Below, one piece after another: positions 1 through 64,000 of a DNA stretch of 64,000 bases. The stretch covers positions 1 through 64,000 of the forward strand of contig JBBFLK010000001.1 of the NCBI GenBank assembly GCA_037479115.1, in the 5' to 3' direction. The stretch is from Anaerohalosphaeraceae bacterium. Lineage in GTDB: Bacteria; Planctomycetota; Phycisphaerae; Sedimentisphaerales; Anaerohalosphaeraceae. Each line of letters starts with the position of its first letter. Positions within the stretch are counted from its first letter, which is position 1. A program made the position numbers and the translations under genes. A model generated the notes under the pieces. The model did not search any database. It had not been told where the DNA came from and saw nothing but the letters and a program-made list of their open reading frames with translations.

Positions 1-36
1 ATCGCAATAAACAAACTCAACAAAACTAAAACTTAT

Positions 37-1056
37 TTAATGGAAACGGTAGTAGGTATAGAAGACGTCGGAGCCGATATAGAAGGAATCGTGCGGTTCC
101 AGCAGTTCCTGCCAGTTTTCTGACGGGTCGTTCTGAAGGATGCGTCGGGCGATGAGCATGCCGGCGCTCTTGCCGCCGATGTAGCCGCTTCCGATCAGCC
201 GGCTTTTGACGGCCAGCAGGTCTTCCAGGGTCAGATAGAGTCCGGCCAGCTGTCCGATGCGTTTTTCGCGTCCGACCATCACGCGGCAGATTTGTTCCAC
301 CATTTGTCGAACCTGCGGAGCATCGGCCGGCAGCTCCCGCAGGTCCTGCGCTTCCAGAAAAAGTCGGTCCCAATAATCCAGAATGCGTTCGGTGCGCTGC
401 AGGCCCTGCTCGGACAGATGCGAAAACAGCCGAGCCGCGTCCAGACTGCTGCTGAGAGGGACAAACTTCTCTCCCTGACGGATGTGAGGCAGATACATCG
501 TCGGCGAATAGCGCCGCCAGACCTTCAGCGGATGGACATAATCCTGACCCTGCAGATGATAGACATCCAGAAGCAGCTGGGTGGTTTCGCGGATGCGGGC
601 AACAGTATGGAAGGAATGATGGTTGCGGAGGATGCCGAAGTAGGCCAGCGTGTCCCATTCGTACAGGTAGGGGCAGGTGACCATAAAGAAGTTGCCGATC
701 ATCAGATCCGTGGCCCAGGCGCTGAGCAGGTCCGACAGACAGTCGAAGACGTAGCAGGCCAGTCGGCCGGCTTCGGAGATAATCTGATGAATGCGGCTGG
801 AGAAACTCTCAAATCCGCCTTCGGCATCCAGCCGGATGATTTGAATGCCGGGATGCTCGGGCAGAAGCGGTTCGTGGTCGGCAAAGCGGATGTAAAGTAC
901 GCGGTATCCGTCGGCCAGGGCCTTTTCGACAAAGGCGGCGGCATAGCGGCGGTAGTCCTCGATGCGGTCCACCTGCCAGACGACGTTGTCGCCCCAGCGA
1001 AGACCGCAAAGGATTTCATCCAGACCGGCCAGACCGGTACTGATTGAGGCAACCAT
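37..1056 (-). CDS. KaiC-like / PEP-synthase-type protein, C-terminally cut short
   Basis: The 339-residue product starts with a KaiC-like segment (STGLAGLDEIL near residues 5-16) and ends just after the first motif of a PEP/pyruvate-binding (PEP synthase/PPDK N-terminal) domain: GGKSAGM near residue 294, then FYIGSDVFYTY. The relatives I know of are much longer and continue with the full ATP-grasp-like domain. Here the frame runs only YRFH and stops, and the DNA from position 50 down to 1 turns AT-rich. The start is well supported by GGGAGG 6 bases before the ATG at 1056. I see no continuation in the other two frames. The family's role is unclear; phosphotransfer on pyruvate/PEP is an inference. 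The truncation could be an insertion, real decay or a contig-edge artefact. Confidence 0.6.
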   Translation of the reverse strand: MVASISTGLAGLDEILCGLRWGDNVVWQVDRIEDYRRYAAAFVEKALADGYRVLYIRFADHEPLLPEHPGIQIIRLDAEGGFESFSSRIHQIISEAGRLACYVFDCLSDLLSAWATDLMIGNFFMVTCPYLYEWDTLAYFGILRNHHSFHTVARIRETTQLLLDVYHLQGQDYVHPLKVWRRYSPTMYLPHIRQGEKFVPLSSSLDAARLFSHLSEQGLQRTERILDYWDRLFLEAQDLRELPADAPQVRQMVEQICRVMVGREKRIGQLAGLYLTLEDLLAVKSRLIGSGYIGGKSAGMLIARRILQNDPSENWQELLEPHDSFYIGSDVFYTYYRFH

Positions 1057-1110
1057 CGAATCCTCCCAAAACCAAAAACATCGGGCAGAAAGATTATATC
1101 CGAAGAGGAA

Positions 1111-1142
1111 AAAATCCGAAATCCAAAATTCGAAATTCGAAG
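1111..1142. repeat. Short AT-rich TTCGAA-type direct repeat
   Basis: An intergenic tract with two copies of AAATTCGA next to the related word AAATCCGA/AAATCCAA. It lies in the 206-base gap between two minus-strand genes. Nothing else was recognised in that gap. Confidence 0.35.
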
Positions 1143-1262
1143 AGAGAACCGCAGCCCGGTTTTTTTGATAAACAAAACCGATTATTCAAACCGGGAGACG
1201 GCAGGCGGACAGGGTAAACGGAAGAACAAGCCGTCAAAGACAGGATGTTGTCGGAGTTCCGG

Positions 1263-2909
1263 CTACAGGGTTTTCTGTCCGTACAGGGCGATGTCATCAA
1301 TGTTCCAGCCGGAATACGGCCACGCTCGCTTGTCTCGAATCTGATATCCCCATCGAATCAAAACCGCAGACTGGCCGTCAGCGATGGAGCTGATGTCATA
1401 GGCGACGGTTTGCCACTGGTTCTCTGTATGTTCCTGCCCCTCCGCGTTGGTCCAGATGACAAACCAGTCGGTTCCGTTCGTCGAGACCTCCACGGTGCAT
1501 CGGACATAGCCGGCCTCATCCGAATTGAGCCAGCGGGCAAACTGGAGTTCTGTTTTTTCATACGCGCTGCAGTCAAACGGACCCGCTGTCAGATAATACG
1601 GTCCGCCCACGGCAACCGAATAATCTCCGCTGAGGTTGACGCCGTAAACACTGGAGCCGGTGTTTCCTTTGACAGGGTCCGGAAAGCCGTGCCGGGTTCC
1701 GCCGCCCCCGAGAGGTCTGCCGAAGGCCCACTGGCCCTGACAGGTCCATCCCGGATTGGTATTCAGGGAAAAGTAGAGGAACCTTTCTTTGCTGACTCCG
1801 AGCCATTGCGAGGCCAGGATGCTCAGGTCCGCCAGGTCCACAATGTTGTCTTTATTGATGTCGGCTGACAGGGGCTGAAACGGCGCGGCTGTTTCCGGCT
1901 GGGCGAGGAAAATCTGCCATTTGTAGTCCTCATCCAAGGCCAAAAAGGCAACATCGGTGCCGGATATCACAGGCCGGGAGCAGCCCGGCATGTCGGTCAG
2001 GAGGATTCCGTTGTGAGAGTCGGAGTAATGAAGACTCATATAGGACGATTCAAGAACATCGCTTGCCCATTCCTCCCAGACAAGCTGGCTGCCTGAAACA
2101 GCCGGCGGATGCTCTCTGTTTTTATACCCTTTCCAGAGCGTGCGGGTTTCACTGCCGTCCCATGCCTTCACATGCCAGTCGCTGCACCAGACGACGAGGG
2201 TTTCTGAAATATCGTACAGATACGCATTCTCTGATTCCGGGATTGGGGCTGCCGAAACGCCGTTCCAGCACATCAGCAGTCCGGATTCCAGCCAGACCAC
2301 GCGGCTGCCGGAGATTTTCGGCCCGTCTCCGGTGGAAATCGCCATGGGGCTCCCTCCATTCCAGAACATAATTTGGCCGTTTTGAACCCAGACCACATTG
2401 CCGCCCGAAATGCCCAGGAACTCATAATAAGAAATGCCGCTTCCGCTGGAAATCTGTGTCGGAGTGCCGCCGTTCCAGAAAAAAATCTGGGCATTCAGAA
2501 AGTCAACTGTTTCCGCCCAAACGACGTTATTTCCGGAGATTTTGGGGTTGGTGCAAAAACCTGTTCCGCTTGAAATCTGTACGGGACCGCTCCCATTCCA
2601 GAACATAATCTGACTGTTCTGCACCCAAACCAGACTGCCGCCGGAAAGCGAAAACCCCCTCCAAGGGTCAATGCCGCTTCCACTGGAAACCTGTATGACA
2701 GAGCTTCTGTCTGAGAAAACAATCTGATACCCCTCCGGATGAAATTCAACCCAAGCCAGATTGTTTCCTGACATGACTATCGGATAATAGTAATCAATAA
2801 AATCACGATTGGTAATCTGCGTGATTTTCCAGCCGTCTGCAACCCTGCCCGCGCAAATTCCGCAGAGAACCGTAAAGACAGAGAGGACAAAAAAGGCGTT
2901 CTTTTTCAT
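1263..2909 (-). CDS. Secreted beta-propeller protein with dockerin-like domain and C-terminal jelly-roll-like domain
   Basis: The 548-residue product has a signal peptide (about 1-21). From about residue 40 to 340 it carries repeats with the core VVWVQNGQIMFWNG followed by QISSGSG, the pattern of TolB/WD40-like propeller blades. A type I dockerin-like Ca-binding loop (DINKDNIVDLADLSILASQW) occupies about 350-370. Residues 379-548 form a domain rich in aromatic beta strands that resembles the immune-reactive/MAM-like modules found in planctomycete exoproteins. A strong GGAGGG ribosome-binding site precedes the ATG. The role is probably extracellular binding or display; no catalytic motif is seen. 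In planctomycetes this dockerin-like module is common without a cellulosome. Confidence 0.7.
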   Translation of the reverse strand: MKKNAFFVLSVFTVLCGICAGRVADGWKITQITNRDFIDYYYPIVMSGNNLAWVEFHPEGYQIVFSDRSSVIQVSSGSGIDPWRGFSLSGGSLVWVQNSQIMFWNGSGPVQISSGTGFCTNPKISGNNVVWAETVDFLNAQIFFWNGGTPTQISSGSGISYYEFLGISGGNVVWVQNGQIMFWNGGSPMAISTGDGPKISGSRVVWLESGLLMCWNGVSAAPIPESENAYLYDISETLVVWCSDWHVKAWDGSETRTLWKGYKNREHPPAVSGSQLVWEEWASDVLESSYMSLHYSDSHNGILLTDMPGCSRPVISGTDVAFLALDEDYKWQIFLAQPETAAPFQPLSADINKDNIVDLADLSILASQWLGVSKERFLYFSLNTNPGWTCQGQWAFGRPLGGGGTRHGFPDPVKGNTGSSVYGVNLSGDYSVAVGGPYYLTAGPFDCSAYEKTELQFARWLNSDEAGYVRCTVEVSTNGTDWFVIWTNAEGQEHTENQWQTVAYDISSIADGQSAVLIRWGYQIRDKRAWPYSGWNIDDIALYGQKTL

Positions 2910-2964
2910 GACTTACCCTCCTGATTTTTGAAAAAAGAGTATGTTCCTTCTCCTTATTATGGCT

Positions 2965-2994
2965 ATTACAGGATTTTTGCGCCTTTTTTGTCAA
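2965..2994 (-). promoter_or_regulatory. Predicted sigma70-type promoter of the propeller/dockerin gene
   Basis: On the minus strand TTGACA (2994-2989), an 18-base spacer and TGTAAT (2970-2965) lie about 50 bases before the start codon. Confidence 0.45.
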
Positions 2995-3082
2995 ATATTT
3001 TCATCGCGGCCGAGAGGAGGGCGGATACGCCGCAGGGCAGGCCGTTTGCAAAATTGCCGGAGGGATTTGAGGGGGCCTTTGG

Positions 3083-4396
3083 CTATTTTTTTCCCAATTG
3101 AAGCTGCCGGATTTCTTTATTGATTCGCAGGGAGCACCAGGGCTTGCCGCACATCGTGCAGTAGTCGTCCTGCGTGGCCTCCTGACCGATGCGGCTGTGA
3201 GCGCAGGCCTCCTCGTACATCGCCCGTGCGGTTTTGGGGTCGAGGGCGTTGTCCAGATGCTCCTTCCAGTTGAGAGCGGCGCGGGCCTCGCTGAGCCGGC
3301 GGTCGCGCTGGACGGCGGCGGGCAGCCCGCGTGCCACATCCGCGGCGTGGGCGGCGATTTTGGCGGCGATGACACCCTGCCGCACATCGTTCACGTCCGG
3401 CAGCCCCAGATGCTCCCGCGGCGTCACGTAGCACAAAAACGAAGCACCGTAATAGGCCGCTGCCGTGCCGCCGATGGCGCTGGTGATGTGGTCATAGCCG
3501 GGGGCACTGTCGGTCACCAGCGGGCCGAGCACATAGAACGGAGCCCCTTTGCAGAGCTGCTGCTGGAGCTCCATATTGTACTGGATTTGATTGAAGGGGA
3601 CGTGGCCGGGCCCTTCAACCATCACCTGACAGCCATTTTCCCAGGCCCGCTGGGTCAGCTCGCCCAGCGTCCGCAGCTCGGCAATCTGGGCCGCATCGGT
3701 GGCGTCGGCCCCACAGCCCGGACGAAGGCCGTCGCCCAGCGAAAAGCTGACATCATACTCCCGCATGATTGCACACAGCTCGTCAAACATCTCATAGAGC
3801 GGATTTTGCCGGTTGTGATAGAGCATCCATTTGGCCAGCAGGGCTCCGCCGCGGCTGACGATGCCGCACACCCGCGAGCCCAGCAGTTCGAGGTGTTCGC
3901 GAAGGACACCCGCGTGGATGGTGAAAAAATCGACGCCCTGGGCGGCCTGCTTTTCGATGACCTTCAGGATGGTGTCGGGCGTAATGTCTTCCACATCGCG
4001 GCCGACGATAACCTCATAAATGGGGACGGTTCCGAACGGCACGGGGCATTCGGCCAGAAGACGCGTGCGGATTTCATCCAAATCGCCGCCGGTGCTCAAA
4101 TCCATAATCGCATCAGCGCCGGCCTCGAGGGCAATCTTCAGTTTCTCCAGTTCCTGCTGCAAATCGGAGCGGACGCTGCTGCATCCGATGTTGGCGTTGA
4201 TTTTGGTGCTGACGGTCCGACCGATGCCGGCGGGGATGAGGTTGCGCGACAAATGTATCCGGTTGGCCGGAATTACCAGCCGACCGGCGGCGGCCTCCTC
4301 GCGGACTATCTCCGGACGCAATCCCTCTTTTTGTGCGACAATTTTCATCGCCTCGGTAATCCGACCCGCCCGTGCTTCTTGCAATTGTGTGGCCAT
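3083..4396 (-). CDS. thiC: Phosphomethylpyrimidine synthase ThiC
   Basis: A radical-SAM enzyme that converts aminoimidazole ribotide to hydroxymethylpyrimidine phosphate for thiamine synthesis. The 437-residue product matches ThiC end to end, including the MVEGPGHVPFNQI segment, the zinc/substrate region with SAPGYDHITSAIGG, and the C-terminal iron-sulfur motif CTMCGKPWC (CX2CX4C, about residues 412-420). It is the short form without the extra N-terminal domain of the roughly 600-residue proteobacterial type. GGAG sits 5 bases before the ATG. No other thiamine gene is adjacent. Control is by the TPP riboswitch directly upstream. Confidence 0.97.
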   Translation of the reverse strand: MATQLQEARAGRITEAMKIVAQKEGLRPEIVREEAAAGRLVIPANRIHLSRNLIPAGIGRTVSTKINANIGCSSVRSDLQQELEKLKIALEAGADAIMDLSTGGDLDEIRTRLLAECPVPFGTVPIYEVIVGRDVEDITPDTILKVIEKQAAQGVDFFTIHAGVLREHLELLGSRVCGIVSRGGALLAKWMLYHNRQNPLYEMFDELCAIMREYDVSFSLGDGLRPGCGADATDAAQIAELRTLGELTQRAWENGCQVMVEGPGHVPFNQIQYNMELQQQLCKGAPFYVLGPLVTDSAPGYDHITSAIGGTAAAYYGASFLCYVTPREHLGLPDVNDVRQGVIAAKIAAHAADVARGLPAAVQRDRRLSEARAALNWKEHLDNALDPKTARAMYEEACAHSRIGQEATQDDYCTMCGKPWCSLRINKEIRQLQLGKK

Positions 4397-4438
4397 ATCT
4401 GCTCCGATTTTTCGATTCTTTTTTGCGGGAAACGAACA

Positions 4439-4454
4439 CAGAAGGGGACTTCTG
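4439..4454 (-). promoter_or_regulatory. Small hairpin between TPP aptamer and thiC
   Basis: CAGAAG and CTTCTG flank a 4-base loop just 3' of the aptamer. There is no T-tract, so it is not an intrinsic terminator. It may be part of the expression platform, which would make the control translational; that is inference. Confidence 0.4.
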
Positions 4455-4460
4455 AAAGGC

Positions 4461-4559
4461 CGCTTCCCTACGCAGGTCTCCGCCGTCGGCGGTTTGCCTG
4501 ATCAGGTTCGAAGGGTTTTTCTCAGGTCATCTCTTTTTTTTTATGACCACCCCCAGCGA
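4461..4559 (-). ncRNA. TPP riboswitch (THI element)
   Basis: On the minus strand the conserved blocks occur in order: CTGGGGGTGG (P1/P2 start), CTGAGA, ACCCTT, GAACCTGATC, then, after a small variable helix, GTAGGGAAGCG. These are the defining core segments of the TPP aptamer. It lies 65 bases before thiC and begins only a few bases after the predicted transcription start, so the nascent RNA starts with the aptamer. Confidence 0.96.
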
Positions 4560-4567
4560 ACTGTAGT

Positions 4568-4596
4568 ATTATACGAATGAGGACCACAAAGGTCAA
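4568..4596 (-). promoter_or_regulatory. Predicted promoter of the TPP riboswitch-thiC transcript
   Basis: TTGACC (4596-4591), a 17-base spacer and TATAAT (4573-4568) on the minus strand. The predicted start near 4561 falls at the 5' edge of the aptamer. Confidence 0.75.
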
Positions 4597-4618
4597 AAAA
4601 AAGATTTTTGGATTCCTA

Positions 4619-4646
4619 TTGTCAACCGGCGTTGTCGTGATAGAAT
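4619..4646 (+). promoter_or_regulatory. Predicted promoter of the SYLF lipoprotein gene
   Basis: TTGTCA (4619-4624), a 16-base spacer and TAGAAT (4641-4646). It fires away from the thiC promoter, and the two do not overlap. Confidence 0.45.
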
Positions 4647-4702
4647 TTTTTCCGGTTCGGGTAGTTGGATTGTAGAACAGAAAGCAAGAAAGGAGCCCAA
4701 AA

Positions 4703-5257
4703 ATGAGGATGCAGCATTGCATTTGTTTGTTAGCGGCGACTTTTCTGGCAGGATGTTCAGCCAGCCCTCGCCAGCCCGGTCAGCGGGAAACCCTGATGCT
4801 GGATGTCCAGATGGCGATAGCCGATTTCAAGCGGGCCGACCCGACGTTGCAAAGTTATTTTGACCGTTCGGCGGGCTATGCCGTTCTGCCGAAGGTTTTC
4901 AAAGGGGCCTTTCTGGTGGGCGGGGCCTACGGACGCGGGATGGTGTTTGAAAGAGGCGGACGTTTCCTCGGCTACTGCGATATGAAGCAGGCGACACTGG
5001 GGTTTTCATTCGGGGGAGAATATTTTCGGGAAATCATCTTTTTCCGGTCTCCGCAGGATTTGCGGATTTTTACGCAGGGCAATTTTACTCTGTCGGCGCA
5101 GGCGACGGCCACGGCGGTTTCGGTCGGGGCGGCGGCCAAAGCGGACTATCAGGACGGGATGGCGGTCTTTGTGCTGGCCGATACGGGGCTGATGGTGGAT
5201 GTGTCTATCGGCGGACAGCGGTTTGAGTTTGAACCGGCCCCGCGATTGATGAATTAA
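4703..5257 (+). CDS. SYLF-domain (YSC84/DUF500) lipoprotein
   Basis: The 184-residue product begins with a lipoprotein signal whose lipobox is LAGC (Cys18). The rest matches the SYLF lipid-binding domain: a conserved SAGYAVLPKVFKGAFLVGG segment and repeated glycine-rich beta strands to the C-terminus. SYLF proteins bind phosphoinositides in eukaryotes; the bacterial versions are envelope lipoproteins of poorly known role. AGGAG is 7 bases before the ATG. It stands alone between divergent thiC and the GH128-type gene. Confidence 0.85.
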   Translation: MRMQHCICLLAATFLAGCSASPRQPGQRETLMLDVQMAIADFKRADPTLQSYFDRSAGYAVLPKVFKGAFLVGGAYGRGMVFERGGRFLGYCDMKQATLGFSFGGEYFREIIFFRSPQDLRIFTQGNFTLSAQATATAVSVGAAAKADYQDGMAVFVLADTGLMVDVSIGGQRFEFEPAPRLMN

Positions 5258-5519
5258 TTTTCAAAAAATTCAGAATTTTTTTGTAAAAAAGAAGGACATT
5301 CGGATAGGCACTTAAAGAAATCGGATGTCCGAGGAGGGAACATCTGTTCCGCACCGAAGGGGGGGGTGAAGAAGGGCATCCTGCTGAAGAGAAGAGGAAA
5401 TGGGCTAAGAGGGACAAACAGCCGAGGAGTGTGAATCCCCAGGACCTCAGGGCAAGTGTGTATAGAGACTTCAACGTCTCTTTCAGGAAGGAAACTGTTT
5501 TTAAGAAAGGAGGTCTGGT
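5258..5519 (+). other. 262-base leader with two hairpins upstream of the GH128-type gene
   Basis: There is no gene. A 10-bp hairpin (with two G-T pairs) joins 5294-5303 and 5321-5330. A second, AGAGAC-TTCAAC-GTCTCT, lies about 40 bases before the start codon. Neither has a following T-tract, so they are not ordinary terminators. I matched no known riboswitch core here. Confidence 0.4.
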
Positions 5520-8192
5520 ATGTCCCCCGGTGTGAGACGAAAGGTTGGATTGTGTTTTTGTTCTTTTCTTTTGGTGTTTTCTCTCCTGGCTGTCGGGGAC
5601 CTTACGATTGTGGATGGCGTGCAGCGCTACACGTCTCTGAGCAATACGGTTGTTACGATGGGAGGGGTTTCGGAACTGCATCTGACGGACGCGTCGGCGC
5701 CTCTGGTCAACTGCACCGTTCATCTGAACTCCGTCAATTCTTTTTTGTTTCTGCACAGGATTAAACCTTCTGCCGCGGTTTCGAATTATCTGAGCCAAAT
5801 TCGTGTGAACGGTCAGCCGGCCGTTCTGAATACGAATGTCCGCGTGGTTCAATATGCGGACGGAGCGGTGATTATCCCTCATTCGTCTGCTTTTCAGCCG
5901 CTGCAGGTCTTTACGGGCGAAAACTTTACCGGCAATTCCGCCTATTTGAGTCAATATACTGCCTACAATACCGCTCTGCTGGGGCCGATGGCCTCTTCGA
6001 TTCGTTCGTTCATTCTGAAGAGGGGGTATATGGTGACGTTCGCGCAGAATGAAAACGGAACGGGCTACAGCAAGAATTATGTGGCGCAGGACTGTGATTT
6101 GGAAATTGGAGTTCTGCCGACCAAACTGAAAGACCGCATCAATTTTGTACGGGTGTTCCCATGGCGATGGGTCAGCAAAAAAGGAATTGCCGGCAACATC
6201 GGCTCCAATCTGAATATCAAATGGTGGTACAACTGGAATATTGACCAGAACTCTACCCTGGACAAGGAATATGTTCCGATTCGTCAAACCCGCTGGTGGC
6301 CGGGATTGTCTCAGGACTGGCAGGCCCGCGGAGCCTGTCATCTGCTCGGATACAATGAACCGGACAGCGCCAGCCAGTCGAATATTGCGGTGGGGGATGC
6401 GATCTGGTCCTGGCCGGATTTGCTGGCGACGGGGCTTCGGGTCGGTTCTCCGGCGACGACAGACGGCGGACGCAGCAGCTGGCTGTATCCGTTTATTCAG
6501 CAGGCGGATGCTTCGGACCTTCGTGTGGATTTTGTGGCGATTCACTATTACTGGTGCTATGACCCGGCCAATCCGACGGGGGCGGCCAATCAGATGTATA
6601 ATTTTCTCAAAGAGGTGTATGACCGGACGGGCAGGCCGATTTGGGTGACGGAATGGAATAACGGAGCCAACTGGACCGGCTGTGCCGACCCCACCTATGC
6701 CCAGCAGGCGGCGGCGGTTTCGGCGATGGTGGATATGCTGGAAAATGCCCCGTTTGTGGAACGGTATGCCCTTTATAACTGGGTGGAAGACGTCCGGCGG
6801 GTTGAGTGGGATGACGGTTCCCTCACCCAAGCCGGCACGGTATATCGGGATAAGCCCTCTTCCATCGGCTATCGGCAGGAAGTGCCCGGCTCCGGCAAGT
6901 GTGCCATTGCCCTCTATAAGTTTCAGGATAACTTCCGGGATACATCCGGCAACGGGAACAACCCTCTGGTGTACGGAGCCCCCAAACGGATAGCGGGGTA
7001 CAACGGGAACAGTTTGTGGCTGGACGGGGTTGATGATTATCTGATGCTTCCGACCAACCTGGGCCAATGCACGAACTTTACGTTTGCGGCCTGGGTTTTC
7101 TGGGACGGCGGCGGGGCCTGGCAGCGCATTTTTGATTTCGGGAATGATACGAATCAATATATGTTTCTGACGCCCTCCTCCGGCAGCGGCACCTTTCGAT
7201 TTGCCATCAAGAACGGAGGCAGCGAACAGATTGTCCAAAGTTCCGCTCTTCCAGTCGGGCAGTGGACCCATGTAGCCGTGACCCTCAGCGGAACAACGGC
7301 CGTGCTGTATATAAACGGTACAGCTGTCGCCTCGAATGCTTCCGTAACCATTGCACCGTCCGCTTTTGCACCCCGGTGCAACTATATCGGCAAAAGCCAG
7401 TTCAGCGCCGACCCGCTGTTTGCCGGACAAATTGACGAAGTTTACTTTCTGGATTCGGCTCTGAGCGCTGCACAGATTTCGGACCTGATGAATAACCGGT
7501 ATTATCCAGAGCCGCTTTTGTCACATGGGCAGCCGACGTCTGCCGGCTCGTACCAGACGGGGAATCTTCCTGCCAATGCAAATGACGGAGATGTATTAGG
7601 CACACGCTGGACGGCGGCGGACGCCGCCTATCCGCAATGGTGGTCTGTGGACCTGGGCAGCGTTCAGCCGATTCGGAAGGCTGTTATTCACTGGTATGGA
7701 GGGACAAGCCGTTCGTATAAATACCGCATCGAAATCAGCAATGACAATGTGAATTACAGCACTCTGGTGGACCAGACAGCACGAACAGCCGTCGGAACGA
7801 GTATCGATACATTCAGTGCAAATGCCCGGTATGTTCGGGTCACAGTTACCGGGGTCAGTCCTTCCGGCGGATGGGCGGGTTTCTGGGAGTGTCAGATTTT
7901 CGGGCCGGCTCCTTCCGCTCCCGCCGCACCAACTAATCTGACGGCAACGGCTGTGAGTCGAAGCCAGATTAACCTTGCCTGGAATGCCTCCCAGGGTGCC
8001 AGTAACTACACGGTCTATCGTTCTCTCACCAGCGGCGGTCCCTATACGGCGATTGCCACGACGACCCAAACCAGTTTCAGCAACACCGGATTAAGCGCCT
8101 CGACGACCTATTATTATGTGGTCCGGGCGAATAATGCGTATGGTCAGTCTCCGCCTTCCAATCAGGCATCAGCCCGAACGCGGTCTCGGTAA
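5520..8192 (+). CDS. Secreted multidomain glycoside hydrolase, GH128/Asl1-like, with LamG, F5/8 type C and FN3 modules
   Basis: The 890-residue product has a signal peptide (about 1-26). Residues about 125-215 look like a beta/gamma-crystallin-type module (ENFTGNSAYL, then GYMVTFAQNENGTGYS). Residues 205-455 are a TIM-barrel catalytic domain of the GH128/glyco_hydro_cc type. It has LLGYNEPD (Glu280, likely acid/base) and IWVTEWNN (Glu378, likely nucleophile). Then follow a LamG/concanavalin domain (about 460-655), an F5/8 type C (CBM32-like) domain (665-795) and a fibronectin type III domain (800-890). GH128 enzymes known so far cut beta-1,3-glucan, so laminarin or curdlan degradation outside the cell is the likely role. 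AAAGGAGG lies 7 bases before the ATG. Confidence 0.85.
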   Translation: MSPGVRRKVGLCFCSFLLVFSLLAVGDLTIVDGVQRYTSLSNTVVTMGGVSELHLTDASAPLVNCTVHLNSVNSFLFLHRIKPSAAVSNYLSQIRVNGQPAVLNTNVRVVQYADGAVIIPHSSAFQPLQVFTGENFTGNSAYLSQYTAYNTALLGPMASSIRSFILKRGYMVTFAQNENGTGYSKNYVAQDCDLEIGVLPTKLKDRINFVRVFPWRWVSKKGIAGNIGSNLNIKWWYNWNIDQNSTLDKEYVPIRQTRWWPGLSQDWQARGACHLLGYNEPDSASQSNIAVGDAIWSWPDLLATGLRVGSPATTDGGRSSWLYPFIQQADASDLRVDFVAIHYYWCYDPANPTGAANQMYNFLKEVYDRTGRPIWVTEWNNGANWTGCADPTYAQQAAAVSAMVDMLENAPFVERYALYNWVEDVRRVEWDDGSLTQAGTVYRDKPSSIGYRQEVPGSGKCAIALYKFQDNFRDTSGNGNNPLVYGAPKRIAGYNGNSLWLDGVDDYLMLPTNLGQCTNFTFAAWVFWDGGGAWQRIFDFGNDTNQYMFLTPSSGSGTFRFAIKNGGSEQIVQSSALPVGQWTHVAVTLSGTTAVLYINGTAVASNASVTIAPSAFAPRCNYIGKSQFSADPLFAGQIDEVYFLDSALSAAQISDLMNNRYYPEPLLSHGQPTSAGSYQTGNLPANANDGDVLGTRWTAADAAYPQWWSVDLGSVQPIRKAVIHWYGGTSRSYKYRIEISNDNVNYSTLVDQTARTAVGTSIDTFSANARYVRVTVTGVSPSGGWAGFWECQIFGPAPSAPAAPTNLTATAVSRSQINLAWNASQGASNYTVYRSLTSGGPYTAIATTTQTSFSNTGLSASTTYYYVVRANNAYGQSPPSNQASARTRSR

Positions 8193-8209
8193 GGTAAAAT
8201 CCGACTTTG

Positions 8210-8246
8210 CCGGCAGGTCTGTCGAAGCGGACCTGCCGGTTTTTTT
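8210..8246 (+). terminator. Intrinsic terminator after the GH128-type gene
   Basis: A perfect 10-bp stem (CCGGCAGGTC with GACCTGCCGG) with a 10-base loop, followed by seven T. Confidence 0.93.
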
Positions 8247-8277
8247 GTTGTGAGAAATCTTCGGCGCGTCAATCGGC

Positions 8278-8823
8278 TTAAAGAGCCAGGACGGCGATGA
8301 AGGGCAGGTCGCGGAAGCGGCCCTGATAGTCCAGCCCGTAGCCGATGACAAAACAGTCCTCAATTGTCAAACCGAGAAAATCAATCGGTATCTGTTTGGT
8401 ATGGGCGATTTGCTTTTCGAGGAGGACACAGGTTTTCACATCGGCGGGCCCGCAGGTGCCCAGCCACTCCTGAACAGCCGCCAGCGTCAGACCCGTGTCG
8501 TAAATGTCATCAATCAGAAGAACCTTTCTGCCGCAAAGTTTGTCGGCCAGTTCCAGATGCCCCTTCAGCCGGACACTGCCGCTGGACTGCGTGGTGCCCC
8601 GATAACTGGAGGCGCTGAGGTACTCCACCTGCACGGGAAAACGAACCTGCCCCAGCAAATCCGAAGCAAAGATTCGAGCCCCTTCGAGAATCACCAGAGC
8701 CAAAACCTCGTCGGTATCCGTAAAGGCGGCATTTAACTCGGAGGCCAGACGCTCGACAGTATGGGCCAGCTGTTCGGCGGAGACAAGGATACGCTCGTAG
8801 GGTTTGGAATCCTGAGCGGTCAC
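8278..8823 (-). CDS. hpt: Hypoxanthine phosphoribosyltransferase
   Basis: Purine salvage enzyme that joins hypoxanthine (and usually guanine) to PRPP. The 181-residue product has the PRPP loop VLLIDDIYDTGLTL (101-114), the ILEGAR substrate loop (45-50) and the C-terminal purine-binding block DCFVIGYGLDYQGRFRDLP (156-174). Length is normal for the family. Its ATG overlaps the stop of the upstream pepP-like gene by 4 bases, so the two are translationally coupled. Confidence 0.95.
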   Translation of the reverse strand: MTAQDSKPYERILVSAEQLAHTVERLASELNAAFTDTDEVLALVILEGARIFASDLLGQVRFPVQVEYLSASSYRGTTQSSGSVRLKGHLELADKLCGRKVLLIDDIYDTGLTLAAVQEWLGTCGPADVKTCVLLEKQIAHTKQIPIDFLGLTIEDCFVIGYGLDYQGRFRDLPFIAVLAL

Positions 8824-9935
8824 GGTCGGCCTTTCAGAATCTGCAGCGAGCCGCAGCTGTATCCGGTTTTTCGGTCCGTGGTGAGGACTTCCGCGCCGGT
8901 CTTGGTAATCAGCACATCATCCTCCAGACGAATGCCGAACCGTCCGGGCAGATAAATGCCGGGTTCAATCGTGATGACCTGTCCGGCTTTGAGGCGTGTT
9001 TTCTTGTCCAGCGGCGTCAGATACGGCATCTCGTGCACCTCCAGCCCCAGTCCGTGGCCGGTACCGTGGCCGTACACAGGGAAGCCGGACTGCTGAATCG
9101 CCTCCCGAGCGGCGGCATCTACCTCCACCGCCGGGACGCCGTCACGAAGTTTGGCGATGGCGGCCTGCTGGGCGGCATAGACGGCCTCCCAGGCCCGCCG
9201 ATACGCACCGGAAACCCCGCCCCAGCCGAAACTGCGGGTGATGTCGCAGGTGTAGCCGCTGACGCTGACGCCGAAGTCAATCAGGATGGTATCCTGTGCA
9301 CGGAGTTTGCGTCCGGTGGGCTGGTGATGGTTGCGGGAGCCGTTGGGGCCGAAGGCAATGATGGTGTCAAAACCGGGCCGGACGCCGCGCATGCGCATTT
9401 CGTATTCCAGATGCGCCGTCAGCTGCTGTTCGGTCATTCCCGTTCGCAGGGCCCTGAGGGCCGCATCGAGGCACTCCCAGGCGATTTGTGCGGCCCTGCG
9501 GATGGTTTGGATTTCGGCGGGCGTTTTTGTCAGGCGAATCTGCTCGACGGCGCCGTCGGCGCAGACCACAGCGGCCCCGAGCGGATGAAGCGCCTTGCGG
9601 ATGCGCAGCAGCGTCCCGACGGAAATGGTTTTTTCCACGGCCAGCCGGCGGATTTTGCCGTGCCGCTTGACCTCCTCGGCCAGGGCCTCCGTGATGGTCT
9701 TTTTCCGCTCGACAATTCGGCAGCCCAGACATTCCCCGATTGCCTGCTCCGTATAGCGGCTGTCGGTCAGCAGAATCGGGGCCCTGTCCGTGACCAAAAC
9801 CCAGCTGTCGTGTCCGGAAAAATTGGTGATATATCGGACGTTCTCGACCTTGGTCAGGACCAAAGCATCCAGGTTCTTCTCCCGCAGAAACGTGCGAAGC
9901 TGTTTGAGACGATTTTGAATCAGTTTTTTGTCCAT
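8820..9935 (-). CDS. pepP: Xaa-Pro aminopeptidase (M24 family)
   Basis: A cytoplasmic metallopeptidase of 371 residues. An N-terminal creatinase-like domain (1-130) is followed by the pita-bread domain with all five metal ligands: Asp220 (ILIDFG), Asp231 (YTCDITRSF), His294 (GTGHGLGLEVHE), Glu324 (ITIEPGIY) and Glu338 (GIRLEDD). This is the usual length for the PepP/YpdF type. The first gene of a two-gene operon with hpt, which it overlaps by 4 bases. Which exact peptidase subfamily is uncertain; proline-specific dipeptidase is the alternative. Confidence 0.9.
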   Translation of the reverse strand: MDKKLIQNRLKQLRTFLREKNLDALVLTKVENVRYITNFSGHDSWVLVTDRAPILLTDSRYTEQAIGECLGCRIVERKKTITEALAEEVKRHGKIRRLAVEKTISVGTLLRIRKALHPLGAAVVCADGAVEQIRLTKTPAEIQTIRRAAQIAWECLDAALRALRTGMTEQQLTAHLEYEMRMRGVRPGFDTIIAFGPNGSRNHHQPTGRKLRAQDTILIDFGVSVSGYTCDITRSFGWGGVSGAYRRAWEAVYAAQQAAIAKLRDGVPAVEVDAAAREAIQQSGFPVYGHGTGHGLGLEVHEMPYLTPLDKKTRLKAGQVITIEPGIYLPGRFGIRLEDDVLITKTGAEVLTTDRKTGYSCGSLQILKGRP

Positions 9936-9976
9936 ACCATAGTTCCCAGGGTGAAAAATAGGGTCAAACCGGCCGT

Positions 9977-10005
9977 AAAATACCGGTTTCGGCCGGAAAT
10001 GGCAA
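9977..10005 (-). promoter_or_regulatory. Predicted promoter of pepP-hpt
   Basis: TTGCCA (10005-10000), a 17-base spacer and TATTTT (9982-9977) on the minus strand, about 40 bases before the pepP start. Confidence 0.5.
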
Positions 10006-10041
10006 AAAGATTTTTTGCCGTCATCGCGGGCTTTTATTTCG

Positions 10042-10176
10042 TATAATTTCTATGTAGAGAGATGTGCAGTTCCCCAAGTCGGGGTTTTGATAAGCAATCT
10101 CCTCTCCTGTCTTTTCCATGGCATGGACGCTCCGGCGGGGCGGCGGTCCGACGACGGGTCTCCGCCCCGTTTTTTT
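10042..10176 (+). ncRNA. Candidate small RNA / orphan transcription unit ending in an intrinsic terminator
   Basis: In a 302-base gap between two minus-strand genes the plus strand carries TATAAT (10042-10047; weak -35). A small stem GAGAGAT...ATCTCC encloses CCCC-AAGTC-GGGG. A strong terminator follows: CGGGGCGG (10136-10143) pairs with CCGCCCCG (10162-10169) and is followed by seven T (10170-10176). Neither flanking gene could use this terminator, since the T-run is on the plus strand only. No convincing ORF fits. I could not match it to SRP RNA, 6S, RNase P or a known riboswitch. Confidence 0.45.
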
Positions 10177-10237
10177 ATCTTGCCTCCGGCTGTTAAGGAC
10201 TTGGGCCTGTCGTCATAGCCCAGATTAATCCGGGGGG

Positions 10238-12964
10238 TTAGTCCGCCTCAGGGACGCTGCGGCGCGGGCCGGCGCGGTCGGGGTCAATCGGCCGAAATCC
10301 GAGTTCAAAGGCCGGACAGTCCGGACGCAGGCGGAAATCTCCGGCTTTGGCATCAACAAACAGCGGGTCGGCCCAGCGGGAATGGAGGTCTTTGCCGGCC
10401 TTTTTCCATTCTTCAAAGGTTCGGCCGCCGAATTGCACCTGCTCAAGAGGCTGGTTCGGATTGAAATAGAGATTCCAGTCCATCTCAAAGGTACTGTCTG
10501 TTTTTTCCGCCGGCGCACTGGGGCGATAATAAAATTCGTAGGGTTTGTCGTTCCAGTTTCCGTCGAAAAGAGTCCCGGTTTCATAATAGACGATATTGCG
10601 TTCAAAAAAGCAGCTGATGTGGGGCTCGACGACGCCGCGGCTGAGCTGGTGAAGCCGTCCGAAAGCAAAGATGTTGTTGCGGACGGTGATTTCCTTGGCG
10701 TAGTGGATGTTGTAGCCGGCGAACTCGGTGTTATAGACGAGATTGTCCTCGATGAGGATGTGGCTGGAGCCCTCGTCATTGTAAATGCCCCATCCGCCGT
10801 ATCGGTTGGCGTCGATGTCGTGGATGCGGTTGCCGAGCAGGACGGTGCCCGGCGAGACGCCGAGGGTGTAGATGCCGCCCATGTCGGACAGGAGGCCCTG
10901 GCCGATGTGGTGGATGTGGTTGTAAGCGATGCGGTTGTCGCGGCTGACGCTGCGCTGATAGCCCCAGCTCCAGCCGACGGAGATGCCGGTATAATAGCCG
11001 TGATGAATTTCGTTGTGCTCGACGGTGTTGTTGTCGGTATGCATCAGGAGGATGCCGACGGCCGAATAAAAGCCCAGCCCGTAGGGGCCGATTCGGTTGT
11101 CGGCGATGGTATGGCCGCCGGTGCGCAGGAGCGGGTGGGCGTGTGCCTCTCCGCCGGTGATGCGGATTCCGCCGGCGGCGACATCAAAAATCCGGTTTTG
11201 CGTAAAGGAGTTGTTCCGGCAGCCGTCGAGGAATTCGACGGCATAGGTTCCCAGCCGTCCGAACGTGCAGCGTTCAAACCGGATGTGTTGGGCGCCGGTT
11301 AAGGATACGGCGGCCGGAACAGAGGCGGAGGCCTGATCGTTGTTGCAGTTACCGGGCGGCAGGGACCACTGGGTGTGGGCAAAATGAAGCCCCTCGAAGC
11401 GGATGTGTTCGACATATCGGCGGGCGAGGGGGTCTCCTTCGAGCCGCAGCAGGGCCGGCGCCGCCGGTGCAATCACCTGAGCCTCGGGCAGGTTCTCATC
11501 CGGCATCGGCCAATAATACAGCGTGCCGGTTGTGCGGTCCAGGTACCATTCGCCGGGGGCATCGAGGGCTTCCCGGACGTTTTCGACGATGTAGCGGGCC
11601 CCTTCCTGCGTGAAATCATCCGTGAAGCGTTTTCCGGAGGGGAACGAAAAGGTCACGATATGTTTGTCGGCGTCGATGGATTCAATCGGCAGGTGGGTGT
11701 CGGTCCAAAAGTGAAAGACGATGACTTCAACATCTTTCAGGTTTGTCCAGGTGGGGTCGAGATCGCCGGGCCGAAAGGCAAAGCAGCGCGAAGGGGTATT
11801 GTAGGGTTTCTGATGGCCCTCGTCGGGAAAGCCGGCCACGCGGAAGAAGCCTTCGTTGGGGGTGCGGGCCCGCATCCGTCGGCGGCCGTTGACAAACAGC
11901 TGGGTGAAGGACCACTTGCCTGCCTTGACTTCGGGGATTTCCGCCTTCCAGATGCGTTCGTTGTGCGGCTGCCAGCCGACAATCGGACGGCCGCCGGTCA
12001 GGAGGGGTTTTTCGTTTTCATAAGCGCGAAATGTGACGGGGCTGTCGGCTGTTCCGGAGTGGTCGGGCTTGAGGACCAGCGGCTGGGTGCGGGGATATTG
12101 TCCGCCGCGCAGGATGACGGTCCGGGGCCGATTTTTCGGGGTTTGACGAAGCCATTCGAGGGCGCGTTCGAGGGTCCGCACCGGTGCCTCGAAGGTGCCC
12201 GGCGCCGTGTCATTGCCGGTCGGCGAGACGTACAGGGTTTGTTCGTTTGGCCGCGTGAGCAAATGGGCGATGAGCGGCCGAAGGGCATCCGACCAAACCT
12301 GATATCCTTTTTCATTTAAGTGCAGGTTATCATCGGTGAAGTATTGCGGGTCGGGTTGGCCTTCGCTGTTGAGCAGAACCGAGGCCGAATCAAAAAAGAA
12401 AAGCCGCTCATCGGACTGGGCGAGCGTGCGGAGCATGGCATTGAAGCGGAGATAGTCGGCGGCGCGTTCGATGCGGGCGGGGCTGAGTTTGACGGCCATC
12501 AGGATGACGGGGTTTTGCGGCAGACGTGTTCGAATCAGGGCCAGCAGCTGTCGGACATCCTCAAAGATTTGTTCGGGGGTCTTGCCCCAGAACGGGTCAT
12601 TGTCGCCGGAGTAGAGGACCAGCAGACGCGGATTGTACGGAAAAATCACGGTCTGGGCGTGGTGGGTAATGTCGGAATAAATGGAGCCGCCGAAGCCGCG
12701 GTTGATGACGGGAAATTCGGGGAAGCAGGTATGCGTCGGCCAGCGGGCGATGCTGGAGCTGCCGACAAAGAGCACGGCATCGGAGGGAAAAGAATTGAGG
12801 GCATCCTGACGGCGGAACTGCTCCATCGTCTCCTGCCATCGCTTGGCGGATTCGAGATTGACATCCTTTTGTTCGGGTTCCTGCGCATAAAGTGCGGTAC
12901 CGACAGTCAAAAAGAGTACCGATGCGAAAGCCAAGAGCCGAATCTGCGTTTTTTGCTGTTTCAT
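10238..12964 (-). CDS. Secreted SGNH esterase fused to right-handed beta-helix (GH141/pectate-lyase-like) enzyme
   Basis: The 908-residue product has a signal peptide (about 1-27). Residues 60-235 are an SGNH/GDSL hydrolase: VLFVGSSSI (Ser69/70, nucleophile region), GFGGS, LYSGDND, and DDNLHLNEKGY (His215). From about 243 a right-handed parallel beta-helix begins with TLYVSPTGNDTAPGT, the usual entry motif of GH141/PL-like helices. It continues with many NRI..NHIHH and DNLVYN-type turns to the end. The combination suggests removal of acetyl or other ester groups plus cleavage of an acidic or fucose/xylose-containing glycan; the substrate is inference. It is a single gene, not in an obvious operon. 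Confidence 0.8.
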   Translation of the reverse strand: MKQQKTQIRLLAFASVLFLTVGTALYAQEPEQKDVNLESAKRWQETMEQFRRQDALNSFPSDAVLFVGSSSIARWPTHTCFPEFPVINRGFGGSIYSDITHHAQTVIFPYNPRLLVLYSGDNDPFWGKTPEQIFEDVRQLLALIRTRLPQNPVILMAVKLSPARIERAADYLRFNAMLRTLAQSDERLFFFDSASVLLNSEGQPDPQYFTDDNLHLNEKGYQVWSDALRPLIAHLLTRPNEQTLYVSPTGNDTAPGTFEAPVRTLERALEWLRQTPKNRPRTVILRGGQYPRTQPLVLKPDHSGTADSPVTFRAYENEKPLLTGGRPIVGWQPHNERIWKAEIPEVKAGKWSFTQLFVNGRRRMRARTPNEGFFRVAGFPDEGHQKPYNTPSRCFAFRPGDLDPTWTNLKDVEVIVFHFWTDTHLPIESIDADKHIVTFSFPSGKRFTDDFTQEGARYIVENVREALDAPGEWYLDRTTGTLYYWPMPDENLPEAQVIAPAAPALLRLEGDPLARRYVEHIRFEGLHFAHTQWSLPPGNCNNDQASASVPAAVSLTGAQHIRFERCTFGRLGTYAVEFLDGCRNNSFTQNRIFDVAAGGIRITGGEAHAHPLLRTGGHTIADNRIGPYGLGFYSAVGILLMHTDNNTVEHNEIHHGYYTGISVGWSWGYQRSVSRDNRIAYNHIHHIGQGLLSDMGGIYTLGVSPGTVLLGNRIHDIDANRYGGWGIYNDEGSSHILIEDNLVYNTEFAGYNIHYAKEITVRNNIFAFGRLHQLSRGVVEPHISCFFERNIVYYETGTLFDGNWNDKPYEFYYRPSAPAEKTDSTFEMDWNLYFNPNQPLEQVQFGGRTFEEWKKAGKDLHSRWADPLFVDAKAGDFRLRPDCPAFELGFRPIDPDRAGPRRSVPEAD

Positions 12965-13060
12965 GATGCGGTTCCTTATTGCTGGGTTGGTGTTTTGCCG
13001 CCGAACTCTCTCGAAACCGCATTGTACTGTACAAAGTCAGAGGTTTCAAATTGTATTGTG

Positions 13061-13615
13061 TCAGGCGGGGGAGCGCCAGGCCTTGTAGATTTTTTTGAGG
13101 ATGAGCCAGAGGTAAAGGGCGAGAAAAAGGCCCCAGAAGGCGATGCAGAGGGTTCGGACATAGCGCTGAATCGTGGGGTAGTAAAGGCCGAAGGGGCCGA
13201 TGAAGTTTCGGATGAAGGGATTGCGGGTATAGGGCCAAAGGGGCTGGACGTCGAGGTGATAGAGGGCGTCGATGAGCACGTGGAGCCAGGCGCCGAGCAG
13301 ACCGCCGACCGTCATTGACAGAAGCGTGGCCCGGTAAGGCAGGCCGACAAGAGCCATAGCCAATTCGCATACCCTCCGCAGGGGTTTCAGATAGTACACC
13401 GCCGCCCCCATTGCAGCGCCGGCGGCCCCGCCGACCAGCAGGGTGTGAAGGCGGAGGAACTGGTGGACGTGTCCCTCATAGGCGAACCAGCCGGCGGCCA
13501 GGACTTCCACATCGAGCAGGACATTGGCCAGCAGAATCATCGGCACATCCATCCGGCGGCGGAACAGCAGACCGACAAAACCATTCAGGCCGAAATGATA
13601 GGGCGTGTACGGCAT
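13061..13615 (-). CDS. Integral membrane protein, YdjM/metal-dependent-hydrolase-like
   Basis: The 184-residue product starts MPYTPYHFGLNGF, resembling the N-terminus of small membrane proteins annotated as putative metal-dependent hydrolases (YdjM/DUF457 type). About four hydrophobic segments are visible (25-45, 60-77, 95-117, 155-175), and HxxxD-like residues (HVLIDALYH) are within the third. It lies 11 bases after hldD in the same direction, so it is probably co-transcribed. Function is unknown. Confidence 0.65.
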   Translation of the reverse strand: MPYTPYHFGLNGFVGLLFRRRMDVPMILLANVLLDVEVLAAGWFAYEGHVHQFLRLHTLLVGGAAGAAMGAAVYYLKPLRRVCELAMALVGLPYRATLLSMTVGGLLGAWLHVLIDALYHLDVQPLWPYTRNPFIRNFIGPFGLYYPTIQRYVRTLCIAFWGLFLALYLWLILKKIYKAWRSPA

Positions 13616-13626
13616 AAGCGGTTCGG

Positions 13627-14601
13627 TCAGGCGCCGAGGTAGCGGTCTTTGAGCAGATAATCCTGAACGTATTCGCGGACGGCTTCTTCGAGCGGTGTAA
13701 TGGGGGTTTTGCAGCCGGCGGCGCGGAGTTTGGAAATATCGGCCTGTGTGAAGTACTGGTATTTGGGCTGGAGCAATTCGGGCATCGGGATGTAGTCGAT
13801 GCGGACTTCTTTGCCCATGGCGTCGAAGACGGCGCGGGCCAGGTCGTTCCAGGTGCGGGCTCGGCCGGTGCCGATGTTGTAGAGGCCGTTGGCTTCGGGG
13901 TGCTCGGCGAAAAAGAGGGTCATTTCGACGGCGTCCTTGATATAGATGAAGTCGCGCTGCTGCTGGCCGTCGCCGTAATCGGGCCGGTGGGATTTGAAGA
14001 GTTTGACCCTGCCGGTGTCGCGAATCTGCTCGAAGGCCTTATGGACGAAGCTGCGCATATCGCCCTTGTGGTATTCGTTGGGGCCGAAGACGTTGAAGTA
14101 TTTGAGGCCGACGACCTGATCAAGCAGCCCCTGACGCTTCAGCCAGAGGTCAAACATCTGCTTGCTGTAGCCGTACATGTTCAGCGGGCGGAGGAGCTCG
14201 ATTTTGTCTTCGTCGTCGGAAAAGCCCTGCGAGCCGTCGCCGTAGGTGGCGGCGCTGGAGGCGTAGATAAAGCGGGTGTTGATGGACAGGGCCCAGTTGC
14301 ACAGGAGCTTGGAGAATTCGTAGTTGTTTTTGACCAGGTAGGTGGCGTCGGTTTCGGTGGTGTCGGAGCAGGCGCCCATATGAAAAACGGCCTCCACCTG
14401 CCAGGGCTCGTCGGAGTTGGTAACGGTGTCGCTGAAGTCATCCAGTTCGAGGTAGTCGGCAAAGCGGAGATTGCGGAGGTTTTTCCACTTTTCATCATTG
14501 CCGAGCTCATCGACGATGAGGATATCTTCGATGCCGCGCTGATTGAGAGCGGCTACAATGGCCGAGCCGATAAAGCCCGCCCCGCCTGTTACAATAATCA
14601 T
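13627..14601 (-). CDS. hldD: ADP-L-glycero-D-manno-heptose 6-epimerase
   Basis: An SDR-type NADP-dependent epimerase that makes the heptose donor for the LPS inner core. The 324-residue product has the Rossmann motif TGGAGFIGSAI (5-15), the catalytic Tyr/Lys pair in NMYGYSKQMFD, and conserved KYFNVFGPNEYHK and QQRDFIYIKD blocks specific to RfaD/HldD. AGGA lies 9 bases before the ATG. Its presence supports a heptose-containing LPS core. No other heptose gene is nearby. Confidence 0.94.
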   Translation of the reverse strand: MIIVTGGAGFIGSAIVAALNQRGIEDILIVDELGNDEKWKNLRNLRFADYLELDDFSDTVTNSDEPWQVEAVFHMGACSDTTETDATYLVKNNYEFSKLLCNWALSINTRFIYASSAATYGDGSQGFSDDEDKIELLRPLNMYGYSKQMFDLWLKRQGLLDQVVGLKYFNVFGPNEYHKGDMRSFVHKAFEQIRDTGRVKLFKSHRPDYGDGQQQRDFIYIKDAVEMTLFFAEHPEANGLYNIGTGRARTWNDLARAVFDAMGKEVRIDYIPMPELLQPKYQYFTQADISKLRAAGCKTPITPLEEAVREYVQDYLLKDRYLGA

Positions 14602-14685
14602 GGTGTCTGTTCCTGATAAAAAGAATCAAGTTTTGTTTCTTGTACCCTATCGGGGCAGGGGCGGTTTGTCAACGACAAAGCCGGT

Positions 14686-15345
14686 TCAGTCGGTCGGCTC
14701 GGCCGGGCGGCTTCGGATTGTCTGGGCGGCTTTGGCGTAGGGATTTTCGCCGGGGCCGGTCCATCGGCGGGCAAGGGTATCGAGAGCGGGCAGGACGGAG
14801 GCATCGCCGATTTGGGCCAGGTAGTCGGCGGCGGCCAGGCGGGTCGGCTCATGTTCAGACTCGAGGAGCCGGGCCAGCGTCCGGATGTCGCGTTTTTGAA
14901 AGGCCTGTGCGGCTTGTTCGAGTTCAGTCCGGAGGGTGCTGGCGGACTCTTCCGCGCCGGCGGTCCGCTGCGCATCGACGGTCATTGTGCGGCGGTCGGG
15001 CAGCGTTTGAGGACCGAGGATATGCAGGGCCAGCAGGGCGCCGGCTAAAATGACGGCCGCCGCCGCATAGCGGAGGAGGGGATGGGACAGCCGGCCGGAC
15101 AAGGTGGAGGACGGAAGGCGGCGGAGGGTTTCATCCAGACGGCGGCGGGCCAGGGCGGGAAGCGATGCATCAAGGGGCTCGGATTTCAGCTGTTCGGCGG
15201 TGCGGAGGACGTTCTGCATCTGCTCGACGGCTCGGCGGCAGTCGGCGCAGTCGGACAGATGGGTGCGGATTGGTTCGGCGGCGGCGCTGTCCAGTTCGCC
15301 CAAGACATACGCAGCCAGATTGTCCTGAATGTGTTTATGGTTCAT
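14686..15345 (-). CDS. Anti-sigma factor with zinc finger and one membrane segment
   Basis: The 219-residue product has the ZAS-type motif HLSDCADC (His29, Cys33, Cys36) and one hydrophobic segment at about 92-111. A C-terminal extracytoplasmic helical part (140-219) resembles HEAT repeats (EPTRLAAADYLAQIGD). Its start overlaps the end of the ECF sigma gene by 4 bases, the usual arrangement for a sigma factor and its membrane-bound inhibitor. The signal sensed is not evident. Confidence 0.85.
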   Translation of the reverse strand: MNHKHIQDNLAAYVLGELDSAAAEPIRTHLSDCADCRRAVEQMQNVLRTAEQLKSEPLDASLPALARRRLDETLRRLPSSTLSGRLSHPLLRYAAAAVILAGALLALHILGPQTLPDRRTMTVDAQRTAGAEESASTLRTELEQAAQAFQKRDIRTLARLLESEHEPTRLAAADYLAQIGDASVLPALDTLARRWTGPGENPYAKAAQTIRSRPAEPTD

Positions 15346-15854
15346 ACGGGTTCTCGCTCTAAAACATCGCGCATCAGACGGGCCAGATGGCGGAGGGCCC
15401 GATGCAGATGCACTCGCGCTGTGGATTCGGAACAGCCGACGATTTCGGCGATTTGGGGGTAGTCCATTCCTTCGAGCCGGGCCAGGATGAAGACCTGGGC
15501 CTGATGATGCGGGAGTTTGCGGAGGGCTTCTCGAAGTCGGCCCAGCAGTTCGGCGGCCCGGGCGTTGTTGTCCGGATTGTCGCCGGCGGACAGGGTCTTT
15601 TCGTATTCAGGGTCCAGATTTTTTTCCTTTCGCTGTTTGTGGACATACTCGAGGGCCTTTCGGACGGTGGTGCGGTAGAGATAGGCGTTCCAGTTGACCG
15701 GGGCGGTGAAGCTGCGGCGGCGTTTCCAGAGGGCCAGAAAGACCTCCTGATGGACGTCGAGGGCGGCCTCGGCGCTGCCGCAGACCCGCCGGGCAATGGC
15801 CAGGACTGTGCCGCTGTATTCGGCCGCCAATTGCTGAAACTGTTCGTCGCCCAC
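15342..15854 (-). CDS. ECF-type RNA polymerase sigma factor
   Basis: The 170-residue product has region 2 (VHQEVFLALWKRRRSF near 34-49) and region 4 with a helix-turn-helix (MDYPQIAEIVGCSESTARVHLHRALR, about 130-155, given here only as a region). It pairs with the overlapping anti-sigma factor. The target regulon cannot be read from this window. Confidence 0.9.
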   Translation of the reverse strand: MGDEQFQQLAAEYSGTVLAIARRVCGSAEAALDVHQEVFLALWKRRRSFTAPVNWNAYLYRTTVRKALEYVHKQRKEKNLDPEYEKTLSAGDNPDNNARAAELLGRLREALRKLPHHQAQVFILARLEGMDYPQIAEIVGCSESTARVHLHRALRHLARLMRDVLEREPV

Positions 15855-16003
15855 TTGACCTGCCGTCCGTGTTTTCGCTGTTTTGACTGAAAAAACGACT
15901 GTTTCTGAGAAGATAGAGCATTATAGCCCGCCGGGTGTTTACGGGAAAATGAAAAAAATGCGGGGAGAAAAAGGGACCGTAGCGGAACGGCGGAGGGTTT
16001 TAG

Positions 16004-17119
16004 TTATCCGTCTTTTTTCGGTGCGGTGTTTAGGGGGATGTGGACGGTAAAGACGGTGCCTTCGCCGCGGAGGGTTTGGACGTCGATGGTGCCGTTGTGG
16101 GCGGAAACGACCTTTTTGGCGATGGCCAGGCCCAAACCGGTGCCCATATGCCCTTTGGTGGAGTGGAAGGGGCGAAAGAGCATCTCAGGATTTTCGATGC
16201 CCGGGCCGTTGTCCTGCACCCGGATGAGCAGGTGGCCGGCGGCATCCAGCTCGGTAGTCAGCGTGACCTGGCCGGTTTGCGGCGGCACGGCCTCGAGGGC
16301 ATTCAGGAGCAGGTTCATGAGCACATCCTGCATCCGGTCCGGGTCGAGGGGCACCAGTCCGATTTGGTCATCCAGCTGGGCGATGAGGGCGACGCTGCGC
16401 TGCTGGGCCTGCGGGCGGAGCAGCTCGATGACGGTTTCGGCCAGCCGATTAATCTGGCAGGGCTGCAGGCGCGGCTTTTCATCCTGCGTGAATTTGAGCA
16501 TATCGAGGACGAATTTTTCGAGGGTGCCCAGATTGCGCCGCAGGATGGCCCAGCTTTTTCGGGCCTGCTCGAGGTTATCCTGCCGGAAGCTCTGGTCCAT
16601 CACGTCGATGCCGGTACGGAGGGCCTGGAGGATGTTTTTGATGCCGTGAGAGAGGTTCATGGCGGCCTGAGCGGCTTCGAGCATGCGCTGTCGGCGGGCG
16701 GCGGCCTGCTTGCTCTGGAGGGAATTGAAGGCGACGGCGACCATCGTTTCGCCCGGGTCGAAAACCAGCTCAATGCGCTGGTCGTCGGCCAGCCGGGCGG
16801 CCTCGGCGGCGGCAGGCGGCTCGCCCGTTTCAAAAAGCAGAACGGTGCCGCCGCAGCGGATTTGGTCCTGATTGTGCAGCTGGACGGGGTGCGTGATGCG
16901 CTGCTCATTCAGGAAGGTGCCGTTGGAGGAGTTCAGGTCGCAGATGAGCCACTGGCCGTCGCGGAAGGACAGCTCGGCGTGCTGACGGGAAACGGCCGGG
17001 TCGGGCAGAAAAAAATGGGCTTTGTCCCGGGTGCGGCCGATGATTTTGGGCCAGTCCTTCGGGTCCAGCTCGAAGGACTGTCTGCGCAGCGGTCCGGTCA
17101 GTATCGTCAGTTTGGCCAT
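16004..17119 (-). CDS. FHA-domain histidine kinase, soluble
   Basis: The 371-residue product has an N-terminal forkhead-associated domain (1-100) with the phosphothreonine-binding set GRTRDK, SRQHAEL and NSSNGTFLN. Then come a linker helix, a dimerisation/phosphoacceptor helix with LSHGIKN (His158), and an HATPase domain with N-box MNLLLNALEA (269-278), DNGPGI (303-308) and GTGLGLAI (326-333). No membrane segment or receiver domain is present. A two-component kinase gated by phosphothreonine recognition is the natural reading. No response regulator or Ser/Thr kinase gene is adjacent. Confidence 0.88.
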   Translation of the reverse strand: MAKLTILTGPLRRQSFELDPKDWPKIIGRTRDKAHFFLPDPAVSRQHAELSFRDGQWLICDLNSSNGTFLNEQRITHPVQLHNQDQIRCGGTVLLFETGEPPAAAEAARLADDQRIELVFDPGETMVAVAFNSLQSKQAAARRQRMLEAAQAAMNLSHGIKNILQALRTGIDVMDQSFRQDNLEQARKSWAILRRNLGTLEKFVLDMLKFTQDEKPRLQPCQINRLAETVIELLRPQAQQRSVALIAQLDDQIGLVPLDPDRMQDVLMNLLLNALEAVPPQTGQVTLTTELDAAGHLLIRVQDNGPGIENPEMLFRPFHSTKGHMGTGLGLAIAKKVVSAHNGTIDVQTLRGEGTVFTVHIPLNTAPKKDG

Positions 17120-17187
17120 AAGGGGTATTGTACCGGCCGATGCGGCGGGTGCAACGGGTTTCCTGCGGCGGGGGCGGAAAGGCAGGG

Positions 17188-18570
17188 TTATTTTCCGATG
17201 CAGAAGCGGGAGAAGATTTGTTCGAGGACGGCTTCAGAGAGGTTTTCGCGTTCGAAGCCGCCCAGCTGCTCCCAGGCGGAGCGGACGAGCATCGCGGCAA
17301 TTTCCTCGCGGCCCTGTTCGACCTGGCTGGCGGCTTCGGTGAGGGCGGCGGAGGTCTCCGACAAAATCTGCCGGTGCCGCTGATTGAGCATCAGGGCGGT
17401 GTCGGTTTCGGAGGCGGCGGTTCGCTGCTGCAGGAGAGTTTTGCGAATCCGTTCTTTGAGGGCCTCCAGGCCGTCGCCCCGCAGGGCGCTGACAGGCAGA
17501 AACTCCAACCCAAACTCGGCGTTCAGCTGCGCCAGTCGGGCGGGTATCTCTGCGGGGGCAAGCCGGTCGGATTGTGTCGCCAGGGCCAGCAGCGGCCTGG
17601 ACCCGAGGAGGGTGAAGATGCCGTGGTCTTCCGTGCGGTCGGGTTTGGCGATGTCGATGCAGAACAGAATCAGGTCGGCTTTCTGCAGGGCGGAGCGGGC
17701 GGCCTGCTGGGCGAGGGCGTCGAGGGCATCCAGCGGGGGCTGTGTGCTCAGGCCCGCACAGTCAAACAGGACACAGTCGATGCCGCCCAGCGGCAGGATT
17801 TCCGCAAGGACATCGCGGGTGACGGCGCGGGCATCGGAGACAATGCTGCGGGGACGGCCGAGCAGGGCATTCAGGAGCATGCTTTTGCCGGCGTTGACGG
17901 CCCCGGCGATGCCCACGGAGGGCAGGTCAATCATCCGTTCGTACCGGAGGGCACCGGTCAGGAGCTGCTCGATTTGCGAACGGAGCGACTGAAGGATTTG
18001 GGCGGCCTGAGCGGCCGGCAGGATTTCGATGTCTTCTTCGGCAAAATCCAGGCCGGCCTCGAGGCGGCTGAGCCAGTCGAGCAGGGCGGAGCGGATTTGG
18101 GCGATGGTTTGGGCCAGGCGTCCGGCGAGGAGTTTTTCGGCGGCCAGCACCTGAGCGGTGTTGGAGCCGCTGACGATTTGGGCGACGGCCTCGGCCTGAG
18201 TGAGGTCGAGTTTGCCGTTCAGGTAGGCGCGGAGGGTGAACTCGCCCGGACGGGCCTGACGGGTGCGTCCGAGGATGCAGGAAAGAATCCGCTCCACAAC
18301 CGCAGCGGCGGCGAATACATGCAGCTCCGCCATATCCTGGCCGGTGTAGGAATGGGGGGCGGTGAAAATATAGACCACGGCGGGGACAGGAATGTCTTCG
18401 ACGGGCAGTTCGATGTGAAAAAGACCTCGACGCCGCGGAATGGAAGAGCCGAGCAGCTCCTCAAGAACAGAAAAGGTTTGCGGGCCGCTCAGACGCAGGA
18501 TAGACACACAGGGCCTGCCGACTGCCGGCGGCGGGCTGCTGAGGGCGGCAATGGTATCGTCGGTTACCAT
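17188..18570 (-). CDS. mnmE: tRNA modification GTPase MnmE
   Basis: It acts with MnmG to make the 5-carboxymethylaminomethyl group on U34 of tRNAs. The 460-residue form starts at MVTDDTIAALSSPP, which matches the family N-terminus; an upstream in-frame ATG at 18636 would add 22 unrelated residues. The G1 loop GAVNAGKSMLLN and the C-terminal CIGK end (catalytic Cys) are present. Two G motifs differ from consensus: G3 is DCAGL instead of DTAGL, and G4 reads TQSD instead of NKxD. yidC is next upstream, a usual neighbour, although rpmH and rnpA are not present here. Confidence 0.93.
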   Translation of the reverse strand: MVTDDTIAALSSPPPAVGRPCVSILRLSGPQTFSVLEELLGSSIPRRRGLFHIELPVEDIPVPAVVYIFTAPHSYTGQDMAELHVFAAAAVVERILSCILGRTRQARPGEFTLRAYLNGKLDLTQAEAVAQIVSGSNTAQVLAAEKLLAGRLAQTIAQIRSALLDWLSRLEAGLDFAEEDIEILPAAQAAQILQSLRSQIEQLLTGALRYERMIDLPSVGIAGAVNAGKSMLLNALLGRPRSIVSDARAVTRDVLAEILPLGGIDCVLFDCAGLSTQPPLDALDALAQQAARSALQKADLILFCIDIAKPDRTEDHGIFTLLGSRPLLALATQSDRLAPAEIPARLAQLNAEFGLEFLPVSALRGDGLEALKERIRKTLLQQRTAASETDTALMLNQRHRQILSETSAALTEAASQVEQGREEIAAMLVRSAWEQLGGFERENLSEAVLEQIFSRFCIGK

Positions 18571-18678
18571 AGCAATTCCGCATGAATCGAAGAGCCGTTG
18601 TGCCTGGAAAACCCAAAAGAACCCGTCAAAAAGCAAACTGAACGAATCCGCCGTCGGCGGCGCGTTTGGCTGTTCATT

Positions 18679-20868
18679 TTATTTGTATTCGCGGAACAAG
18701 GGTTTGGGTTTTTTCTTTTTGGGTTTCCCGCCGGTTTTGGCGGTGGCGGGCACGAGGCGTTTTTCCTTCTCGGCCTCCTGCTGCTGGAGGTGTTTGCGGA
18801 TGACGTACTGTTCAATGACGCCGGCGCCGATGCTGGCCATAATGTAGAGATTCACGCCCGACGGGCCGTTGTAGAGCATCAGCGGAAACAGCAGGGGGAA
18901 GAGAATCATCATAATTTTCTGCTGCTGGACGACTTCGGGCCGGGCGGTCTCGGCGGGCTGAGTCTGGGGGGTGAGCTTCTGCTGGAGATACATTACAACC
19001 CCCATCAGAATCGGCAGCAGATTGAGCGATTCAATATGCAGGCCGATGAGGGGGATGGTAAAGGCAAACCGGCCGAAGTGAATCAGGGCATCCGGGGCGG
19101 ACAGGTCGGTAATCCAGAACGGCAGGAAGCCGGCGCCCCGCAGGTCGATGCTCGTATAGACGGCGGTCCAGAGGGCAATCCAGATGGGCATCTGCAAAAA
19201 CATCGGCATCATCCCGACCATGGGGCTGAACTGGGTCATGCCCGCCTGGTGATAGACTTCGGCCATCTTCCGCTGCATTTCCTGCGGATTGCCTTTGTAT
19301 TTCTGCTGGACTTCCTGCAGCTGAGGCCCGAGCTTCTGGACCTTCATCATTGTGACCTGGCTTTTTTTGGTGACGGGGTGAAGAACCAGCCGCATCAGGA
19401 AGACCAGGACCATAATGACCACACCGTAGTTGCCCCAGGGGCCCATCAGGTGATAGAGGGCGGTCATCAGCCACATAATCGCAAAGGCCAGCGGCTGAGT
19501 CAGGAATGCCGGACAGCAGCAGCAGCTTCGCATCGCAAAGGTCTGGTAATAAGCATAGGCCCGATAGGTCGGGTTTTTGTCGAAAAGCCGTTTATCTTTC
19601 GGTCCGAGGAAGCATTCAAAGGTGAGGGTCTGGGTGCTGTTGGGGCGTCCGGCGGGGGCCAGCGAAAGGGGTTCGGTCTGGAGGCGGTACGTAGCGCCGG
19701 AGTCCGGAGAGCCCTCCGGCTGGCAGAGCTGCGGGTCGTAATATTGGGCGCCGGTGAAGGCGATTGGAGCAGCGGACTCAGGACGGATGACGGCGGCGAA
19801 ATATTTGTTGGTGGAGGCGGCCCACAGAAATGCAGCCGATTTGTCCGCCTTCATCCGTAGGATGCCCTGGGGGTCGGAAGAGCCGAAGATTTTTTTGAAT
19901 CCGCTGATAAGCGGACCGAACATCACCGTAAAAGCGCCCGGTTTTTCGGGGCAGGACAATTCTTTCACATAGGAGCGGATTCTGGGGTACTCCAGCAGCC
20001 GGGTTTCGACGGCGTTGTTGGGGGTGCGGTAGGCGGCGATGATATTGCGTTCATCGGTTCGGATGTCTTCCGCCAGAACGGCGGCGGTGCCCTGGATTCC
20101 GAGCTGCTGGCGGACGGTGCCTTCCGTGAGGTTTTCAATGGTCAGTTCGCACGTCAGGTCATAACGGCCCGGCTCGATGCGGTAGGTTTTGCGCAGGCGA
20201 ATCTGCGGCACGGTCAGGGTGCGCTGGCCATCGCGGGTTTCGACCTGCCCCAGAAGGGCTTCAAAGACGGCTTTGTCAGCGGATTGTTCGGCCACGGTCC
20301 AGTTCAGCCGCTCGAGGGGAAAAACAAGTGTGTTCGAGGAGTCCTTATTGCCAGTCAGCGACAGGGAGGTGTTGGCCAGCGTATAGATGGGCCGTTCGCC
20401 TGCATCGATAGGTTTGAGCAGAACAAAGGGCTTCGGATTGTCCTTGTTTCGGTCGTCGAATTCAGAAAGCGTGACGGTTTTGACGGCGGCGCCGCGGGTG
20501 GTCAGCTCGATTTGAAATTTGTATCGGGACGGGTCATTCGTGCGCCGGCAGACGTCGTACAGGGCTCCGAGCGTGACGGTCTGTTCAGGGCCGCTGACGG
20601 CGGACAGATTTTCAAAAGAAACGACGGGTTCTTCGGGCTCCGCAGGCACCGGCGGCGCATCGGCGGTCTGTTCGGATGAGGCAGCGGGTTGTGCATCGGA
20701 CGGCGGCTGCACAGCGGCGGCCAGGGGGGCAATGGGATTGCGAAGTTCACAGCGGCCTGCCGGGCAAAGGCCCGCCTTGTAAACCAGCAGGGCGCACAGG
20801 CCGACAAAAACAATTGTGAGCGTCCAGATGAGTAAAGGCCATTTCCTCATATTGGTTCTGCCGTTCAC
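18679..20868 (-). CDS. yidC: Membrane protein insertase YidC
   Basis: The 729-residue Gram-negative form has an N-terminal anchor (about 8-28), a large periplasmic domain (about 60-430) and the conserved membrane core with MGPWGNYGVVIMVLV, GMMPMFLQMPIWIALW and PSGVNLYIMAS. The C-terminus is basic (KKKKPKPL). The predicted start is a GTG at 20868 with AAAGGA 11 bases before it; an ATG six codons later is possible but lacks a ribosome-binding site. It inserts and folds inner-membrane proteins, alone or with SecYEG. Confidence 0.95.
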   Translation of the reverse strand: MNGRTNMRKWPLLIWTLTIVFVGLCALLVYKAGLCPAGRCELRNPIAPLAAAVQPPSDAQPAASSEQTADAPPVPAEPEEPVVSFENLSAVSGPEQTVTLGALYDVCRRTNDPSRYKFQIELTTRGAAVKTVTLSEFDDRNKDNPKPFVLLKPIDAGERPIYTLANTSLSLTGNKDSSNTLVFPLERLNWTVAEQSADKAVFEALLGQVETRDGQRTLTVPQIRLRKTYRIEPGRYDLTCELTIENLTEGTVRQQLGIQGTAAVLAEDIRTDERNIIAAYRTPNNAVETRLLEYPRIRSYVKELSCPEKPGAFTVMFGPLISGFKKIFGSSDPQGILRMKADKSAAFLWAASTNKYFAAVIRPESAAPIAFTGAQYYDPQLCQPEGSPDSGATYRLQTEPLSLAPAGRPNSTQTLTFECFLGPKDKRLFDKNPTYRAYAYYQTFAMRSCCCCPAFLTQPLAFAIMWLMTALYHLMGPWGNYGVVIMVLVFLMRLVLHPVTKKSQVTMMKVQKLGPQLQEVQQKYKGNPQEMQRKMAEVYHQAGMTQFSPMVGMMPMFLQMPIWIALWTAVYTSIDLRGAGFLPFWITDLSAPDALIHFGRFAFTIPLIGLHIESLNLLPILMGVVMYLQQKLTPQTQPAETARPEVVQQQKIMMILFPLLFPLMLYNGPSGVNLYIMASIGAGVIEQYVIRKHLQQQEAEKEKRLVPATAKTGGKPKKKKPKPLFREYK

Positions 20869-20907
20869 GGTGATTGCGTTCCTTTCTGAAGGAATTGACA
20901 GCCGCCC

Positions 20908-21684
20908 TTATCGTCCGTCGGCCAGCCGGTCGCCCTCGAAGTTGTCCAGTTCCGGGACGGCGTAAATCTTTTCTGCGGCGGTTTTGTAATCATATTCCAG
21001 CCGTACAAAGTGGACTTCGTTGTCCTGGATATAAACATACGCAGCGCGGTTGTCGCGGTCTCGGGGCTGCCCGACGGAGCCGACATTGATGATGGCTTTT
21101 TCATTGGGAATAATCGGGTATTTGCCGCCCAGCTCATCGGGGCTGTAAAAGTCCGGGTCTTCGAGAAAGACGCCGGGCAGGTGGGTATGTCCGACAAAGC
21201 AGATGTGCGGCGTCCGGTCGAACAGTGTGGTGATTTTCGAGGAGGTCGTATAGACGTCGTCCGGGAAGATGTATTCATTAATGGGGCGGCGAGGAGAGGC
21301 ATGGACGAAATCCAGCTGTGCCTCAAAGCCGTCCAGAGGGAGTTTCATCGTCCAGCGCATCCGCTGGCGGCCGAGGTATTGCCAGCGGCGGGCGCGTTTT
21401 TCCGGGTCGGGTTCTTCTTCGAGGACCCGTCGGGTCCAGTAGGTGGCGGATTCGGCGCCGGTGTTGAAGTTGGTCGGCTCGAAGAGAACCGCGTAGTCGT
21501 GGTTGCCCATCACGCTGTTTTGGGTCTTTTCGATGACCAGGTCGAGACATTCTTTGGGGTTGGCCCCGTAGCCGACGACATCGCCCAGACAGTAAATCGT
21601 CTTGATGCCCCGCTCTTCGATGTCCTTGAGGACAACAGAGAGGGCCTCCAGATTCGAATGAATGTCGCTGATAATGGCAAACAT
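20908..21684 (-). CDS. Calcineurin-like metallophosphoesterase (YfcE-like)
   Basis: The 258-residue product has the metal ligands of the superfamily in order: DIH (Asp7, His9), GDVVG (Asp35), GNHD (Asn61, His62) and GHTHLPG. The length and order fit small bacterial phosphodiesterases of the YfcE/MJ0936 type. It lies 39 bases before yidC in the same direction. The substrate is unknown. Confidence 0.85.
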   Translation of the reverse strand: MFAIISDIHSNLEALSVVLKDIEERGIKTIYCLGDVVGYGANPKECLDLVIEKTQNSVMGNHDYAVLFEPTNFNTGAESATYWTRRVLEEEPDPEKRARRWQYLGRQRMRWTMKLPLDGFEAQLDFVHASPRRPINEYIFPDDVYTTSSKITTLFDRTPHICFVGHTHLPGVFLEDPDFYSPDELGGKYPIIPNEKAIINVGSVGQPRDRDNRAAYVYIQDNEVHFVRLEYDYKTAAEKIYAVPELDNFEGDRLADGR

Positions 21685-21824
21685 ATCGGTTATTTTATGA
21701 CAATATCTGTCTTTTTTACACGGGAACGTTTACAAGACTGCTCTTATAGCATACTTCGGAAAGGTTTTCCAGAAAAACCCCTTCGGAACTTTTGAAATCG
21801 GAATTCAGGAGGCCGGCGGTCGGG

Positions 21825-22526
21825 TTAGAGCAGGTTTTTCCGGGCCAGCAGCTCCCGGAAGGCGGTCATTCCGGCGGGTGTGATGTTGTATTTCTGTCCG
21901 GCTTTGGCGATAGAGCCGGCGGCCAGCGTGCCTGCCGAGGCGGGACAGAGCAGCTCCAGCCCATCGGAATCCAGCCAGCTGCCCCGCAGGACAAACAGGT
22001 TGAACATAAACAGGGAGATTTTCATCAGTCCTTCCGACTGGAGGTCCTCCAGGTCAAACGGGACAATCCGGGCAGCGGAGCGGAAGGCGTTGGGGCCGTA
22101 GAGGCCGAGCATTCCGGTAGAGTCCGACAGGTCGAGGACGGCCGGCGGCGGGTTCAGGTCAGCGGCGAGCTGCTGCAGGCGGGCCAAGAGGGCCTTGTCG
22201 CGGCCCGGGAGGGTCAAAATCAGCACTTCTGAACCGATTTTCCCGATGCGCAGGCGGGGTTGTCCGTTTTGAGCGGCCCAACACCAGCGGCCTTCGGCGA
22301 GCGGGGCCGACAGGCGGATATCGGCTTTGTCCAGGAGGGGCTGCCAGTCGCCTTTGACGGAGATTCTGCCGAAGCTGCTTAAGTCCACGGCGGCGCAGTG
22401 ATTGAGGATGGCGATTTGCTCATTTTGCGGGCTGCCGAAGTCGCAGGGCAAGCGCCAGCCGTCGAACTCCGCGAAGGCGGCTCCGAGTGTCTGATGGATT
22501 TGATGAAACGGGCTTATTTTGGTCAT
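21825..22526 (-). CDS. GcvT-like / YgfZ-like aminomethyltransferase-fold protein
   Basis: The product of about 233 residues begins MTKISPFHQIHQTLGA and has GcvT-fold features: FDGWRLPCDFG near the N-terminus, AAVDLSSFGRISVKG, and LDLSDSTGMLGLYGPNA. It is shorter than true GcvT and lacks the tetrahydrofolate-binding C-terminal barrel. It may therefore be a sarcosine-oxidase-gamma or YgfZ-type relative. Upstream in-frame codons to a TTG at 22544 would add six residues; the ATG at 22526 is preferred. Confidence 0.6.
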   Translation of the reverse strand: MTKISPFHQIHQTLGAAFAEFDGWRLPCDFGSPQNEQIAILNHCAAVDLSSFGRISVKGDWQPLLDKADIRLSAPLAEGRWCWAAQNGQPRLRIGKIGSEVLILTLPGRDKALLARLQQLAADLNPPPAVLDLSDSTGMLGLYGPNAFRSAARIVPFDLEDLQSEGLMKISLFMFNLFVLRGSWLDSDGLELLCPASAGTLAAGSIAKAGQKYNITPAGMTAFRELLARKNLL

Positions 22527-22561
22527 GGTCCGGGCGTTTAACAAAATCGATCATGAACAAC

Positions 22562-22588
22562 TGGATTCCCGCCGGCGCGGGAATGACC
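22562..22588. repeat. Copy of dispersed palindromic repeat
   Basis: TGGATTCCCGCC then GGCGCGGGAATGA, an almost perfect palindrome. A near-identical copy lies at 46869-46895, and related ones at 29027 and 46813. Confidence 0.75.
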
Positions 22589-22700
22589 GAAAGATTTCTT
22601 CTATGACGGATTCGTTTGTATCAGAAAAAGTGCTGTTTTTCCAAATAAAAAATGATGTGTTCCCGTTAAAATGGTTTAACGGGTGCATGCAAAAAGGGAT

Positions 22701-22729
22701 TTGGCAGGGGCAGGCAGGGCTGGTATAAT
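22701..22729 (+). promoter_or_regulatory. Predicted promoter of lptB (and the genes behind it)
   Basis: TTGGCA (22701-22706), a 17-base spacer and TATAAT (22724-22729), about 45 bases before the lptB start. It is the only good promoter visible before lptB, the AAA/TOPRIM pair, def and acpS. Confidence 0.7.
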
Positions 22730-22771
22730 GGGTTTTTCATTCGAAAAGAAACTTTTTCGGGAGAGAAGCCG

Positions 22772-23539
22772 TTGGTTCAGATGACATTGCTGGAAGCCGA
22801 AGGGCTTGTGAAGAAATATTCCGGCCGGACGGTTGTGGATCAGATTCATCTTACGGTGCCGCAGCGTTCGATTGTGGGCCTTTTGGGACGCAACGGGGCG
22901 GGCAAGACCACCACATTCCGGATGGTGATGGGGATGATTGAGCCGGACGGGGGGCGGGTGCTTTTTGAGGGGGTGGATGTGACGCGGATGCCGATGTACC
23001 GTCGGGCCCGGATGGGGATGGGCTATCTGTCGCAGGAGCCCAGCGTCTTCGGGCGAATGACGGCGGAGGAAAATCTGGCGGCGATTCTGGAGATGACGAC
23101 GGCGGGCCGCCGGCAGGTGCGGGAGCGGACGGAGGAACTGCTGGGCCGGTATGCCCTCACGGAGGTGCGGCATACGCAGGCACGAATGCTGTCGGGCGGA
23201 GAGCGCAGGCGGCTGGAAATTGCACGGGCGATGGCGCTGCGCCCGGCCCTGCTGCTGCTGGATGAGCCGTTCAGCGGGGTGGACCCGATTGGGGTCGAAG
23301 AGCTGCAGGGAGAGATTCGGCGGCTGGCGGCCGGCGGCGTGAGCGTGCTGATTACGGACCACAACGTCGAACGGACGCTGGAGGTGGTGGACAAGGCGTA
23401 CATTATCGACCACGGGAAGGTGATTGCGGAAGGCACGCCGAAGGAGATTGTGCGCAACGAACTGGTGCGGCGCAGCTATCTGGGGCAGTCGTTTCGAATG
23501 GATGAGTTTGATAAACCGTCCAGCCCGTGGGTGGGGTGA
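22772..23539 (+). CDS. lptB: LPS export ABC transporter ATP-binding protein LptB
   Basis: The cytoplasmic ATPase that drives LPS extraction through LptFGC. The 255-residue product has Walker A GRNGAGKTT (39-47), signature LSGGERRR, Walker B LLLLDEPFSGVD and the H-loop TDHNVE. Together with GTPKEIVRNELVRRSYLG near the end this is typical of LptB rather than of amino-acid ABC ATPases. Start is TTG at 22772 or ATG at 22781. No lptFG/lptC is in the window. GC content is high; one line counted (23221-23280) is 44/60 G+C. Confidence 0.9.
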   Translation: MVQMTLLEAEGLVKKYSGRTVVDQIHLTVPQRSIVGLLGRNGAGKTTTFRMVMGMIEPDGGRVLFEGVDVTRMPMYRRARMGMGYLSQEPSVFGRMTAEENLAAILEMTTAGRRQVRERTEELLGRYALTEVRHTQARMLSGGERRRLEIARAMALRPALLLLDEPFSGVDPIGVEELQGEIRRLAAGGVSVLITDHNVERTLEVVDKAYIIDHGKVIAEGTPKEIVRNELVRRSYLGQSFRMDEFDKPSSPWVG

Positions 23540-23564
23540 AAGAATCCCTTTTGGAGGGAAGACT

Positions 23565-24821
23565 ATGAAGATAAAAAGAGTTCATGTGAGGAACTTTAAG
23601 AGCTTCCGAGAATTGGATTTGGAATTGGGAAACCTGAATGTGATAATTGGGGCAAATGCTTCAGGGAAGTCCAATTTTGTGCAGATTTTCAAGTTTCTTC
23701 GGGATATTGAGCAGAATGATCTTAGAAATGCTGTTTCAATGAACGGAGGAATAGGTTCTTTGTGTAATATTCAGAAATGTGATGAGAAGTTGTCAATACG
23801 CTTTTGTTGCACAGATTTCTTTGAAGTTAGAAGCCGTAAAGGTACCTTGAATATTCTTGAGACAGACGCCTTTTTCTCTCTTGTTTCTGATTCATCTGCC
23901 ACAGAAGGATACAGAATCGAGGACAATGAATATTCACAGCATATTGAGATTGATAATCCTCGAGAATCGCAACGTCAAAAAGAGGATTGGTTCTGTCTTC
24001 CCAAAGAAAAGAAAGGCATTTTAACCTTTCGGTCAAAAAAACCTTATCTTGAGGTGAATCCGGAAAGTTTTAAGAAAGCACTGGAGGAAATTAGGTTTTT
24101 TCCACCGGATGAATTATTTGAAATCATTAGCAAGCGACTTGTGAAAGACCAGATGAGACTTTTGTTTCAGGATCCTTTACCTTTTCTGCCTATTCGTGCA
24201 GGATTATTTCGGAATATAGGGATTTACAATTTTGCGCCTCATTTGGCGAAAAATCCGGTTCCGATTGCGGGCAGGGCGGAATTGGAGGAGGATGGGAAAA
24301 ATTTGGCTTTGATTCTTCACAATATTCGTGAAGGAGAAGAAAAAGACAAACTCAACAACCTGCTTAATTCGCTTTTATCATTTGCCGTTGAGGCAGATAC
24401 GGAAAAGTTTGCTGAAAAATCATTGATGGTTTCCTTGCGAGAGAAATATTATCAACGGCCCCTTCGGGCGGATATGATATCGGATGGAACATTAGAAGTT
24501 ATGGCTTTATTGATTGCGCTTTATTTTGAGCGAAAAGAGATCATTATTTTAGAGGAGCCCGAGAAAAACCTTCATCCTCATTTGGTAGGCGGGCTGGCGG
24601 AGATGTTCAAAGAAGTTTCCAAAAAGAAGCAGATTATTGTAACGACCCATAGCCCACAGCTTGTGAAATATGTAGGGGTTGAGAATCTTCTTCTGGTATC
24701 TCGCAATGAAGAAGGTTTTTCCGAAATTACAAGGCCGGCGGATAAAGAAGGCGTTCAAACGTTTTTGAAAAATGAAATCGGTCTGGATGAACTTTTTATT
24801 CAGGATTTGCTGACAACCTAA
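23565..24821 (+). CDS. AAA15/AAA21-family ATPase (RecF/OLD-like), probable defence effector partner
   Basis: The 418-residue product begins MKIKRVHVRNFKSF, the classic opening of SMC/RecF-like ATPases. It has Walker A GANASGKSN (29-37), an ABC-like SDGT motif (about 307), Walker B IIILEEPEKNLHP (about 327-339) and the switch histidine in TTHSPQ (361-366). GGAGGG precedes the ATG by 7 bases. It is followed after 5 bases by a TOPRIM-like gene, a pairing seen in several anti-phage systems. The DNA is far poorer in G+C than its neighbours (line 24121-24180: 23/60), which suggests acquisition by transfer. A defence role is inference. Confidence 0.85.
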   Translation: MKIKRVHVRNFKSFRELDLELGNLNVIIGANASGKSNFVQIFKFLRDIEQNDLRNAVSMNGGIGSLCNIQKCDEKLSIRFCCTDFFEVRSRKGTLNILETDAFFSLVSDSSATEGYRIEDNEYSQHIEIDNPRESQRQKEDWFCLPKEKKGILTFRSKKPYLEVNPESFKKALEEIRFFPPDELFEIISKRLVKDQMRLLFQDPLPFLPIRAGLFRNIGIYNFAPHLAKNPVPIAGRAELEEDGKNLALILHNIREGEEKDKLNNLLNSLLSFAVEADTEKFAEKSLMVSLREKYYQRPLRADMISDGTLEVMALLIALYFERKEIIILEEPEKNLHPHLVGGLAEMFKEVSKKKQIIVTTHSPQLVKYVGVENLLLVSRNEEGFSEITRPADKEGVQTFLKNEIGLDELFIQDLLTT

Positions 24822-24826
24822 CTCAA

Positions 24827-25348
24827 ATGGGTTACCGTCGTCTTTATTTTCTGGTTGAGGGGTATACAGACAAAAAATTTGTCGAAGAAGTTTTTCGCAG
24901 TTTGCTTGCCGGGCGATATGACCATATTCAGGGGTGGGAATATTCAAAAAAGTCGCCTCAGGAAATCAGGAAGTTCATTTCGTCTATCCGTTCAATGGGG
25001 GCAGATTTTTTTATTCTGACTGATATAAACAGTGCGGTTTGTAAAACAAGTAAAAAAAGGGAACTCTGTGAGAAATGGGAGGTTGCCTCTCTTGAAGACA
25101 GGATGATTGTGGTAGTTCGAGAAATCGAAGGGTGGTATTTGGCCGGAATGAGTGAAGATCTATGCAGACGTTCTAAAGTTTCACTTTCGTCAACGGATAG
25201 TCTCACAAAGGAGTCTTTTGACAAGTTAGTTCCTAAAGGGCGTTCTCCTATAGATTTCCGAACAGAGATTCTCAAGAATTATTCGTTGGAGACGGCAAAA
25301 AGAAAGAATACCTCTTTCGGTTATTTATGCAAAAGAATAGGGATTTGA
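24827..25348 (+). CDS. TOPRIM-like protein of the DUF4276/RloB type, partner of the AAA ATPase
   Basis: The 173-residue product has a degenerate TOPRIM-style acidic set: Glu11 in FLVEGYTDKKF, Asp66 in FFILTDIN, and Glu99/Glu101 in VREIEGWYLAG. The order and the REIEGWYLAG block resemble DUF4276 proteins. The second Asp of the usual DxD is Asn68. It starts 5 bases after the ATPase and ends 6 bases before def, so the pair sits inside an operon. Nuclease or nucleic-acid-modifying activity is an inference by analogy with GajA, OLD and AriB partners. Confidence 0.7.
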   Translation: MGYRRLYFLVEGYTDKKFVEEVFRSLLAGRYDHIQGWEYSKKSPQEIRKFISSIRSMGADFFILTDINSAVCKTSKKRELCEKWEVASLEDRMIVVVREIEGWYLAGMSEDLCRRSKVSLSSTDSLTKESFDKLVPKGRSPIDFRTEILKNYSLETAKRKNTSFGYLCKRIGI

Positions 25349-25354
25349 AAACCT

Positions 25355-25873
25355 ATGGCGGAGATGGAATGCAGAATGACGCGGTATCCGGCGGGGGTGC
25401 TGGCGAAAAAGGCACGGCCGGTGGAAAAGATTGATGACTCCATTCGGGCCCTGGCGGAGCGGATGAAAGACCTGATGGTTGAGCACAAGGGAGTGGGGCT
25501 GGCCGGCCCGCAGGCGGGGGTGGATTTGCGGATTTTTGTCGTCTCGGTGGACGGCACGAAAGAACACGCCAAGGTCTATATCAATCCGGAGATTCAGGTC
25601 AGCGGCGGGCTCGAGGAACACGAGGAAGGATGTCTGTCGCTGCCGGGCATCTGGGGCAAAGTCCGCCGCTACAAAAAATGCACGGTGACGGCGACGGATT
25701 TGGAGGGTCGGCGGTTTACGGAGGAAGGCGAGGGGCTTTTGGCACGGGCTTTTCAGCATGAGTACGACCATCTGGAGGGGATTCTGATTAAAGACCGGCT
25801 GAGCGCGGCGGCCAAACTTCGCGCCCGCAAGCGGCTCAAAGAACTGGAAGAAGCGGCGGGTTCGGAATCGTAA
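25355..25873 (+). CDS. def: Peptide deformylase
   Basis: Removes the formyl group from nascent proteins. The 172-residue product has the three signature motifs GVGLAGPQ (46-53), EGCLSLP (Cys93 metal ligand) and QHEYDHLEG (His135, Glu136, His139). The length is normal. It follows the AAA/TOPRIM pair directly, and its stop TAA is immediately followed by ATG, the first possible start of acpS. DNA composition returns to GC-rich at its start. Confidence 0.96.
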   Translation: MAEMECRMTRYPAGVLAKKARPVEKIDDSIRALAERMKDLMVEHKGVGLAGPQAGVDLRIFVVSVDGTKEHAKVYINPEIQVSGGLEEHEEGCLSLPGIWGKVRRYKKCTVTATDLEGRRFTEEGEGLLARAFQHEYDHLEGILIKDRLSAAAKLRARKRLKELEEAAGSES

Positions 25874-25903
25874 ATGGGCTCACCGGGAAGCCTTCGGGAT
25901 TTT

Positions 25904-26299
25904 ATGAAGATTCTGGCTCACGGGATTGATTTGGTGGAGTTCGGCCGGCTCGAACAGCTGCTTCAGCGGCACGGTGCGCGGGCGATGGAGCGGATTTTTA
26001 CGGCGCGCGAGCAGGCGGATGCCCAGGGCCTACGCAATCGTCTGGAACGGCTGGCGGGGCGGTTTGCCGCCAAGGAGGCGGTGATGAAGCTGGTCGGCAG
26101 CGGCTGGCGGGACGGCGTGGCCTGGACGGATGTGGAGGTGGTCAATGATGCGGCCGGCCGGCCTGTGGTGAATCTGACCGGACGCCTGAAGGAGCTGGCA
26201 GACAAACAGGGAATCGAGCAAATCACGCTGAGCATCACGCATACAGACCGATTTGCGATTGCCTCAGCGGTTGCGCTGGCCGATGCGGCATCTTTATAA
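25904..26299 (+). CDS. acpS: Holo-[acyl-carrier-protein] synthase
   Basis: Transfers phosphopantetheine from CoA to ACP. The product of about 131 residues starts MKILAHGIDLVEF (the IGID-type metal motif) and has RLAGRFAAKEAVMKL, the other metal and CoA-binding block. The C-terminal ITLSITHTDRFAIA strand also fits. An in-frame ATG at 25874, coupled to the def stop, would add ten residues not typical of AcpS. It is last in the lptB...def-acpS run. Confidence 0.92.
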   Translation: MKILAHGIDLVEFGRLEQLLQRHGARAMERIFTAREQADAQGLRNRLERLAGRFAAKEAVMKLVGSGWRDGVAWTDVEVVNDAAGRPVVNLTGRLKELADKQGIEQITLSITHTDRFAIASAVALADAASL

Positions 26300-26310
26300 A
26301 GCCGAGCGGA

Positions 26311-26631
26311 TTATTCAATGATGGGGGTCTTGAGGGCTTCCAGTTCCTCCGCGGTGAGGGCATCCGTGAAGGCGACGGCCTGGCCGCGGGCACGGGGCTG
26401 GTAGGGGTCGATTCGGCGGCAGCGGCGCTGAATGGTGCGCCCGTCCGGCAGGCGGAAGGTCAGGATGCCGTTTTGAAAGGGAATGGCGTTGGCAAAGATG
26501 TAGGCCCCGCTTTGGCTGATGTTCAGAACAAATCCTTCGGTGTACAAGTCGGAATCTTCGGCGCTGATGGCCGCCCGGACATCTTCGCGGGCTTTGTAGC
26601 GGACGCTTTTTCTTCGTTCTTCCATCTGCAT
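26311..26631 (-). CDS. PilZ-domain protein (c-di-GMP binding)
   Basis: The 106-residue single-domain product has the c-di-GMP-binding arginines in RRKSVRYKAR near the N-terminus and the NISQSGAYI strand, equivalent to the (D/N)xSxxG motif. A stand-alone PilZ is typically a receptor that passes c-di-GMP levels to a partner. The partner is not evident here. Confidence 0.8.
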   Translation of the reverse strand: MQMEERRKSVRYKAREDVRAAISAEDSDLYTEGFVLNISQSGAYIFANAIPFQNGILTFRLPDGRTIQRRCRRIDPYQPRARGQAVAFTDALTAEELEALKTPIIE

Positions 26632-26716
26632 TCTTCGGCCCTTGCATTTGGTTTCAGATGATTGCGTAAGGCCATTGTAAATTATCGGCAGAAAGAAGCA
26701 ACTGTTTTACGCAATT

Positions 26717-27592
26717 TTATTCCCAGAGAGGGCTTAGGCGTTTGCGTTCGTCGGCATTTTGGGCTTCGGGTCTTGTCCAGACAGCCAGCTCGAGGGCATG
26801 CCGGCAGGGGCAGCGGTCATCGGCAAGCGGTTCGCTGCCTGCCAGCAGTTCTTCAAGCAGATGGACGGCATTGTCCGTAGCGGTGTGAAGATTGCCGATA
26901 ATTTCCTGCAGAAGAGACTGCTGGGACTGGTTGGGGTCGTGGGGCCGCCAGCAGTCGTAATCGGTAATCAGGGCCAGCAGGGCATAGCACATCTGGGCTT
27001 CGCGGGCGAGTTTGGCCTCGGGCAGGGCGGTCATTCCAATCAGGTCAGCCCCCCATTGGCGGTGCATCTGAGATTCGGCGCGGGTGGAAAACTGGGGCCC
27101 TTCCATGCAGACATAGGTGCCCGACGAATGGACCCGAAAGGGCAGCCGGCGGCTGACGGTGAGGAGCTGCTGACGAAGCCGGGTGCAGCAGGGCTGGGCA
27201 AACTCAACATGAACGGCACCGAGGACATCAAAAAAACTGGACCGCCGGCGGAAGGTCTTGTCGATAAACTGGTCCGCCAAAACGACTTCTTTGGGGGCGT
27301 ATTCCTCTCGAAGAGAGCCGACGGCTCCGCTGGCAAGGATGACGCGGACGCCGAGAGATTTGAGGGCGAAGATGTTGGCGGCATACGGGATGCAGGAAGG
27401 GCTCAGGCAATGTCCCCGGCCGTGGCGGTTCAGAAAGGCGATGCGGCGGCCGGCAAAGGTGCCGATTTGGATGGGGGCGCTGGGCTTGCCGAAGGGGGTA
27501 TCCGGAAACACTTCTTCGATGTCGGCAAGACGGGCGGCAAAGGCGTCGCCGAGCCCCGTTCCTCCGATGACTGCAATCTGCGGCTTGTCCAT
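26717..27592 (-). CDS. mtnP: S-methyl-5'-thioadenosine / purine nucleoside phosphorylase
   Basis: The 291-residue product has the PNP/MTAP family hallmarks: IGGTGLGD at the phosphate loop, GRRIAFLNRHGRGH, the central VRVILASGAVGSL, and SSGTYVCMEGPQFSTRAESQMHRQWGADLIGMT (region). It cleaves MTA or purine nucleosides with phosphate, so it belongs to methionine/purine salvage. The MEGPQFST motif favours MTAP over classical PNP. Exact specificity (MTA versus inosine) cannot be fixed from sequence alone. Confidence 0.87.
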   Translation of the reverse strand: MDKPQIAVIGGTGLGDAFAARLADIEEVFPDTPFGKPSAPIQIGTFAGRRIAFLNRHGRGHCLSPSCIPYAANIFALKSLGVRVILASGAVGSLREEYAPKEVVLADQFIDKTFRRRSSFFDVLGAVHVEFAQPCCTRLRQQLLTVSRRLPFRVHSSGTYVCMEGPQFSTRAESQMHRQWGADLIGMTALPEAKLAREAQMCYALLALITDYDCWRPHDPNQSQQSLLQEIIGNLHTATDNAVHLLEELLAGSEPLADDRCPCRHALELAVWTRPEAQNADERKRLSPLWE

Positions 27593-27613
27593 AAGCGGTC
27601 CCAGACAATTGGG

Positions 27614-28954
27614 TTATTGGGAGAAATAGCGTTTGGCAAACTGGATAAAGTACGGCCAGTTGGGGCCGGTGGTGTGTCCGCCTTCGTGCTGACGGAAGGC
27701 GATGTCGCCGTCGATGAGCGTGCCCTCCGGCGGAAAGACGGTCGTCCTCATACTTTTTTTGCCGAGCAGCTCATAAACGGGGCCGGCCATCGCCCCGCCG
27801 AGGAACATCCCTTTAGCGTCAATCCAGGGGCCTTCCACCGGGGAGGAACCGGCGCTGATGAAGACGGGCCGCGGGGCACAAAGGGCGACAAGATGATGGC
27901 CGTCCACGGGCAGGTCTTCCTGGGTGAGCGGACCGGCGTATTTGAGAAAATTGCCGGCAAACCAGTGGTATTCGGCGGGCGAGGCGAGGTTTTCCACCTG
28001 TTCGCCGAAGATACGATGCAGGAGTTTGACGCCGCCGGCGCCGGAGGAGCCGATAAAGGCGATGGCGAACCGCGTATCGTAGGCCATCGCAACGGCGGCG
28101 GCCTTTCCGTAGCGGGACAGGCCCTCGATTCCTACACGCCTGGCGTCGACATCCGGGTCGGTTTCGAAATAATCGAGGACCCGGCTTGCTCCCCACGCCC
28201 AGGCCCGCAGACAGCCCCAGTCGTCAGGTTTTCGGGGTTGACCTTTGTTGACCAGGCCGATGATGCCCTCGCGCAGGCCGGCGCCATTATCGGCCTGGAT
28301 ACTGACGGGATTGAGAACGGCCCAGCCCCAGCCCTCTTTAAGAAGCTGCTGCTTCCAGGTGAGCTCGCCCGCACGCGGTCTTTCGACCCAGCCGGGAAAG
28401 CCGAATTCGAGGATGACGGGGACGGGTTTGTCTGCGCCGGCGGGGGTACCGAGTGTCAGCCGGATGATGACTTCGACGGCCGGATAGGAGGAGTTGTCAA
28501 CGATGCCTTCCAGCTGCTTGATTTTGACGGGAAAATCGCCGTCTTTGTCTTCTTTGACGTCCGTGACTTTCCATTGGACGGACGGGACATTGGCGGGAAC
28601 GCGTCCGTAGATTTCGCGGTCAAACAGTTCGAGGATTTCGGCCCGCCGAGCCGGCCATTGGTCGGGGCGGGTTACTCGAGTGCCGTTGTTAAATTCGAGA
28701 GGGTCAGGAAGGAAGTAGGGCGGAACTTTTGCCTCATCGGCGTTGGCGGCGTTGGGGGCCTTGGGGTCGCCGGAAGGACCCGGGCGGAGCGAGGCAATGC
28801 CCAGCTGTTCCATCATTTGTTTGTGGTCGGCGGCGCTGAGCTCCGAAATCCGCCGGCGCTCTTCCGGAGAAACCTGAGCCGAAAGCAGACCGGCCATGGT
28901 TGTCCACAGGACAACGGCAAACGCCGCTTTTCCAGCGCTGTGTATTATCCGCAT
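27614..28954 (-). CDS. Secreted CE15-like glucuronoyl esterase
   Basis: The 446-residue product starts at MRIIHSAGKAAF, giving a normal signal peptide (about 1-26); an upstream in-frame start would add 50 residues with no signal. It is an alpha/beta hydrolase with the CE15 nucleophile motif GLSRYGK (Ser280) and catalytic His427 in HEGGHTTGPNW. CE15 enzymes break esters between glucuronoxylan and lignin; a role in plant or algal biomass use fits the other secreted hydrolases here. Confidence 0.83.
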   Translation of the reverse strand: MRIIHSAGKAAFAVVLWTTMAGLLSAQVSPEERRRISELSAADHKQMMEQLGIASLRPGPSGDPKAPNAANADEAKVPPYFLPDPLEFNNGTRVTRPDQWPARRAEILELFDREIYGRVPANVPSVQWKVTDVKEDKDGDFPVKIKQLEGIVDNSSYPAVEVIIRLTLGTPAGADKPVPVILEFGFPGWVERPRAGELTWKQQLLKEGWGWAVLNPVSIQADNGAGLREGIIGLVNKGQPRKPDDWGCLRAWAWGASRVLDYFETDPDVDARRVGIEGLSRYGKAAAVAMAYDTRFAIAFIGSSGAGGVKLLHRIFGEQVENLASPAEYHWFAGNFLKYAGPLTQEDLPVDGHHLVALCAPRPVFISAGSSPVEGPWIDAKGMFLGGAMAGPVYELLGKKSMRTTVFPPEGTLIDGDIAFRQHEGGHTTGPNWPYFIQFAKRYFSQ

Positions 28955-29026
28955 ACTTTTTTCTATACTGGATAGGGTCGCCGGATGCAACAGTCTTTTA
29001 AAGGTTTTAACAAAGCGGTGCCGCTC

Positions 29027-29077
29027 TGGATTCCCGCCTTCCTCCTTCGCGGAAGCTTCGAAGGACAGGCCGCAGGA
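29027..29077. repeat. Copy of dispersed repeat (CTTCGCGGAAGCTTCGAAGG type)
   Basis: Begins TGGATTCCCGCC and runs into a block containing AAGCTTCGAAGGACAGG. A close copy lies at 46813-46860. It lies between the CE15-like gene and the next minus-strand gene. The rest of this 206-base gap holds nothing recognised. Confidence 0.75.
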
Positions 29078-29160
29078 AGGACCGTAGGTTTGTTGGACAT
29101 ACAAATATTTCCTCCGGAAAAAGCAAGGGATTTGAGGGTTTTGGAGACCTCTTCAGCGGC

Positions 29161-31224
29161 TTATCGGCGGGGGGAGGGTTTGAGGATTTGGAGGAGGCGG
29201 ATGTGGTCATCAGTCCACAGATCGACAGAGGCGGCGGATTCGGGCAGGGGGCTGGCGGCGGACTGAAGGAGCGGGTTTTCGAGCGGTTCTTTGGCGGGAG
29301 AGAGCAGGAGCCAATCGGAGGAAAGGGCGCCGAACTGCTCATCGGGATAGGTTTCCAGCCAAAGGCAGTGAAGCTGGAAGTGTTCGGCCAGTTTGCGGAC
29401 GACCTGAATCAGGTCCAGATGAATGGAGGACAGGTGAAAGGCCAGGACGCCGTCGGGTTTGATGTGTTTGAGGTAGATTTCCATCGCCTGGCTGGTGAGC
29501 AGGTGGACGGGCACGGCATCGCTGCTGAAGGCGTCAAGGACAAGGATGTCGAAGTTTTGCGGAGATTCCCGTTCGAGGGACAGCCGGCCGTCGCCCAAAA
29601 CAATCTGGATGTCGGCTTGGCTGTCGGACAGGTAGGTGAAATACTTTCTCGCCAGCCGTTCGACGGCGGGGTTGATTTCATAAAAGCGGATGACATCGCC
29701 TTTCCGTCCATAATAGGCGATGGTGCCCACGCCCAGCCCGATGACGCCGATGCGGCGAGGCGGATGCTGAGGATTGGAGCGGATGAGCAGACCGATGCCG
29801 CTGTTGAACCCGTAATAGGCGGTTGGGAGATGCCGTTTGTCCGGATGCTGGAACTGAAGACCGTGGAAGGTCGTGCCGTGCTGGAGGAGCCGTTTGTGCA
29901 GGAGGGGGTTGTCCCAATCATCTTCCCAGACGGTCAGAACGCCGAAGAAGTTGCGGGCGTGATCGATGGCCCGCTGGTTTTGGGTGGTGCGGCGGCCGAC
30001 GAGGAAGATGCCCGTAAGTCCGACGACGGCAAGGGCGGCAATATAGGCAATTTTTCGCCGGCGGCCCTGGATATACCGGCGGTCGGTCAGGACGACGAGA
30101 ATCACGGCCAAAAGGACGGCTAAGTGGAGTTCCACATAGGTTTTAAAGAGCAATGGGGCCAGGATGGAGACAAAGATGCCGCCGAGTGCACCGCCGGCGG
30201 CAATAAGCAGATAATAGGCGGTCAAATGGCGGGGATGCGGGCGGAGGGCATACAGTTCCCCATGGCAGACCATACAGCAGCAGAAGAGAAGAAAACTGTA
30301 AAGTCCGATAATCAGTGTGATATTAGGCCTTTTTTCTTCAATAATGCGGGCCATGATGATGCCTAAAATGCTCACAATAAACAGGGTCAGGAAAAGGGGG
30401 CGTTTGTACCAGCGAGGGCTGTCAAAACAGATTATAAAAGACAGGAGATATAAGCTTAATGGGAGAATCCATAAAAAGGGTACGACGGCAATATCCTGGG
30501 TAATTTTTTCGGTGACGGCCAGCAGGAGCGTGGAAGCGACCGCGGGCAAAGAAAGCCAGAGAAGGCAGGATGAACCCTTCAAAGGTCCTGCTGAATTCTC
30601 TTTTTTTTGGGATGATGGGGAGGATGGGGTGTTTAAAAAGAGGTTGATTGCACAAACAGCACAAGTGACAGCATAAAAAAGAAATAAGGAAGACCAAAAC
30701 AGGGCCTGCTGCTGACGGGTCAAAAGGGGTTCAAAGATAAACGGATAGGAAATAAGGGCTAATAACGAGCCGATGTTGCTGAGGGCATAAAGACGGTAGG
30801 GAATAAAAGCGGGGTCGATTCGGCAAATCCAGGATTGGAGAAGCGGGCCTGTGGAAGAAAGGAGAAAATAAGGAAGGCCGATGCAGACAAGGCATATCCA
30901 TAATATTTGAATAATCGGGTTGGTTTCGGGCGTCGGTTTCAGCTGTGCCGGCGGGATGATTCGAAAGGCCAGTACGGCGGCGGCAAGGAGCAGGAGCAGA
31001 TGCAGGACGGCCTGCAGGCGGGCGGGCAGGCGGCGAAGGGCGTGGGCATAGGCGTAGCCGGCCAGCAGGAGCAGCTGGAAAAAGAGCATGCAGGCGGTCC
31101 ACACTTCGGGTGTGCCGCCGAACCAGGGGGTCAGAAAGCGCCCAAACAGCGGCTGCACCTGAAAAAGCAGGAACGCCCCGGCAAAGACACCCGCCGCAAA
31201 AAAAAGGAAAACTCGTTTTTGCAT
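29161..31224 (-). CDS. Fused membrane / spermidine-synthase-like protein
   Basis: The product of about 687 residues has an N-terminal half with many membrane segments (to about residue 420) and a C-terminal Rossmann domain. The latter has IGVIGLGVGTIAYYG, FYEINPAVERLA and LVLDAFSSDAVPVHL, the spermidine-synthase-like aminopropyltransferase fold. Such fusions are common in planctomycetes and other bacteria and are often annotated as fused MFS/spermidine synthase. True polyamine synthesis is not shown. Start at MQKRVF (31224) or eight codons upstream. Confidence 0.75.
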   Translation of the reverse strand: MQKRVFLFFAAGVFAGAFLLFQVQPLFGRFLTPWFGGTPEVWTACMLFFQLLLLAGYAYAHALRRLPARLQAVLHLLLLLAAAVLAFRIIPPAQLKPTPETNPIIQILWICLVCIGLPYFLLSSTGPLLQSWICRIDPAFIPYRLYALSNIGSLLALISYPFIFEPLLTRQQQALFWSSLFLFYAVTCAVCAINLFLNTPSSPSSQKKENSAGPLKGSSCLLWLSLPAVASTLLLAVTEKITQDIAVVPFLWILPLSLYLLSFIICFDSPRWYKRPLFLTLFIVSILGIIMARIIEEKRPNITLIIGLYSFLLFCCCMVCHGELYALRPHPRHLTAYYLLIAAGGALGGIFVSILAPLLFKTYVELHLAVLLAVILVVLTDRRYIQGRRRKIAYIAALAVVGLTGIFLVGRRTTQNQRAIDHARNFFGVLTVWEDDWDNPLLHKRLLQHGTTFHGLQFQHPDKRHLPTAYYGFNSGIGLLIRSNPQHPPRRIGVIGLGVGTIAYYGRKGDVIRFYEINPAVERLARKYFTYLSDSQADIQIVLGDGRLSLERESPQNFDILVLDAFSSDAVPVHLLTSQAMEIYLKHIKPDGVLAFHLSSIHLDLIQVVRKLAEHFQLHCLWLETYPDEQFGALSSDWLLLSPAKEPLENPLLQSAASPLPESAASVDLWTDDHIRLLQILKPSPRR

Positions 31225-31342
31225 AAGGAAAGTATATGGTTTTCGCATTCCGGCGGCAACGAACAGTTTCTTTTGGCTTGTTATTCAGGGAAGGAGCAAA
31301 TACAATGACCCTCAAAATCCGAAAGAAAACAGGTTTTGGTAG

Positions 31343-33196
31343 ATGGAATTAAAAGCCCATCCAGATTTATATAAAAGAACGGTCAAGGGAACATTTTGGC
31401 TTTTTTCCGGTCGGCTCTTTCAGCAGCTGCTTGGTTATTTGAAATGGATTGTTCTGGCCCGCTTTCTTCATCCGAGGGACTTCGGCAGTTTCGGGCTGGT
31501 TATGCTGCTGACGGAAATTTTCAATACATTTACCCAGCCGGGTTTTCATTCGTCTTTAATCCAGAAAAAGGAGTCAATTCATCCCTATTTGAATTCTGTT
31601 TGGACATTCGGGATTCTTCGGGGGCTGATTCTTTGTTTAATTCTTTGGGCGGCGGCTCCGGGGTGGGTGAGTTTCTTTGAGGGGCGATGGGAATGGTCGG
31701 AAAAGGAGATTCTGGAGCCGAAGGGGTTTCTTAAAACCATCCGGGAGGGGCGAACTCCGCTGGATGAGGATTTGGCAAGCCGCATCGGGACTTTGGATTT
31801 GGATTCGCGGACAGCGGCACAGATTTTGACGGAGATATGCCGTACGAGTGATTTGCGCGCGGCCGCGGAGGCCTCTTCCATTCACTGGTCATCTTATGCA
31901 CGGAGTTTCTTTGGCAAGCAGCTGGAGGCAGAGGGGCTCTATCGAGTCAACCGCCTGCTGCTGGAGGACGCATATCCGTCTTTTTTTCAGCGGAAAATTG
32001 TTGACCGTCCTGAGGTGATTTGGCTGATTCGAGTATTTGGAATTCTGCTGTTTGTCGGGACTTTTGAAAATATCTGTCTGCTTTTTTTCCAGAAAGAACT
32101 TCGATTTTCGAGATTGTTTTGGCTTCAAAGCACGGCTTCGCTGGCCTCCAGTCTGTCGGCAATCTGTTTGGCCATTTGGACCCGAAGCGTCTGGGCTCTG
32201 CTGGGCGGCCAGGCGGCGGATGTTCTCTGCCGGCTGCTTTTGGGATACTGGGTTTATCCGTACCGCCCGCAGTTCGAGCTGGATTTGGAAAAGCTCAAAC
32301 CGCTGTGGACATTCGGCAAATGGATTACTTTATCCGGAATACTCGGCTTTCTTCTGTCGCATGGGGATGATTTGGTTGTCGGGAAGATGCTGGGGGTTGC
32401 GGCGCTGGGCTTTTACGGGATGGCCTACAAGATTTCCAATCTGCCGACGACGGAAATTACCAATGTTCTCCTTCAGGTGGCTTTTCCGGCGTATTCGAAA
32501 CTTCAGGATGACCCGGTGCGGCTTCAGCAGGCTTATTTCAAGATGGTTTCTGTGGCGGCGGCGGCGACCTTCTGGTTTTCGGGGCTGATTTTTCTGTGTG
32601 CAGAGGATATTGTGCTTCTTTTGCTCGGTGAAAAGTGGAGGCCGATTATCCCGTGTATTCGGGTGTTGTCGCTGTGGGGCTGTGTTCGGCCTTTGGGGGC
32701 GACTTCGGGGTCTGTTTTCTTAAGTCGGGGCAAACCGTCGTATCAGGGCTGGACGCAGGCAGTCAAGTTAATTTTAATGGCGGCCCTGATTTATCCGCTG
32801 ACCCGAATGTACGGTTTTACCGGGACAGGAATGGCGGTGCTGCTGAGTGCAGTTTTTGTGCAGATTCCTGTTCTTTGGCTTTTGGCTCAGCTGCTTCAAT
32901 GCTCGAGCGGGCGTCTTTTGAGAGCCCTGTGGGTTCCATCGGCGGGTTTAATCGGGATGTTCGCGGGCGGGGCTTTGCTGACGGTCCTGTTCGGAAACGA
33001 CCCGTCCGGCATCCGATTGGCGGCGGTTGGATTGGGTTCGACGGTTTGTTTTGCCGGATGCCTCTGGCTGGCGGATGCTCTGTCCGAGAGACAGTTTTAT
33101 CAATTTTTTCACGAACAGATTCTTTTTTTGAAAAGGGCCGCAGTGCATTATGTCCACTTCGACGGGTTCCAGAAGGGTTTTGCTGATCGGGATTGA
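31343..33196 (+). CDS. Wzx-like polysaccharide flippase with an inserted domain
   Basis: The 617-residue product begins and ends like an O-antigen/teichoic-acid flippase of the MATE/Wzx type: FWLFSGRLFQQLLGYLKWIVLARFL at the start (region), and GKWITLSGILGFLLSHGDDLVVGKM in the second half (region). It is about 115 residues longer than usual. Residues about 112-228 form an extra, mostly charged helical block (EWSEKEILEP to FQRKIVDRPE) between two membrane segments. It opens the EPS locus and probably moves lipid-linked repeat units across the inner membrane. Confidence 0.82.
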   Translation: MELKAHPDLYKRTVKGTFWLFSGRLFQQLLGYLKWIVLARFLHPRDFGSFGLVMLLTEIFNTFTQPGFHSSLIQKKESIHPYLNSVWTFGILRGLILCLILWAAAPGWVSFFEGRWEWSEKEILEPKGFLKTIREGRTPLDEDLASRIGTLDLDSRTAAQILTEICRTSDLRAAAEASSIHWSSYARSFFGKQLEAEGLYRVNRLLLEDAYPSFFQRKIVDRPEVIWLIRVFGILLFVGTFENICLLFFQKELRFSRLFWLQSTASLASSLSAICLAIWTRSVWALLGGQAADVLCRLLLGYWVYPYRPQFELDLEKLKPLWTFGKWITLSGILGFLLSHGDDLVVGKMLGVAALGFYGMAYKISNLPTTEITNVLLQVAFPAYSKLQDDPVRLQQAYFKMVSVAAAATFWFSGLIFLCAEDIVLLLLGEKWRPIIPCIRVLSLWGCVRPLGATSGSVFLSRGKPSYQGWTQAVKLILMAALIYPLTRMYGFTGTGMAVLLSAVFVQIPVLWLLAQLLQCSSGRLLRALWVPSAGLIGMFAGGALLTVLFGNDPSGIRLAAVGLGSTVCFAGCLWLADALSERQFYQFFHEQILFLKRAAVHYVHFDGFQKGFADRD

Positions 33197-34733
33197 CGGC
33201 GGGTGCTGGTCTCTTCTGAATCGGGCCATAGACGCAGGCGCGATGCCGTGTTTGAAGGCCTTGCGGGAACAGGGGTCCTGGGGGAATCTTTTGTCAACAA
33301 TTCCGCCGAAAACGCCTGCCGCCTGGGGGGCTTTTCAAACCGGCAGGAATCCGGGAGCGAATGGAGTTTTTGATTTTGCCTGGTGGGATCGGGCTTCTCG
33401 GCAGACCCGATGTGCCAGCGCCGCCTCGCTGGAAGAAACAATTTGGGAGATTGCCGGTCGGGCCGGCAGGCGTGTTGGGCTTCTGAATGTTCCCATGACC
33501 TATCCGCCCCGTCCGATTCCGGGAATGGTGGTTTGCGGACTTCTGACCCCTTCGATGGATTCGGAATGGACCTATCCGCCTTCTTTGAAATCGGAGCTGC
33601 TGAAGGCAGTGCCCGGGTATCATATTTTTAATCTGGACGATATGCCGTTTCGGGAGGTTCAAAAGAACCCGGAGCTGTTTTTGTCAATGATGTCGGATGC
33701 CGTGGACAAACGCGGAAAAGCAGCTCGTTTTTTGCTCGAGCAGGAGCCCTTTGATGTTTTTATGGTTCATTTTCAGGCCAGTGATGTCGTCCAGCACGGC
33801 CTTTGGGGATTTTTGAGTCCCGACCATCCGGATTACAACGAAGCGGTCTGCCGGCTTGCTTTTGAGCGGTTCTATCGGAAACTTGATGAAGAAATTCAGC
33901 ATACCCTGGAGCTTTTTCAGAAGCGTTCTATCGGTCCGACCGTGACGTTCGTGCTTTCGGATCATGGATTTCAGACGCACAGAAAAAGAGTTCACCTGGG
34001 GTATTTCTTGGTTGAAAAAGGGTTCCTGCGGGTGAAACAGCCGGATTTTTCTGCTCGGATGAAGAATTGGATGAGCTGTTTGACAGGCAGGAGGATTCCC
34101 TCCCGACCGGATTTTGACTGGGAGAGGAGCCGTGTGTTTTCCTTCAGTCAGGGCAATGACGGCTTTCTTTATTTTCTGGAAGAGAATCAGTCTGCCCGCC
34201 TTCGAACTGAAGAGGAATTGAGAAGAAGTCTTGACTCGCTGAGCGACCCGGAGACAGGCCAAAAAGTAGTCCGGCACATCTGGCGACGGGAAGAGCTGTA
34301 TCGGGGGAAGTATGCGGACCGGATGCCGGACTGGGTCCTGCAGCCGATTGACGGCTATTCGTTTACCGGAGATTATGCGGCTTCCCAGAAAGAGCTCTTT
34401 CGGCCCGTTCAGCTCGGCCGTGATTTTCATATCGGGATGCATCATCCCGAAGGAATATTGGCGGTTTTTGGCGATTCAGTCAAACAAGGGATATCATTGC
34501 AGGGAGTCCGTCTGATTGATTTGGCTCCGACGATACTGGCGTTGCTGGGAACAGCGGTTCCGGCGGAGATGGAGGGACGGGTTTTGACGGAGCTGTTTTG
34601 CGGACTGGAGGACTCGGCAAGGACCGCCGGCTCTCAACCACCAAATCCTGCGGTTCGGGAAGAAGGGGTTTATTCCGACGAGGAGGCGGCGCAGATTGAA
34701 AAGCGTCTTCGGGACCTTGGGTATATCGAGTAG
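33150..34733 (+). CDS. Alkaline-phosphatase-superfamily phosphodiesterase/nucleotide pyrophosphatase
   Basis: The 527-residue product has LLIGIDGG (metal site) followed by SIPP/TIPPKTPAAWGAFQTG (Thr/Ser nucleophile region), VLSDHGF and HHPEGILAVFGD, all features of the type I phosphodiesterase branch. It has no signal peptide. It overlaps the flippase by 47 bases. In EPS loci such proteins may add or remove phosphate-linked groups; that is inference. Confidence 0.8.
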   Translation: MSTSTGSRRVLLIGIDGGCWSLLNRAIDAGAMPCLKALREQGSWGNLLSTIPPKTPAAWGAFQTGRNPGANGVFDFAWWDRASRQTRCASAASLEETIWEIAGRAGRRVGLLNVPMTYPPRPIPGMVVCGLLTPSMDSEWTYPPSLKSELLKAVPGYHIFNLDDMPFREVQKNPELFLSMMSDAVDKRGKAARFLLEQEPFDVFMVHFQASDVVQHGLWGFLSPDHPDYNEAVCRLAFERFYRKLDEEIQHTLELFQKRSIGPTVTFVLSDHGFQTHRKRVHLGYFLVEKGFLRVKQPDFSARMKNWMSCLTGRRIPSRPDFDWERSRVFSFSQGNDGFLYFLEENQSARLRTEEELRRSLDSLSDPETGQKVVRHIWRREELYRGKYADRMPDWVLQPIDGYSFTGDYAASQKELFRPVQLGRDFHIGMHHPEGILAVFGDSVKQGISLQGVRLIDLAPTILALLGTAVPAEMEGRVLTELFCGLEDSARTAGSQPPNPAVREEGVYSDEEAAQIEKRLRDLGYIE

Positions 34734-34734
34734 A

Positions 34735-35613
34735 TTAAATCCTTGCTGTATCTTGAGGCGAAACTGCAGACAGCGGATAGCCGTATTGGAGCATTTTTCC
34801 CCGGCAGAGGGTTTCGATGAGAGACAGATTTTCGGGGCCGTAAAAGCTCAGCCAGTCGGTTTCATAATTGCCCTTCGGCTGATATTGGCGGTTCAGATAG
34901 GGCCGAATGTCGCGTTTGACCGGAAGGCCGAGTCGGGAGGCAAGGTCTCGGATGGCCTGGATTTTGTCCTGGAGGAAGGTTTCGTATTTCAGCAGGAGCA
35001 TTCGGTCTTTGTATTGTTCATAAATCTCGAGGATGCGGTTCCAGCGAAGGGCCTGGGTTGCAATATAGTTGTTTCCTTTCGTGCCGAACAGGGTGCCGTC
35101 CAGAGCCAGTTTCCAGACGCTGCCGGGGGTTTGCTGAATCTGCTCAGCCGTCAGGTCTTCGGCGTTGCCGGGCAGTTTCAAAAAACTCAGGATGCTGCGG
35201 ATGTTGTCGCGCGGGTCCCGCAGAAGAAAGACATAACGGGCCTGGGGAAACAGGACCGTCAGTTGGTCCATATAGAAAATCAGGTCCGGTTCTTTGACAA
35301 TTTTTCTGGAAAACAGATAGCGGTATCGCTGGATGTACCACTCCAGCGGCAGTTCTTTCCGGAGCAGCTTGAATGGAATGGTTCCGGGAGTTCGCCAGAA
35401 CAAATCGATGGTTCTCTTTTGGCGTGTTGCGATAGCCAGCAGAGCGGCGATGGCCGATGAGCCGGTCTTGTAGTTGCCGCAGATGAAGATGGTGTCCGGA
35501 TGCAGTCTGGCTCCGAGATTTCGGATGCAGACGGGGGTTCTGGATTCTATTTTGTTCAGAATCCGATTGACTTTTTGCCGGATTTCTATGGGCAAAGCGC
35601 TCAGCAGCTCCAT
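34735..35613 (-). CDS. Sulfotransferase family protein
   Basis: The 292-residue product starts at MELLSALPIEI. An upstream in-frame TTG lies inside the predicted promoter, so it is not used. The PAPS 5'-phosphosulfate loop is ICGNYKTGSSAI; the 3'-phosphate site is VFLLRDPRDNIRS. It ends one base from the convergent phosphodiesterase stop. Inside an EPS locus it probably sulfates the polysaccharide, which fits the marine-type life inferred for related planctomycetes. Confidence 0.85.
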   Translation of the reverse strand: MELLSALPIEIRQKVNRILNKIESRTPVCIRNLGARLHPDTIFICGNYKTGSSAIAALLAIATRQKRTIDLFWRTPGTIPFKLLRKELPLEWYIQRYRYLFSRKIVKEPDLIFYMDQLTVLFPQARYVFLLRDPRDNIRSILSFLKLPGNAEDLTAEQIQQTPGSVWKLALDGTLFGTKGNNYIATQALRWNRILEIYEQYKDRMLLLKYETFLQDKIQAIRDLASRLGLPVKRDIRPYLNRQYQPKGNYETDWLSFYGPENLSLIETLCRGKMLQYGYPLSAVSPQDTARI

Positions 35614-35661
35614 GTTCCTTTTTGCGTGTCCCGGAATTTGCCGTCTGAAGGCATCGAAAGG

Positions 35662-35691
35662 ATTATAACAAAAACCGGACGCCGGGTTCAA
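35662..35691 (-). promoter_or_regulatory. Predicted promoter of the sulfotransferase gene
   Basis: TTGAAC (35691-35686), an 18-base spacer and TATAAT (35667-35662) on the minus strand. It shows that the sulfotransferase is transcribed separately and against the EPS genes around it. Confidence 0.7.
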
Positions 35692-35826
35692 TATTCACCC
35701 TTGGTGTTCTTGCGTTTTTTCTATGGTTCGGATAGCATACGTTTTTGGAGTGAAAAGACCTTTGTTGGAATCGCCGGGATTCAATAAAGCGGGAAAGACC
35801 GAATGTGAAGGAGTTGCCAGGATTCG

Positions 35827-37413
35827 ATGAGGCACAACGAAAACACGTCTGCGAAAAGTGAGGAACACGAACAAATTCGCTTTTTGCTTTCGTATCTTCA
35901 TACATTGCCGCTTTCCCCGGGGATGAAGGTTCTTTTTGTAAGCTGCCTGGATTTGTCGCCCTGGCGGGAGGAGTTTCCGGCCGAGCCGCGGGTGGAGATT
36001 CTCACGCCCGGAAGCGTTTTTTTCGGTCGGAATGCCGTCCAATCACCGGATGAGGCGGTCCGGCTGGACCTTGAGGATGAATTGCCGACGGCTCCGGCAT
36101 GTTATGATTTCATTCTGGTTCTGGATTGGCTGGAGTACTGCACCTGGCCCCGCTGGGGTCTGCAGAAGCTGTTTTTTCTGCTGAAGCCGGGGGGGCATAT
36201 TCTGATGCTGGTAAAAAATACGCCGGTTCGATGGGGTTCATGGCCCCCGAAAGAGGATTGGAAGACACAAACGGGTCCGTTTCGTCAGCCCTACGATGCG
36301 GCGGATTCCTGCACGGCTGATTTTCATCAGGCGAAAAAGGCCTGTTTTCCGGCGGTTCCTTATCCGTGGTACCGTGTAAAGGCCTGGTTTTCTTTTTTGG
36401 GTCTTGAAATCCGCCGGGTTGAGCCTTTCAAGGCGGCCGTACAGCGTTTTCCCGATAAGGAGGGCCGTGTTGGTTTTCTTCAGAAATGGTTCAATCGATG
36501 GATATTACTGACGCAAAAAACGCCGATTTTTTATCATGCCGTCAAGCCCAAAAGCAGGACGGAATTTTTTCGAGAGCGAATCTGCATTCGCTCTGATTTT
36601 TCAGTTCTTTTTGAGAAACACTACAGCCGGACTCTCCGGGAGCGGAGACAATGGCAGCAGACGTATCCGCAGTATGGGAAGGAAAGGCCGGTTTTGCTGA
36701 GGATTCCCGAGAGCCGTACGAACATTTTGGTTCTTTCGCCTCATCCGGATGATGAGGTGATTGGCTGCGGCGGACTGATTTTAAATTTGACGGAAAGGGG
36801 GCATCGTGTCGTCGTTGTTCATCTGACAGACGGTTCCCAGTGTCATTCCCTGCGGACTAAACCGAAGGCCTACCGAAATCGAATCCGGCTGGATGAGGCA
36901 CAGCAGGCGGCCGAGGCCATGGGGGCGGAATGCTGTCTGTGGGGGATTCCGGAAAAGGAACTTCGGCCCGCCCCGGAATACACACAGAAGCTCTGTGCCT
37001 TGCTGGAAAATGTGAAACCGGAATGGATTCTGGTTCCGTTTATCAATGACCCCCATCCGGATCATCAAACCTGCAATCATCTGCTTCAGGACTCTCTGAG
37101 GCGCATTCTTGGATATCAGAGTGCGGGCGCTGTGATTCAGTATGAAGTTGATGAATTGCTGCCGGCGAATGTTTATCTGCCCATCGACAGCTTCATGGAC
37201 CGCAAGGAGCGTCTTTTATTTTTCTACCAGACCGGGATGAAACCGGTCGATTATATGGATTCCTGCCTGTGGAGACATGCGTACAGCTCCTGGTGTTATA
37301 CGGGGACACCGGGTTTTGTTGAATCATTTCTTCTGCTCAGCCCCGGGGAGTATCTGTCTATTAAGCCTGCAGGGAAGTCGTTGGAGAAAACCACAAAGGA
37401 GCCGGCCGGATGA
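35827..37413 (+). CDS. Methyltransferase-like / PIG-L deacetylase fusion
   Basis: The 528-residue product joins a SAM-methyltransferase-like domain (about 15-200) to a PIG-L/LmbE zinc deacetylase domain (about 297-510). The first has GMKVLFVSCLD, YDFILVLDWLEY and LKPGGHILMLVKN. The second has HPDDE (306-310) and HPDH (410-413), the zinc ligands. Typical SAM motif I (GxGxG) is weak, so methyl transfer is unsure. The deacetylase half may act on an N-acetyl sugar of the polysaccharide. Its stop overlaps the next gene by 4 bases. Confidence 0.78.
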   Translation: MRHNENTSAKSEEHEQIRFLLSYLHTLPLSPGMKVLFVSCLDLSPWREEFPAEPRVEILTPGSVFFGRNAVQSPDEAVRLDLEDELPTAPACYDFILVLDWLEYCTWPRWGLQKLFFLLKPGGHILMLVKNTPVRWGSWPPKEDWKTQTGPFRQPYDAADSCTADFHQAKKACFPAVPYPWYRVKAWFSFLGLEIRRVEPFKAAVQRFPDKEGRVGFLQKWFNRWILLTQKTPIFYHAVKPKSRTEFFRERICIRSDFSVLFEKHYSRTLRERRQWQQTYPQYGKERPVLLRIPESRTNILVLSPHPDDEVIGCGGLILNLTERGHRVVVVHLTDGSQCHSLRTKPKAYRNRIRLDEAQQAAEAMGAECCLWGIPEKELRPAPEYTQKLCALLENVKPEWILVPFINDPHPDHQTCNHLLQDSLRRILGYQSAGAVIQYEVDELLPANVYLPIDSFMDRKERLLFFYQTGMKPVDYMDSCLWRHAYSSWCYTGTPGFVESFLLLSPGEYLSIKPAGKSLEKTTKEPAG

Positions 37414-38642
37414 AAATCGCCGTGATTGTTAGTACATTTCCGAAGCTCTCTGAGACGTTTATCCTCAACCAGATAACGGGGCTGCTGAAACGGGGGCATA
37501 CGGTGCGGATTTTCAGCCGGTTTCACCCCGAAGAGAAAGTGTTTCATCCGGAGGTGACTGAATATAGACTTCTGAAACGGACGGTGTATCTGCCGGCGGT
37601 TCCGACGTCCAAATGGGCCTGCCGTCTGAAGGCGGTCGGCTGGCTGCTGCGGTTTTTGTTTACCCATCCGGCGGTTCTGTTTCGAGTGCTTCGTTTTCTC
37701 CTGTGCCGCAAGGAGCCCTTTTCCTATCTTCTCTTCTTTCATTCCCTGCCGATTTTGTCGTTTCACCCGGATGTGATTCATGTGCATTATGGGCATAACG
37801 GCAATCAGTTTCTTCCGCTCAAACAAATCGTGCCGACTTCGGCGTTTTTAACAATGTTTCATGGACACGATATTCATCTGGGAAAAGAAGGAGGTCCGGG
37901 GTATTATAAAGAGCTGTTCCGAATTGCCGACTTAATTTTGACTAATTCAGAGCATACGCGTTGTGCATTGCTCAACCAGGGGGCTGTTCCGCAGAAAACC
38001 ATGGTTCATCCGGTTGGGATTTGTTTGAAACGATTTCGGTTTTGCGGAAGAACTCCCAGGTCTTCCGAAACGCCGGCGAGAATTTTAACGATCAGCCGGC
38101 TTCATGAAGATAAAGGGGTGGATTGTGCCATCCGTGCGGTTGCGCATTTGAAAACGCTGCTTCCGGACCTGCCTCTGGAATACAGAATTGTCGGAGACGG
38201 TCCTCTCGAGAAACCGCTGAAGCAGTTGGCCGAACAGACAGGGCTCCATGAACAAATTATTTTTCTCGGAGCTCTAAATCAGAGCGGTGTAGTGGAGCAG
38301 CTTCGTCAGGCGGACCTGTTTCTTCTGATGAGCGTTCATGAAGGACTGGGAGTGGTGCTGCTGGAGGCACAGGCAATGGAAGTCCCGATTGTGGCGACAA
38401 ATGTAGACGGGATTCCGGAAGCGGTGCTGCCGGGGCGGTCGGCGATTCTGGTGCCTGCCGGCGATGCGGAAGCGGCGGCCAGGGCCATGGCCGAACTGCT
38501 GAAAGACCCGCAAAGAAGAATACAAATGGGGCGGGAGGGACGAAAGTATGTGGAGGAGCGATACGATGTGGATGTTTTGAATGACAAACTCATCAGAATC
38601 TATTCAGAAATTCTGCAAAATTGCCGACGACAGGAAAGATGA
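37410..38642 (+). CDS. Glycosyltransferase family 4 (first copy)
   Basis: The 410-residue GT-B enzyme opens with VSTFPKLSETFILNQI and has HGHDIHLGKE in the acceptor domain and GDGPLEKPLKQL plus EGLGVVLLEAQAMEVP (nucleotide-sugar domain, Glu motif). It resembles the colanic-acid/EPS GT4 group. It overlaps both neighbours by 4 bases. A second, clearly related GT4 follows two genes later. Confidence 0.85.
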   Translation: MKIAVIVSTFPKLSETFILNQITGLLKRGHTVRIFSRFHPEEKVFHPEVTEYRLLKRTVYLPAVPTSKWACRLKAVGWLLRFLFTHPAVLFRVLRFLLCRKEPFSYLLFFHSLPILSFHPDVIHVHYGHNGNQFLPLKQIVPTSAFLTMFHGHDIHLGKEGGPGYYKELFRIADLILTNSEHTRCALLNQGAVPQKTMVHPVGICLKRFRFCGRTPRSSETPARILTISRLHEDKGVDCAIRAVAHLKTLLPDLPLEYRIVGDGPLEKPLKQLAEQTGLHEQIIFLGALNQSGVVEQLRQADLFLLMSVHEGLGVVLLEAQAMEVPIVATNVDGIPEAVLPGRSAILVPAGDAEAAARAMAELLKDPQRRIQMGREGRKYVEERYDVDVLNDKLIRIYSEILQNCRRQER

Positions 38643-39622
38643 GTCAAAATCAATCCTTTTCAGTCAGTGTTGTGATCCCGGCTTATAACGCGGAAGCCAC
38701 GATTGAGCGGGCGATTGAAAGCGTCCTGCATCAGACGCGGCCGCCGGAGGAGATTATTGTGGTCGATGACGGCTCGACAGACCGCACGGCGGAGAAGGTG
38801 CAGCAGTACGGGGGTCGTGTTCGATACCTGTTTCAGGAGCATCGTGGGGCCAATGAGGCGAGAAATTGCGCGATTGAACAGGCACAGGGAAACTGGATTG
38901 CCCTGCTGGATGCCGATGATGAGTGGCTGCCGAAAAAATTAGAGGTGCAGCATTCTTTGCTGGAAAGAAATCCGCATCTGGTTTGGGCATACGGGAATTA
39001 TCATGTTCGCAAGCCGGATGGGAGCTGTCAGGAAGCCCATGACCGAGAAACCGCCCGAAAGCTGCTGGGGCAGGGGGATTATTTTCCGGATTTTTTGGAG
39101 GCCTATGCTCAGGATATTCCGGTTCATACGATAACCATGCTGATTCGCAGGGATGCCTTGATGCAGGTCGGGATGTTTCTGCCGGGTCAGATTCTCAATC
39201 ATGACCCGGATGTGGCGCTGCGTCTGGCCTATCAGTATCCGGGGGTCGGGTACAGTCCGGAACCGCTGGCGATTCATTATTTCGGTCGAGCAGAGGGGAT
39301 TACCCAGCGGCATTGGCGGATGGCGGAAGAAAAGACGGCCTTTCTGCTGCGTCATCTGGACTTGTCAGCACGTTTCGGGAAACGGAAAGCATTCGAGATT
39401 TGTGCCGCCGCCTTGCTGCAGAAGTGGATTCGGGACCTTCTGGCGGAGGAACCGAATGCGCAGGTGCTGAAGATGACAAAACATTTCAGGCGTTTTCTTC
39501 CAGTACGGCTTCGGGCAGAGGCGTGGCTTCGGTGCCGCTTTCCGCGAATGATGCCTCCGGTGATTGATTGGTATTTTAAAATGAAAAATCGTCTTCGGAA
39601 AGGCCATTCAAATGGCATCTGA
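38639..39622 (+). CDS. Glycosyltransferase family 2
   Basis: The product of about 327 residues starts at MSQNQSFSVSVVIPAYNAE with AGGAAAG just before. The GT-A core has VVDDGSTDRTAEK and LLDADDEWLPKK (DxD-like). ATG overlaps the preceding stop as ATGA. It may be the enzyme that extends the same EPS repeat unit as the flanking GT4 genes. Confidence 0.88.
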   Translation: MSQNQSFSVSVVIPAYNAEATIERAIESVLHQTRPPEEIIVVDDGSTDRTAEKVQQYGGRVRYLFQEHRGANEARNCAIEQAQGNWIALLDADDEWLPKKLEVQHSLLERNPHLVWAYGNYHVRKPDGSCQEAHDRETARKLLGQGDYFPDFLEAYAQDIPVHTITMLIRRDALMQVGMFLPGQILNHDPDVALRLAYQYPGVGYSPEPLAIHYFGRAEGITQRHWRMAEEKTAFLLRHLDLSARFGKRKAFEICAAALLQKWIRDLLAEEPNAQVLKMTKHFRRFLPVRLRAEAWLRCRFPRMMPPVIDWYFKMKNRLRKGHSNGI

Positions 39623-40850
39623 GTGGCGGCCGCTGCGGATTGTTTATCTGGTCCGGATTTTCCCGTCGATGTCGGAGCGGTTTGTGCTTCGTCAGATTGT
39701 CGGGATGCTCGAGCGGGGGCATCAGGTGGAGATTGTGGCTCAGCGACCGGAAGAAAGCCCGGTTCTCCATGCGGAGATTGAGCAGTATGGGTTGCTGAAC
39801 CGAACGCGGTATTTGCCGACGGTTCCGGCGGGGAAGTGGAAATGCCGGCTGAAAACGGCGGGGCTGATTCTGCTGAATCTCGCTCGGCATCCTCTGGATT
39901 TGTTCCGCGTTCTAAAGGCGAATTTAGGGAGGCAGCGTGGGTTTGATTATGTGTGTTTTTATTATGGGTTGTGCTGCCTGGGACGCCGGTATGATATCGC
40001 TCATGGACATTTTGGACCGATGGGGGAGGCGGCACTGTTTTTGCGAAAGGCGGGAATCTGCAGGCGGGCGGTGACGACGTTTCACGGGTTTGATGTGACG
40101 GCCTATGTGCAGAAATTCGGGCCGCAGGTGTATCGGCAGCTGCTGGAGGAGGGGGACCTGTTTACCTACAATAGTGAAAGCACCAGACAGCATCTCTTGG
40201 CCTTGGGGGCGCCGGATGAAAGGATGGTCAAACTGCCGATGGGGGTCGAGGTTGAAAAAATCCCGTTCGAGGAGAAACGGTTTTCCGCCGAAGAACCGGT
40301 TCGGATTTTAAGTGTCGGCCGTCTGGTGGAGATGAAAGGCAGGGCTTATGCGATTGAGGCGGTTGCTGAAGTAATGAAGCGGTATCCGAATCTGGAATAT
40401 TGGATTGTCGGGGACGGCCCGCTTCGGTCTGCTTTGCAGGAGCAGATTGACCGCAGCGGATTTGGAGAAAAGATTCGGATTTTAGGATGGGTTTCGGATG
40501 AAGAACTGGACCGGCTGTATCGGATGTGTCATATTTTTCTGCATCCGAGCGTGACGGATTCGGACGGCAATCAGGAGGGACAGGGGGTGGTACTCGTGGA
40601 GGCACAGGCCTATGCGCTGGCGGTAATTGCTACACGGCATGGAGCTTTTCCGGAGACGGTCTTGGACGGCCAAACAGGTTTTTTGGTTCCGGAGCGGGAC
40701 AGCCGGGCGCTGGCGGAGAAGATTCAATTTTTACTTGAACATCCGGAAGTTTGCCGGGAAATGGGACAAAAAGGACGCCGTCATGCAGAGGCCGGTTATG
40801 ATATTCGAAGTTTGAATCATCAGCTGGAGGAGATTTTTCTGAATCTTTAA
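39612..40850 (+). CDS. Glycosyltransferase family 4 (second copy)
   Basis: The 412-residue product shares layout and many phrases with the GT4 at 37410. Examples are FPSMSERFVLRQIVGMLERGH against FPKLSETFILNQITGLLKRGH, and TRYLPTVPAGKWKCRLKTAG against TVYLPAVPTSKWACRLKAVG. The two are therefore paralogues that have diverged. It carries FHGFDVT, VGDGPLRSALQEQ and EGQGVVLVEAQAYALAV. It overlaps the GT2 by 11 bases and closes the plus-strand EPS run. Confidence 0.85.
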   Translation: MASEWRPLRIVYLVRIFPSMSERFVLRQIVGMLERGHQVEIVAQRPEESPVLHAEIEQYGLLNRTRYLPTVPAGKWKCRLKTAGLILLNLARHPLDLFRVLKANLGRQRGFDYVCFYYGLCCLGRRYDIAHGHFGPMGEAALFLRKAGICRRAVTTFHGFDVTAYVQKFGPQVYRQLLEEGDLFTYNSESTRQHLLALGAPDERMVKLPMGVEVEKIPFEEKRFSAEEPVRILSVGRLVEMKGRAYAIEAVAEVMKRYPNLEYWIVGDGPLRSALQEQIDRSGFGEKIRILGWVSDEELDRLYRMCHIFLHPSVTDSDGNQEGQGVVLVEAQAYALAVIATRHGAFPETVLDGQTGFLVPERDSRALAEKIQFLLEHPEVCREMGQKGRRHAEAGYDIRSLNHQLEEIFLNL

Positions 40851-40993
40851 TGAGCGATTCGGCCATCTCTGCGGAACGAAACCGATGGGTTATTCTATCT
40901 GTTACCGCCGTTTGTCTTCGGTCAGTCAGATGATAATGCCGGTCGATTTTTTTCTGGAAGAACAGACGAATTGAGGTGTATATTCGGGGTTGA

Positions 40994-41028
40994 GAAAAAA
41001 AAGCCCCCTTTTGCAAGGGGGCTTTTTT
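40994..41028 (-). terminator. Bidirectional intrinsic terminator
   Basis: AAGCCCCCTT (41001-41010) pairs with AAGGGGGCTT (41015-41024). Seven A precede it and Ts follow it, so it can stop the minus-strand pseudopilin and the plus-strand EPS transcript. Confidence 0.9.
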
Positions 41029-41045
41029 CTAAGTCAACTTTTTCC

Positions 41046-42053
41046 TTATCGTACTGAACCGCCAATGAAGTCATTGACAAGGAATGAATCTTCTCCAGAC
41101 ATCGGTGCTTCATCGGTGCCGGTACGGTTCGGGTTTCCGCCGTCCGGCGGGACCCCGCGTCTCCAGTGGAATGGATTCGTGCCGGTGTTTGACGGGTTGT
41201 GGCGTGTATACACGTTGTCATTCTTAACACCCACGTCGGACGTTCTTACAAATTCATTGTGCCCATCCGCAAAGGTAACGTTTTGCCCTTCCCGTTCATG
41301 GGCCTGCGCGTTGGCTACCATAATACACTGGCGAAGATTGACGTTGGGAGGCAGGGTAGGTGAAGTCTCCCAATGGCCGGCTATAGGCGCGACGGTTTCC
41401 GGTGTATAAGCTGTTAAACTTGTAAAGGCTGCTATTGCGGTTGGCAATTTAGGATCATACCAGGGATTTTTGTCCGCCAGAATGGCAAAGGCCGCCGAAC
41501 GCGTATCATCAGCACGGAACCGCCCCGGACTGCCGGTGCTGGCAGTTCCCATATAGGGCTGATGGTAGGCATAGCTGACACAGCGGGGAGCACCTTCTGC
41601 ATCCCAGCCTGAACCAGAGTTTATTGTACCAAAATCCCAGAGTTCTACAATGTCATAGTTTCCGCCATTTTTCCCGGAAAATTCTTTCTGGTCACTGGCC
41701 GGACAGACAAAGGATTTTGGACTGACGTCAGCCAGTCTGACCAAGAGATACAAACTTGCCCCGACAGTGATGTTTCCAGGGGAAGCCCTCCAGTCTTTTT
41801 GAGGGTTCTGCCAACCTGCCGTGTTATCTGCCCAAATATGCTGGGCGCCTCCGCCTTGGCAGGGGAACTGGCCCTGAAAGTCGTTGGCATAAACGGTCAT
41901 GGCGTTGCCCAGGCCCTTGAGGTTGGTGCCGCAGACCACCCGCTGAGCGATCTTTTTGACCTTGTTGAGAGCGGGCATCAGGATGGCCAGCAGCATCGCA
42001 ATGATGGCGATGACCACCAAGAGCTCAATGAGTGTAAAACCTCTCTTTTTCAT
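41046..42053 (-). CDS. Type II secretion / type IV pilin-like pseudopilin with H-X9-DG motif
   Basis: The 335-residue product has a prepilin peptidase site: MKKRG then [16 protein letters not shown] (methylated Phe at 6, Glu at +5). A globular domain follows, and the C-terminal FADGHNEFV motif is typical of the large families in planctomycetes and Lentisphaerae. It is likely processed and placed in the cell envelope or pseudopilus. Its transcript has a roughly 300-base leader with a strong structure, annotated separately. Confidence 0.85.
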
Positions 42054-42075
42054 CGTTTTTACTCCTTAACTGTTG

Positions 42076-42174
42076 AAGATTTGCTCGACAGAGCGCATCC
42101 GGTAAAACACTTACGATAAGTGCAGTTTTTCCCCTACGCAGGGACGTTTTTTCACTTTTCTGTGAGCAAATCTT
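42076..42174 (-). ncRNA. Structured 5' leader element of the pseudopilin mRNA
   Basis: On the minus strand AAGATTTGCTC (42174-42164) is perfectly complementary to GAGCAAATCTT (42086-42076). The stem continues with ACAGA/TCTGT across a one-base bulge, giving 16 bp. Inside it CACTTA-CGA-TAAGTG (42122-42108) can form a hairpin, while an upstream AAGTG could pair with the same CACTT. That gives two mutually exclusive folds. A short CCC-TGCGTA-GGG hairpin lies between. No known riboswitch core was recognised. Confidence 0.55.
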
Positions 42175-42367
42175 ACCGGTTTTTTCAGACCGGATTGCGC
42201 ACGAAATTGGAAAGTTGTTAAAAGGGTGCTTTTCCGACGCTGCCAAACCTAAAAGTGTATTTCTTTTCAGGGGGCAGGTAGAAAGGAGTGAAAAATATAA
42301 CAACAAATAATAAAAAATGATGGCTGTTAACTATTATACCTTTCTGCCTACTTACCCATCTATAGGT

Positions 42368-42397
42368 ATAATACCGGACGTATGAAAAAATTGTCAA
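42368..42397 (-). promoter_or_regulatory. Predicted promoter of the pseudopilin gene
   Basis: TTGACA (42397-42392), an 18-base spacer and TATTAT (42373-42368) on the minus strand, leaving a leader of roughly 300 bases. The remaining AT-rich DNA between 42180 and 42360 shows nothing else, except a second possible -10 further down. Confidence 0.65.
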
Positions 42398-42458
42398 TAA
42401 AAAATTTTTTATTTTCGAATTTTTTTTGATTTCACTTGAGCCCGGTTCCAATCTTTTC

Positions 42459-42486
42459 TTGAAAACAGGCCTTCCATTCTTATAAT
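42459..42486 (+). promoter_or_regulatory. Predicted promoter of the UDP-sugar pyrophosphorylase gene
   Basis: TTGAAA (42459-42464), a 16-base spacer and TATAAT (42481-42486), followed by a leader of about 30 bases. Confidence 0.75.
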
Positions 42487-42523
42487 ACGCCGTTTTCGGA
42501 CATCTATGATTGAAGGAATTTTT

Positions 42524-43954
42524 ATGAAAACAATAGATATCGACAAAGCCAGGCGACTTTTAGAAGAAATTGAACAGGGGCATTTGCTGACGTTCTGGGG
42601 GGACCTGACGCCGGAGCAGCGGGGGCGGCTGCTGGAGCAAATCCAGCAGCTGGATGTCCGGAATATACCGCGATGGGTACGGGAGACGGTCAAAAATGAA
42701 AAACCGTTGGTGGTGCCGACGGAGTTTGAGCCGGCACCGTCATATCCGCCCGTTCCGCAGAGCCCCGAACAGGAAAAAAAATACGCTCAGGCGCGGCAGA
42801 TTGGGGAAAAACTGCTTCGAGAAGGGAAGGTGGCTGGCTTTGTAGTCGCCGGCGGGCAGGGCACGCGTCTGGGTTATGACGGGCCGAAAGGGAATTACCC
42901 GGTATCTCCTATCAAGAAAAAGACATTGTTCCGCATTTTTGCCGAATCAGTAGCCGCGGCGCGAAAGAAATATGGGACGGTCCTGCCGTGGCTGATTATG
43001 ACCAGCCCGCTCAATCATGAGGAAACGGTCAACACATTTGAAGCCAACAATTACTTCGGGCTCGGGAAGGACACCGTCTTTCTGTTTCAGCAGGGGACGC
43101 TGCCAAATTTCGACTTTGAAGGTCGGATATTCTTGGCGGAGAAAGACACGATTGCCGTCAGTCCGGATGGGCATGGGGGCAGTCTGAAGGCCCTGTACAG
43201 CTCCGGAGTGCTGGCGGAAATGAAAAAGCGGGGTGTGGAGTATTTAAGTTATTGGCAGATTGACAATCCGCTGGTGCAGCTGTTTGACCCGCTTTTCCTC
43301 GGTCTGCATGTGATGGAAGGGGCCGGGATGTCCTCGAAGGCCCTTATCAAAGCGCATCCGCTGGAGAAAGTGGGCAATTTCTGTCTGGTAAACGGCCGGG
43401 TCACGGTGATTGAATACAGCGATTTGCCGGATGAGCAGGCCCATCGGAGGAATCCGGACGGCTCCCTGGTCTTTGAGCTGGGTTCGATAGCGATTCATAT
43501 CCTCAGCCGGGAGTTTGTCGAGCGGCTGAATGCGGACGGGAATTTTGCTCTGCCGCTGCATCGAGCGGTTAAGAAGATACCCCACATTGATTTGACAACG
43601 GGCAAAAAAGTGAATCCGGATAAACCCTGCGGGATTAAATTGGAAACCTTTATTTTTGATGCACTGCCGCTGTCGGAAAAATCTGTGATTCTTCAGACGA
43701 TTCGCAGCGAAGAGTTTGCTCCTGTGAAGAATGCCTCCGGAGAAGACAGTCCGGCGGTGACGGAGCGGATGATGATGGAACGAGCGGCAGCGTGGCTGGA
43801 GAAGGCCGGCGTAAAAGTACCGCGTACAGCAGACGGGCGGTTGGATTGTGTGATCGAGATGGCTCCTTCGTTTGCTTTAACGGCGGAGGATGTAAAGGCC
43901 AACATTCATAAAGTCCCGCCTATCCGGCCGGGAGATACGGTGTATTTGGAATAA
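42524..43954 (+). CDS. UDPGP-type UDP-sugar pyrophosphorylase (UAP1-like)
   Basis: The 476-residue product starts at MKTIDIDKARR with AAGGA 7 bases before it. It has the nucleotide-binding motif VAGGQGTRLGYDGPKG, then NFDFEGRIFL and PDGHGGSLKAL, which place it with eukaryote-type UTP:hexose-1-P or UTP:GlcNAc-1-P uridylyltransferases. It makes a UDP-sugar for polysaccharide or cell-wall use. Whether GlcNAc-1-P or glucose-1-P is preferred is unsure. It has its own promoter, and a separate GlmU-type enzyme lies 3 kb away. Confidence 0.85.
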   Translation: MKTIDIDKARRLLEEIEQGHLLTFWGDLTPEQRGRLLEQIQQLDVRNIPRWVRETVKNEKPLVVPTEFEPAPSYPPVPQSPEQEKKYAQARQIGEKLLREGKVAGFVVAGGQGTRLGYDGPKGNYPVSPIKKKTLFRIFAESVAAARKKYGTVLPWLIMTSPLNHEETVNTFEANNYFGLGKDTVFLFQQGTLPNFDFEGRIFLAEKDTIAVSPDGHGGSLKALYSSGVLAEMKKRGVEYLSYWQIDNPLVQLFDPLFLGLHVMEGAGMSSKALIKAHPLEKVGNFCLVNGRVTVIEYSDLPDEQAHRRNPDGSLVFELGSIAIHILSREFVERLNADGNFALPLHRAVKKIPHIDLTTGKKVNPDKPCGIKLETFIFDALPLSEKSVILQTIRSEEFAPVKNASGEDSPAVTERMMMERAAAWLEKAGVKVPRTADGRLDCVIEMAPSFALTAEDVKANIHKVPPIRPGDTVYLE

Positions 43955-43967
43955 GCAGCCCCGTCAA

Positions 43968-44038
43968 CTGGCCCGCAGGGACTCGAACCCCGACTAAATG
44001 ATCCAGAGTCATTTGTGCTACCATTACACTACGGGCCA
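43968..44038 (-). tRNA. tRNA-Gln (anticodon CUG)
   Basis: On the minus strand the acceptor arms TGGCCCG and CGGGCCA pair fully. The anticodon stem AATGA/TCATT holds the loop CTCTGGA, with anticodon CTG. The T arm has GGTTCGAGTCC. CCA is not encoded. It is transcribed against its neighbours. Confidence 0.95.
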
Positions 44039-44181
44039 ACACAAAACAGGGATAGTATCGGCAAAAACGTCTCCCGTCAACAAGGAGAAGGAATTTTTTT
44101 GGATTATTTCGGATGGATGCGGGACGGCGGAATGTGTATAAGTCTTTTTAAGAGAATCAGATAAGAGGAAGCCGTCCATTT

Positions 44182-45156
44182 ATGCTTCAAATCGGTTCCA
44201 TCAAACTGGATATGCCGTTTGTTCAGGCGGCGCTGTCGGGTTATACGGACCATCCGATGCGGATTCTGGCGCGGCGGTTCGGCTGCCCGCTGGTGTTTAC
44301 CGGAGTGATGCTGGACCGGATAGCGCTGCACCCGAAGGCCAGCCGGCAAAAGCAGTTTTATCCGTTTTCGCAAGAGGAACATCCGGTTATTGCGCAGATT
44401 ATGGGGAATGAACCGGAAGTAATGGCGCAATCGGCGGCGGTTTTTGAGCGGGCCGGGTACGACGGAATCGATTTGAACTTTGCCTGCCCGGTTCCGAAGG
44501 TGCTGCGTCGGGAGCGCGGCGGGTATCTGATGCAGAGGCCCGCTGTGGTTCGGGAGGCGTATCTGCGGACGCGGGAGGCGGTACGGTGTCCTGTGTTTAT
44601 GAAGATTCGGATCGGATTTGATTCTTCGGAGGCATCACAGGAGGATTTCTGGACCATCTGCGAGAATGCAGCGAGGGACGGTGTGCAGATGCTGGCGATT
44701 CACGGGCGTACCGTTGAACAGAAATATAAAGGGCTAGCGGACTGGGAGCGAATTACCGAAGTAAAGAAAAGGTTTCCTTCGCTGTGTGTATTCGGCAGCG
44801 GCGATATTCTCAAGGCGCCAACAGCAGTCGAACGGCTGCACAGCAGCGGAATTGACGGGGTGATTGTGGCCCGTGGGGCTATCGGCAATCCGTGGATATT
44901 TCAGGAAATCCGGGCCTTATGGGAAGGTCGTCCGCTTCCGGAACCGCCGACGCCGGCTGAGCAGAAGGCTGTGATGCAGGAGCACCTGAGGATGATTCTG
45001 GAATTCTGGCCCGCCAGGAAGGCGATCCCCTATTTCCGGAAGTTTGCGGCGGGCTACTGCAAACGCCATCCGCAGCGAAAGCAGGTGATGATGGCGATGA
45101 TGCAGGCCAAGACTTTGGAACAGGTACAGCGGGTTTTTTGTGAATTTTATCCCTAA
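44182..45156 (+). CDS. dus: tRNA-dihydrouridine synthase (Dus family)
   Basis: The FMN-dependent 324-residue enzyme has the N-terminal VQAALSGYTDHPMR segment (the FMN site equivalent of APMAGVTD). The catalytic cysteine is in NFACPVPKV, with HGRTVEQKYKG and VARGAIGNPWIF at the phosphate site. It reduces uridines in tRNA D loops. It lies 144 bases after the oppositely transcribed tRNA-Gln. DusB-like length, but the exact D-loop position is not predictable. Confidence 0.88.
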   Translation: MLQIGSIKLDMPFVQAALSGYTDHPMRILARRFGCPLVFTGVMLDRIALHPKASRQKQFYPFSQEEHPVIAQIMGNEPEVMAQSAAVFERAGYDGIDLNFACPVPKVLRRERGGYLMQRPAVVREAYLRTREAVRCPVFMKIRIGFDSSEASQEDFWTICENAARDGVQMLAIHGRTVEQKYKGLADWERITEVKKRFPSLCVFGSGDILKAPTAVERLHSSGIDGVIVARGAIGNPWIFQEIRALWEGRPLPEPPTPAEQKAVMQEHLRMILEFWPARKAIPYFRKFAAGYCKRHPQRKQVMMAMMQAKTLEQVQRVFCEFYP

Positions 45157-45162
45157 AAAACA

Positions 45163-45205
45163 ACAGTCAACCCTGCAGGGATTGCAGGATTGACTGCTGT
45201 CTTAA
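45163..45205 (-). terminator. Terminator hairpin serving the small Cys/Lys-rich gene
   Basis: On the minus strand CAGTCAA...CCTGCA pairs with TGCAGG...TTGACTG and runs into TTTTTT. The plus strand has no T-run after it. Confidence 0.75.
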
Positions 45206-45228
45206 ATCTTTGCGGCAGAAGTTGTGGT

Positions 45229-45453
45229 TTAAGCGGCTTTATCGCAGGATTTGTTTTCTCCCTTATTCTTTTGGCAGCCGGAATCATTTTCTTTATTTTC
45301 ACATTTTCTTTCTTTGTCCTTGTTTTCACAGGCCTTTTTATTATCTCCGCAGGCTGCACCTTCTGATTTGCTCTTGCAGGAGCCAGCCCAGCCGGCTGAA
45401 GTAAGGGCCAATACCAGACAAAGTACCGCCAGTTTCTTCAGTAAGGTTTTCAT
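45229..45453 (-). CDS. Small secreted Lys/Cys-rich protein
   Basis: The 74-residue product has a signal peptide (about 1-23). The mature part of about 50 residues is very rich in Lys, Glu and Asn and has six cysteines (SCKSKS, AACGDNKKACENK, KCENK, GCQKNK, SCDK). AGGAAC-type sequence precedes the ATG. I do not recognise the family. Metal binding or disulfide-based stability is only a guess from composition. Confidence 0.65.
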   Translation of the reverse strand: MKTLLKKLAVLCLVLALTSAGWAGSCKSKSEGAACGDNKKACENKDKERKCENKENDSGCQKNKGENKSCDKAA

Positions 45454-45596
45454 TGCTGTTCCTTTCTAAAAGAAAGTTGTTTTTGAATGCTTCCGTTATG
45501 AAACAAAAATACGTTTCGAGAGGGAAAAAGTGCTGTTAAAAAAAACGGCAGACGGGAAAAAACCGCCTGCCGTTTTCGGCATCCTGCCGAAGGGGT

Positions 45597-46193
45597 TTAG
45601 TCTATGTAGCCCATCAGAGCTAATTCAGCTTCCTGCTGAGGGGTTGTCAGTTGAGCCTTCAGCTCTTTTTTGGCATCGGCCAGCTGCTTGAGGACTTCTT
45701 CACGGGCTTTGCGGAAGGCCTCGAGTTTGGCCTTGATTGTGTCGGCATTTCCGCTGTTAATTGCGGTGCGGAGTTCCCGACGGGCCTTGGCAAGGGCGGT
45801 CTGGTCTTCTTCCTGCTCGGCTTGTCCTTCCTGCCGCTGGGCTCTGCCGAAGGCCTGTCCGGGGAACCCAGCCATGTTGGTTTGCTGGGTGAGCGTAATG
45901 ACTTTCTTGAGCGGGGGTTCAATTTTGGCCCACTGTTCATCGGTTGGATTGAGGGCTTGTCTGACGCGCTGCATTTGTCTTTCCTGGAGCATCTGGCGCA
46001 TCTGTTCGGGGTCTCTGGCTCCCATCTGCTGTCCGGGGCCGCCCGCCGGGCCGGCTTCCATCTGGCCTGCCGGACCGCCTCGGCGCTGGCCTCTGCCTTC
46101 CGGCCCCTGGCCTTGACCCTGCTGGGAAAAAGACGGGACGGCAAAAAGGGCAACAATTGTTAGAAGTGTCAGGGCTGTGAGTGTTTTTTTCAT
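45597..46193 (-). CDS. Secreted Gln/Gly-rich helical protein (Spy/CpxP-like composition)
   Basis: The 198-residue product starts at MKKTLTALTLLT with AAGGA 8 bases upstream. A signal peptide ends near SFSQ (21-24). Then follow a Gly/Gln/Pro-rich stretch (QGQGQGPEGRGQRRGG) and a charged helical part (LNPTDEQWAKIEPPLKKVITLTQQ, a region resembling the LTxxQ helices of periplasmic chaperones). The C-terminal half is predicted coiled coil. Function is unknown. Confidence 0.65.
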   Translation of the reverse strand: MKKTLTALTLLTIVALFAVPSFSQQGQGQGPEGRGQRRGGPAGQMEAGPAGGPGQQMGARDPEQMRQMLQERQMQRVRQALNPTDEQWAKIEPPLKKVITLTQQTNMAGFPGQAFGRAQRQEGQAEQEEDQTALAKARRELRTAINSGNADTIKAKLEAFRKAREEVLKQLADAKKELKAQLTTPQQEAELALMGYID

Positions 46194-46432
46194 AAAACAG
46201 TTCCTTTCAAAAAAATTTTCGATGTTGGTTTCCATTCCGACATCTCCATAGATGTTTTTGAAGGGGGGTTTATTGCAGAAATATTGGAACGTCTGATAAA
46301 AGTCTGCCCAGAGGGACGGGTTCTGTTTTTCTTACGTTGTGAACCCTTTTGATAACCAGTCGTGATAATCTTGAGATGGAAACACAAGACATTCTGTGTC
46401 TATATAGTATAGAAAAATTTTTCTCTTTGGTC

Positions 46433-46460
46433 TTGAAAAAAAGAAAAGGAAATGTATAGT
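46433..46460 (+). promoter_or_regulatory. Predicted promoter of the candidate RNA at 46467
   Basis: TTGAAA (46433-46438), a 16-base spacer and TATAGT (46455-46460). Confidence 0.6.
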
Positions 46461-46466
46461 GTTTTT

Positions 46467-46665
46467 CTTTAATGCCCTGCCTGGTGGGTAGGTAGAACCG
46501 CCTGGGAAGGTCTTTCCCGAAAGGCCGGAAGGCGGAAACGTGGGGCTGACAGGTTCGCAGCATGGTCAGCTCAAGCCCGTGGCAGGGTCCGGTCGGTCCG
46601 CTTCGAAGGCGGATACTGCGACTTACATGAACGGCTTCGGTGTCTGAAGAGGACTTTTCTTTTTT
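46467..46665 (+). ncRNA. Candidate structured RNA before tRNA-Gln(UUG)
   Basis: There is no ORF. GCCCTGCC (near 46474) is complementary to GGCAGGGT (near 46582) about 110 bases later, closing a domain. Inside are GGTCTTTCCCGAAAGGCC, a hairpin, and CTGAC...GTCAG within GGG...CCC. After it comes TCCGC-TTCGAAG-GCGGA, and the region ends near CTTCGGTGTCTGAAG followed by a T-rich tract. It lacks the SRP GGAAG/AGCAG core and RNase P signatures. Identity is unknown. Confidence 0.5.
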
Positions 46666-46682
46666 CGAAACGGCAGGCGAGG

Positions 46683-46688
46683 TATAAT
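46683..46688 (+). promoter_or_regulatory. Possible -10 element (TATAAT) before tRNA-Gln(UUG)
   Basis: TATAAT 18 bases before the tRNA; the -35 is only a T-rich tract. Confidence 0.45.
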
Positions 46689-46706
46689 TTTGCCGTGTGC
46701 GGGCGA

Positions 46707-46778
46707 TACCCGGTGGTGTAATCGGTAACACAAGAGGTTTTGGTCCTCTTATTCCTGGTTCGAGTCCAGGCCGGGTAG
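46707..46778 (+). tRNA. tRNA-Gln (anticodon UUG)
   Basis: Acceptor TACCCGG pairs with CCGGGTA. The anticodon stem AGAGG/CCTCT holds the loop TTTTGGT, anticodon TTG. The T arm has GGTTCGAGTCC. CCA is not encoded. It is the second tRNA-Gln in the window and reads the CAA codon. Confidence 0.95.
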
Positions 46779-46812
46779 GTTGGAAAGGCAACAGTGACGG
46801 ACAAGATGATTA

Positions 46813-46860
46813 TGGAGTCCCGCCTTTCTCCTTCGCGAAAAGCTTCGAAGGACAGGTCGC
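46813..46860. repeat. Copy of dispersed repeat
   Basis: Begins TGGAGTCCCGCC and contains AAGCTTCGAAGGACAGG, as does the copy at 29027-29077. Confidence 0.75.
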
Positions 46861-46868
46861 GGGGGGGA

Positions 46869-46965
46869 TGGATTCCCGCCTGCGCGGGAATGACACGGGT
46901 TTGTGCGGGAATGACGCGTTTGTGCGGGAATGACGGGTTTGCGCGAGAATGACAAGAGCTGCCCG
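46869..46965. repeat. Palindrome plus degenerate tandem repeat before glmU
   Basis: The palindrome TGGATTCCCGCC...GCGCGGGAATGA (as at 22562) is followed by three further partial copies of GCGGGAATGACG or GCGAGAATGACA at a spacing of about 20 bases. The array ends about 50 bases before the likely glmU start. Confidence 0.75.
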
Positions 46966-47013
46966 GGGATGAGAAGGGAATTTGTTAGTAATAGAGAGAA
47001 GGCTGAACAAAAA

Positions 47014-48021
47014 GTGAACCAGAAAGCGGAATATGCGGCGATAATTTTGGCGGCGGGGCAGAGCACCCGGATGAACACCCGTCTGCCGAAGGTGCTGCAT
47101 GAGGTGTGCGGACGTCCGATGCTGGATTATGTGCTGGACGCCTGCCGCGGCGTGGGGGTGCGCCGGATTTATGTCGTAGTCGGCTACGGAAAGGAACAGA
47201 TTCTCCGTCGGTATCAGGGACAGGCGGATTTGGAGTTTGTCGAGCAGCCCGAGCAGCGCGGAACGGGGCATGCGGTGATGTGCTGCCGGAAGCATCTGGA
47301 GGGCTTTAACGGGCATACGCTGGTCCTGTGCGGGGATGCGCCGCTGATTCGCAAAGAGACGCTGGAGATTCTGCTGAACAAGCACCTCTCGGAGAAGTCG
47401 GCGGTGACGGTGGCGACGGCGGTTCTGAAGGACCCGAGCGGCTACGGACGGATTGTGCGGGATGCCTACGGGAATATTCAGGGGATTGTGGAGCACAATG
47501 ACTGCACCGAAGAGCAGCGGAAGATTCAGGAAGTGAACACCGGGTATTTCTGCTATCAGACGCCGCTGCTGCTGAAGGGACTGGAGAAGATTCGCCCGAA
47601 CAACGTCAAAGGGGAGTATTACCTGACGGATGTGCTGCATGTTCTGCTGGCGGAAGGGTACAAGGCGACGGCGGTGACGGCGGTGGCGGAAGAAGATGCA
47701 ATGGGCGTCAACAGCCGTGCCCAGCTGGCCGTTGTGGGCAAGATTATGCAGCAGCGGATTCAGAATCGGCTGATGGCCTCGGGGGTGACGATTGTGGACC
47801 CGCCGAATACGTGGATTGATGACCGGGCGCAGATCGGTCAGGATACGGTGATTGAGCCGTTTACGTGTATCCGCGGGGCGGTTCGGATTGGGTCGGGCTG
47901 CCGGATTGGGCCGTTTGCGTTTGTGGGCGAAGGCGCTCAGGTGGGCGACGGGGAGCGGGTGGAAGCTTTTACCACGTTGGGTCAGGTCAATCGGTGTGCG
48001 GCCATGGAGGGACAGAGATGA
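47014..48021 (+). CDS. glmU: GlmU-type UDP-N-acetylglucosamine pyrophosphorylase, without the acetyltransferase part
   Basis: The product of about 335 residues has the uridyltransferase core: IILAAGQSTRMNTRLPKVLHE (region), LCGDAPLIRKETL, and VNTGYFCYQ. The C-terminus has a short left-handed beta-helix with IDDRAQIGQDT and IGSGCRIGPFAFVG hexapeptide turns, then ends. Full GlmU is about 450 residues and includes the acetyltransferase active site, which is absent here. Start is taken as GTG at 47014 with GAGAAGG 11 bases before. A longer form from ATG 46930 would translate the repeat array. Its stop overlaps prs as ATGA. Confidence 0.85.
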   Translation: MNQKAEYAAIILAAGQSTRMNTRLPKVLHEVCGRPMLDYVLDACRGVGVRRIYVVVGYGKEQILRRYQGQADLEFVEQPEQRGTGHAVMCCRKHLEGFNGHTLVLCGDAPLIRKETLEILLNKHLSEKSAVTVATAVLKDPSGYGRIVRDAYGNIQGIVEHNDCTEEQRKIQEVNTGYFCYQTPLLLKGLEKIRPNNVKGEYYLTDVLHVLLAEGYKATAVTAVAEEDAMGVNSRAQLAVVGKIMQQRIQNRLMASGVTIVDPPNTWIDDRAQIGQDTVIEPFTCIRGAVRIGSGCRIGPFAFVGEGAQVGDGERVEAFTTLGQVNRCAAMEGQR

Positions 48022-48971
48022 TTCATCATCCGCTGCTTGTTTTCGGCGGGACCAGTCATCCGGAATTGACGGAAGGGATTTGCCGGTATCTTCAGCAGGA
48101 GCCGGGCAGGGCGCGCATCTGGCGGTTTCCGGACAGCGAAAAGATTATCAAGCTGGAAACGGATGTTCGGGGGACGGACTGTTTTGTGGTGCAGTCAGTC
48201 TGCAAGCCGGTGGATGAGAATCTGATGGAGCTGCTGATTTTTCTGGACTGCCTGCGCCGGGCCAGTGCGGCCCGTGTGACGGCGGTGATACCGTATTTCG
48301 GATACGCCCGTCAGGACCGCAAAGATGAAGGGCGCGTACCGATTACGGCCAAACTGGTGGCCAATCTGATTGTGGCCGCCGGGGCCAACCGCGTGCTGAC
48401 GCTGGACCTGCATGCGGCCCAGCTGCAGGGGTTTTTTGATATTCCGGTGGACCATCTGACGGCCGAGCCGGTGATTGCCAAATATCTTAAGGGCAAGCAG
48501 CTGGACAACCTGACGGTTGTAGCACCGGATGTGGGAAATATGAAGAAAGCGGCGCGGTATGCTCAGAAGCTGGGGGCGGATTTGGCGATTATTCACAAGC
48601 GCCGCGTGAGCGGTTCGGAGATTGTCTGCGGGGAGATTATCGGGGAGGTGGAAGGGCGGAATATTGTGATGTGCGATGATATGATTACAACGGGCGGAAC
48701 GATTTGCGGGGCGGCGGAGCTGCTTAAGCAGCGCGGGGCCTGCCGGATTATCGCCGGGGCGACGCATGGAGTTCTGGCGGAGCCGGCGATGGAGCGTCTG
48801 CCGAAGGCGCCGCTGGATGAGGTGATTGTGACCGACAGCGTTCCGCTGGGGACCAAAGGAAGTGTGCTGAAGAATCTGACGGTGCTGAGTGTGGCGGACC
48901 TGCTGGGGGAAGCGGTCCGGCGAATTCATCTGAATCTGTCCGTCAGCGGTTTGTTTAACGGAATCGAGTAA
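48018..48971 (+). CDS. prs: Ribose-phosphate pyrophosphokinase
   Basis: Makes PRPP from ribose 5-phosphate and ATP. The 317-residue product has IPYFGYARQDRK (ATP site), LTLDLHAAQLQGFF, and the PRPP loop VMCDDMITTGGTI. GGAGGGACAG is just before the ATG, so this start beats the longer upstream one. It overlaps glmU by 4 bases. The glmU-prs-rplY order is conserved in many bacteria. Confidence 0.96.
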   Translation: MIHHPLLVFGGTSHPELTEGICRYLQQEPGRARIWRFPDSEKIIKLETDVRGTDCFVVQSVCKPVDENLMELLIFLDCLRRASAARVTAVIPYFGYARQDRKDEGRVPITAKLVANLIVAAGANRVLTLDLHAAQLQGFFDIPVDHLTAEPVIAKYLKGKQLDNLTVVAPDVGNMKKAARYAQKLGADLAIIHKRRVSGSEIVCGEIIGEVEGRNIVMCDDMITTGGTICGAAELLKQRGACRIIAGATHGVLAEPAMERLPKAPLDEVIVTDSVPLGTKGSVLKNLTVLSVADLLGEAVRRIHLNLSVSGLFNGIE

Positions 48972-49034
48972 GACAGAGGCGGGCGGGAAGCGGCAAAGCG
49001 ATCCTGCCTGCCGGCAAAGACAGAGAGGACATGT

Positions 49035-49688
49035 ATGGCAGAGTTGATGACGTTAGAGGCGGAAATTCGGCAGCAGAAAGGCAGCAAAGCAGCCCGACGG
49101 CTTCGGGACCGGAAGGTCGGCAAACTGCCGGCGATTGTGTACGGGCACGGACAGGAGCCGGTCTGTATTTCGCTCAATGCGCACGATTTTGTGGAGGCCC
49201 TGCATCACGGGCACCGGATTTTTGAAGTGAAGCTGCCCGAAGGAAAACAGACCCTTCTGGTGAAGGACTTGCAGTATGACCATCTGGGCAAGCAGATTAT
49301 CCATGCGGACCTGATGCGTGTGGATTTGAGCGAGCGGGTGACGGTGACGGTGCCGCTGGAGCTTCGCGGGACGGCCAAGGGCTCGCACGAGGGCGGGATT
49401 GTGGACCAGATGCTGGACCATCTGGAAGTGGAGTGCGCCGTTACGGACATTCCGGAGGTGATTGGGGTGTCCATCAAGGAGCTGGGTCTGGGTCAGATGA
49501 TTCATGCCCGGGATGTGGCGCTGCCGGCGGGAGTGGTTTTGAAGACCAATCCGGATGCCCTGATTTGCCTGTGCCATCTGCCGAAGGTCAAGGAAGCGGA
49601 AGAAGCGGCCGCCCCGGCGGAAGGGATTCAGGAGCCGGAAGTTATTACGGAGCGCAAGCCGACGGAAGAAGAAGGCGAATCGGCCTGA
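49035..49688 (+). CDS. rplY: 50S ribosomal protein L25 (Ctc type)
   Basis: The 217-residue product has the L25 5S-rRNA-binding N-terminal domain (SKAARRLRDRKVGKLPAIVYG) and the C-terminal Ctc extension (KGSHEGGIVDQMLDHLEVEC, then an acidic tail). GAGG is close to the ATG. It follows prs by 63 bases. Confidence 0.93.
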   Translation: MAELMTLEAEIRQQKGSKAARRLRDRKVGKLPAIVYGHGQEPVCISLNAHDFVEALHHGHRIFEVKLPEGKQTLLVKDLQYDHLGKQIIHADLMRVDLSERVTVTVPLELRGTAKGSHEGGIVDQMLDHLEVECAVTDIPEVIGVSIKELGLGQMIHARDVALPAGVVLKTNPDALICLCHLPKVKEAEEAAAPAEGIQEPEVITERKPTEEEGESA

Positions 49689-49709
49689 TGTACGGCCTCG
49701 GAGACCGCC

Positions 49710-50426
49710 GTGTCGGATGGAGTCTGGAAGAGGTTGCGGAATTGTCTGGGAACCGCGGACGGACGGACGGACGAGCCGTCGGGTACGGAGCTGTATGTGG
49801 TGGCGGGTCTGGGCAATCCGGGAGCGGCTTACGAAAAGACGCGGCATAATGTGGGCTTTGAGGTGATTGACCGGCTGGCGGAGATGCTGGGGGCCTCGGC
49901 GGAAAAGAAGAAGTTCGGTTCGCTGGTCCGGGAGGCGCAGGCGGAAGGCCGAAAGCTTCTGCTGGTCAAGCCGCAGACCTTTATGAACCGCAGCGGTCAG
50001 GCGGTGGCGACGGTGCTGGGGTTTTATCGGCTGGGTCTGGAGCGGCTGCTGGTGGTCACGGATGATGCGGCGCTGGAGCCGGGACGGATTCGGCTTCGGG
50101 CGAAAGGCTCGTCGGGCGGGCATAAGGGCCTGGCGGATATTATAGAAAAAGTGAACAGTGAAGCATTTGCCCGGCTTCGGGTGGGAATCGGTTCCTGCCC
50201 GGGTGCTGTGATGGCGGATTATGTTCTGTCTCGTCCGTCGGCCGGGGAGCAGGCCCTGCTGGAGCAGGCGGTGAAGCTGGCGGCGGAAGCGGTGCTCTGC
50301 TGGGTTCGGGACGGGATAGACGCCGCGATGACTCGATACAACAGTCGGGACCGGAGCGGTTCGCCGAATGAAGCGGCCCCGAAGACGAACGGACAGACAA
50401 AGCCGGACGAAATGAAAAATCCTTAA
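49710..50426 (+). CDS. pth: Peptidyl-tRNA hydrolase
   Basis: Recycles peptidyl-tRNA. GTG start at 49710 with GGAG 6 bases before. The 238-residue product has an N-terminal extension of about 27 residues, then LYVVAGLGNPGAAYEKTRHNVGFE (catalytic His region), KPQTFMNRSG and VTDDAALEPGRIRLRAKGSSGGH. The usual HDDLDLP is TDDAALEP. The C-terminal tail is polar and variable. Confidence 0.93.
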   Translation: MSDGVWKRLRNCLGTADGRTDEPSGTELYVVAGLGNPGAAYEKTRHNVGFEVIDRLAEMLGASAEKKKFGSLVREAQAEGRKLLLVKPQTFMNRSGQAVATVLGFYRLGLERLLVVTDDAALEPGRIRLRAKGSSGGHKGLADIIEKVNSEAFARLRVGIGSCPGAVMADYVLSRPSAGEQALLEQAVKLAAEAVLCWVRDGIDAAMTRYNSRDRSGSPNEAAPKTNGQTKPDEMKNP

Positions 50427-50444
50427 GTCATGGGAGGTCTGAAT

Positions 50445-50897
50445 TTGAAGACAGCAGTCAAACGATTGTATGAAGGGTTGTTCCTGGTGGATTCGGCGCT
50501 GGCGGCGTCGGACTGGGACGGTGTGCTGGGCACCATTCGCAAGTTTCTGGAACGGGCCGGAGCGGACATTGTGAGTCTGAGGAAATGGGATGACCGCCGG
50601 CTGGCCTATGAGGTGGACGGCAAAAGCCGCGGGACGTACATTTTGACGTACTTCCACTGCGAGCCGTCGCGGGTGCACGGAATCGAGCGGGATGTGAATC
50701 TGTCGGAGCGGGTGCTGCGTGTGCTGATTCTCCGTGCGGACCGGATGAGCCGGGAGGACATGGAAAAGCCCACACCGGCGGAACTGCACCCGGAAGGCAG
50801 CTCGATGCCGGTCACGGAACCGTCGGAGCCGGAAGACAGCGTGGCGGATGCGTCGGCCGTCGAGGCGGCGGATGAGGAAGCGGCGGCCTCTGAATAA
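50445..50897 (+). CDS. rpsF: 30S ribosomal protein S6
   Basis: The product of 150 residues has LYEGLFLVDSALAA, LRKWDDRRLAYEVDGKSRGTY and the C-terminal strand of the S6 fold. From about residue 105 a Glu/Ser/Ala-rich acidic tail follows. Start is taken as TTG at 50445: GGGAGG lies 7 bases upstream of it, inside what would be codons if the ATG at 50430 were used. It binds S18, encoded two genes later. Confidence 0.92.
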   Translation: MKTAVKRLYEGLFLVDSALAASDWDGVLGTIRKFLERAGADIVSLRKWDDRRLAYEVDGKSRGTYILTYFHCEPSRVHGIERDVNLSERVLRVLILRADRMSREDMEKPTPAELHPEGSSMPVTEPSEPEDSVADASAVEAADEEAAASE

Positions 50898-50960
50898 AGC
50901 CCGGCTGTGCAGAAGCGGCCGTTCGGGCCGGTTTCGGCACTCGGGACAGGAGAACGAACC

Positions 50961-51386
50961 ATGGCCAATTTGAATAAGGTGCTGCTGATGGGGAATCTGA
51001 CGCGGGACCCTCAGGTGACGTATCTGCCCAGTCAGACGGCGGTGGCGGAGTTTGGTCTGGCGGTCAATCGGGTGTTCAAAAAGCAGGACGGCACAGAGGG
51101 CAAAGAAACCTGCTTTGTGGACTGCCAGATGTTCGGGCGACGTGCGGAGGCGCTGGCCAAGTATGTCAAAAAAGGCGACCCGCTGTTTGTGGAGGGGCGT
51201 CTGAAGCTGGACCAGTGGCAGGCCCAGGACGGCAGCAAGCGCAGCCGGCTGCGGGTGTTTGTGGAGAATTTTGAGTTTATCGGCCGGGGCGGAGGTGCGG
51301 CCGGCGCCGGCGGAGTCGAGGAGACGGACCTGCCGGATATGCCGGATGCGTTTTCCCCGCCGCCGAGCGATGATATACCGTTTTAA
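50961..51386 (+). CDS. ssb: Single-stranded DNA-binding protein
   Basis: The 141-residue product starts at MANLNKVLLMGNL, after AGGAGA. It has the OB-fold segments DPQVTYLPSQTAVAEFGLAVN and VEGRLKLDQWQ, a glycine-rich linker and the acidic protein-binding tip DDIPF. It sits between rpsF and rpsR as in many bacteria. Confidence 0.96.
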   Translation: MANLNKVLLMGNLTRDPQVTYLPSQTAVAEFGLAVNRVFKKQDGTEGKETCFVDCQMFGRRAEALAKYVKKGDPLFVEGRLKLDQWQAQDGSKRSRLRVFVENFEFIGRGGGAAGAGGVEETDLPDMPDAFSPPPSDDIPF

Positions 51387-51413
51387 GAACTTTTGAAATC
51401 AGGAACCCAAACG

Positions 51414-51671
51414 ATGGCGAAAGAAACAGGACCCAGCAAGAAGAAAAAGAAATTTCTGACCACTCTTCGGGAACAGACGCAGTGCCGGTTCTGCCGGGAA
51501 GGCCGGCGGTACATCGACTACAAAGATGTGGAGGCGCTGCAGAAGCTGCTGACCAATCGGGGCAAGATTTTCTCGCGGAAGCGCAGCGGCAACTGTGCCG
51601 GCTGTCAGCGGAAGGTCAAGCTGGCGATTAAGCGGGCCCGGTTTATGGCGCTGCTTCCGTTTACGGCCTAA
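51414..51671 (+). CDS. rpsR: 30S ribosomal protein S18
   Basis: The 85-residue product starts at [12 protein letters not shown] after AGGAA. It has CRFC...CAGC, the four-cysteine zinc-binding (C+) form, and [32 protein letters not shown] and RFMALLPF. Such zinc-binding copies are usual where the organism has one S18 gene. Confidence 0.95.
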
Positions 51672-51742
51672 GGAGCACCTCCGCCGGACGAAAGCGGTCT
51701 GTTTGAGAGAGTGTCAACCAGCAGAATGACAGGAGTCAATCG

Positions 51743-52225
51743 ATGAAAGTGTTATTGTGTGAAGATGTAGCCAAACTGGGGTGGCTGGGCGATATTGTGG
51801 AGGTCAAAGACGGATATGCCCGGAATTATCTGCTTCCGCAGGGCCTGGCGGTGATACCGACGGAAGCGGCGATTCGGTCGCTGGCGGAGGAAAAGGCGCG
51901 GCGTGCGGAAGCGCGTCGTCTGGCCCGCCAGGAAAAAGAGCGGCTGAGCGCTTCGCTGGAAGGGGTGGAAATCTCCCTGACAGCCAAGGCGAACGAGCAG
52001 GGGCATCTGTTCGGTTCGGTGACGGAATCGGACATTGCCGAGGCGCTGCAGCGGAAAGGGTTTGCCGTGACGGCGGAGATGGTGCATCTGGAAGCCCATA
52101 TCAAGGAAGTGGGGACGCGCGATGTCGTCATCAAGGCGGCGTCGGATTTGAGGGCGACGGTGCGTGTCATCGTGGCCGCAGAGGGAACCGTCCTTGGCGC
52201 AGACGAAGAAACCAGCAGCCAATAG
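51743..52225 (+). CDS. rplI: 50S ribosomal protein L9
   Basis: The 160-residue product has the N-terminal domain MKVLLCEDVAKLGWLGDIVEVKDGYARNYLLP (region), a long connecting helix (about 42-75) and the C-terminal domain with LFGSVTESDIAEAL. AGGAG is 7 bases before the ATG. Confidence 0.95.
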   Translation: MKVLLCEDVAKLGWLGDIVEVKDGYARNYLLPQGLAVIPTEAAIRSLAEEKARRAEARRLARQEKERLSASLEGVEISLTAKANEQGHLFGSVTESDIAEALQRKGFAVTAEMVHLEAHIKEVGTRDVVIKAASDLRATVRVIVAAEGTVLGADEETSSQ

Positions 52226-53624
52226 CCGTTCCGAGGGCCGCCCGAAGGAAGCTGCGGAGGGGCTGGGGATTCGGAAGATTCCGGCTTCTCCGGAGGCGGA
52301 GGCGGCTCTGCTCGGTTCGATGATTCTGGACCCGCTGTGCATCGGCCGGGTGGTGGAGCATCTGAAGGCGGAATCGTTTTCGCTGCCGGAGCATCAGCTG
52401 GTGTTTGAAGCGCTGGTGCGCCTGTTTGAAGAGCGGCGGGAAGTCGATTTGGTGACGCTCAAGGATGAGCTGGAAAAGCGGGGGCATCTGGCGGCCGTGG
52501 GGGGCGTGGAGTATCTGATTCGGCTGACGGAGTCGGTGCCGACCGCCGCCAACTATGAATACTATATGCAGATTGTCCAGCAGAAGTCGATCCTGCGGGA
52601 TTTGGCGTATGTCTGCCAGGAGATTCTGCAGGAGGTCTGCGACCCGACGGGGGAAAGCGATGAAAAGCTGGATGAGGCGGAAAAGAAGATTTTCCAGGTG
52701 ACGGAGCGGAAAATCAGCGGCACAGCCGAGCCGATTCGCAATCTGATTTATCAGGCGTTTGAGGCGATTGACGCCCGCAAAGGGGGAACCGGCGTCACGG
52801 GAGTGCCGACGGGGTTTCGGGAGCTGGATGATCTGCTCGGGGGGCTTCAGTACGGCGATATGATAGTCGTGGCGGGCCGTCCGAGCATGGGCAAGACCAG
52901 TTTTGCGCTGAATATCGCCGAATACATCGGGGCGGATGCGGACCTTCCGGTGGTGATTTTTTCTCTGGAAATGAGCAAGCAGCAGCTGACGGAGCGGTTT
53001 TTGTGCAGCCGGACGGGCCTGAATCTGCAGATGCTCCGCAAGGGGTTAATCAGCACCGAGCAGCATCAGCAGCTGGTGGAGGAAGGGGCTCGGCTGTCGG
53101 AAAAACCGATTTTTATTGATGACACGCCGGGTCTGACGCCGCTGATGATTCGGGCCAAGTGCCGTCGGCTGAAAAGTCAGTATCAGATTCAGGCAGTGTT
53201 TATTGATTACCTGCAGCTGATGAGTCTGGGGGGCAAGGTGGAATCACGCCAGCAGGAAATCAGCACCATCTCGCGGTATATCAAGTCGCTGGCCCGTGAA
53301 CTGGCGGTGCCGGTGGTGGTGCTCAGCCAGCTGAACCGGGCTCCGGAAGGGCGCGAGGACCATCGTCCGCGGATGAGCGACCTGCGGGAAAGCGGCAGCA
53401 TCGAGCAGGATGCGGATGTGATTCTGCTGCTGCATCGGGAGTCGTATTATCGGCGTTCGGACGGGGAGGATGCCGCCGAGGACAATACCGCTGAAGTGAT
53501 TGTGGCCAAGCAGCGCAACGGGCCGACCGGCACAGTGGAACTGGTGTTTGACGGGGCCTGTACGCGGTTTCGGAACAAACATCGGGGCTTCGTGCCGGAA
53601 GACTATCGCGAGCCGCCGATTTGA
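52194..53624 (+). CDS. dnaB: Replicative DNA helicase DnaB
   Basis: The 476-residue product has the N-terminal domain (PEAEAALLGSMILD), a linker helix and the RecA-like motor with Walker A GRPSMGKTSFAL, LEMSKQQLTERF, FIDYLQLM and DLRESGSIEQDADVI. The start is taken as TTG at 52194 with GAGGG 8 bases before. It is inside the end of rplI (32-base overlap); a GTG at 52164 is another option. Confidence 0.95.
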   Translation: MAQTKKPAANSRSEGRPKEAAEGLGIRKIPASPEAEAALLGSMILDPLCIGRVVEHLKAESFSLPEHQLVFEALVRLFEERREVDLVTLKDELEKRGHLAAVGGVEYLIRLTESVPTAANYEYYMQIVQQKSILRDLAYVCQEILQEVCDPTGESDEKLDEAEKKIFQVTERKISGTAEPIRNLIYQAFEAIDARKGGTGVTGVPTGFRELDDLLGGLQYGDMIVVAGRPSMGKTSFALNIAEYIGADADLPVVIFSLEMSKQQLTERFLCSRTGLNLQMLRKGLISTEQHQQLVEEGARLSEKPIFIDDTPGLTPLMIRAKCRRLKSQYQIQAVFIDYLQLMSLGGKVESRQQEISTISRYIKSLARELAVPVVVLSQLNRAPEGREDHRPRMSDLRESGSIEQDADVILLLHRESYYRRSDGEDAAEDNTAEVIVAKQRNGPTGTVELVFDGACTRFRNKHRGFVPEDYREPPI

Positions 53625-53661
53625 GGACAGACCCACGGGAGACCAGACAGGAGGTTGCCGA

Positions 53662-55965
53662 ATGAGAACAGGATGGCTGATCGGGATGGTTTTGGCGGGA
53701 TGGCTGACGGCGGTTTCCTTCGTGCAGGCGCAGGAGGAGCAGCCGGAGGGACTTGTCATCGGTTCGATTGAGACGGCCGGCACCGTGACGATTACGCGTG
53801 CGCAGGTGCTGTCCACGGTGCGGACCCGCGTCGGGCATGTCTTTCGGGCGGAACAGGCCGCCGAAGACGTCAAGCGTCTGGCCGCCCTGGAGGGCGTGGA
53901 TACGGCCTATTACAACGCAAAGGTTGTTGACGGCAAGGTCGTACTCACCTATGTGATTGTCGAAAAGAACCTGATCCGTTCGATTGTTCTTCAGGGCAAC
54001 AAGAAGGTCAGCGATTCACGTCTGCTCAATGAGCTGGGAATCAAGCAGGGGGATTATCTGGACCAGTTTCAGGTCAAAGCGGGGGTGGAGAAGCTGAAGG
54101 AGTACTACCGGAAGAAGGGCTATTCGCAGGCGAAAATTACCCTGGATGAAAGCCGTCTGATTGTCGGCCAGGTGATTTTTGCGATTGACGAGGGGCCGCG
54201 GACCAAGGTTCGGAAAGTGATTTTTGAAAACAATCAGGCGTTTTCGGATGAGCAGCTGCTCAGGGCCGTCAAGACGCGTCCGAGGAAGTTTCTGATTTTT
54301 CCGGTGTACTGGGACCAGGAGCAGATGACGAAGGATCAGCAGCAGCTGCTGGATTTTTACCGCCGGCAGGGGTATCTGGATATCAAGGCGGAGTCTTCGG
54401 TTTCGTTCAGCGAAGACCGCAAAACGGCGGAGGTGACATTTCGGGTGACGGAAGGGCCGCAGTATACGGTCGATTCGATGACCCTGAGCGGCTATTTGTT
54501 TGAGGACGAAGAGGCCCTTCGGTCGGAGCTGAAGCTTAAGCCCGATGCGCCGTTCAGTCCGGACCGTCTGGAGTATGACGTCAAGAAGATTCGCAGCCGA
54601 TATCGATCGGAAGGGTATCTGGATGTGCAGGTGGAGACGGTTCGGCGGGAGCTGGATGGACACCGAGTGGCTGTGGAGCAGAAAATTGCGGAAGGGCCGC
54701 GCTACCGTATCGGCGAGGTGACGATTACCGGCAACCGGATGATCAAAGATACCGCCATCCGTCGTGTGCTGGATGAGGAGGGCTTCCGTCCGGGGGCCTG
54801 GTATGACGGAGCGGCGGCTCAGGGGGACGGCAAAGGGGAGCTGGAGCGGATTGTCCAGCAGACGACGGCGGCGCAGTCGGTGACGATTGTGCCCAGCGGT
54901 ACGGAGCCGCAGCGGCGGGATGCGCTGGTGCAGATTGCTGAAGGCCAGACGGGCACGATTATGCTGGGGGCGGGAATTGCCAGCGACAGCGGTCTGATCG
55001 GTCAGATTTCGCTGGACCAGCGAAACTTTGATATCACGGACTGGCCGACGAGTTTTTCGGATTTGCTGTCGGGCAGGGCGTTTCGCGGGGCCGGGCAGCG
55101 GTTTCGGGCGATGTACAGTCCGGGCCGCCGGTGGACGAGCTATTCGGTCAGTTTTACGGAGCCGTATCTGTATGACCGGCCGCTGGCGCTGGATGCAGGA
55201 TTTGCCGGCTTTACGCGGCTTCGGGAATCGTATGATGAAAAGCGGACCGGACCGAGTCTGGGCCTGACGCGGCGCTATCCGGATCACTGGCGGAGAGGCA
55301 TTTCATTCCGCTTTGAAAATGTGAGCATTGAGAATCTGGACCCGGTTGTGCCGTCGGACGTCCGGGATGTGGCGGGCGACAATCTGCGGCTGGGGACGCG
55401 GTTCTGGGTCGGACTGGACAAGACGGACAGCCGGTTTCGGCCCAGCAAGGGGTATAATTTTGATGCGGGCTATGAACAGGTGCTGGGGGACCATACGTAC
55501 GGTCTTCTGACGGCCACGCAGCGGTGGTACAAGACGCTGTATGAGGATTTGGCGGAACACAAAACGATTTTGGAGACCAAATTGTTCGGCGGAACAGTCG
55601 TCGGCAGTGCTCCTATGTATGACCGGTTCTACGGCGGCGGCATCGGGTCGATTCGGGGCTTTCGGTATCGCGGCATCAGTCCCCGCGGAGAAAACGGCGA
55701 TCCCATCGGCAGCGACTGGATGGCACAGGCCAGCGCGGAGGTGGCGATTCCGCTGGGCAGCGAGACATTTTCGTGGCTGCTGTTTACGGATGCCGGCTTT
55801 TTTGACAGCGGGCCGATACGCACGTCAGTCGGCACAGGGATTCAGATTTTGATTCCGCAGATTTTCGGACCGGTTCCGATGCGGTTTGAACTGGGGGCTC
55901 CGATTACGAAAGATGATGACGATAAGACGCAGGCCTTCAGTTTCTCGGTTGGTGCGCTGTTTTAG
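53662..55965 (+). CDS. bamA: Outer-membrane assembly factor BamA (Omp85)
   Basis: The 767-residue product starts at MRTGWLIGMVL with GGAGG 8 bases before, giving a signal peptide that ends near VQAQ. The N-terminal half holds several POTRA domains (for example YRKKGYSQAKITLDES and YRRQGYLDIKAESS). The C-terminal half is the 16-strand barrel with GGGIGSIRGFRYRGISP, the conserved loop-6 (V/I)RGF motif. It inserts beta-barrel proteins in the outer membrane. It shows that this organism has a true outer membrane and is followed by ompH. Confidence 0.94.
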   Translation: MRTGWLIGMVLAGWLTAVSFVQAQEEQPEGLVIGSIETAGTVTITRAQVLSTVRTRVGHVFRAEQAAEDVKRLAALEGVDTAYYNAKVVDGKVVLTYVIVEKNLIRSIVLQGNKKVSDSRLLNELGIKQGDYLDQFQVKAGVEKLKEYYRKKGYSQAKITLDESRLIVGQVIFAIDEGPRTKVRKVIFENNQAFSDEQLLRAVKTRPRKFLIFPVYWDQEQMTKDQQQLLDFYRRQGYLDIKAESSVSFSEDRKTAEVTFRVTEGPQYTVDSMTLSGYLFEDEEALRSELKLKPDAPFSPDRLEYDVKKIRSRYRSEGYLDVQVETVRRELDGHRVAVEQKIAEGPRYRIGEVTITGNRMIKDTAIRRVLDEEGFRPGAWYDGAAAQGDGKGELERIVQQTTAAQSVTIVPSGTEPQRRDALVQIAEGQTGTIMLGAGIASDSGLIGQISLDQRNFDITDWPTSFSDLLSGRAFRGAGQRFRAMYSPGRRWTSYSVSFTEPYLYDRPLALDAGFAGFTRLRESYDEKRTGPSLGLTRRYPDHWRRGISFRFENVSIENLDPVVPSDVRDVAGDNLRLGTRFWVGLDKTDSRFRPSKGYNFDAGYEQVLGDHTYGLLTATQRWYKTLYEDLAEHKTILETKLFGGTVVGSAPMYDRFYGGGIGSIRGFRYRGISPRGENGDPIGSDWMAQASAEVAIPLGSETFSWLLFTDAGFFDSGPIRTSVGTGIQILIPQIFGPVPMRFELGAPITKDDDDKTQAFSFSVGALF

Positions 55966-56021
55966 CCGGGAAGATGCATAACGGAAAGAGCACTTTTTTA
56001 AGATTCGGAAAGGCGAATGAA

Positions 56022-56624
56022 ATGAACGGACAGAAAAGACACGGATGGATTGTGCCGGCAGTGCTGGCGTGCGGAGCGGCGTGGCTGATTTATCAGCAGG
56101 GATTTGCGGCGGCTCAGGAGAGATATGCTCCGGTTCGGGTCGGGATTGTGGATGTGACGAAGATTCTGGAAAACTGCAAAAAGAATAAACAGTGGCAGGA
56201 GAAGGCGGAGGCGGACCGCAGCCGGGTGCAGGCGGAGTTTCAGCAGATGCGGCGAGAGCTGGAGGCCCTGCAGGCCAATATCAAGCAGCGCCGGCCCGGC
56301 AGCAGCGATTATTTTGCGCTGATGGGTGAGTATGAGGAAAAGCGGGCCCTGATGGAGGGACGCAATTCGTTTTATGAGAACAAATTCACCCAGGAGATGC
56401 AGCAGTGGATGGAGGCGCTGTACAGCGATTTTGTGAAGGTGACAGCGATGGTGGCCCAGGAAAAGGGTCTGGATATTGTGCTGGGCAAGGAAAGTCTGGA
56501 GATGCCGGCGCCGACGCTGCGGGATTTTATGCTGAGCGTCAAGACGCAGAAGGTGCTGTACAGCCGGCAGGAGCTGGATATTACGGATGAGGTGCTGGCA
56601 GCGCTGGATAAGCTGAGCAATTAA
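56022..56624 (+). CDS. OmpH/Skp-family periplasmic chaperone
   Basis: The product of 200 residues starts at MNGQKRHGWIV with GGAAAGG upstream. It has an uncleaved or long signal (about 8-28) and the OmpH opening RVGIVDVTKILENCKKNKQW, followed by long coiled-coil arms (about 60-150) and KGLDIVLGKESLEMPAP. It escorts outer-membrane proteins to BamA, its upstream neighbour. Confidence 0.88.
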   Translation: MNGQKRHGWIVPAVLACGAAWLIYQQGFAAAQERYAPVRVGIVDVTKILENCKKNKQWQEKAEADRSRVQAEFQQMRRELEALQANIKQRRPGSSDYFALMGEYEEKRALMEGRNSFYENKFTQEMQQWMEALYSDFVKVTAMVAQEKGLDIVLGKESLEMPAPTLRDFMLSVKTQKVLYSRQELDITDEVLAALDKLSN

Positions 56625-56647
56625 CCGGATGGGATGGGGCTTTGCGG

Positions 56648-57715
56648 ATGGAAGCAAACGGGGCTTCGGTTCGGAAAATGACCGTTGCAGAGCTGACCGA
56701 ACGGCTGGGGGGGCGGCTGTGCGGTCCGGGGCATCCGATTGTCTGCGGCGTCAATACGCTTCGGGATGCGTCGCCGGAGGAAGTGAGTTTCCTGACGGAG
56801 GAAAAGCAGCGTCCGCTGCTGGCGGACTGCCGGGCGGCGGCGGTTTTGGTTTCGCAGGAGGCAGCGGGCTGCCGTGCGGCGCAGATTGTAGTCGGCAGCG
56901 TGCAGAAGGCGCTGATTGAGGCGCTGAAACTGTTTGCTCCGCCGCTGACGGTCTGGAAGGGAGTGCACCCGACGGCGGTTGTGGAACCGGATGCGGTTCT
57001 CGAAGAGGGGGTCGGCATCGGTCCGAATACCTATATCGGTCATCAGGTCCGCATCGGGGCCTATACGGTTATCGGGGCCAACTGCAGCATCGGAGAGCGG
57101 ACGCAAATCGGTTCACGCTGCCGGCTGGACAGCAATGTGGTGGTGTATCACGACTGCCGCATCGGGAACTTCTGCATCCTGCAGTCGCACTGCACGATAG
57201 GGGCGACGGGGTTTGGGTATGCGTTTGTGGACGGCCGGCATCAGCTGATTCCGCACAACGGCGGGGTGATTCTGGAGGATGGGGTGGAAATCGGGGCCAA
57301 CAGCTGTGTGGACCGGGCGAAATTCGGCCAGACCGTTGTCGGGGCCGGTACAAAGATTGATAATTTGGTGCAGGTCGGGCATAATGTGCGCATCGGCCGG
57401 ATGTGTCTGCTGGCCGGACAGGTCGGGCTGGCGGGCAGTGCGGTGCTCGGGGATGGGGTTGTGATGGCCGGAGGGTCGGGGGTCGCAGACCATATTACGG
57501 TGGGGTCCGGAGCGATAGTCGGAGCGGCCGCAGTTGTTATTGAAGATGTTGCACCGGGCTGTCAGGTCTGGGGAACTCCGGCGCAGGAAATTGCGGCGGA
57601 AAAGCGCTCGACGGTGTGGTACCGGCGGCTGCCGAAACTGGCCGAAGAGGTCCGGGAACTGAAGAAAAGGATTCAGCAGATTGAAAATGCAAAAAACAAT
57701 CCGGCACGAGGATAA
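56648..57715 (+). CDS. lpxD: UDP-3-O-acylglucosamine N-acyltransferase LpxD
   Basis: Third step of lipid A synthesis. The 355-residue product has the N-terminal uridine-binding domain (MTVAELTERLGG), a left-handed beta-helix with many hexapeptide repeats, the catalytic-histidine region in LIPHNGGVILEDGVEIGANS and the C-terminal helix. The start may be ATG 56648 or the in-frame ATG at 56678, which gives the more typical N-terminus. It overlaps the lpxC-fabZ gene by 29 bases. Confidence 0.93.
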   Translation: MEANGASVRKMTVAELTERLGGRLCGPGHPIVCGVNTLRDASPEEVSFLTEEKQRPLLADCRAAAVLVSQEAAGCRAAQIVVGSVQKALIEALKLFAPPLTVWKGVHPTAVVEPDAVLEEGVGIGPNTYIGHQVRIGAYTVIGANCSIGERTQIGSRCRLDSNVVVYHDCRIGNFCILQSHCTIGATGFGYAFVDGRHQLIPHNGGVILEDGVEIGANSCVDRAKFGQTVVGAGTKIDNLVQVGHNVRIGRMCLLAGQVGLAGSAVLGDGVVMAGGSGVADHITVGSGAIVGAAAVVIEDVAPGCQVWGTPAQEIAAEKRSTVWYRRLPKLAEEVRELKKRIQQIENAKNNPARG

Positions 57716-58988
57716 ACTGTCCGGACGAGGGCTGTTTTTCGGACAGGAAGCCCATGTGGTGTTTCGGCCGGCTGAGCCGGATACGGGGATCGTGTTTGTC
57801 CGGACGGATCTGGAGCGTCCGGTTCGGATACGGGTCTGCCCGGAGTCGATTGTCGAGCGGCAGCGCCGCTCCGCGCTGGGGGTTGGGGATGTCCTGATTG
57901 AGACATCGGAGCACTGTCTGGCGGCGGTGGGGGCGCTGGGGCTGGACAATCTGATTATTGAGATCGATGCGCCGGAGCTGCCGGGATTTGACGGCAGCAG
58001 CGAGGAGTACTTCAAGACGCTGTCCAAGTGTGAGCCGGTGGAACAGAATAAGCCGCGTCGGGAACTGGTGATTCGCGAGCCGGTGTGCATTCAGGACGGG
58101 GATAAGGCGATTTATGCGCTGCCGGATGCGACGGGCGGGCTGCATCTGACGTTTGATATGGACTACACGCAGCATACCGGCATCGGACGGCAGACGTATT
58201 CGTGCCGGCTTACTGAGTCGCATTTTGCGACGCATCTGGCGCCGGCGCGGACGTTTGTTCTGGAGGCGGAGGCGCGTCAGATGCAGGCGGCTGGAATCGG
58301 GACGCACTTGAGCCCGCGTCAGATTCTGGTCATCAGCTCCGACGGACCCATTCGGAACAGTTATCGGTTTCCGGATGAGTGTGTGCGTCATAAGGTGGTG
58401 GATTTAATCGGAGATTTGATGCTGGCCGGGATGCCGATTGTCGGCCGCATTGTGGCCTACAAGAGCGGGCACGCCCTCAACCATCAGCTGGTAAAGGCCC
58501 TGATTGAACAGGACCGAAAACACCGCGGACTGAGTCCGGCGGGCAAGCCGCTGCTGGATATCCGGCGGATTCAGAAAATCCTGCCGCATCGGTATCCGTT
58601 TCTGCTGGTGGATAAGGTGATTGAGGTGGAGGAGGACCGGCGGATTACGGCGGTGAAGAATGTGACCATCAATGAGCACTTTTTCCAGGGGCATTTTCCC
58701 GGTGCGCCGGTGATGCCGGGGGTGCTGATTGTCGAGGCGATGGCGCAGGTGTGCGGGCTTTTGTTTGCGCAGACGCTGGAGCACACCGGCAAACTGGCGG
58801 TGCTGCTGACGATGGATCAGGTAAAGATTCGCAAGTCGGTTGTGCCGGGCGATCAGCTGATTCTGACGGCGGAGGCCGACAAGGTGCGCAGCCGTGCCGC
58901 CAAGTGCAATTGTACGGCCAAAGTGGGTTCGGAGATTGTGGCCGAGGCCCAGCTGAAGTTTATGCTCGTCGATGACGAGGTTGGATAA
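57687..58988 (+). CDS. lpxC-fabZ: Bifunctional LpxC-FabZ: UDP-3-O-acyl-GlcNAc deacetylase / 3-hydroxyacyl-ACP dehydratase
   Basis: The product of about 433 residues is a fusion. LpxC (1-285) has the zinc ligands His76 (SEHCLAAVGALG), His235 and Asp239 (HKVVDLIGD), and the catalytic SGHALNHQL (His262). FabZ (293-433) has LPHRYPFLLVD, FQGHFPGAPVMPG (His336) and IVEAMAQ (Glu350). It joins the committed step of lipid A to the fatty-acid elongation step that competes for the same hydroxyacyl-ACP. The same fusion is known in Bacteroidetes. Confidence 0.94.
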   Translation: MQKTIRHEDKLSGRGLFFGQEAHVVFRPAEPDTGIVFVRTDLERPVRIRVCPESIVERQRRSALGVGDVLIETSEHCLAAVGALGLDNLIIEIDAPELPGFDGSSEEYFKTLSKCEPVEQNKPRRELVIREPVCIQDGDKAIYALPDATGGLHLTFDMDYTQHTGIGRQTYSCRLTESHFATHLAPARTFVLEAEARQMQAAGIGTHLSPRQILVISSDGPIRNSYRFPDECVRHKVVDLIGDLMLAGMPIVGRIVAYKSGHALNHQLVKALIEQDRKHRGLSPAGKPLLDIRRIQKILPHRYPFLLVDKVIEVEEDRRITAVKNVTINEHFFQGHFPGAPVMPGVLIVEAMAQVCGLLFAQTLEHTGKLAVLLTMDQVKIRKSVVPGDQLILTAEADKVRSRAAKCNCTAKVGSEIVAEAQLKFMLVDDEVG

Positions 58989-59030
58989 ACGAACGATTAC
59001 GGAACAGACTTTCGGAGGAACAAAACGAGT

Positions 59031-59840
59031 ATGAGTACTCAGATACATCCCACGGCGGTGGTGCATCCGAGCGCGCAGCTGGGGGATGGAGTCGTCATCG
59101 GCCCGTATTGCGTGGTCGAGGAAGATGTCGTCATCGGGGACGGGACGGTCCTGGATGCGCATGTGATTATCGGAAAGCGGACGAAGCTGGGCTGCCGGAA
59201 TCGGCTGTTTCCAAACTGTGTCATCGGCAAGCCGCCGCAGATTCTGGGCGCCAATGACCAGACGCCGATCGGCGGGCTGAAAATCGGCGACAACAACGTC
59301 ATTCGGGAATTCGTGACGATTCATCCGAGCATGCATCCGGAGGAAGACACAATTGTCGGCAGCGGCAACCTTCTGATGATCGGAGTGCATCTGGGGCATG
59401 ACTGCATTCTGGAGGATAAGATTGTCATCAGCAACTACACGCAGGTCAGCGGTCACTGCAAGATTGAGATGGGGGCCTGGCTGAGCGGGCTGGTGGCGAT
59501 CCATCAGTTCTGCACCATCGGCAAGTGGTGCTATGCGGCGGGCTATACAGGCATCAACCATGATGTGCCGCCGTTTGTGATTATCAGCGGGCATTATCCG
59601 CATGAGGTACGGGCGCTGAACAAGCGCGGGATGGCTCGGGCGGGCCTGAATGAGGAACAGAAGGCGTCGCTGTTTGAAGCGTTCAAGTTTATCTGGCGCA
59701 GCGACAAGCCGGTTCTGGAGCAGGTGCGTCTGCTGGCGGAGCGCGACGGGCTGTGTGAGCCGGTCAAAGCGATTGTCGATTCGCTTCTGAACAGCAGCCG
59801 GCAGCGGTTCGGACGATATCGGGAACTGTTCCGGGATTAA
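59031..59840 (+). CDS. lpxA: UDP-N-acetylglucosamine acyltransferase LpxA
   Basis: First step of lipid A synthesis. The 269-residue product has the left-handed beta-helix of hexapeptide repeats, the catalytic histidine in VHLGHDCILED, GLVAIHQFCTIG, and the C-terminal helices with HYPHEVRALNKRGM. AGGA-like sequence precedes the ATG. Chain length and whether the acceptor is GlcNAc or a diamino sugar are not decided by sequence, but the next gene bears on that. Confidence 0.93.
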   Translation: MSTQIHPTAVVHPSAQLGDGVVIGPYCVVEEDVVIGDGTVLDAHVIIGKRTKLGCRNRLFPNCVIGKPPQILGANDQTPIGGLKIGDNNVIREFVTIHPSMHPEEDTIVGSGNLLMIGVHLGHDCILEDKIVISNYTQVSGHCKIEMGAWLSGLVAIHQFCTIGKWCYAAGYTGINHDVPPFVIISGHYPHEVRALNKRGMARAGLNEEQKASLFEAFKFIWRSDKPVLEQVRLLAERDGLCEPVKAIVDSLLNSSRQRFGRYRELFRD

Positions 59841-59859
59841 CGGGAAAGGAAAGCGCCGG

Positions 59860-60870
59860 ATGATGAATCCACTCCGAACAGCTGTAGTGGGGGCGGGCAA
59901 GATGGGGGCACTCCATGCGCGGGTGTACAGCCGGCTGCCGGAAAGCCGGCTGACGGCGGTGGTGGATCCGGATGCATCCCGGGCCCGCTCCCTGGCCGAC
60001 CAGTACGGCTGTGAGGCCCTGACCGACCCGAAAGACCTGATTGGGCGGGTGGATGCGGTGACCATTTCCGCCCCGACTGCGGCGCACTTTTCGCTGGCCG
60101 AGTTGTTTTTGAACCATCGAATTCCGGTGCTGATTGAAAAACCGCTGGCGTCAAATGCCGAGCAGGGACGGCGGATTGTTCAGCTGGCCCAGCAGACGCA
60201 GACGGTCGTGGCGGTGGGCCATTCGGAGCGGTGCAATCCGGTGGTGCAGGCAATGAAGCGGCTGGAGATAGAGCCGCGTTTTATTGAGGCCGACCGAGTC
60301 AGTCCGTATCCGTTCCGCTCGTCGGATGTCGGGGTGGTGCTGGATATCATGATTCACGATATTGATATTATTTTGTCGCTGGCCCGCAGTCCGGTTCGTC
60401 AGGTCGAGGCGGTGGGGGTAAACGTGATTGGAGACCATGAGGATATCTGCAACGCCCGGCTGGTTTTTGCCAATGGGTGCATCGCAAACATCACGGCCTC
60501 CCGCCTGGCGCTCAAGACGGAACGGAAAGTGCGGGTGTTCAGCCGACAGGCCTATCTGAGTGTGGATTATTTCCGCAAGGAAGGCATCGTCATCAAAACC
60601 GACCCGAATATTGATGTCGTCAAGTGGATTCGAGAGCGCCAGGAGGCAGGGGATTTTGATTTTTCCCAGGTCAAGTGGACGGACCTTCTGCATATTGAGC
60701 ATCTGGATATTACAGAATCAGAGCCGCTTCGGGTGGAGCAGGAGGCCTTTCTGCGGGCGGTTCTGGAACCCGGAAAAAGACCGGAAGTGACGGCGGAAGA
60801 AGGACTTGCAGCGTTGGAGTGTGCGGAGAGGATTCTGCAGAAGGTCCGCGAGCACAAATGGAATCCCTGA
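59860..60870 (+). CDS. Gfo/Idh/MocA oxidoreductase next to lpxA (GnnA-like)
   Basis: The 336-residue product has the NAD(P)-binding motif AVVGAGKMGALHARVY, EKPLA and VGHSERCNPVVQA. It lies 19 bases after lpxA. In Acidithiobacillus and others a related enzyme, GnnA, oxidises UDP-GlcNAc as part of diamino-sugar (GlcN3N) lipid A synthesis. The aminotransferase partner GnnB is not in the window, so this is a suggestion. Confidence 0.75.
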   Translation: MMNPLRTAVVGAGKMGALHARVYSRLPESRLTAVVDPDASRARSLADQYGCEALTDPKDLIGRVDAVTISAPTAAHFSLAELFLNHRIPVLIEKPLASNAEQGRRIVQLAQQTQTVVAVGHSERCNPVVQAMKRLEIEPRFIEADRVSPYPFRSSDVGVVLDIMIHDIDIILSLARSPVRQVEAVGVNVIGDHEDICNARLVFANGCIANITASRLALKTERKVRVFSRQAYLSVDYFRKEGIVIKTDPNIDVVKWIRERQEAGDFDFSQVKWTDLLHIEHLDITESEPLRVEQEAFLRAVLEPGKRPEVTAEEGLAALECAERILQKVREHKWNP

Positions 60871-60895
60871 ATGGTCGGATTCGGGGGGATTGCGG

Positions 60896-60924
60896 TTGAC
60901 AGGCAGGGGCTTTGGGGGTATATT
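60896..60924 (+). promoter_or_regulatory. Predicted promoter of ppdK
   Basis: TTGACA (60896-60901), a 17-base spacer and TATATT (60919-60924). It leaves a leader of about 110 bases that contains a CGGGGG-ACGAA-CCCCCG hairpin. Confidence 0.85.
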
Positions 60925-61040
60925 CCGCATTCTTTGATTGGCCCAAGACGGAGATGTTCTATCCAGAGACGCCGGCAGGTTTCGGGGGACGAACCCCCGT
61001 TTGTGTTGGAAACCATATTTATTATTTAGGGAGATAATCG

Positions 61041-63836
61041 ATGGCGACAGGAAAAACAGCGAAAAAGGGCGGTGCCAAGTGTATGGCGTCTTCCTGCAAA
61101 AGCCGGTCGGATAAGCCGGCCAAGATGGTGTATTTCTTCGGCGGCGGCAAGGCCGACGGCGATGCCAAGATGAAGGAACTGCTGGGCGGCAAAGGCGCCA
61201 ACCTGGCCGAAATGGCCAAACTGGGGGTTCCGGTTCCTCCGGGCTTTACGATTACCACGGAGGTCTGCACCTATTACTACAAGCACAACAAGAAGTATCC
61301 GCAAGGGCTCAAGGAGGAAGTGGACAAGGCGATGGCCAAGGTGGAGAAGATTATGGGCCGCAAGTTCGGCGACCCGAAGAATCCGCTGCTGGTGTCCGTG
61401 CGGTCCGGCGCCCGCTCCTCGATGCCCGGAATGATGGAGACGGTGCTGAATATCGGCCTGACGACGAAAACGATTCCAGGGCTGATTGCCCAGAGCGGCA
61501 ATGAGCGGTTTGTGTATGATGCCTATCGGCGGCTGATTATGATGTACTCGGATGTGGTGATGGAGAAGGCCGAGGGCATCGAGCCGAAGGACGATGAGGG
61601 CATTCGCCGTCAGCTGGAAAAGATGATGGACCAGCTGAAAAAGAGCCGGGGGTATCAGTCGGATACCGACCTGACGGCCGAAGACCTCAAGACGCTCTGC
61701 GAGCAGTTCAAGAAGAAGGTCAAAGAGGTGCTGGGCAAGGAGTTTCCGGATGATGCCCAGGACCAGCTGTGGGGCGGCATCCATGCGGTCTTTGCCTCCT
61801 GGAACGGCAAGCGTGCGGTCAGCTATCGCCGGATTGAAGGGATTCCGGACGACTGGGGCACGGCGGTCAATGTGCAGACGATGGTGTTCGGAAATATGGG
61901 CGAGGACTGCGCAACCGGTGTGGCCTTCTCCCGCAACCCGGGCAACGGCGAAAACAAGTTCTACGGCGAATATCTGGTCAATGCGCAGGGCGAAGACGTG
62001 GTGGCGGGCATTCGGACACCGGCCCCCATCAATGCCGAGTCGCAGTCGGAGCACAACAAGCACCTGGTGACGCTCGAGAAGGCGATGCCGAAGCTGTACA
62101 AGGAGCTGGTCCGCATCAAGAACCTGCTCGAGAAGCACTATCGGGATATGCAGGATATTGAGTTTACGATTGAGCGGGGCCGGCTGTTTATGCTTCAGTG
62201 CCGCGTCGGCAAGCGCAACGGACCGGCGGCGGTTCGGATTGCCGTGGATATGGTCAACGAGAAGCTGATTAAGCCGGAAGAGGCCGTGATGCGGGTGACG
62301 CCGGCTCAGCTGGACGAACTGCTGCACCCGATTATCGACCCGAAGGTCGAAAAAGAGCAGAAAGTGCTGGCCAAGGGTCTGCCGGCCGGACCGGGCGGAG
62401 CGACCGGACAGATTGTCTTTACGGCGGCGGATGCGGTGGCCTGGGCGGCCCAGGGCAAGTCGGTGATTCTGGTGCGGGAAGAGACCAATCCGGAAGACGT
62501 GGAAGGCATGCGGGCGGCCAAGGCGATTCTGACGGCCCGAGGCGGCATGACCAGCCATGCGGCGCTGGTGGCCCGCGGCTGGGGCAAGTGCTGCATCGTC
62601 GGCTGTGCGGCCCTGCACATTGAGCCGTCGAAAAAGGAAGTGCATGTGAACGGCACGGTCCTGCGGGAAGGCGACTGGATTACGCTCAACGGCACCAAAG
62701 GCAATGTCTATGCCGGGCAGCTGCCGATGATGGATGTCGGCGAAGAGAACAAAATTCTGATGAGCTTCCTGAAGCTGTGCGACAAGGTCCGTACGCTGGG
62801 CGTCCGCACGAATGCGGATACGCCGGAGGATGCGGCCCGGGCCCGTCAGTTCGGCGCTGAGGGCATCGGTCTGTTCCGCACGGAACATATGTTCTACGGC
62901 AAGAACAGCGAGCAGCCGCTGTTTTATCTGCGCAAGATGATTATGTCCCGCACGCCGGAGGAGCGGCGCAAAGCGCTGGATGAGCTGTTCCCGTTTGTCA
63001 AGAAGGACATCAAGGCGACGCTGGAGGCGATGGACGGCCTGCCGGTGGTGATTCGTCTGCTGGACCCGCCGCTGCATGAGTTTGTGCCGCAGGACCAGGC
63101 CAAGCGGGCGGAACTGGCCAAGTCGCTGAACATTGATTTGAACGAGCTGGCCAAACGGGCCGATGCGCTGCACGAGGTCAACCCGATGATGGGCCATCGC
63201 GGCGTGCGTCTGGGTGTGACCTATCCGGAAGTAACGGAAATGCAGGTGCGGGCGATTTACGAGGCCGCGGCGGAACTCGTCCAGGCGGGCAAGAAGCCCT
63301 ATCCGGAAATTATGATTCCGGTGGTCTGCGATGTCAACGAGCTGAAAGACCAGATGGCCATCGTCCAGCGGGTCTATCAGGAAGTGCTGGCCAAGTACAA
63401 CCTGAAGAAACTCAAGACGCTGACCGGCACGATGATTGAGATTCCGCGGGCGGCGCTGCTGGCGGACCGGATTGCCGAGCAGGCGGCCTTCTTCAGCTTC
63501 GGCACCAATGACCTGACGCAGATGACGTTCGGCTTCAGCCGGGATGACATCGGCGGCTTTATGCGGGATTATCTGGACAAGAAGATTCTGCCGGGCGACC
63601 CGTTCGAAAGCATCGATGTCAATGGTGTGGGCGAGCTGATTCGCATCGGCATTGAGCGCGGCCGCAAGACCAATCCGAATCTGGAAATCGGCATCTGCGG
63701 CGAGCACGGCGGCGAACCGAAGAGCGTGGAGTTCTGCCACAAGGTCGGAATGAATTACGTCAGCTGCTCGCCGTTCCGGGTACCGATTGCTCGGCTGGCG
63801 GCGGCCCAGGCGGCGGTTCGCAACAGCAAGAAGTAA
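61041..63836 (+). CDS. ppdK: Pyruvate, phosphate dikinase
   Basis: Interconverts pyruvate + ATP + Pi and PEP + AMP + PPi. The 931-residue product has the ATP-binding N-domain (ELLGGKGANLAEMAKLGVPV, VSVRSGARSSMPGMM), the swivelling phosphohistidine domain (GGMTSHAALVARGWGK) and the PEP-binding barrel (GLFRTEHMF, CGEHGGEPKSVEF). It has its own promoter and terminator. In anaerobes it can run toward PPi-dependent glycolysis; direction here is unknown. A basic N-terminal tail of about 25 residues is extra. Confidence 0.96.
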   Translation: MATGKTAKKGGAKCMASSCKSRSDKPAKMVYFFGGGKADGDAKMKELLGGKGANLAEMAKLGVPVPPGFTITTEVCTYYYKHNKKYPQGLKEEVDKAMAKVEKIMGRKFGDPKNPLLVSVRSGARSSMPGMMETVLNIGLTTKTIPGLIAQSGNERFVYDAYRRLIMMYSDVVMEKAEGIEPKDDEGIRRQLEKMMDQLKKSRGYQSDTDLTAEDLKTLCEQFKKKVKEVLGKEFPDDAQDQLWGGIHAVFASWNGKRAVSYRRIEGIPDDWGTAVNVQTMVFGNMGEDCATGVAFSRNPGNGENKFYGEYLVNAQGEDVVAGIRTPAPINAESQSEHNKHLVTLEKAMPKLYKELVRIKNLLEKHYRDMQDIEFTIERGRLFMLQCRVGKRNGPAAVRIAVDMVNEKLIKPEEAVMRVTPAQLDELLHPIIDPKVEKEQKVLAKGLPAGPGGATGQIVFTAADAVAWAAQGKSVILVREETNPEDVEGMRAAKAILTARGGMTSHAALVARGWGKCCIVGCAALHIEPSKKEVHVNGTVLREGDWITLNGTKGNVYAGQLPMMDVGEENKILMSFLKLCDKVRTLGVRTNADTPEDAARARQFGAEGIGLFRTEHMFYGKNSEQPLFYLRKMIMSRTPEERRKALDELFPFVKKDIKATLEAMDGLPVVIRLLDPPLHEFVPQDQAKRAELAKSLNIDLNELAKRADALHEVNPMMGHRGVRLGVTYPEVTEMQVRAIYEAAAELVQAGKKPYPEIMIPVVCDVNELKDQMAIVQRVYQEVLAKYNLKKLKTLTGTMIEIPRAALLADRIAEQAAFFSFGTNDLTQMTFGFSRDDIGGFMRDYLDKKILPGDPFESIDVNGVGELIRIGIERGRKTNPNLEIGICGEHGGEPKSVEFCHKVGMNYVSCSPFRVPIARLAAAQAAVRNSKK

Positions 63837-63864
63837 GCTGTTTTAACGGCGGATTCGGCTTTTC

Positions 63865-63897
63865 AAAAGGTGTGTCCTTCGGGACACACCTTTTTTT
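63865..63897 (+). terminator. Intrinsic terminator after ppdK
   Basis: GGTGTGTCC-TTCG-GGACACACC with a UUCG tetraloop, flanked by AAAA and seven T. The last 100 bases after it show no gene. Confidence 0.96.
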
Positions 63898-64000
63898 GTG
63901 TCGGGATAGCCCCTGTGTCCGTTCCCTCAGTCCGTCCGGTTATTCCCGGGCCCTGTTCTTCGATGTTCAGCGAAAAATGAAGAAATGAGAATGAAGAAGG

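Follow-up and report, generated by a model that had tools for sequence, protein, structure and literature searches.

What is the role of a long, structured leader in front of a single pseudopilin gene? The question is raised by the window, that is, the whole stretch of 64,000 nt analyzed here from an Anaerohalosphaeraceae bacterium (contig JBBFLK010000001.1, positions 1 to 64,000), in which the 344 nt at positions 42054-42397 precede a pseudopilin gene on the minus strand. An initial annotation of this region described a good promoter, a 16-bp closing stem and competing hairpins in a leader preceding a pilin-type gene, and proposed a new cis-regulatory switch RNA of riboswitch or thermometer pattern, possibly under the control of a second messenger. 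All the sequence pieces that it described are present on the minus strand, and the downstream gene (42053-41046) indeed encodes a pilin-type protein.

The pseudopilin gene and its promoter region

The pseudopilin gene (41046-42053, minus strand) encodes a protein of 335 aa with a match to the N_methyl family (PF07963). Its best NCBIfam resemblance is to GspG, with a score below the family cut-off. A total of 54 N_methyl matches, this pseudopilin among them, were found in the 3.0-Mb genome of the window, and the leader model described below matches only at the pseudopilin of the window. A terminator-like hairpin, scored on both strands, lies downstream of the gene (41004-41021), and a terminator scan of the window found no minus-strand terminator-like site within the leader. 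In its codon usage the gene does not stand out as one of particularly high expression, and high expression of the pseudopilin was rejected on this ground. Divergent from it, a gene of the UDPGP family (UTP-sugar uridylyltransferase-like) is located at 42506-43954 on the plus strand; the same divergent arrangement was observed at L166, L170, L171 and L172, in genomes of two families. This neighbor is common to some genomes of families f1 and f7 and absent from others which retain the leader, and the element is thus assigned to the pseudopilin. A plus-strand element serving the UDPGP gene was discarded because the leader persists where that gene is absent, keeps a constrained distance to the pseudopilin start and has its promoter directed toward the pseudopilin.

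The promoter noticed in the initial annotation is a sigma-70-type sequence, TTGACA-18-TATTAT, at 42368-42397 on the minus strand, matching 11 of 12 consensus positions. Leaders long enough to include this region show a conserved -35/-10 pair at the equivalent place, about 285-365 nt 5' of the AUG and upstream of the structured element. The pseudopilin transcript would start just after 42368, which would place a first conserved region, element 1 (42274-42351, minus strand), at the beginning of the mRNA. In alignment A4, which comprises 25 leaders and was used for this element, the window shows an inverted repeat P1, GTAGGCAGAAAGG / CCTTTCTACCTGC, closing an AU-rich loop. The inverted repeat reads GGYAGGTT/AACCTGCC across leaders, and the loop contains order-wide three TATCATA-like repeats spaced about 18 nt. 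These repeats (window 42274-42351, minus strand; leaders L103-L128) follow closely after the predicted start of transcription.

The repeats of element 1 could be either RNA sites or a DNA operator. In the latter case the inverted repeat together with the direct repeats of about 18 nt would be bound as DNA, and only the second element of the leader would act as RNA. The repeat spacing near 18 nt favors such an operator, as does the weak covariation of the stem (7 two-sided cells against 3.7 +- 1.8), by which element 1 conserves sequence and not pairing. However, the repeat unit has a very high AU content and is degenerate in family f1, and an operator leaves element 2 without explanation. We entertain the operator tentatively, as the less probable reading of element 1; since it covers element 1 only, it is compatible with a cis-acting RNA downstream. 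A variable spacer separates element 1 from element 2.

A pseudoknot adjacent to the ribosome-binding site

Element 2 is a pseudoknot of about 125 nt in the window, with the order A, B, hairpin and GCAYUUAU core, A', B', Shine-Dalgarno and AUG from 5' to 3', all on the minus strand. Helix B is the long stem of the initial annotation, in which an 11-bp complement of AAGATTTGCTC (42174-42164) with GAGCAAATCTT (42086-42076) extends to 16 bp through ACAGA / TCTGT with one bulged C; its complete arms are AAGATTTGCTCACAG (42160-42174) and CTGTCGAGCAAATCTT (42076-42091). The enclosed hairpin CACTTATCGTAAGTG and an upstream AAGTG, described as competing partners, are both present. The initial annotation missed helix A, formed by GCGCAATCCGGT (42189-42200) and ACCGGATGCGC (42093-42103), which crosses helix B; both arms are supported by covarying pairs in f1 and f7, and the 3' arm also by the scoring of the A/B order. 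Between the B and A' arms lie the hairpin P3, CCC-UGCGUAG-GGG (42131-42143), with 93.5% of cells paired and a loop conserved in family f1 as UGCGUWG, and the unpaired core GCACUUAU (42116-42123), with the order consensus GCAYUUAU. Among 52 leaders, G1 and U5 of the core are found in all 52, U8 in 50, and A3 and A7 in 49 each, counts that are biased upwards by the choice of core positions by best match. Arms A' and B' adjoin each other on the strand, so that helices A and B probably stack end to end, and P3 and the core would project from the stacked helices.

The pseudoknot lies immediately upstream of the ribosome-binding site. Arm B' ends 22 nt before the AUG in the window and 19-25 nt from it in 43 of 50 leaders, where the upstream (rear) edge of the 30S subunit is expected during initiation, at about -19 to -25. 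The Shine-Dalgarno sequence AAGGAG (42062-42067) is not part of the pseudoknot, and the fold predicted for the 147-nt element leaves it unpaired. An RNA thermometer, in which a weak helix masks the Shine-Dalgarno sequence or the AUG, does not agree with this arrangement, where the Shine-Dalgarno sequence lies 3' of B'.

Taken alone, neither the inverted repeat nor the fold energy of the window leader is more than modestly unusual. Of 300 dinucleotide-shuffled versions of the leader, 9 contained a perfect inverted repeat at least 11 nt long. The initial annotation had suggested checking the fold energy against shuffled sequence, and this gave z-scores of -2.9 for 344 nt and -2.6 for 147 nt. It is the comparative evidence that settles the B:B' stem. 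Relatives of the pseudopilin were found by protein search in all 59 genomes tried. Leaders were then taken from the 30 best matches, and in most of these the top-ranking helices near the AUG are two that cross, with the arms following one another as A, B, A', B'. Automated parsing of whole leaders mis-assigned helices in several of them, and covariation was therefore judged on alignments made from sequence alone, namely A2 (17 leaders of family f1, aligned by MAFFT without use of structure) and A5 (15 leaders of a second family, f7).

Covariation in homologous leaders, likewise proposed as a check, is present in both families. In f1, 92.1% of cells in helices A, B and P3 are standard pairs, and two-sided cells number 36, compared with 11.1 +- 3.1 under column shuffling (none of 500 as high) and at most 11 when the registers were slid by 1-3. 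The f7 alignment gives 93.8% paired cells and 37 two-sided cells against 14.1 +- 3.7 (again none of 500), with at most 13 in slid registers and two-sided change in 11 of the 16 A pairs. One caveat is that the structures were derived from the very sequences tested, and that the shuffles take no account of relatedness; it is largely answered by the slid controls and by the two families agreeing. Helix A is represented by 47 distinct A sequences in 52 hand-assigned leaders, each with a fitting A'.

Against Rfam 15, the c-di-GMP and cGAMP riboswitch families included, the element of the window had no credible match when matches up to E = 5 were considered, the three chance matches falling far below cut-off, and 16 homologous loci had none up to E = 1. 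A TPP riboswitch (RF00059, 57.6 bits) is present elsewhere in the window, at 4448-4564 on the minus strand, upstream of a same-strand ORF (3083-4396). The comparative data thus provide good support for the proposal of a new structured RNA in a pilin-type leader: by its alignments it is a conserved, covarying RNA absent from Rfam 15, and element 2 very probably acts in cis on the pseudopilin mRNA. No planctomycete pseudopilin leader RNA was found in a literature search with few subscription papers within reach.

Distribution and permuted leaders

A first covariance model, R1, matched in 46 of 161 genomes of Sedimentisphaerales. A broader model, R2, built from 54 aligned matches, was run on 397 genomes of the class and found the leader in 63, every one in Sedimentisphaerales; in 392 genomes of the phylum it had no match beyond this order. 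Together the two models give about 75 genomes with the leader, all Sedimentisphaerales, and these counts are lower bounds owing to the stricter filters of Infernal. Nearly always one copy is present per genome; few genomes have two, and the second copies that were read lie 5' of paralogous pseudopilins. The downstream frame is a pseudopilin in all 44 model-found loci read, including L118, where its start lies just past the search range and is visible in L172. A general riboswitch with many target genes was consequently rejected, as only pseudopilins were found in the loci read. One contig titled candidate division CSSED10-310 (L138) carries the same pseudopilin and the same pseudoknot leader as are found in Sedimentisphaerales and is probably mis-binned.

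The pseudoknot order, with A upstream of B, was found in 46 of 51 classifiable leaders. For L063, L080 and L067, the scoring placed the sole good A' partner between B and the core, which gives the nested order B-A-core-A'-B'. Two leaders are ambiguous by score; assigned by hand, L066 is nested, bringing the nested leaders to four, and L082 is pseudoknot-like. The nested leaders share gene, core and position with those of pseudoknot order, and all stand before matches to one and the same pseudopilin. Both orders can probably form the same end-to-end helix, because A' and B' are adjacent. In the protein tree, L067 stands beside the pseudoknot-type L065, and L063/L080 and L066 fall in a clade with the pseudoknot-type L062 and L069, whereas the nested leaders are most alike one another. 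The L067 leader is closest, at 69%, to that of L066, though its pseudopilin is closest, at 67%, to that of L065; leader and gene of L067 thus differ in affiliation, as if leaders had been exchanged. This mismatch between tree and leader similarity suggests either a single origin of the nested form followed by leader exchange, or repeated origin.

The same helices and core are therefore found in different strand order in homologous RNAs, as in a non-circular permutation. We know of no other natural case of such permutation beyond hammerhead ribozymes. For the latter it has been reported with helices in altered 5'-3' order, creating or removing a pseudoknot (PMC10085705), which is also the likeness to the leaders described here. 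The difference is that these are leader RNAs and not ribozymes, and that the permuted forms precede orthologous genes. If the permuted leaders work, they would answer the question raised in that study (PMC10085705) on non-circular permutations other than those of hammerheads. In that case, having one leader in both pseudoknot and nested form would also offer a route to asking whether the pseudoknot as such is needed.

Function of the leader and comparison with known systems

The explanation that we favor, and regard as reasonably probable, is a cis-acting structured leader RNA that controls translation and/or stability of the pseudopilin mRNA. It is favored by the association of one gene with one leader, the free Shine-Dalgarno sequence, the folded domain at the ribosome edge and the near-invariant unpaired motifs. 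The pseudoknot, with A:A' crossing B:B', stands directly before the ribosome-binding site, and the end of B' at the upstream edge of the initiating 30S subunit leaves the Shine-Dalgarno sequence free. The folded domain would let the ribosome load and would protect the transcript, and a trans-acting factor, a protein being likelier than a small molecule, may read the conserved unpaired motifs and tune initiation and/or decay of the pseudopilin mRNA. The evidence for this mechanism (ribosome loading, decay or factor binding) consists of position and conservation. Against the explanation count the unremarkable codon usage of the gene and the weak covariation of the element 1 stem.

A leader that protects the mRNA from decay and promotes ribosome loading, in the manner of the ompA leader, might also do so as a purely structural 5' UTR without a dedicated partner. 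The inverted repeat near the predicted 5' end, the strong fold right before an open Shine-Dalgarno sequence and the near-consensus promoter are all consistent with this. Still, the near-invariant unpaired sequences in both elements exceed the needs of a mere barrier, and codon usage gives no sign of especially high expression, which makes such a leader rather unlikely. Alternatively, the leader might be a metabolite or second-messenger riboswitch, in which the pseudoknot and the GCAYUUAU core would form an aptamer and a ligand would alter access to the ribosome-binding site; a pseudoknot with a conserved unpaired core beside the Shine-Dalgarno sequence speaks for it. A conserved, covarying RNA domain in a 5' leader, as expected of a riboswitch, is present. 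Moreover, several lineages have a pyrimidine-rich helix A, and in some leaders, for example L114, L124 and L063, it could pair with the Shine-Dalgarno sequence. Against this, the pairing is weak order-wide (mean z 0.56 +- 0.13), the sole associated gene family is not metabolic and the RNA is confined to one order, and no Rfam riboswitch family matches. Neither form of expression platform was found, there being no order-wide pairing of the Shine-Dalgarno sequence and no minus-strand terminator-like site in the leader, and nothing points to the second messenger proposed initially. A small-molecule riboswitch is less likely than cis control through a trans-acting factor, and on the whole we judge it unlikely.

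Local pairing, either of A with a CCGG just 5' of B or of CACTT with AAGTG, could alternate with the long helices and produce a bistable switch. Arm A can pair locally in the genus of the window (CCGGT/ACCGG) and in L068 and L075 (z above 3), but the local competitor is not significant overall (mean z 0.30 +- 0.15), and the CACTT/AAGTG alternative, on which the initial annotation relied, occurs in four of six members of the genus and is not conserved elsewhere. Such a switch is very improbable. Sequestration of the Shine-Dalgarno sequence by helix A and the local competitor of A were both set aside as weak across the order (z 0.56 and 0.30), and single lineages could use them. Of the switch RNA originally proposed, the structured, covarying and very probably cis-acting leader stands, while the switching finds no support in conservation.

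The leader represents a well-supported family of structured RNAs that Rfam 15 lacks. It occurs in a little-studied phylum, is linked to one gene only, and offers a way into how these bacteria regulate one of their dozens of pseudopilins. More tentatively, it may represent a new class of pseudoknotted leaders that sense a specific partner via the GCAYUUAU core and control surface-appendage synthesis in one order, with a function-preserving non-circular permutation outside hammerheads.

The closest worked-out analogue in position is the operator of T4 gene 32, where the encoded single-strand-binding protein binds a leader pseudoknot of about 28 nt and represses its own mRNA (PMC535899). In both cases, a 5'-leader pseudoknot dedicated to one mRNA is located upstream of the Shine-Dalgarno sequence. 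The element described here is longer, about 125 nt, with an inserted hairpin and core, and its gene encodes a pseudopilin in which only N_methyl was recognized, with no match to an RNA-binding family; the pseudopilin, a prepilin-type membrane protein, is unlikely to be the RNA binder. The leader pseudoknots of rpsO and the alpha operon are likewise RNAs of one gene or one operon that act on translation initiation, a role that may by analogy be proposed for the pseudopilin leader; unlike them, it precedes no ribosomal protein gene and keeps the Shine-Dalgarno sequence outside the pseudoknot. In the stabilizer of the ompA type, too, a cell-surface protein gene has one structure at the 5' end of its leader and a structured region ahead of the ribosome-binding site; the pseudopilin leader differs from it in its covarying pseudoknot with near-invariant unpaired motifs.
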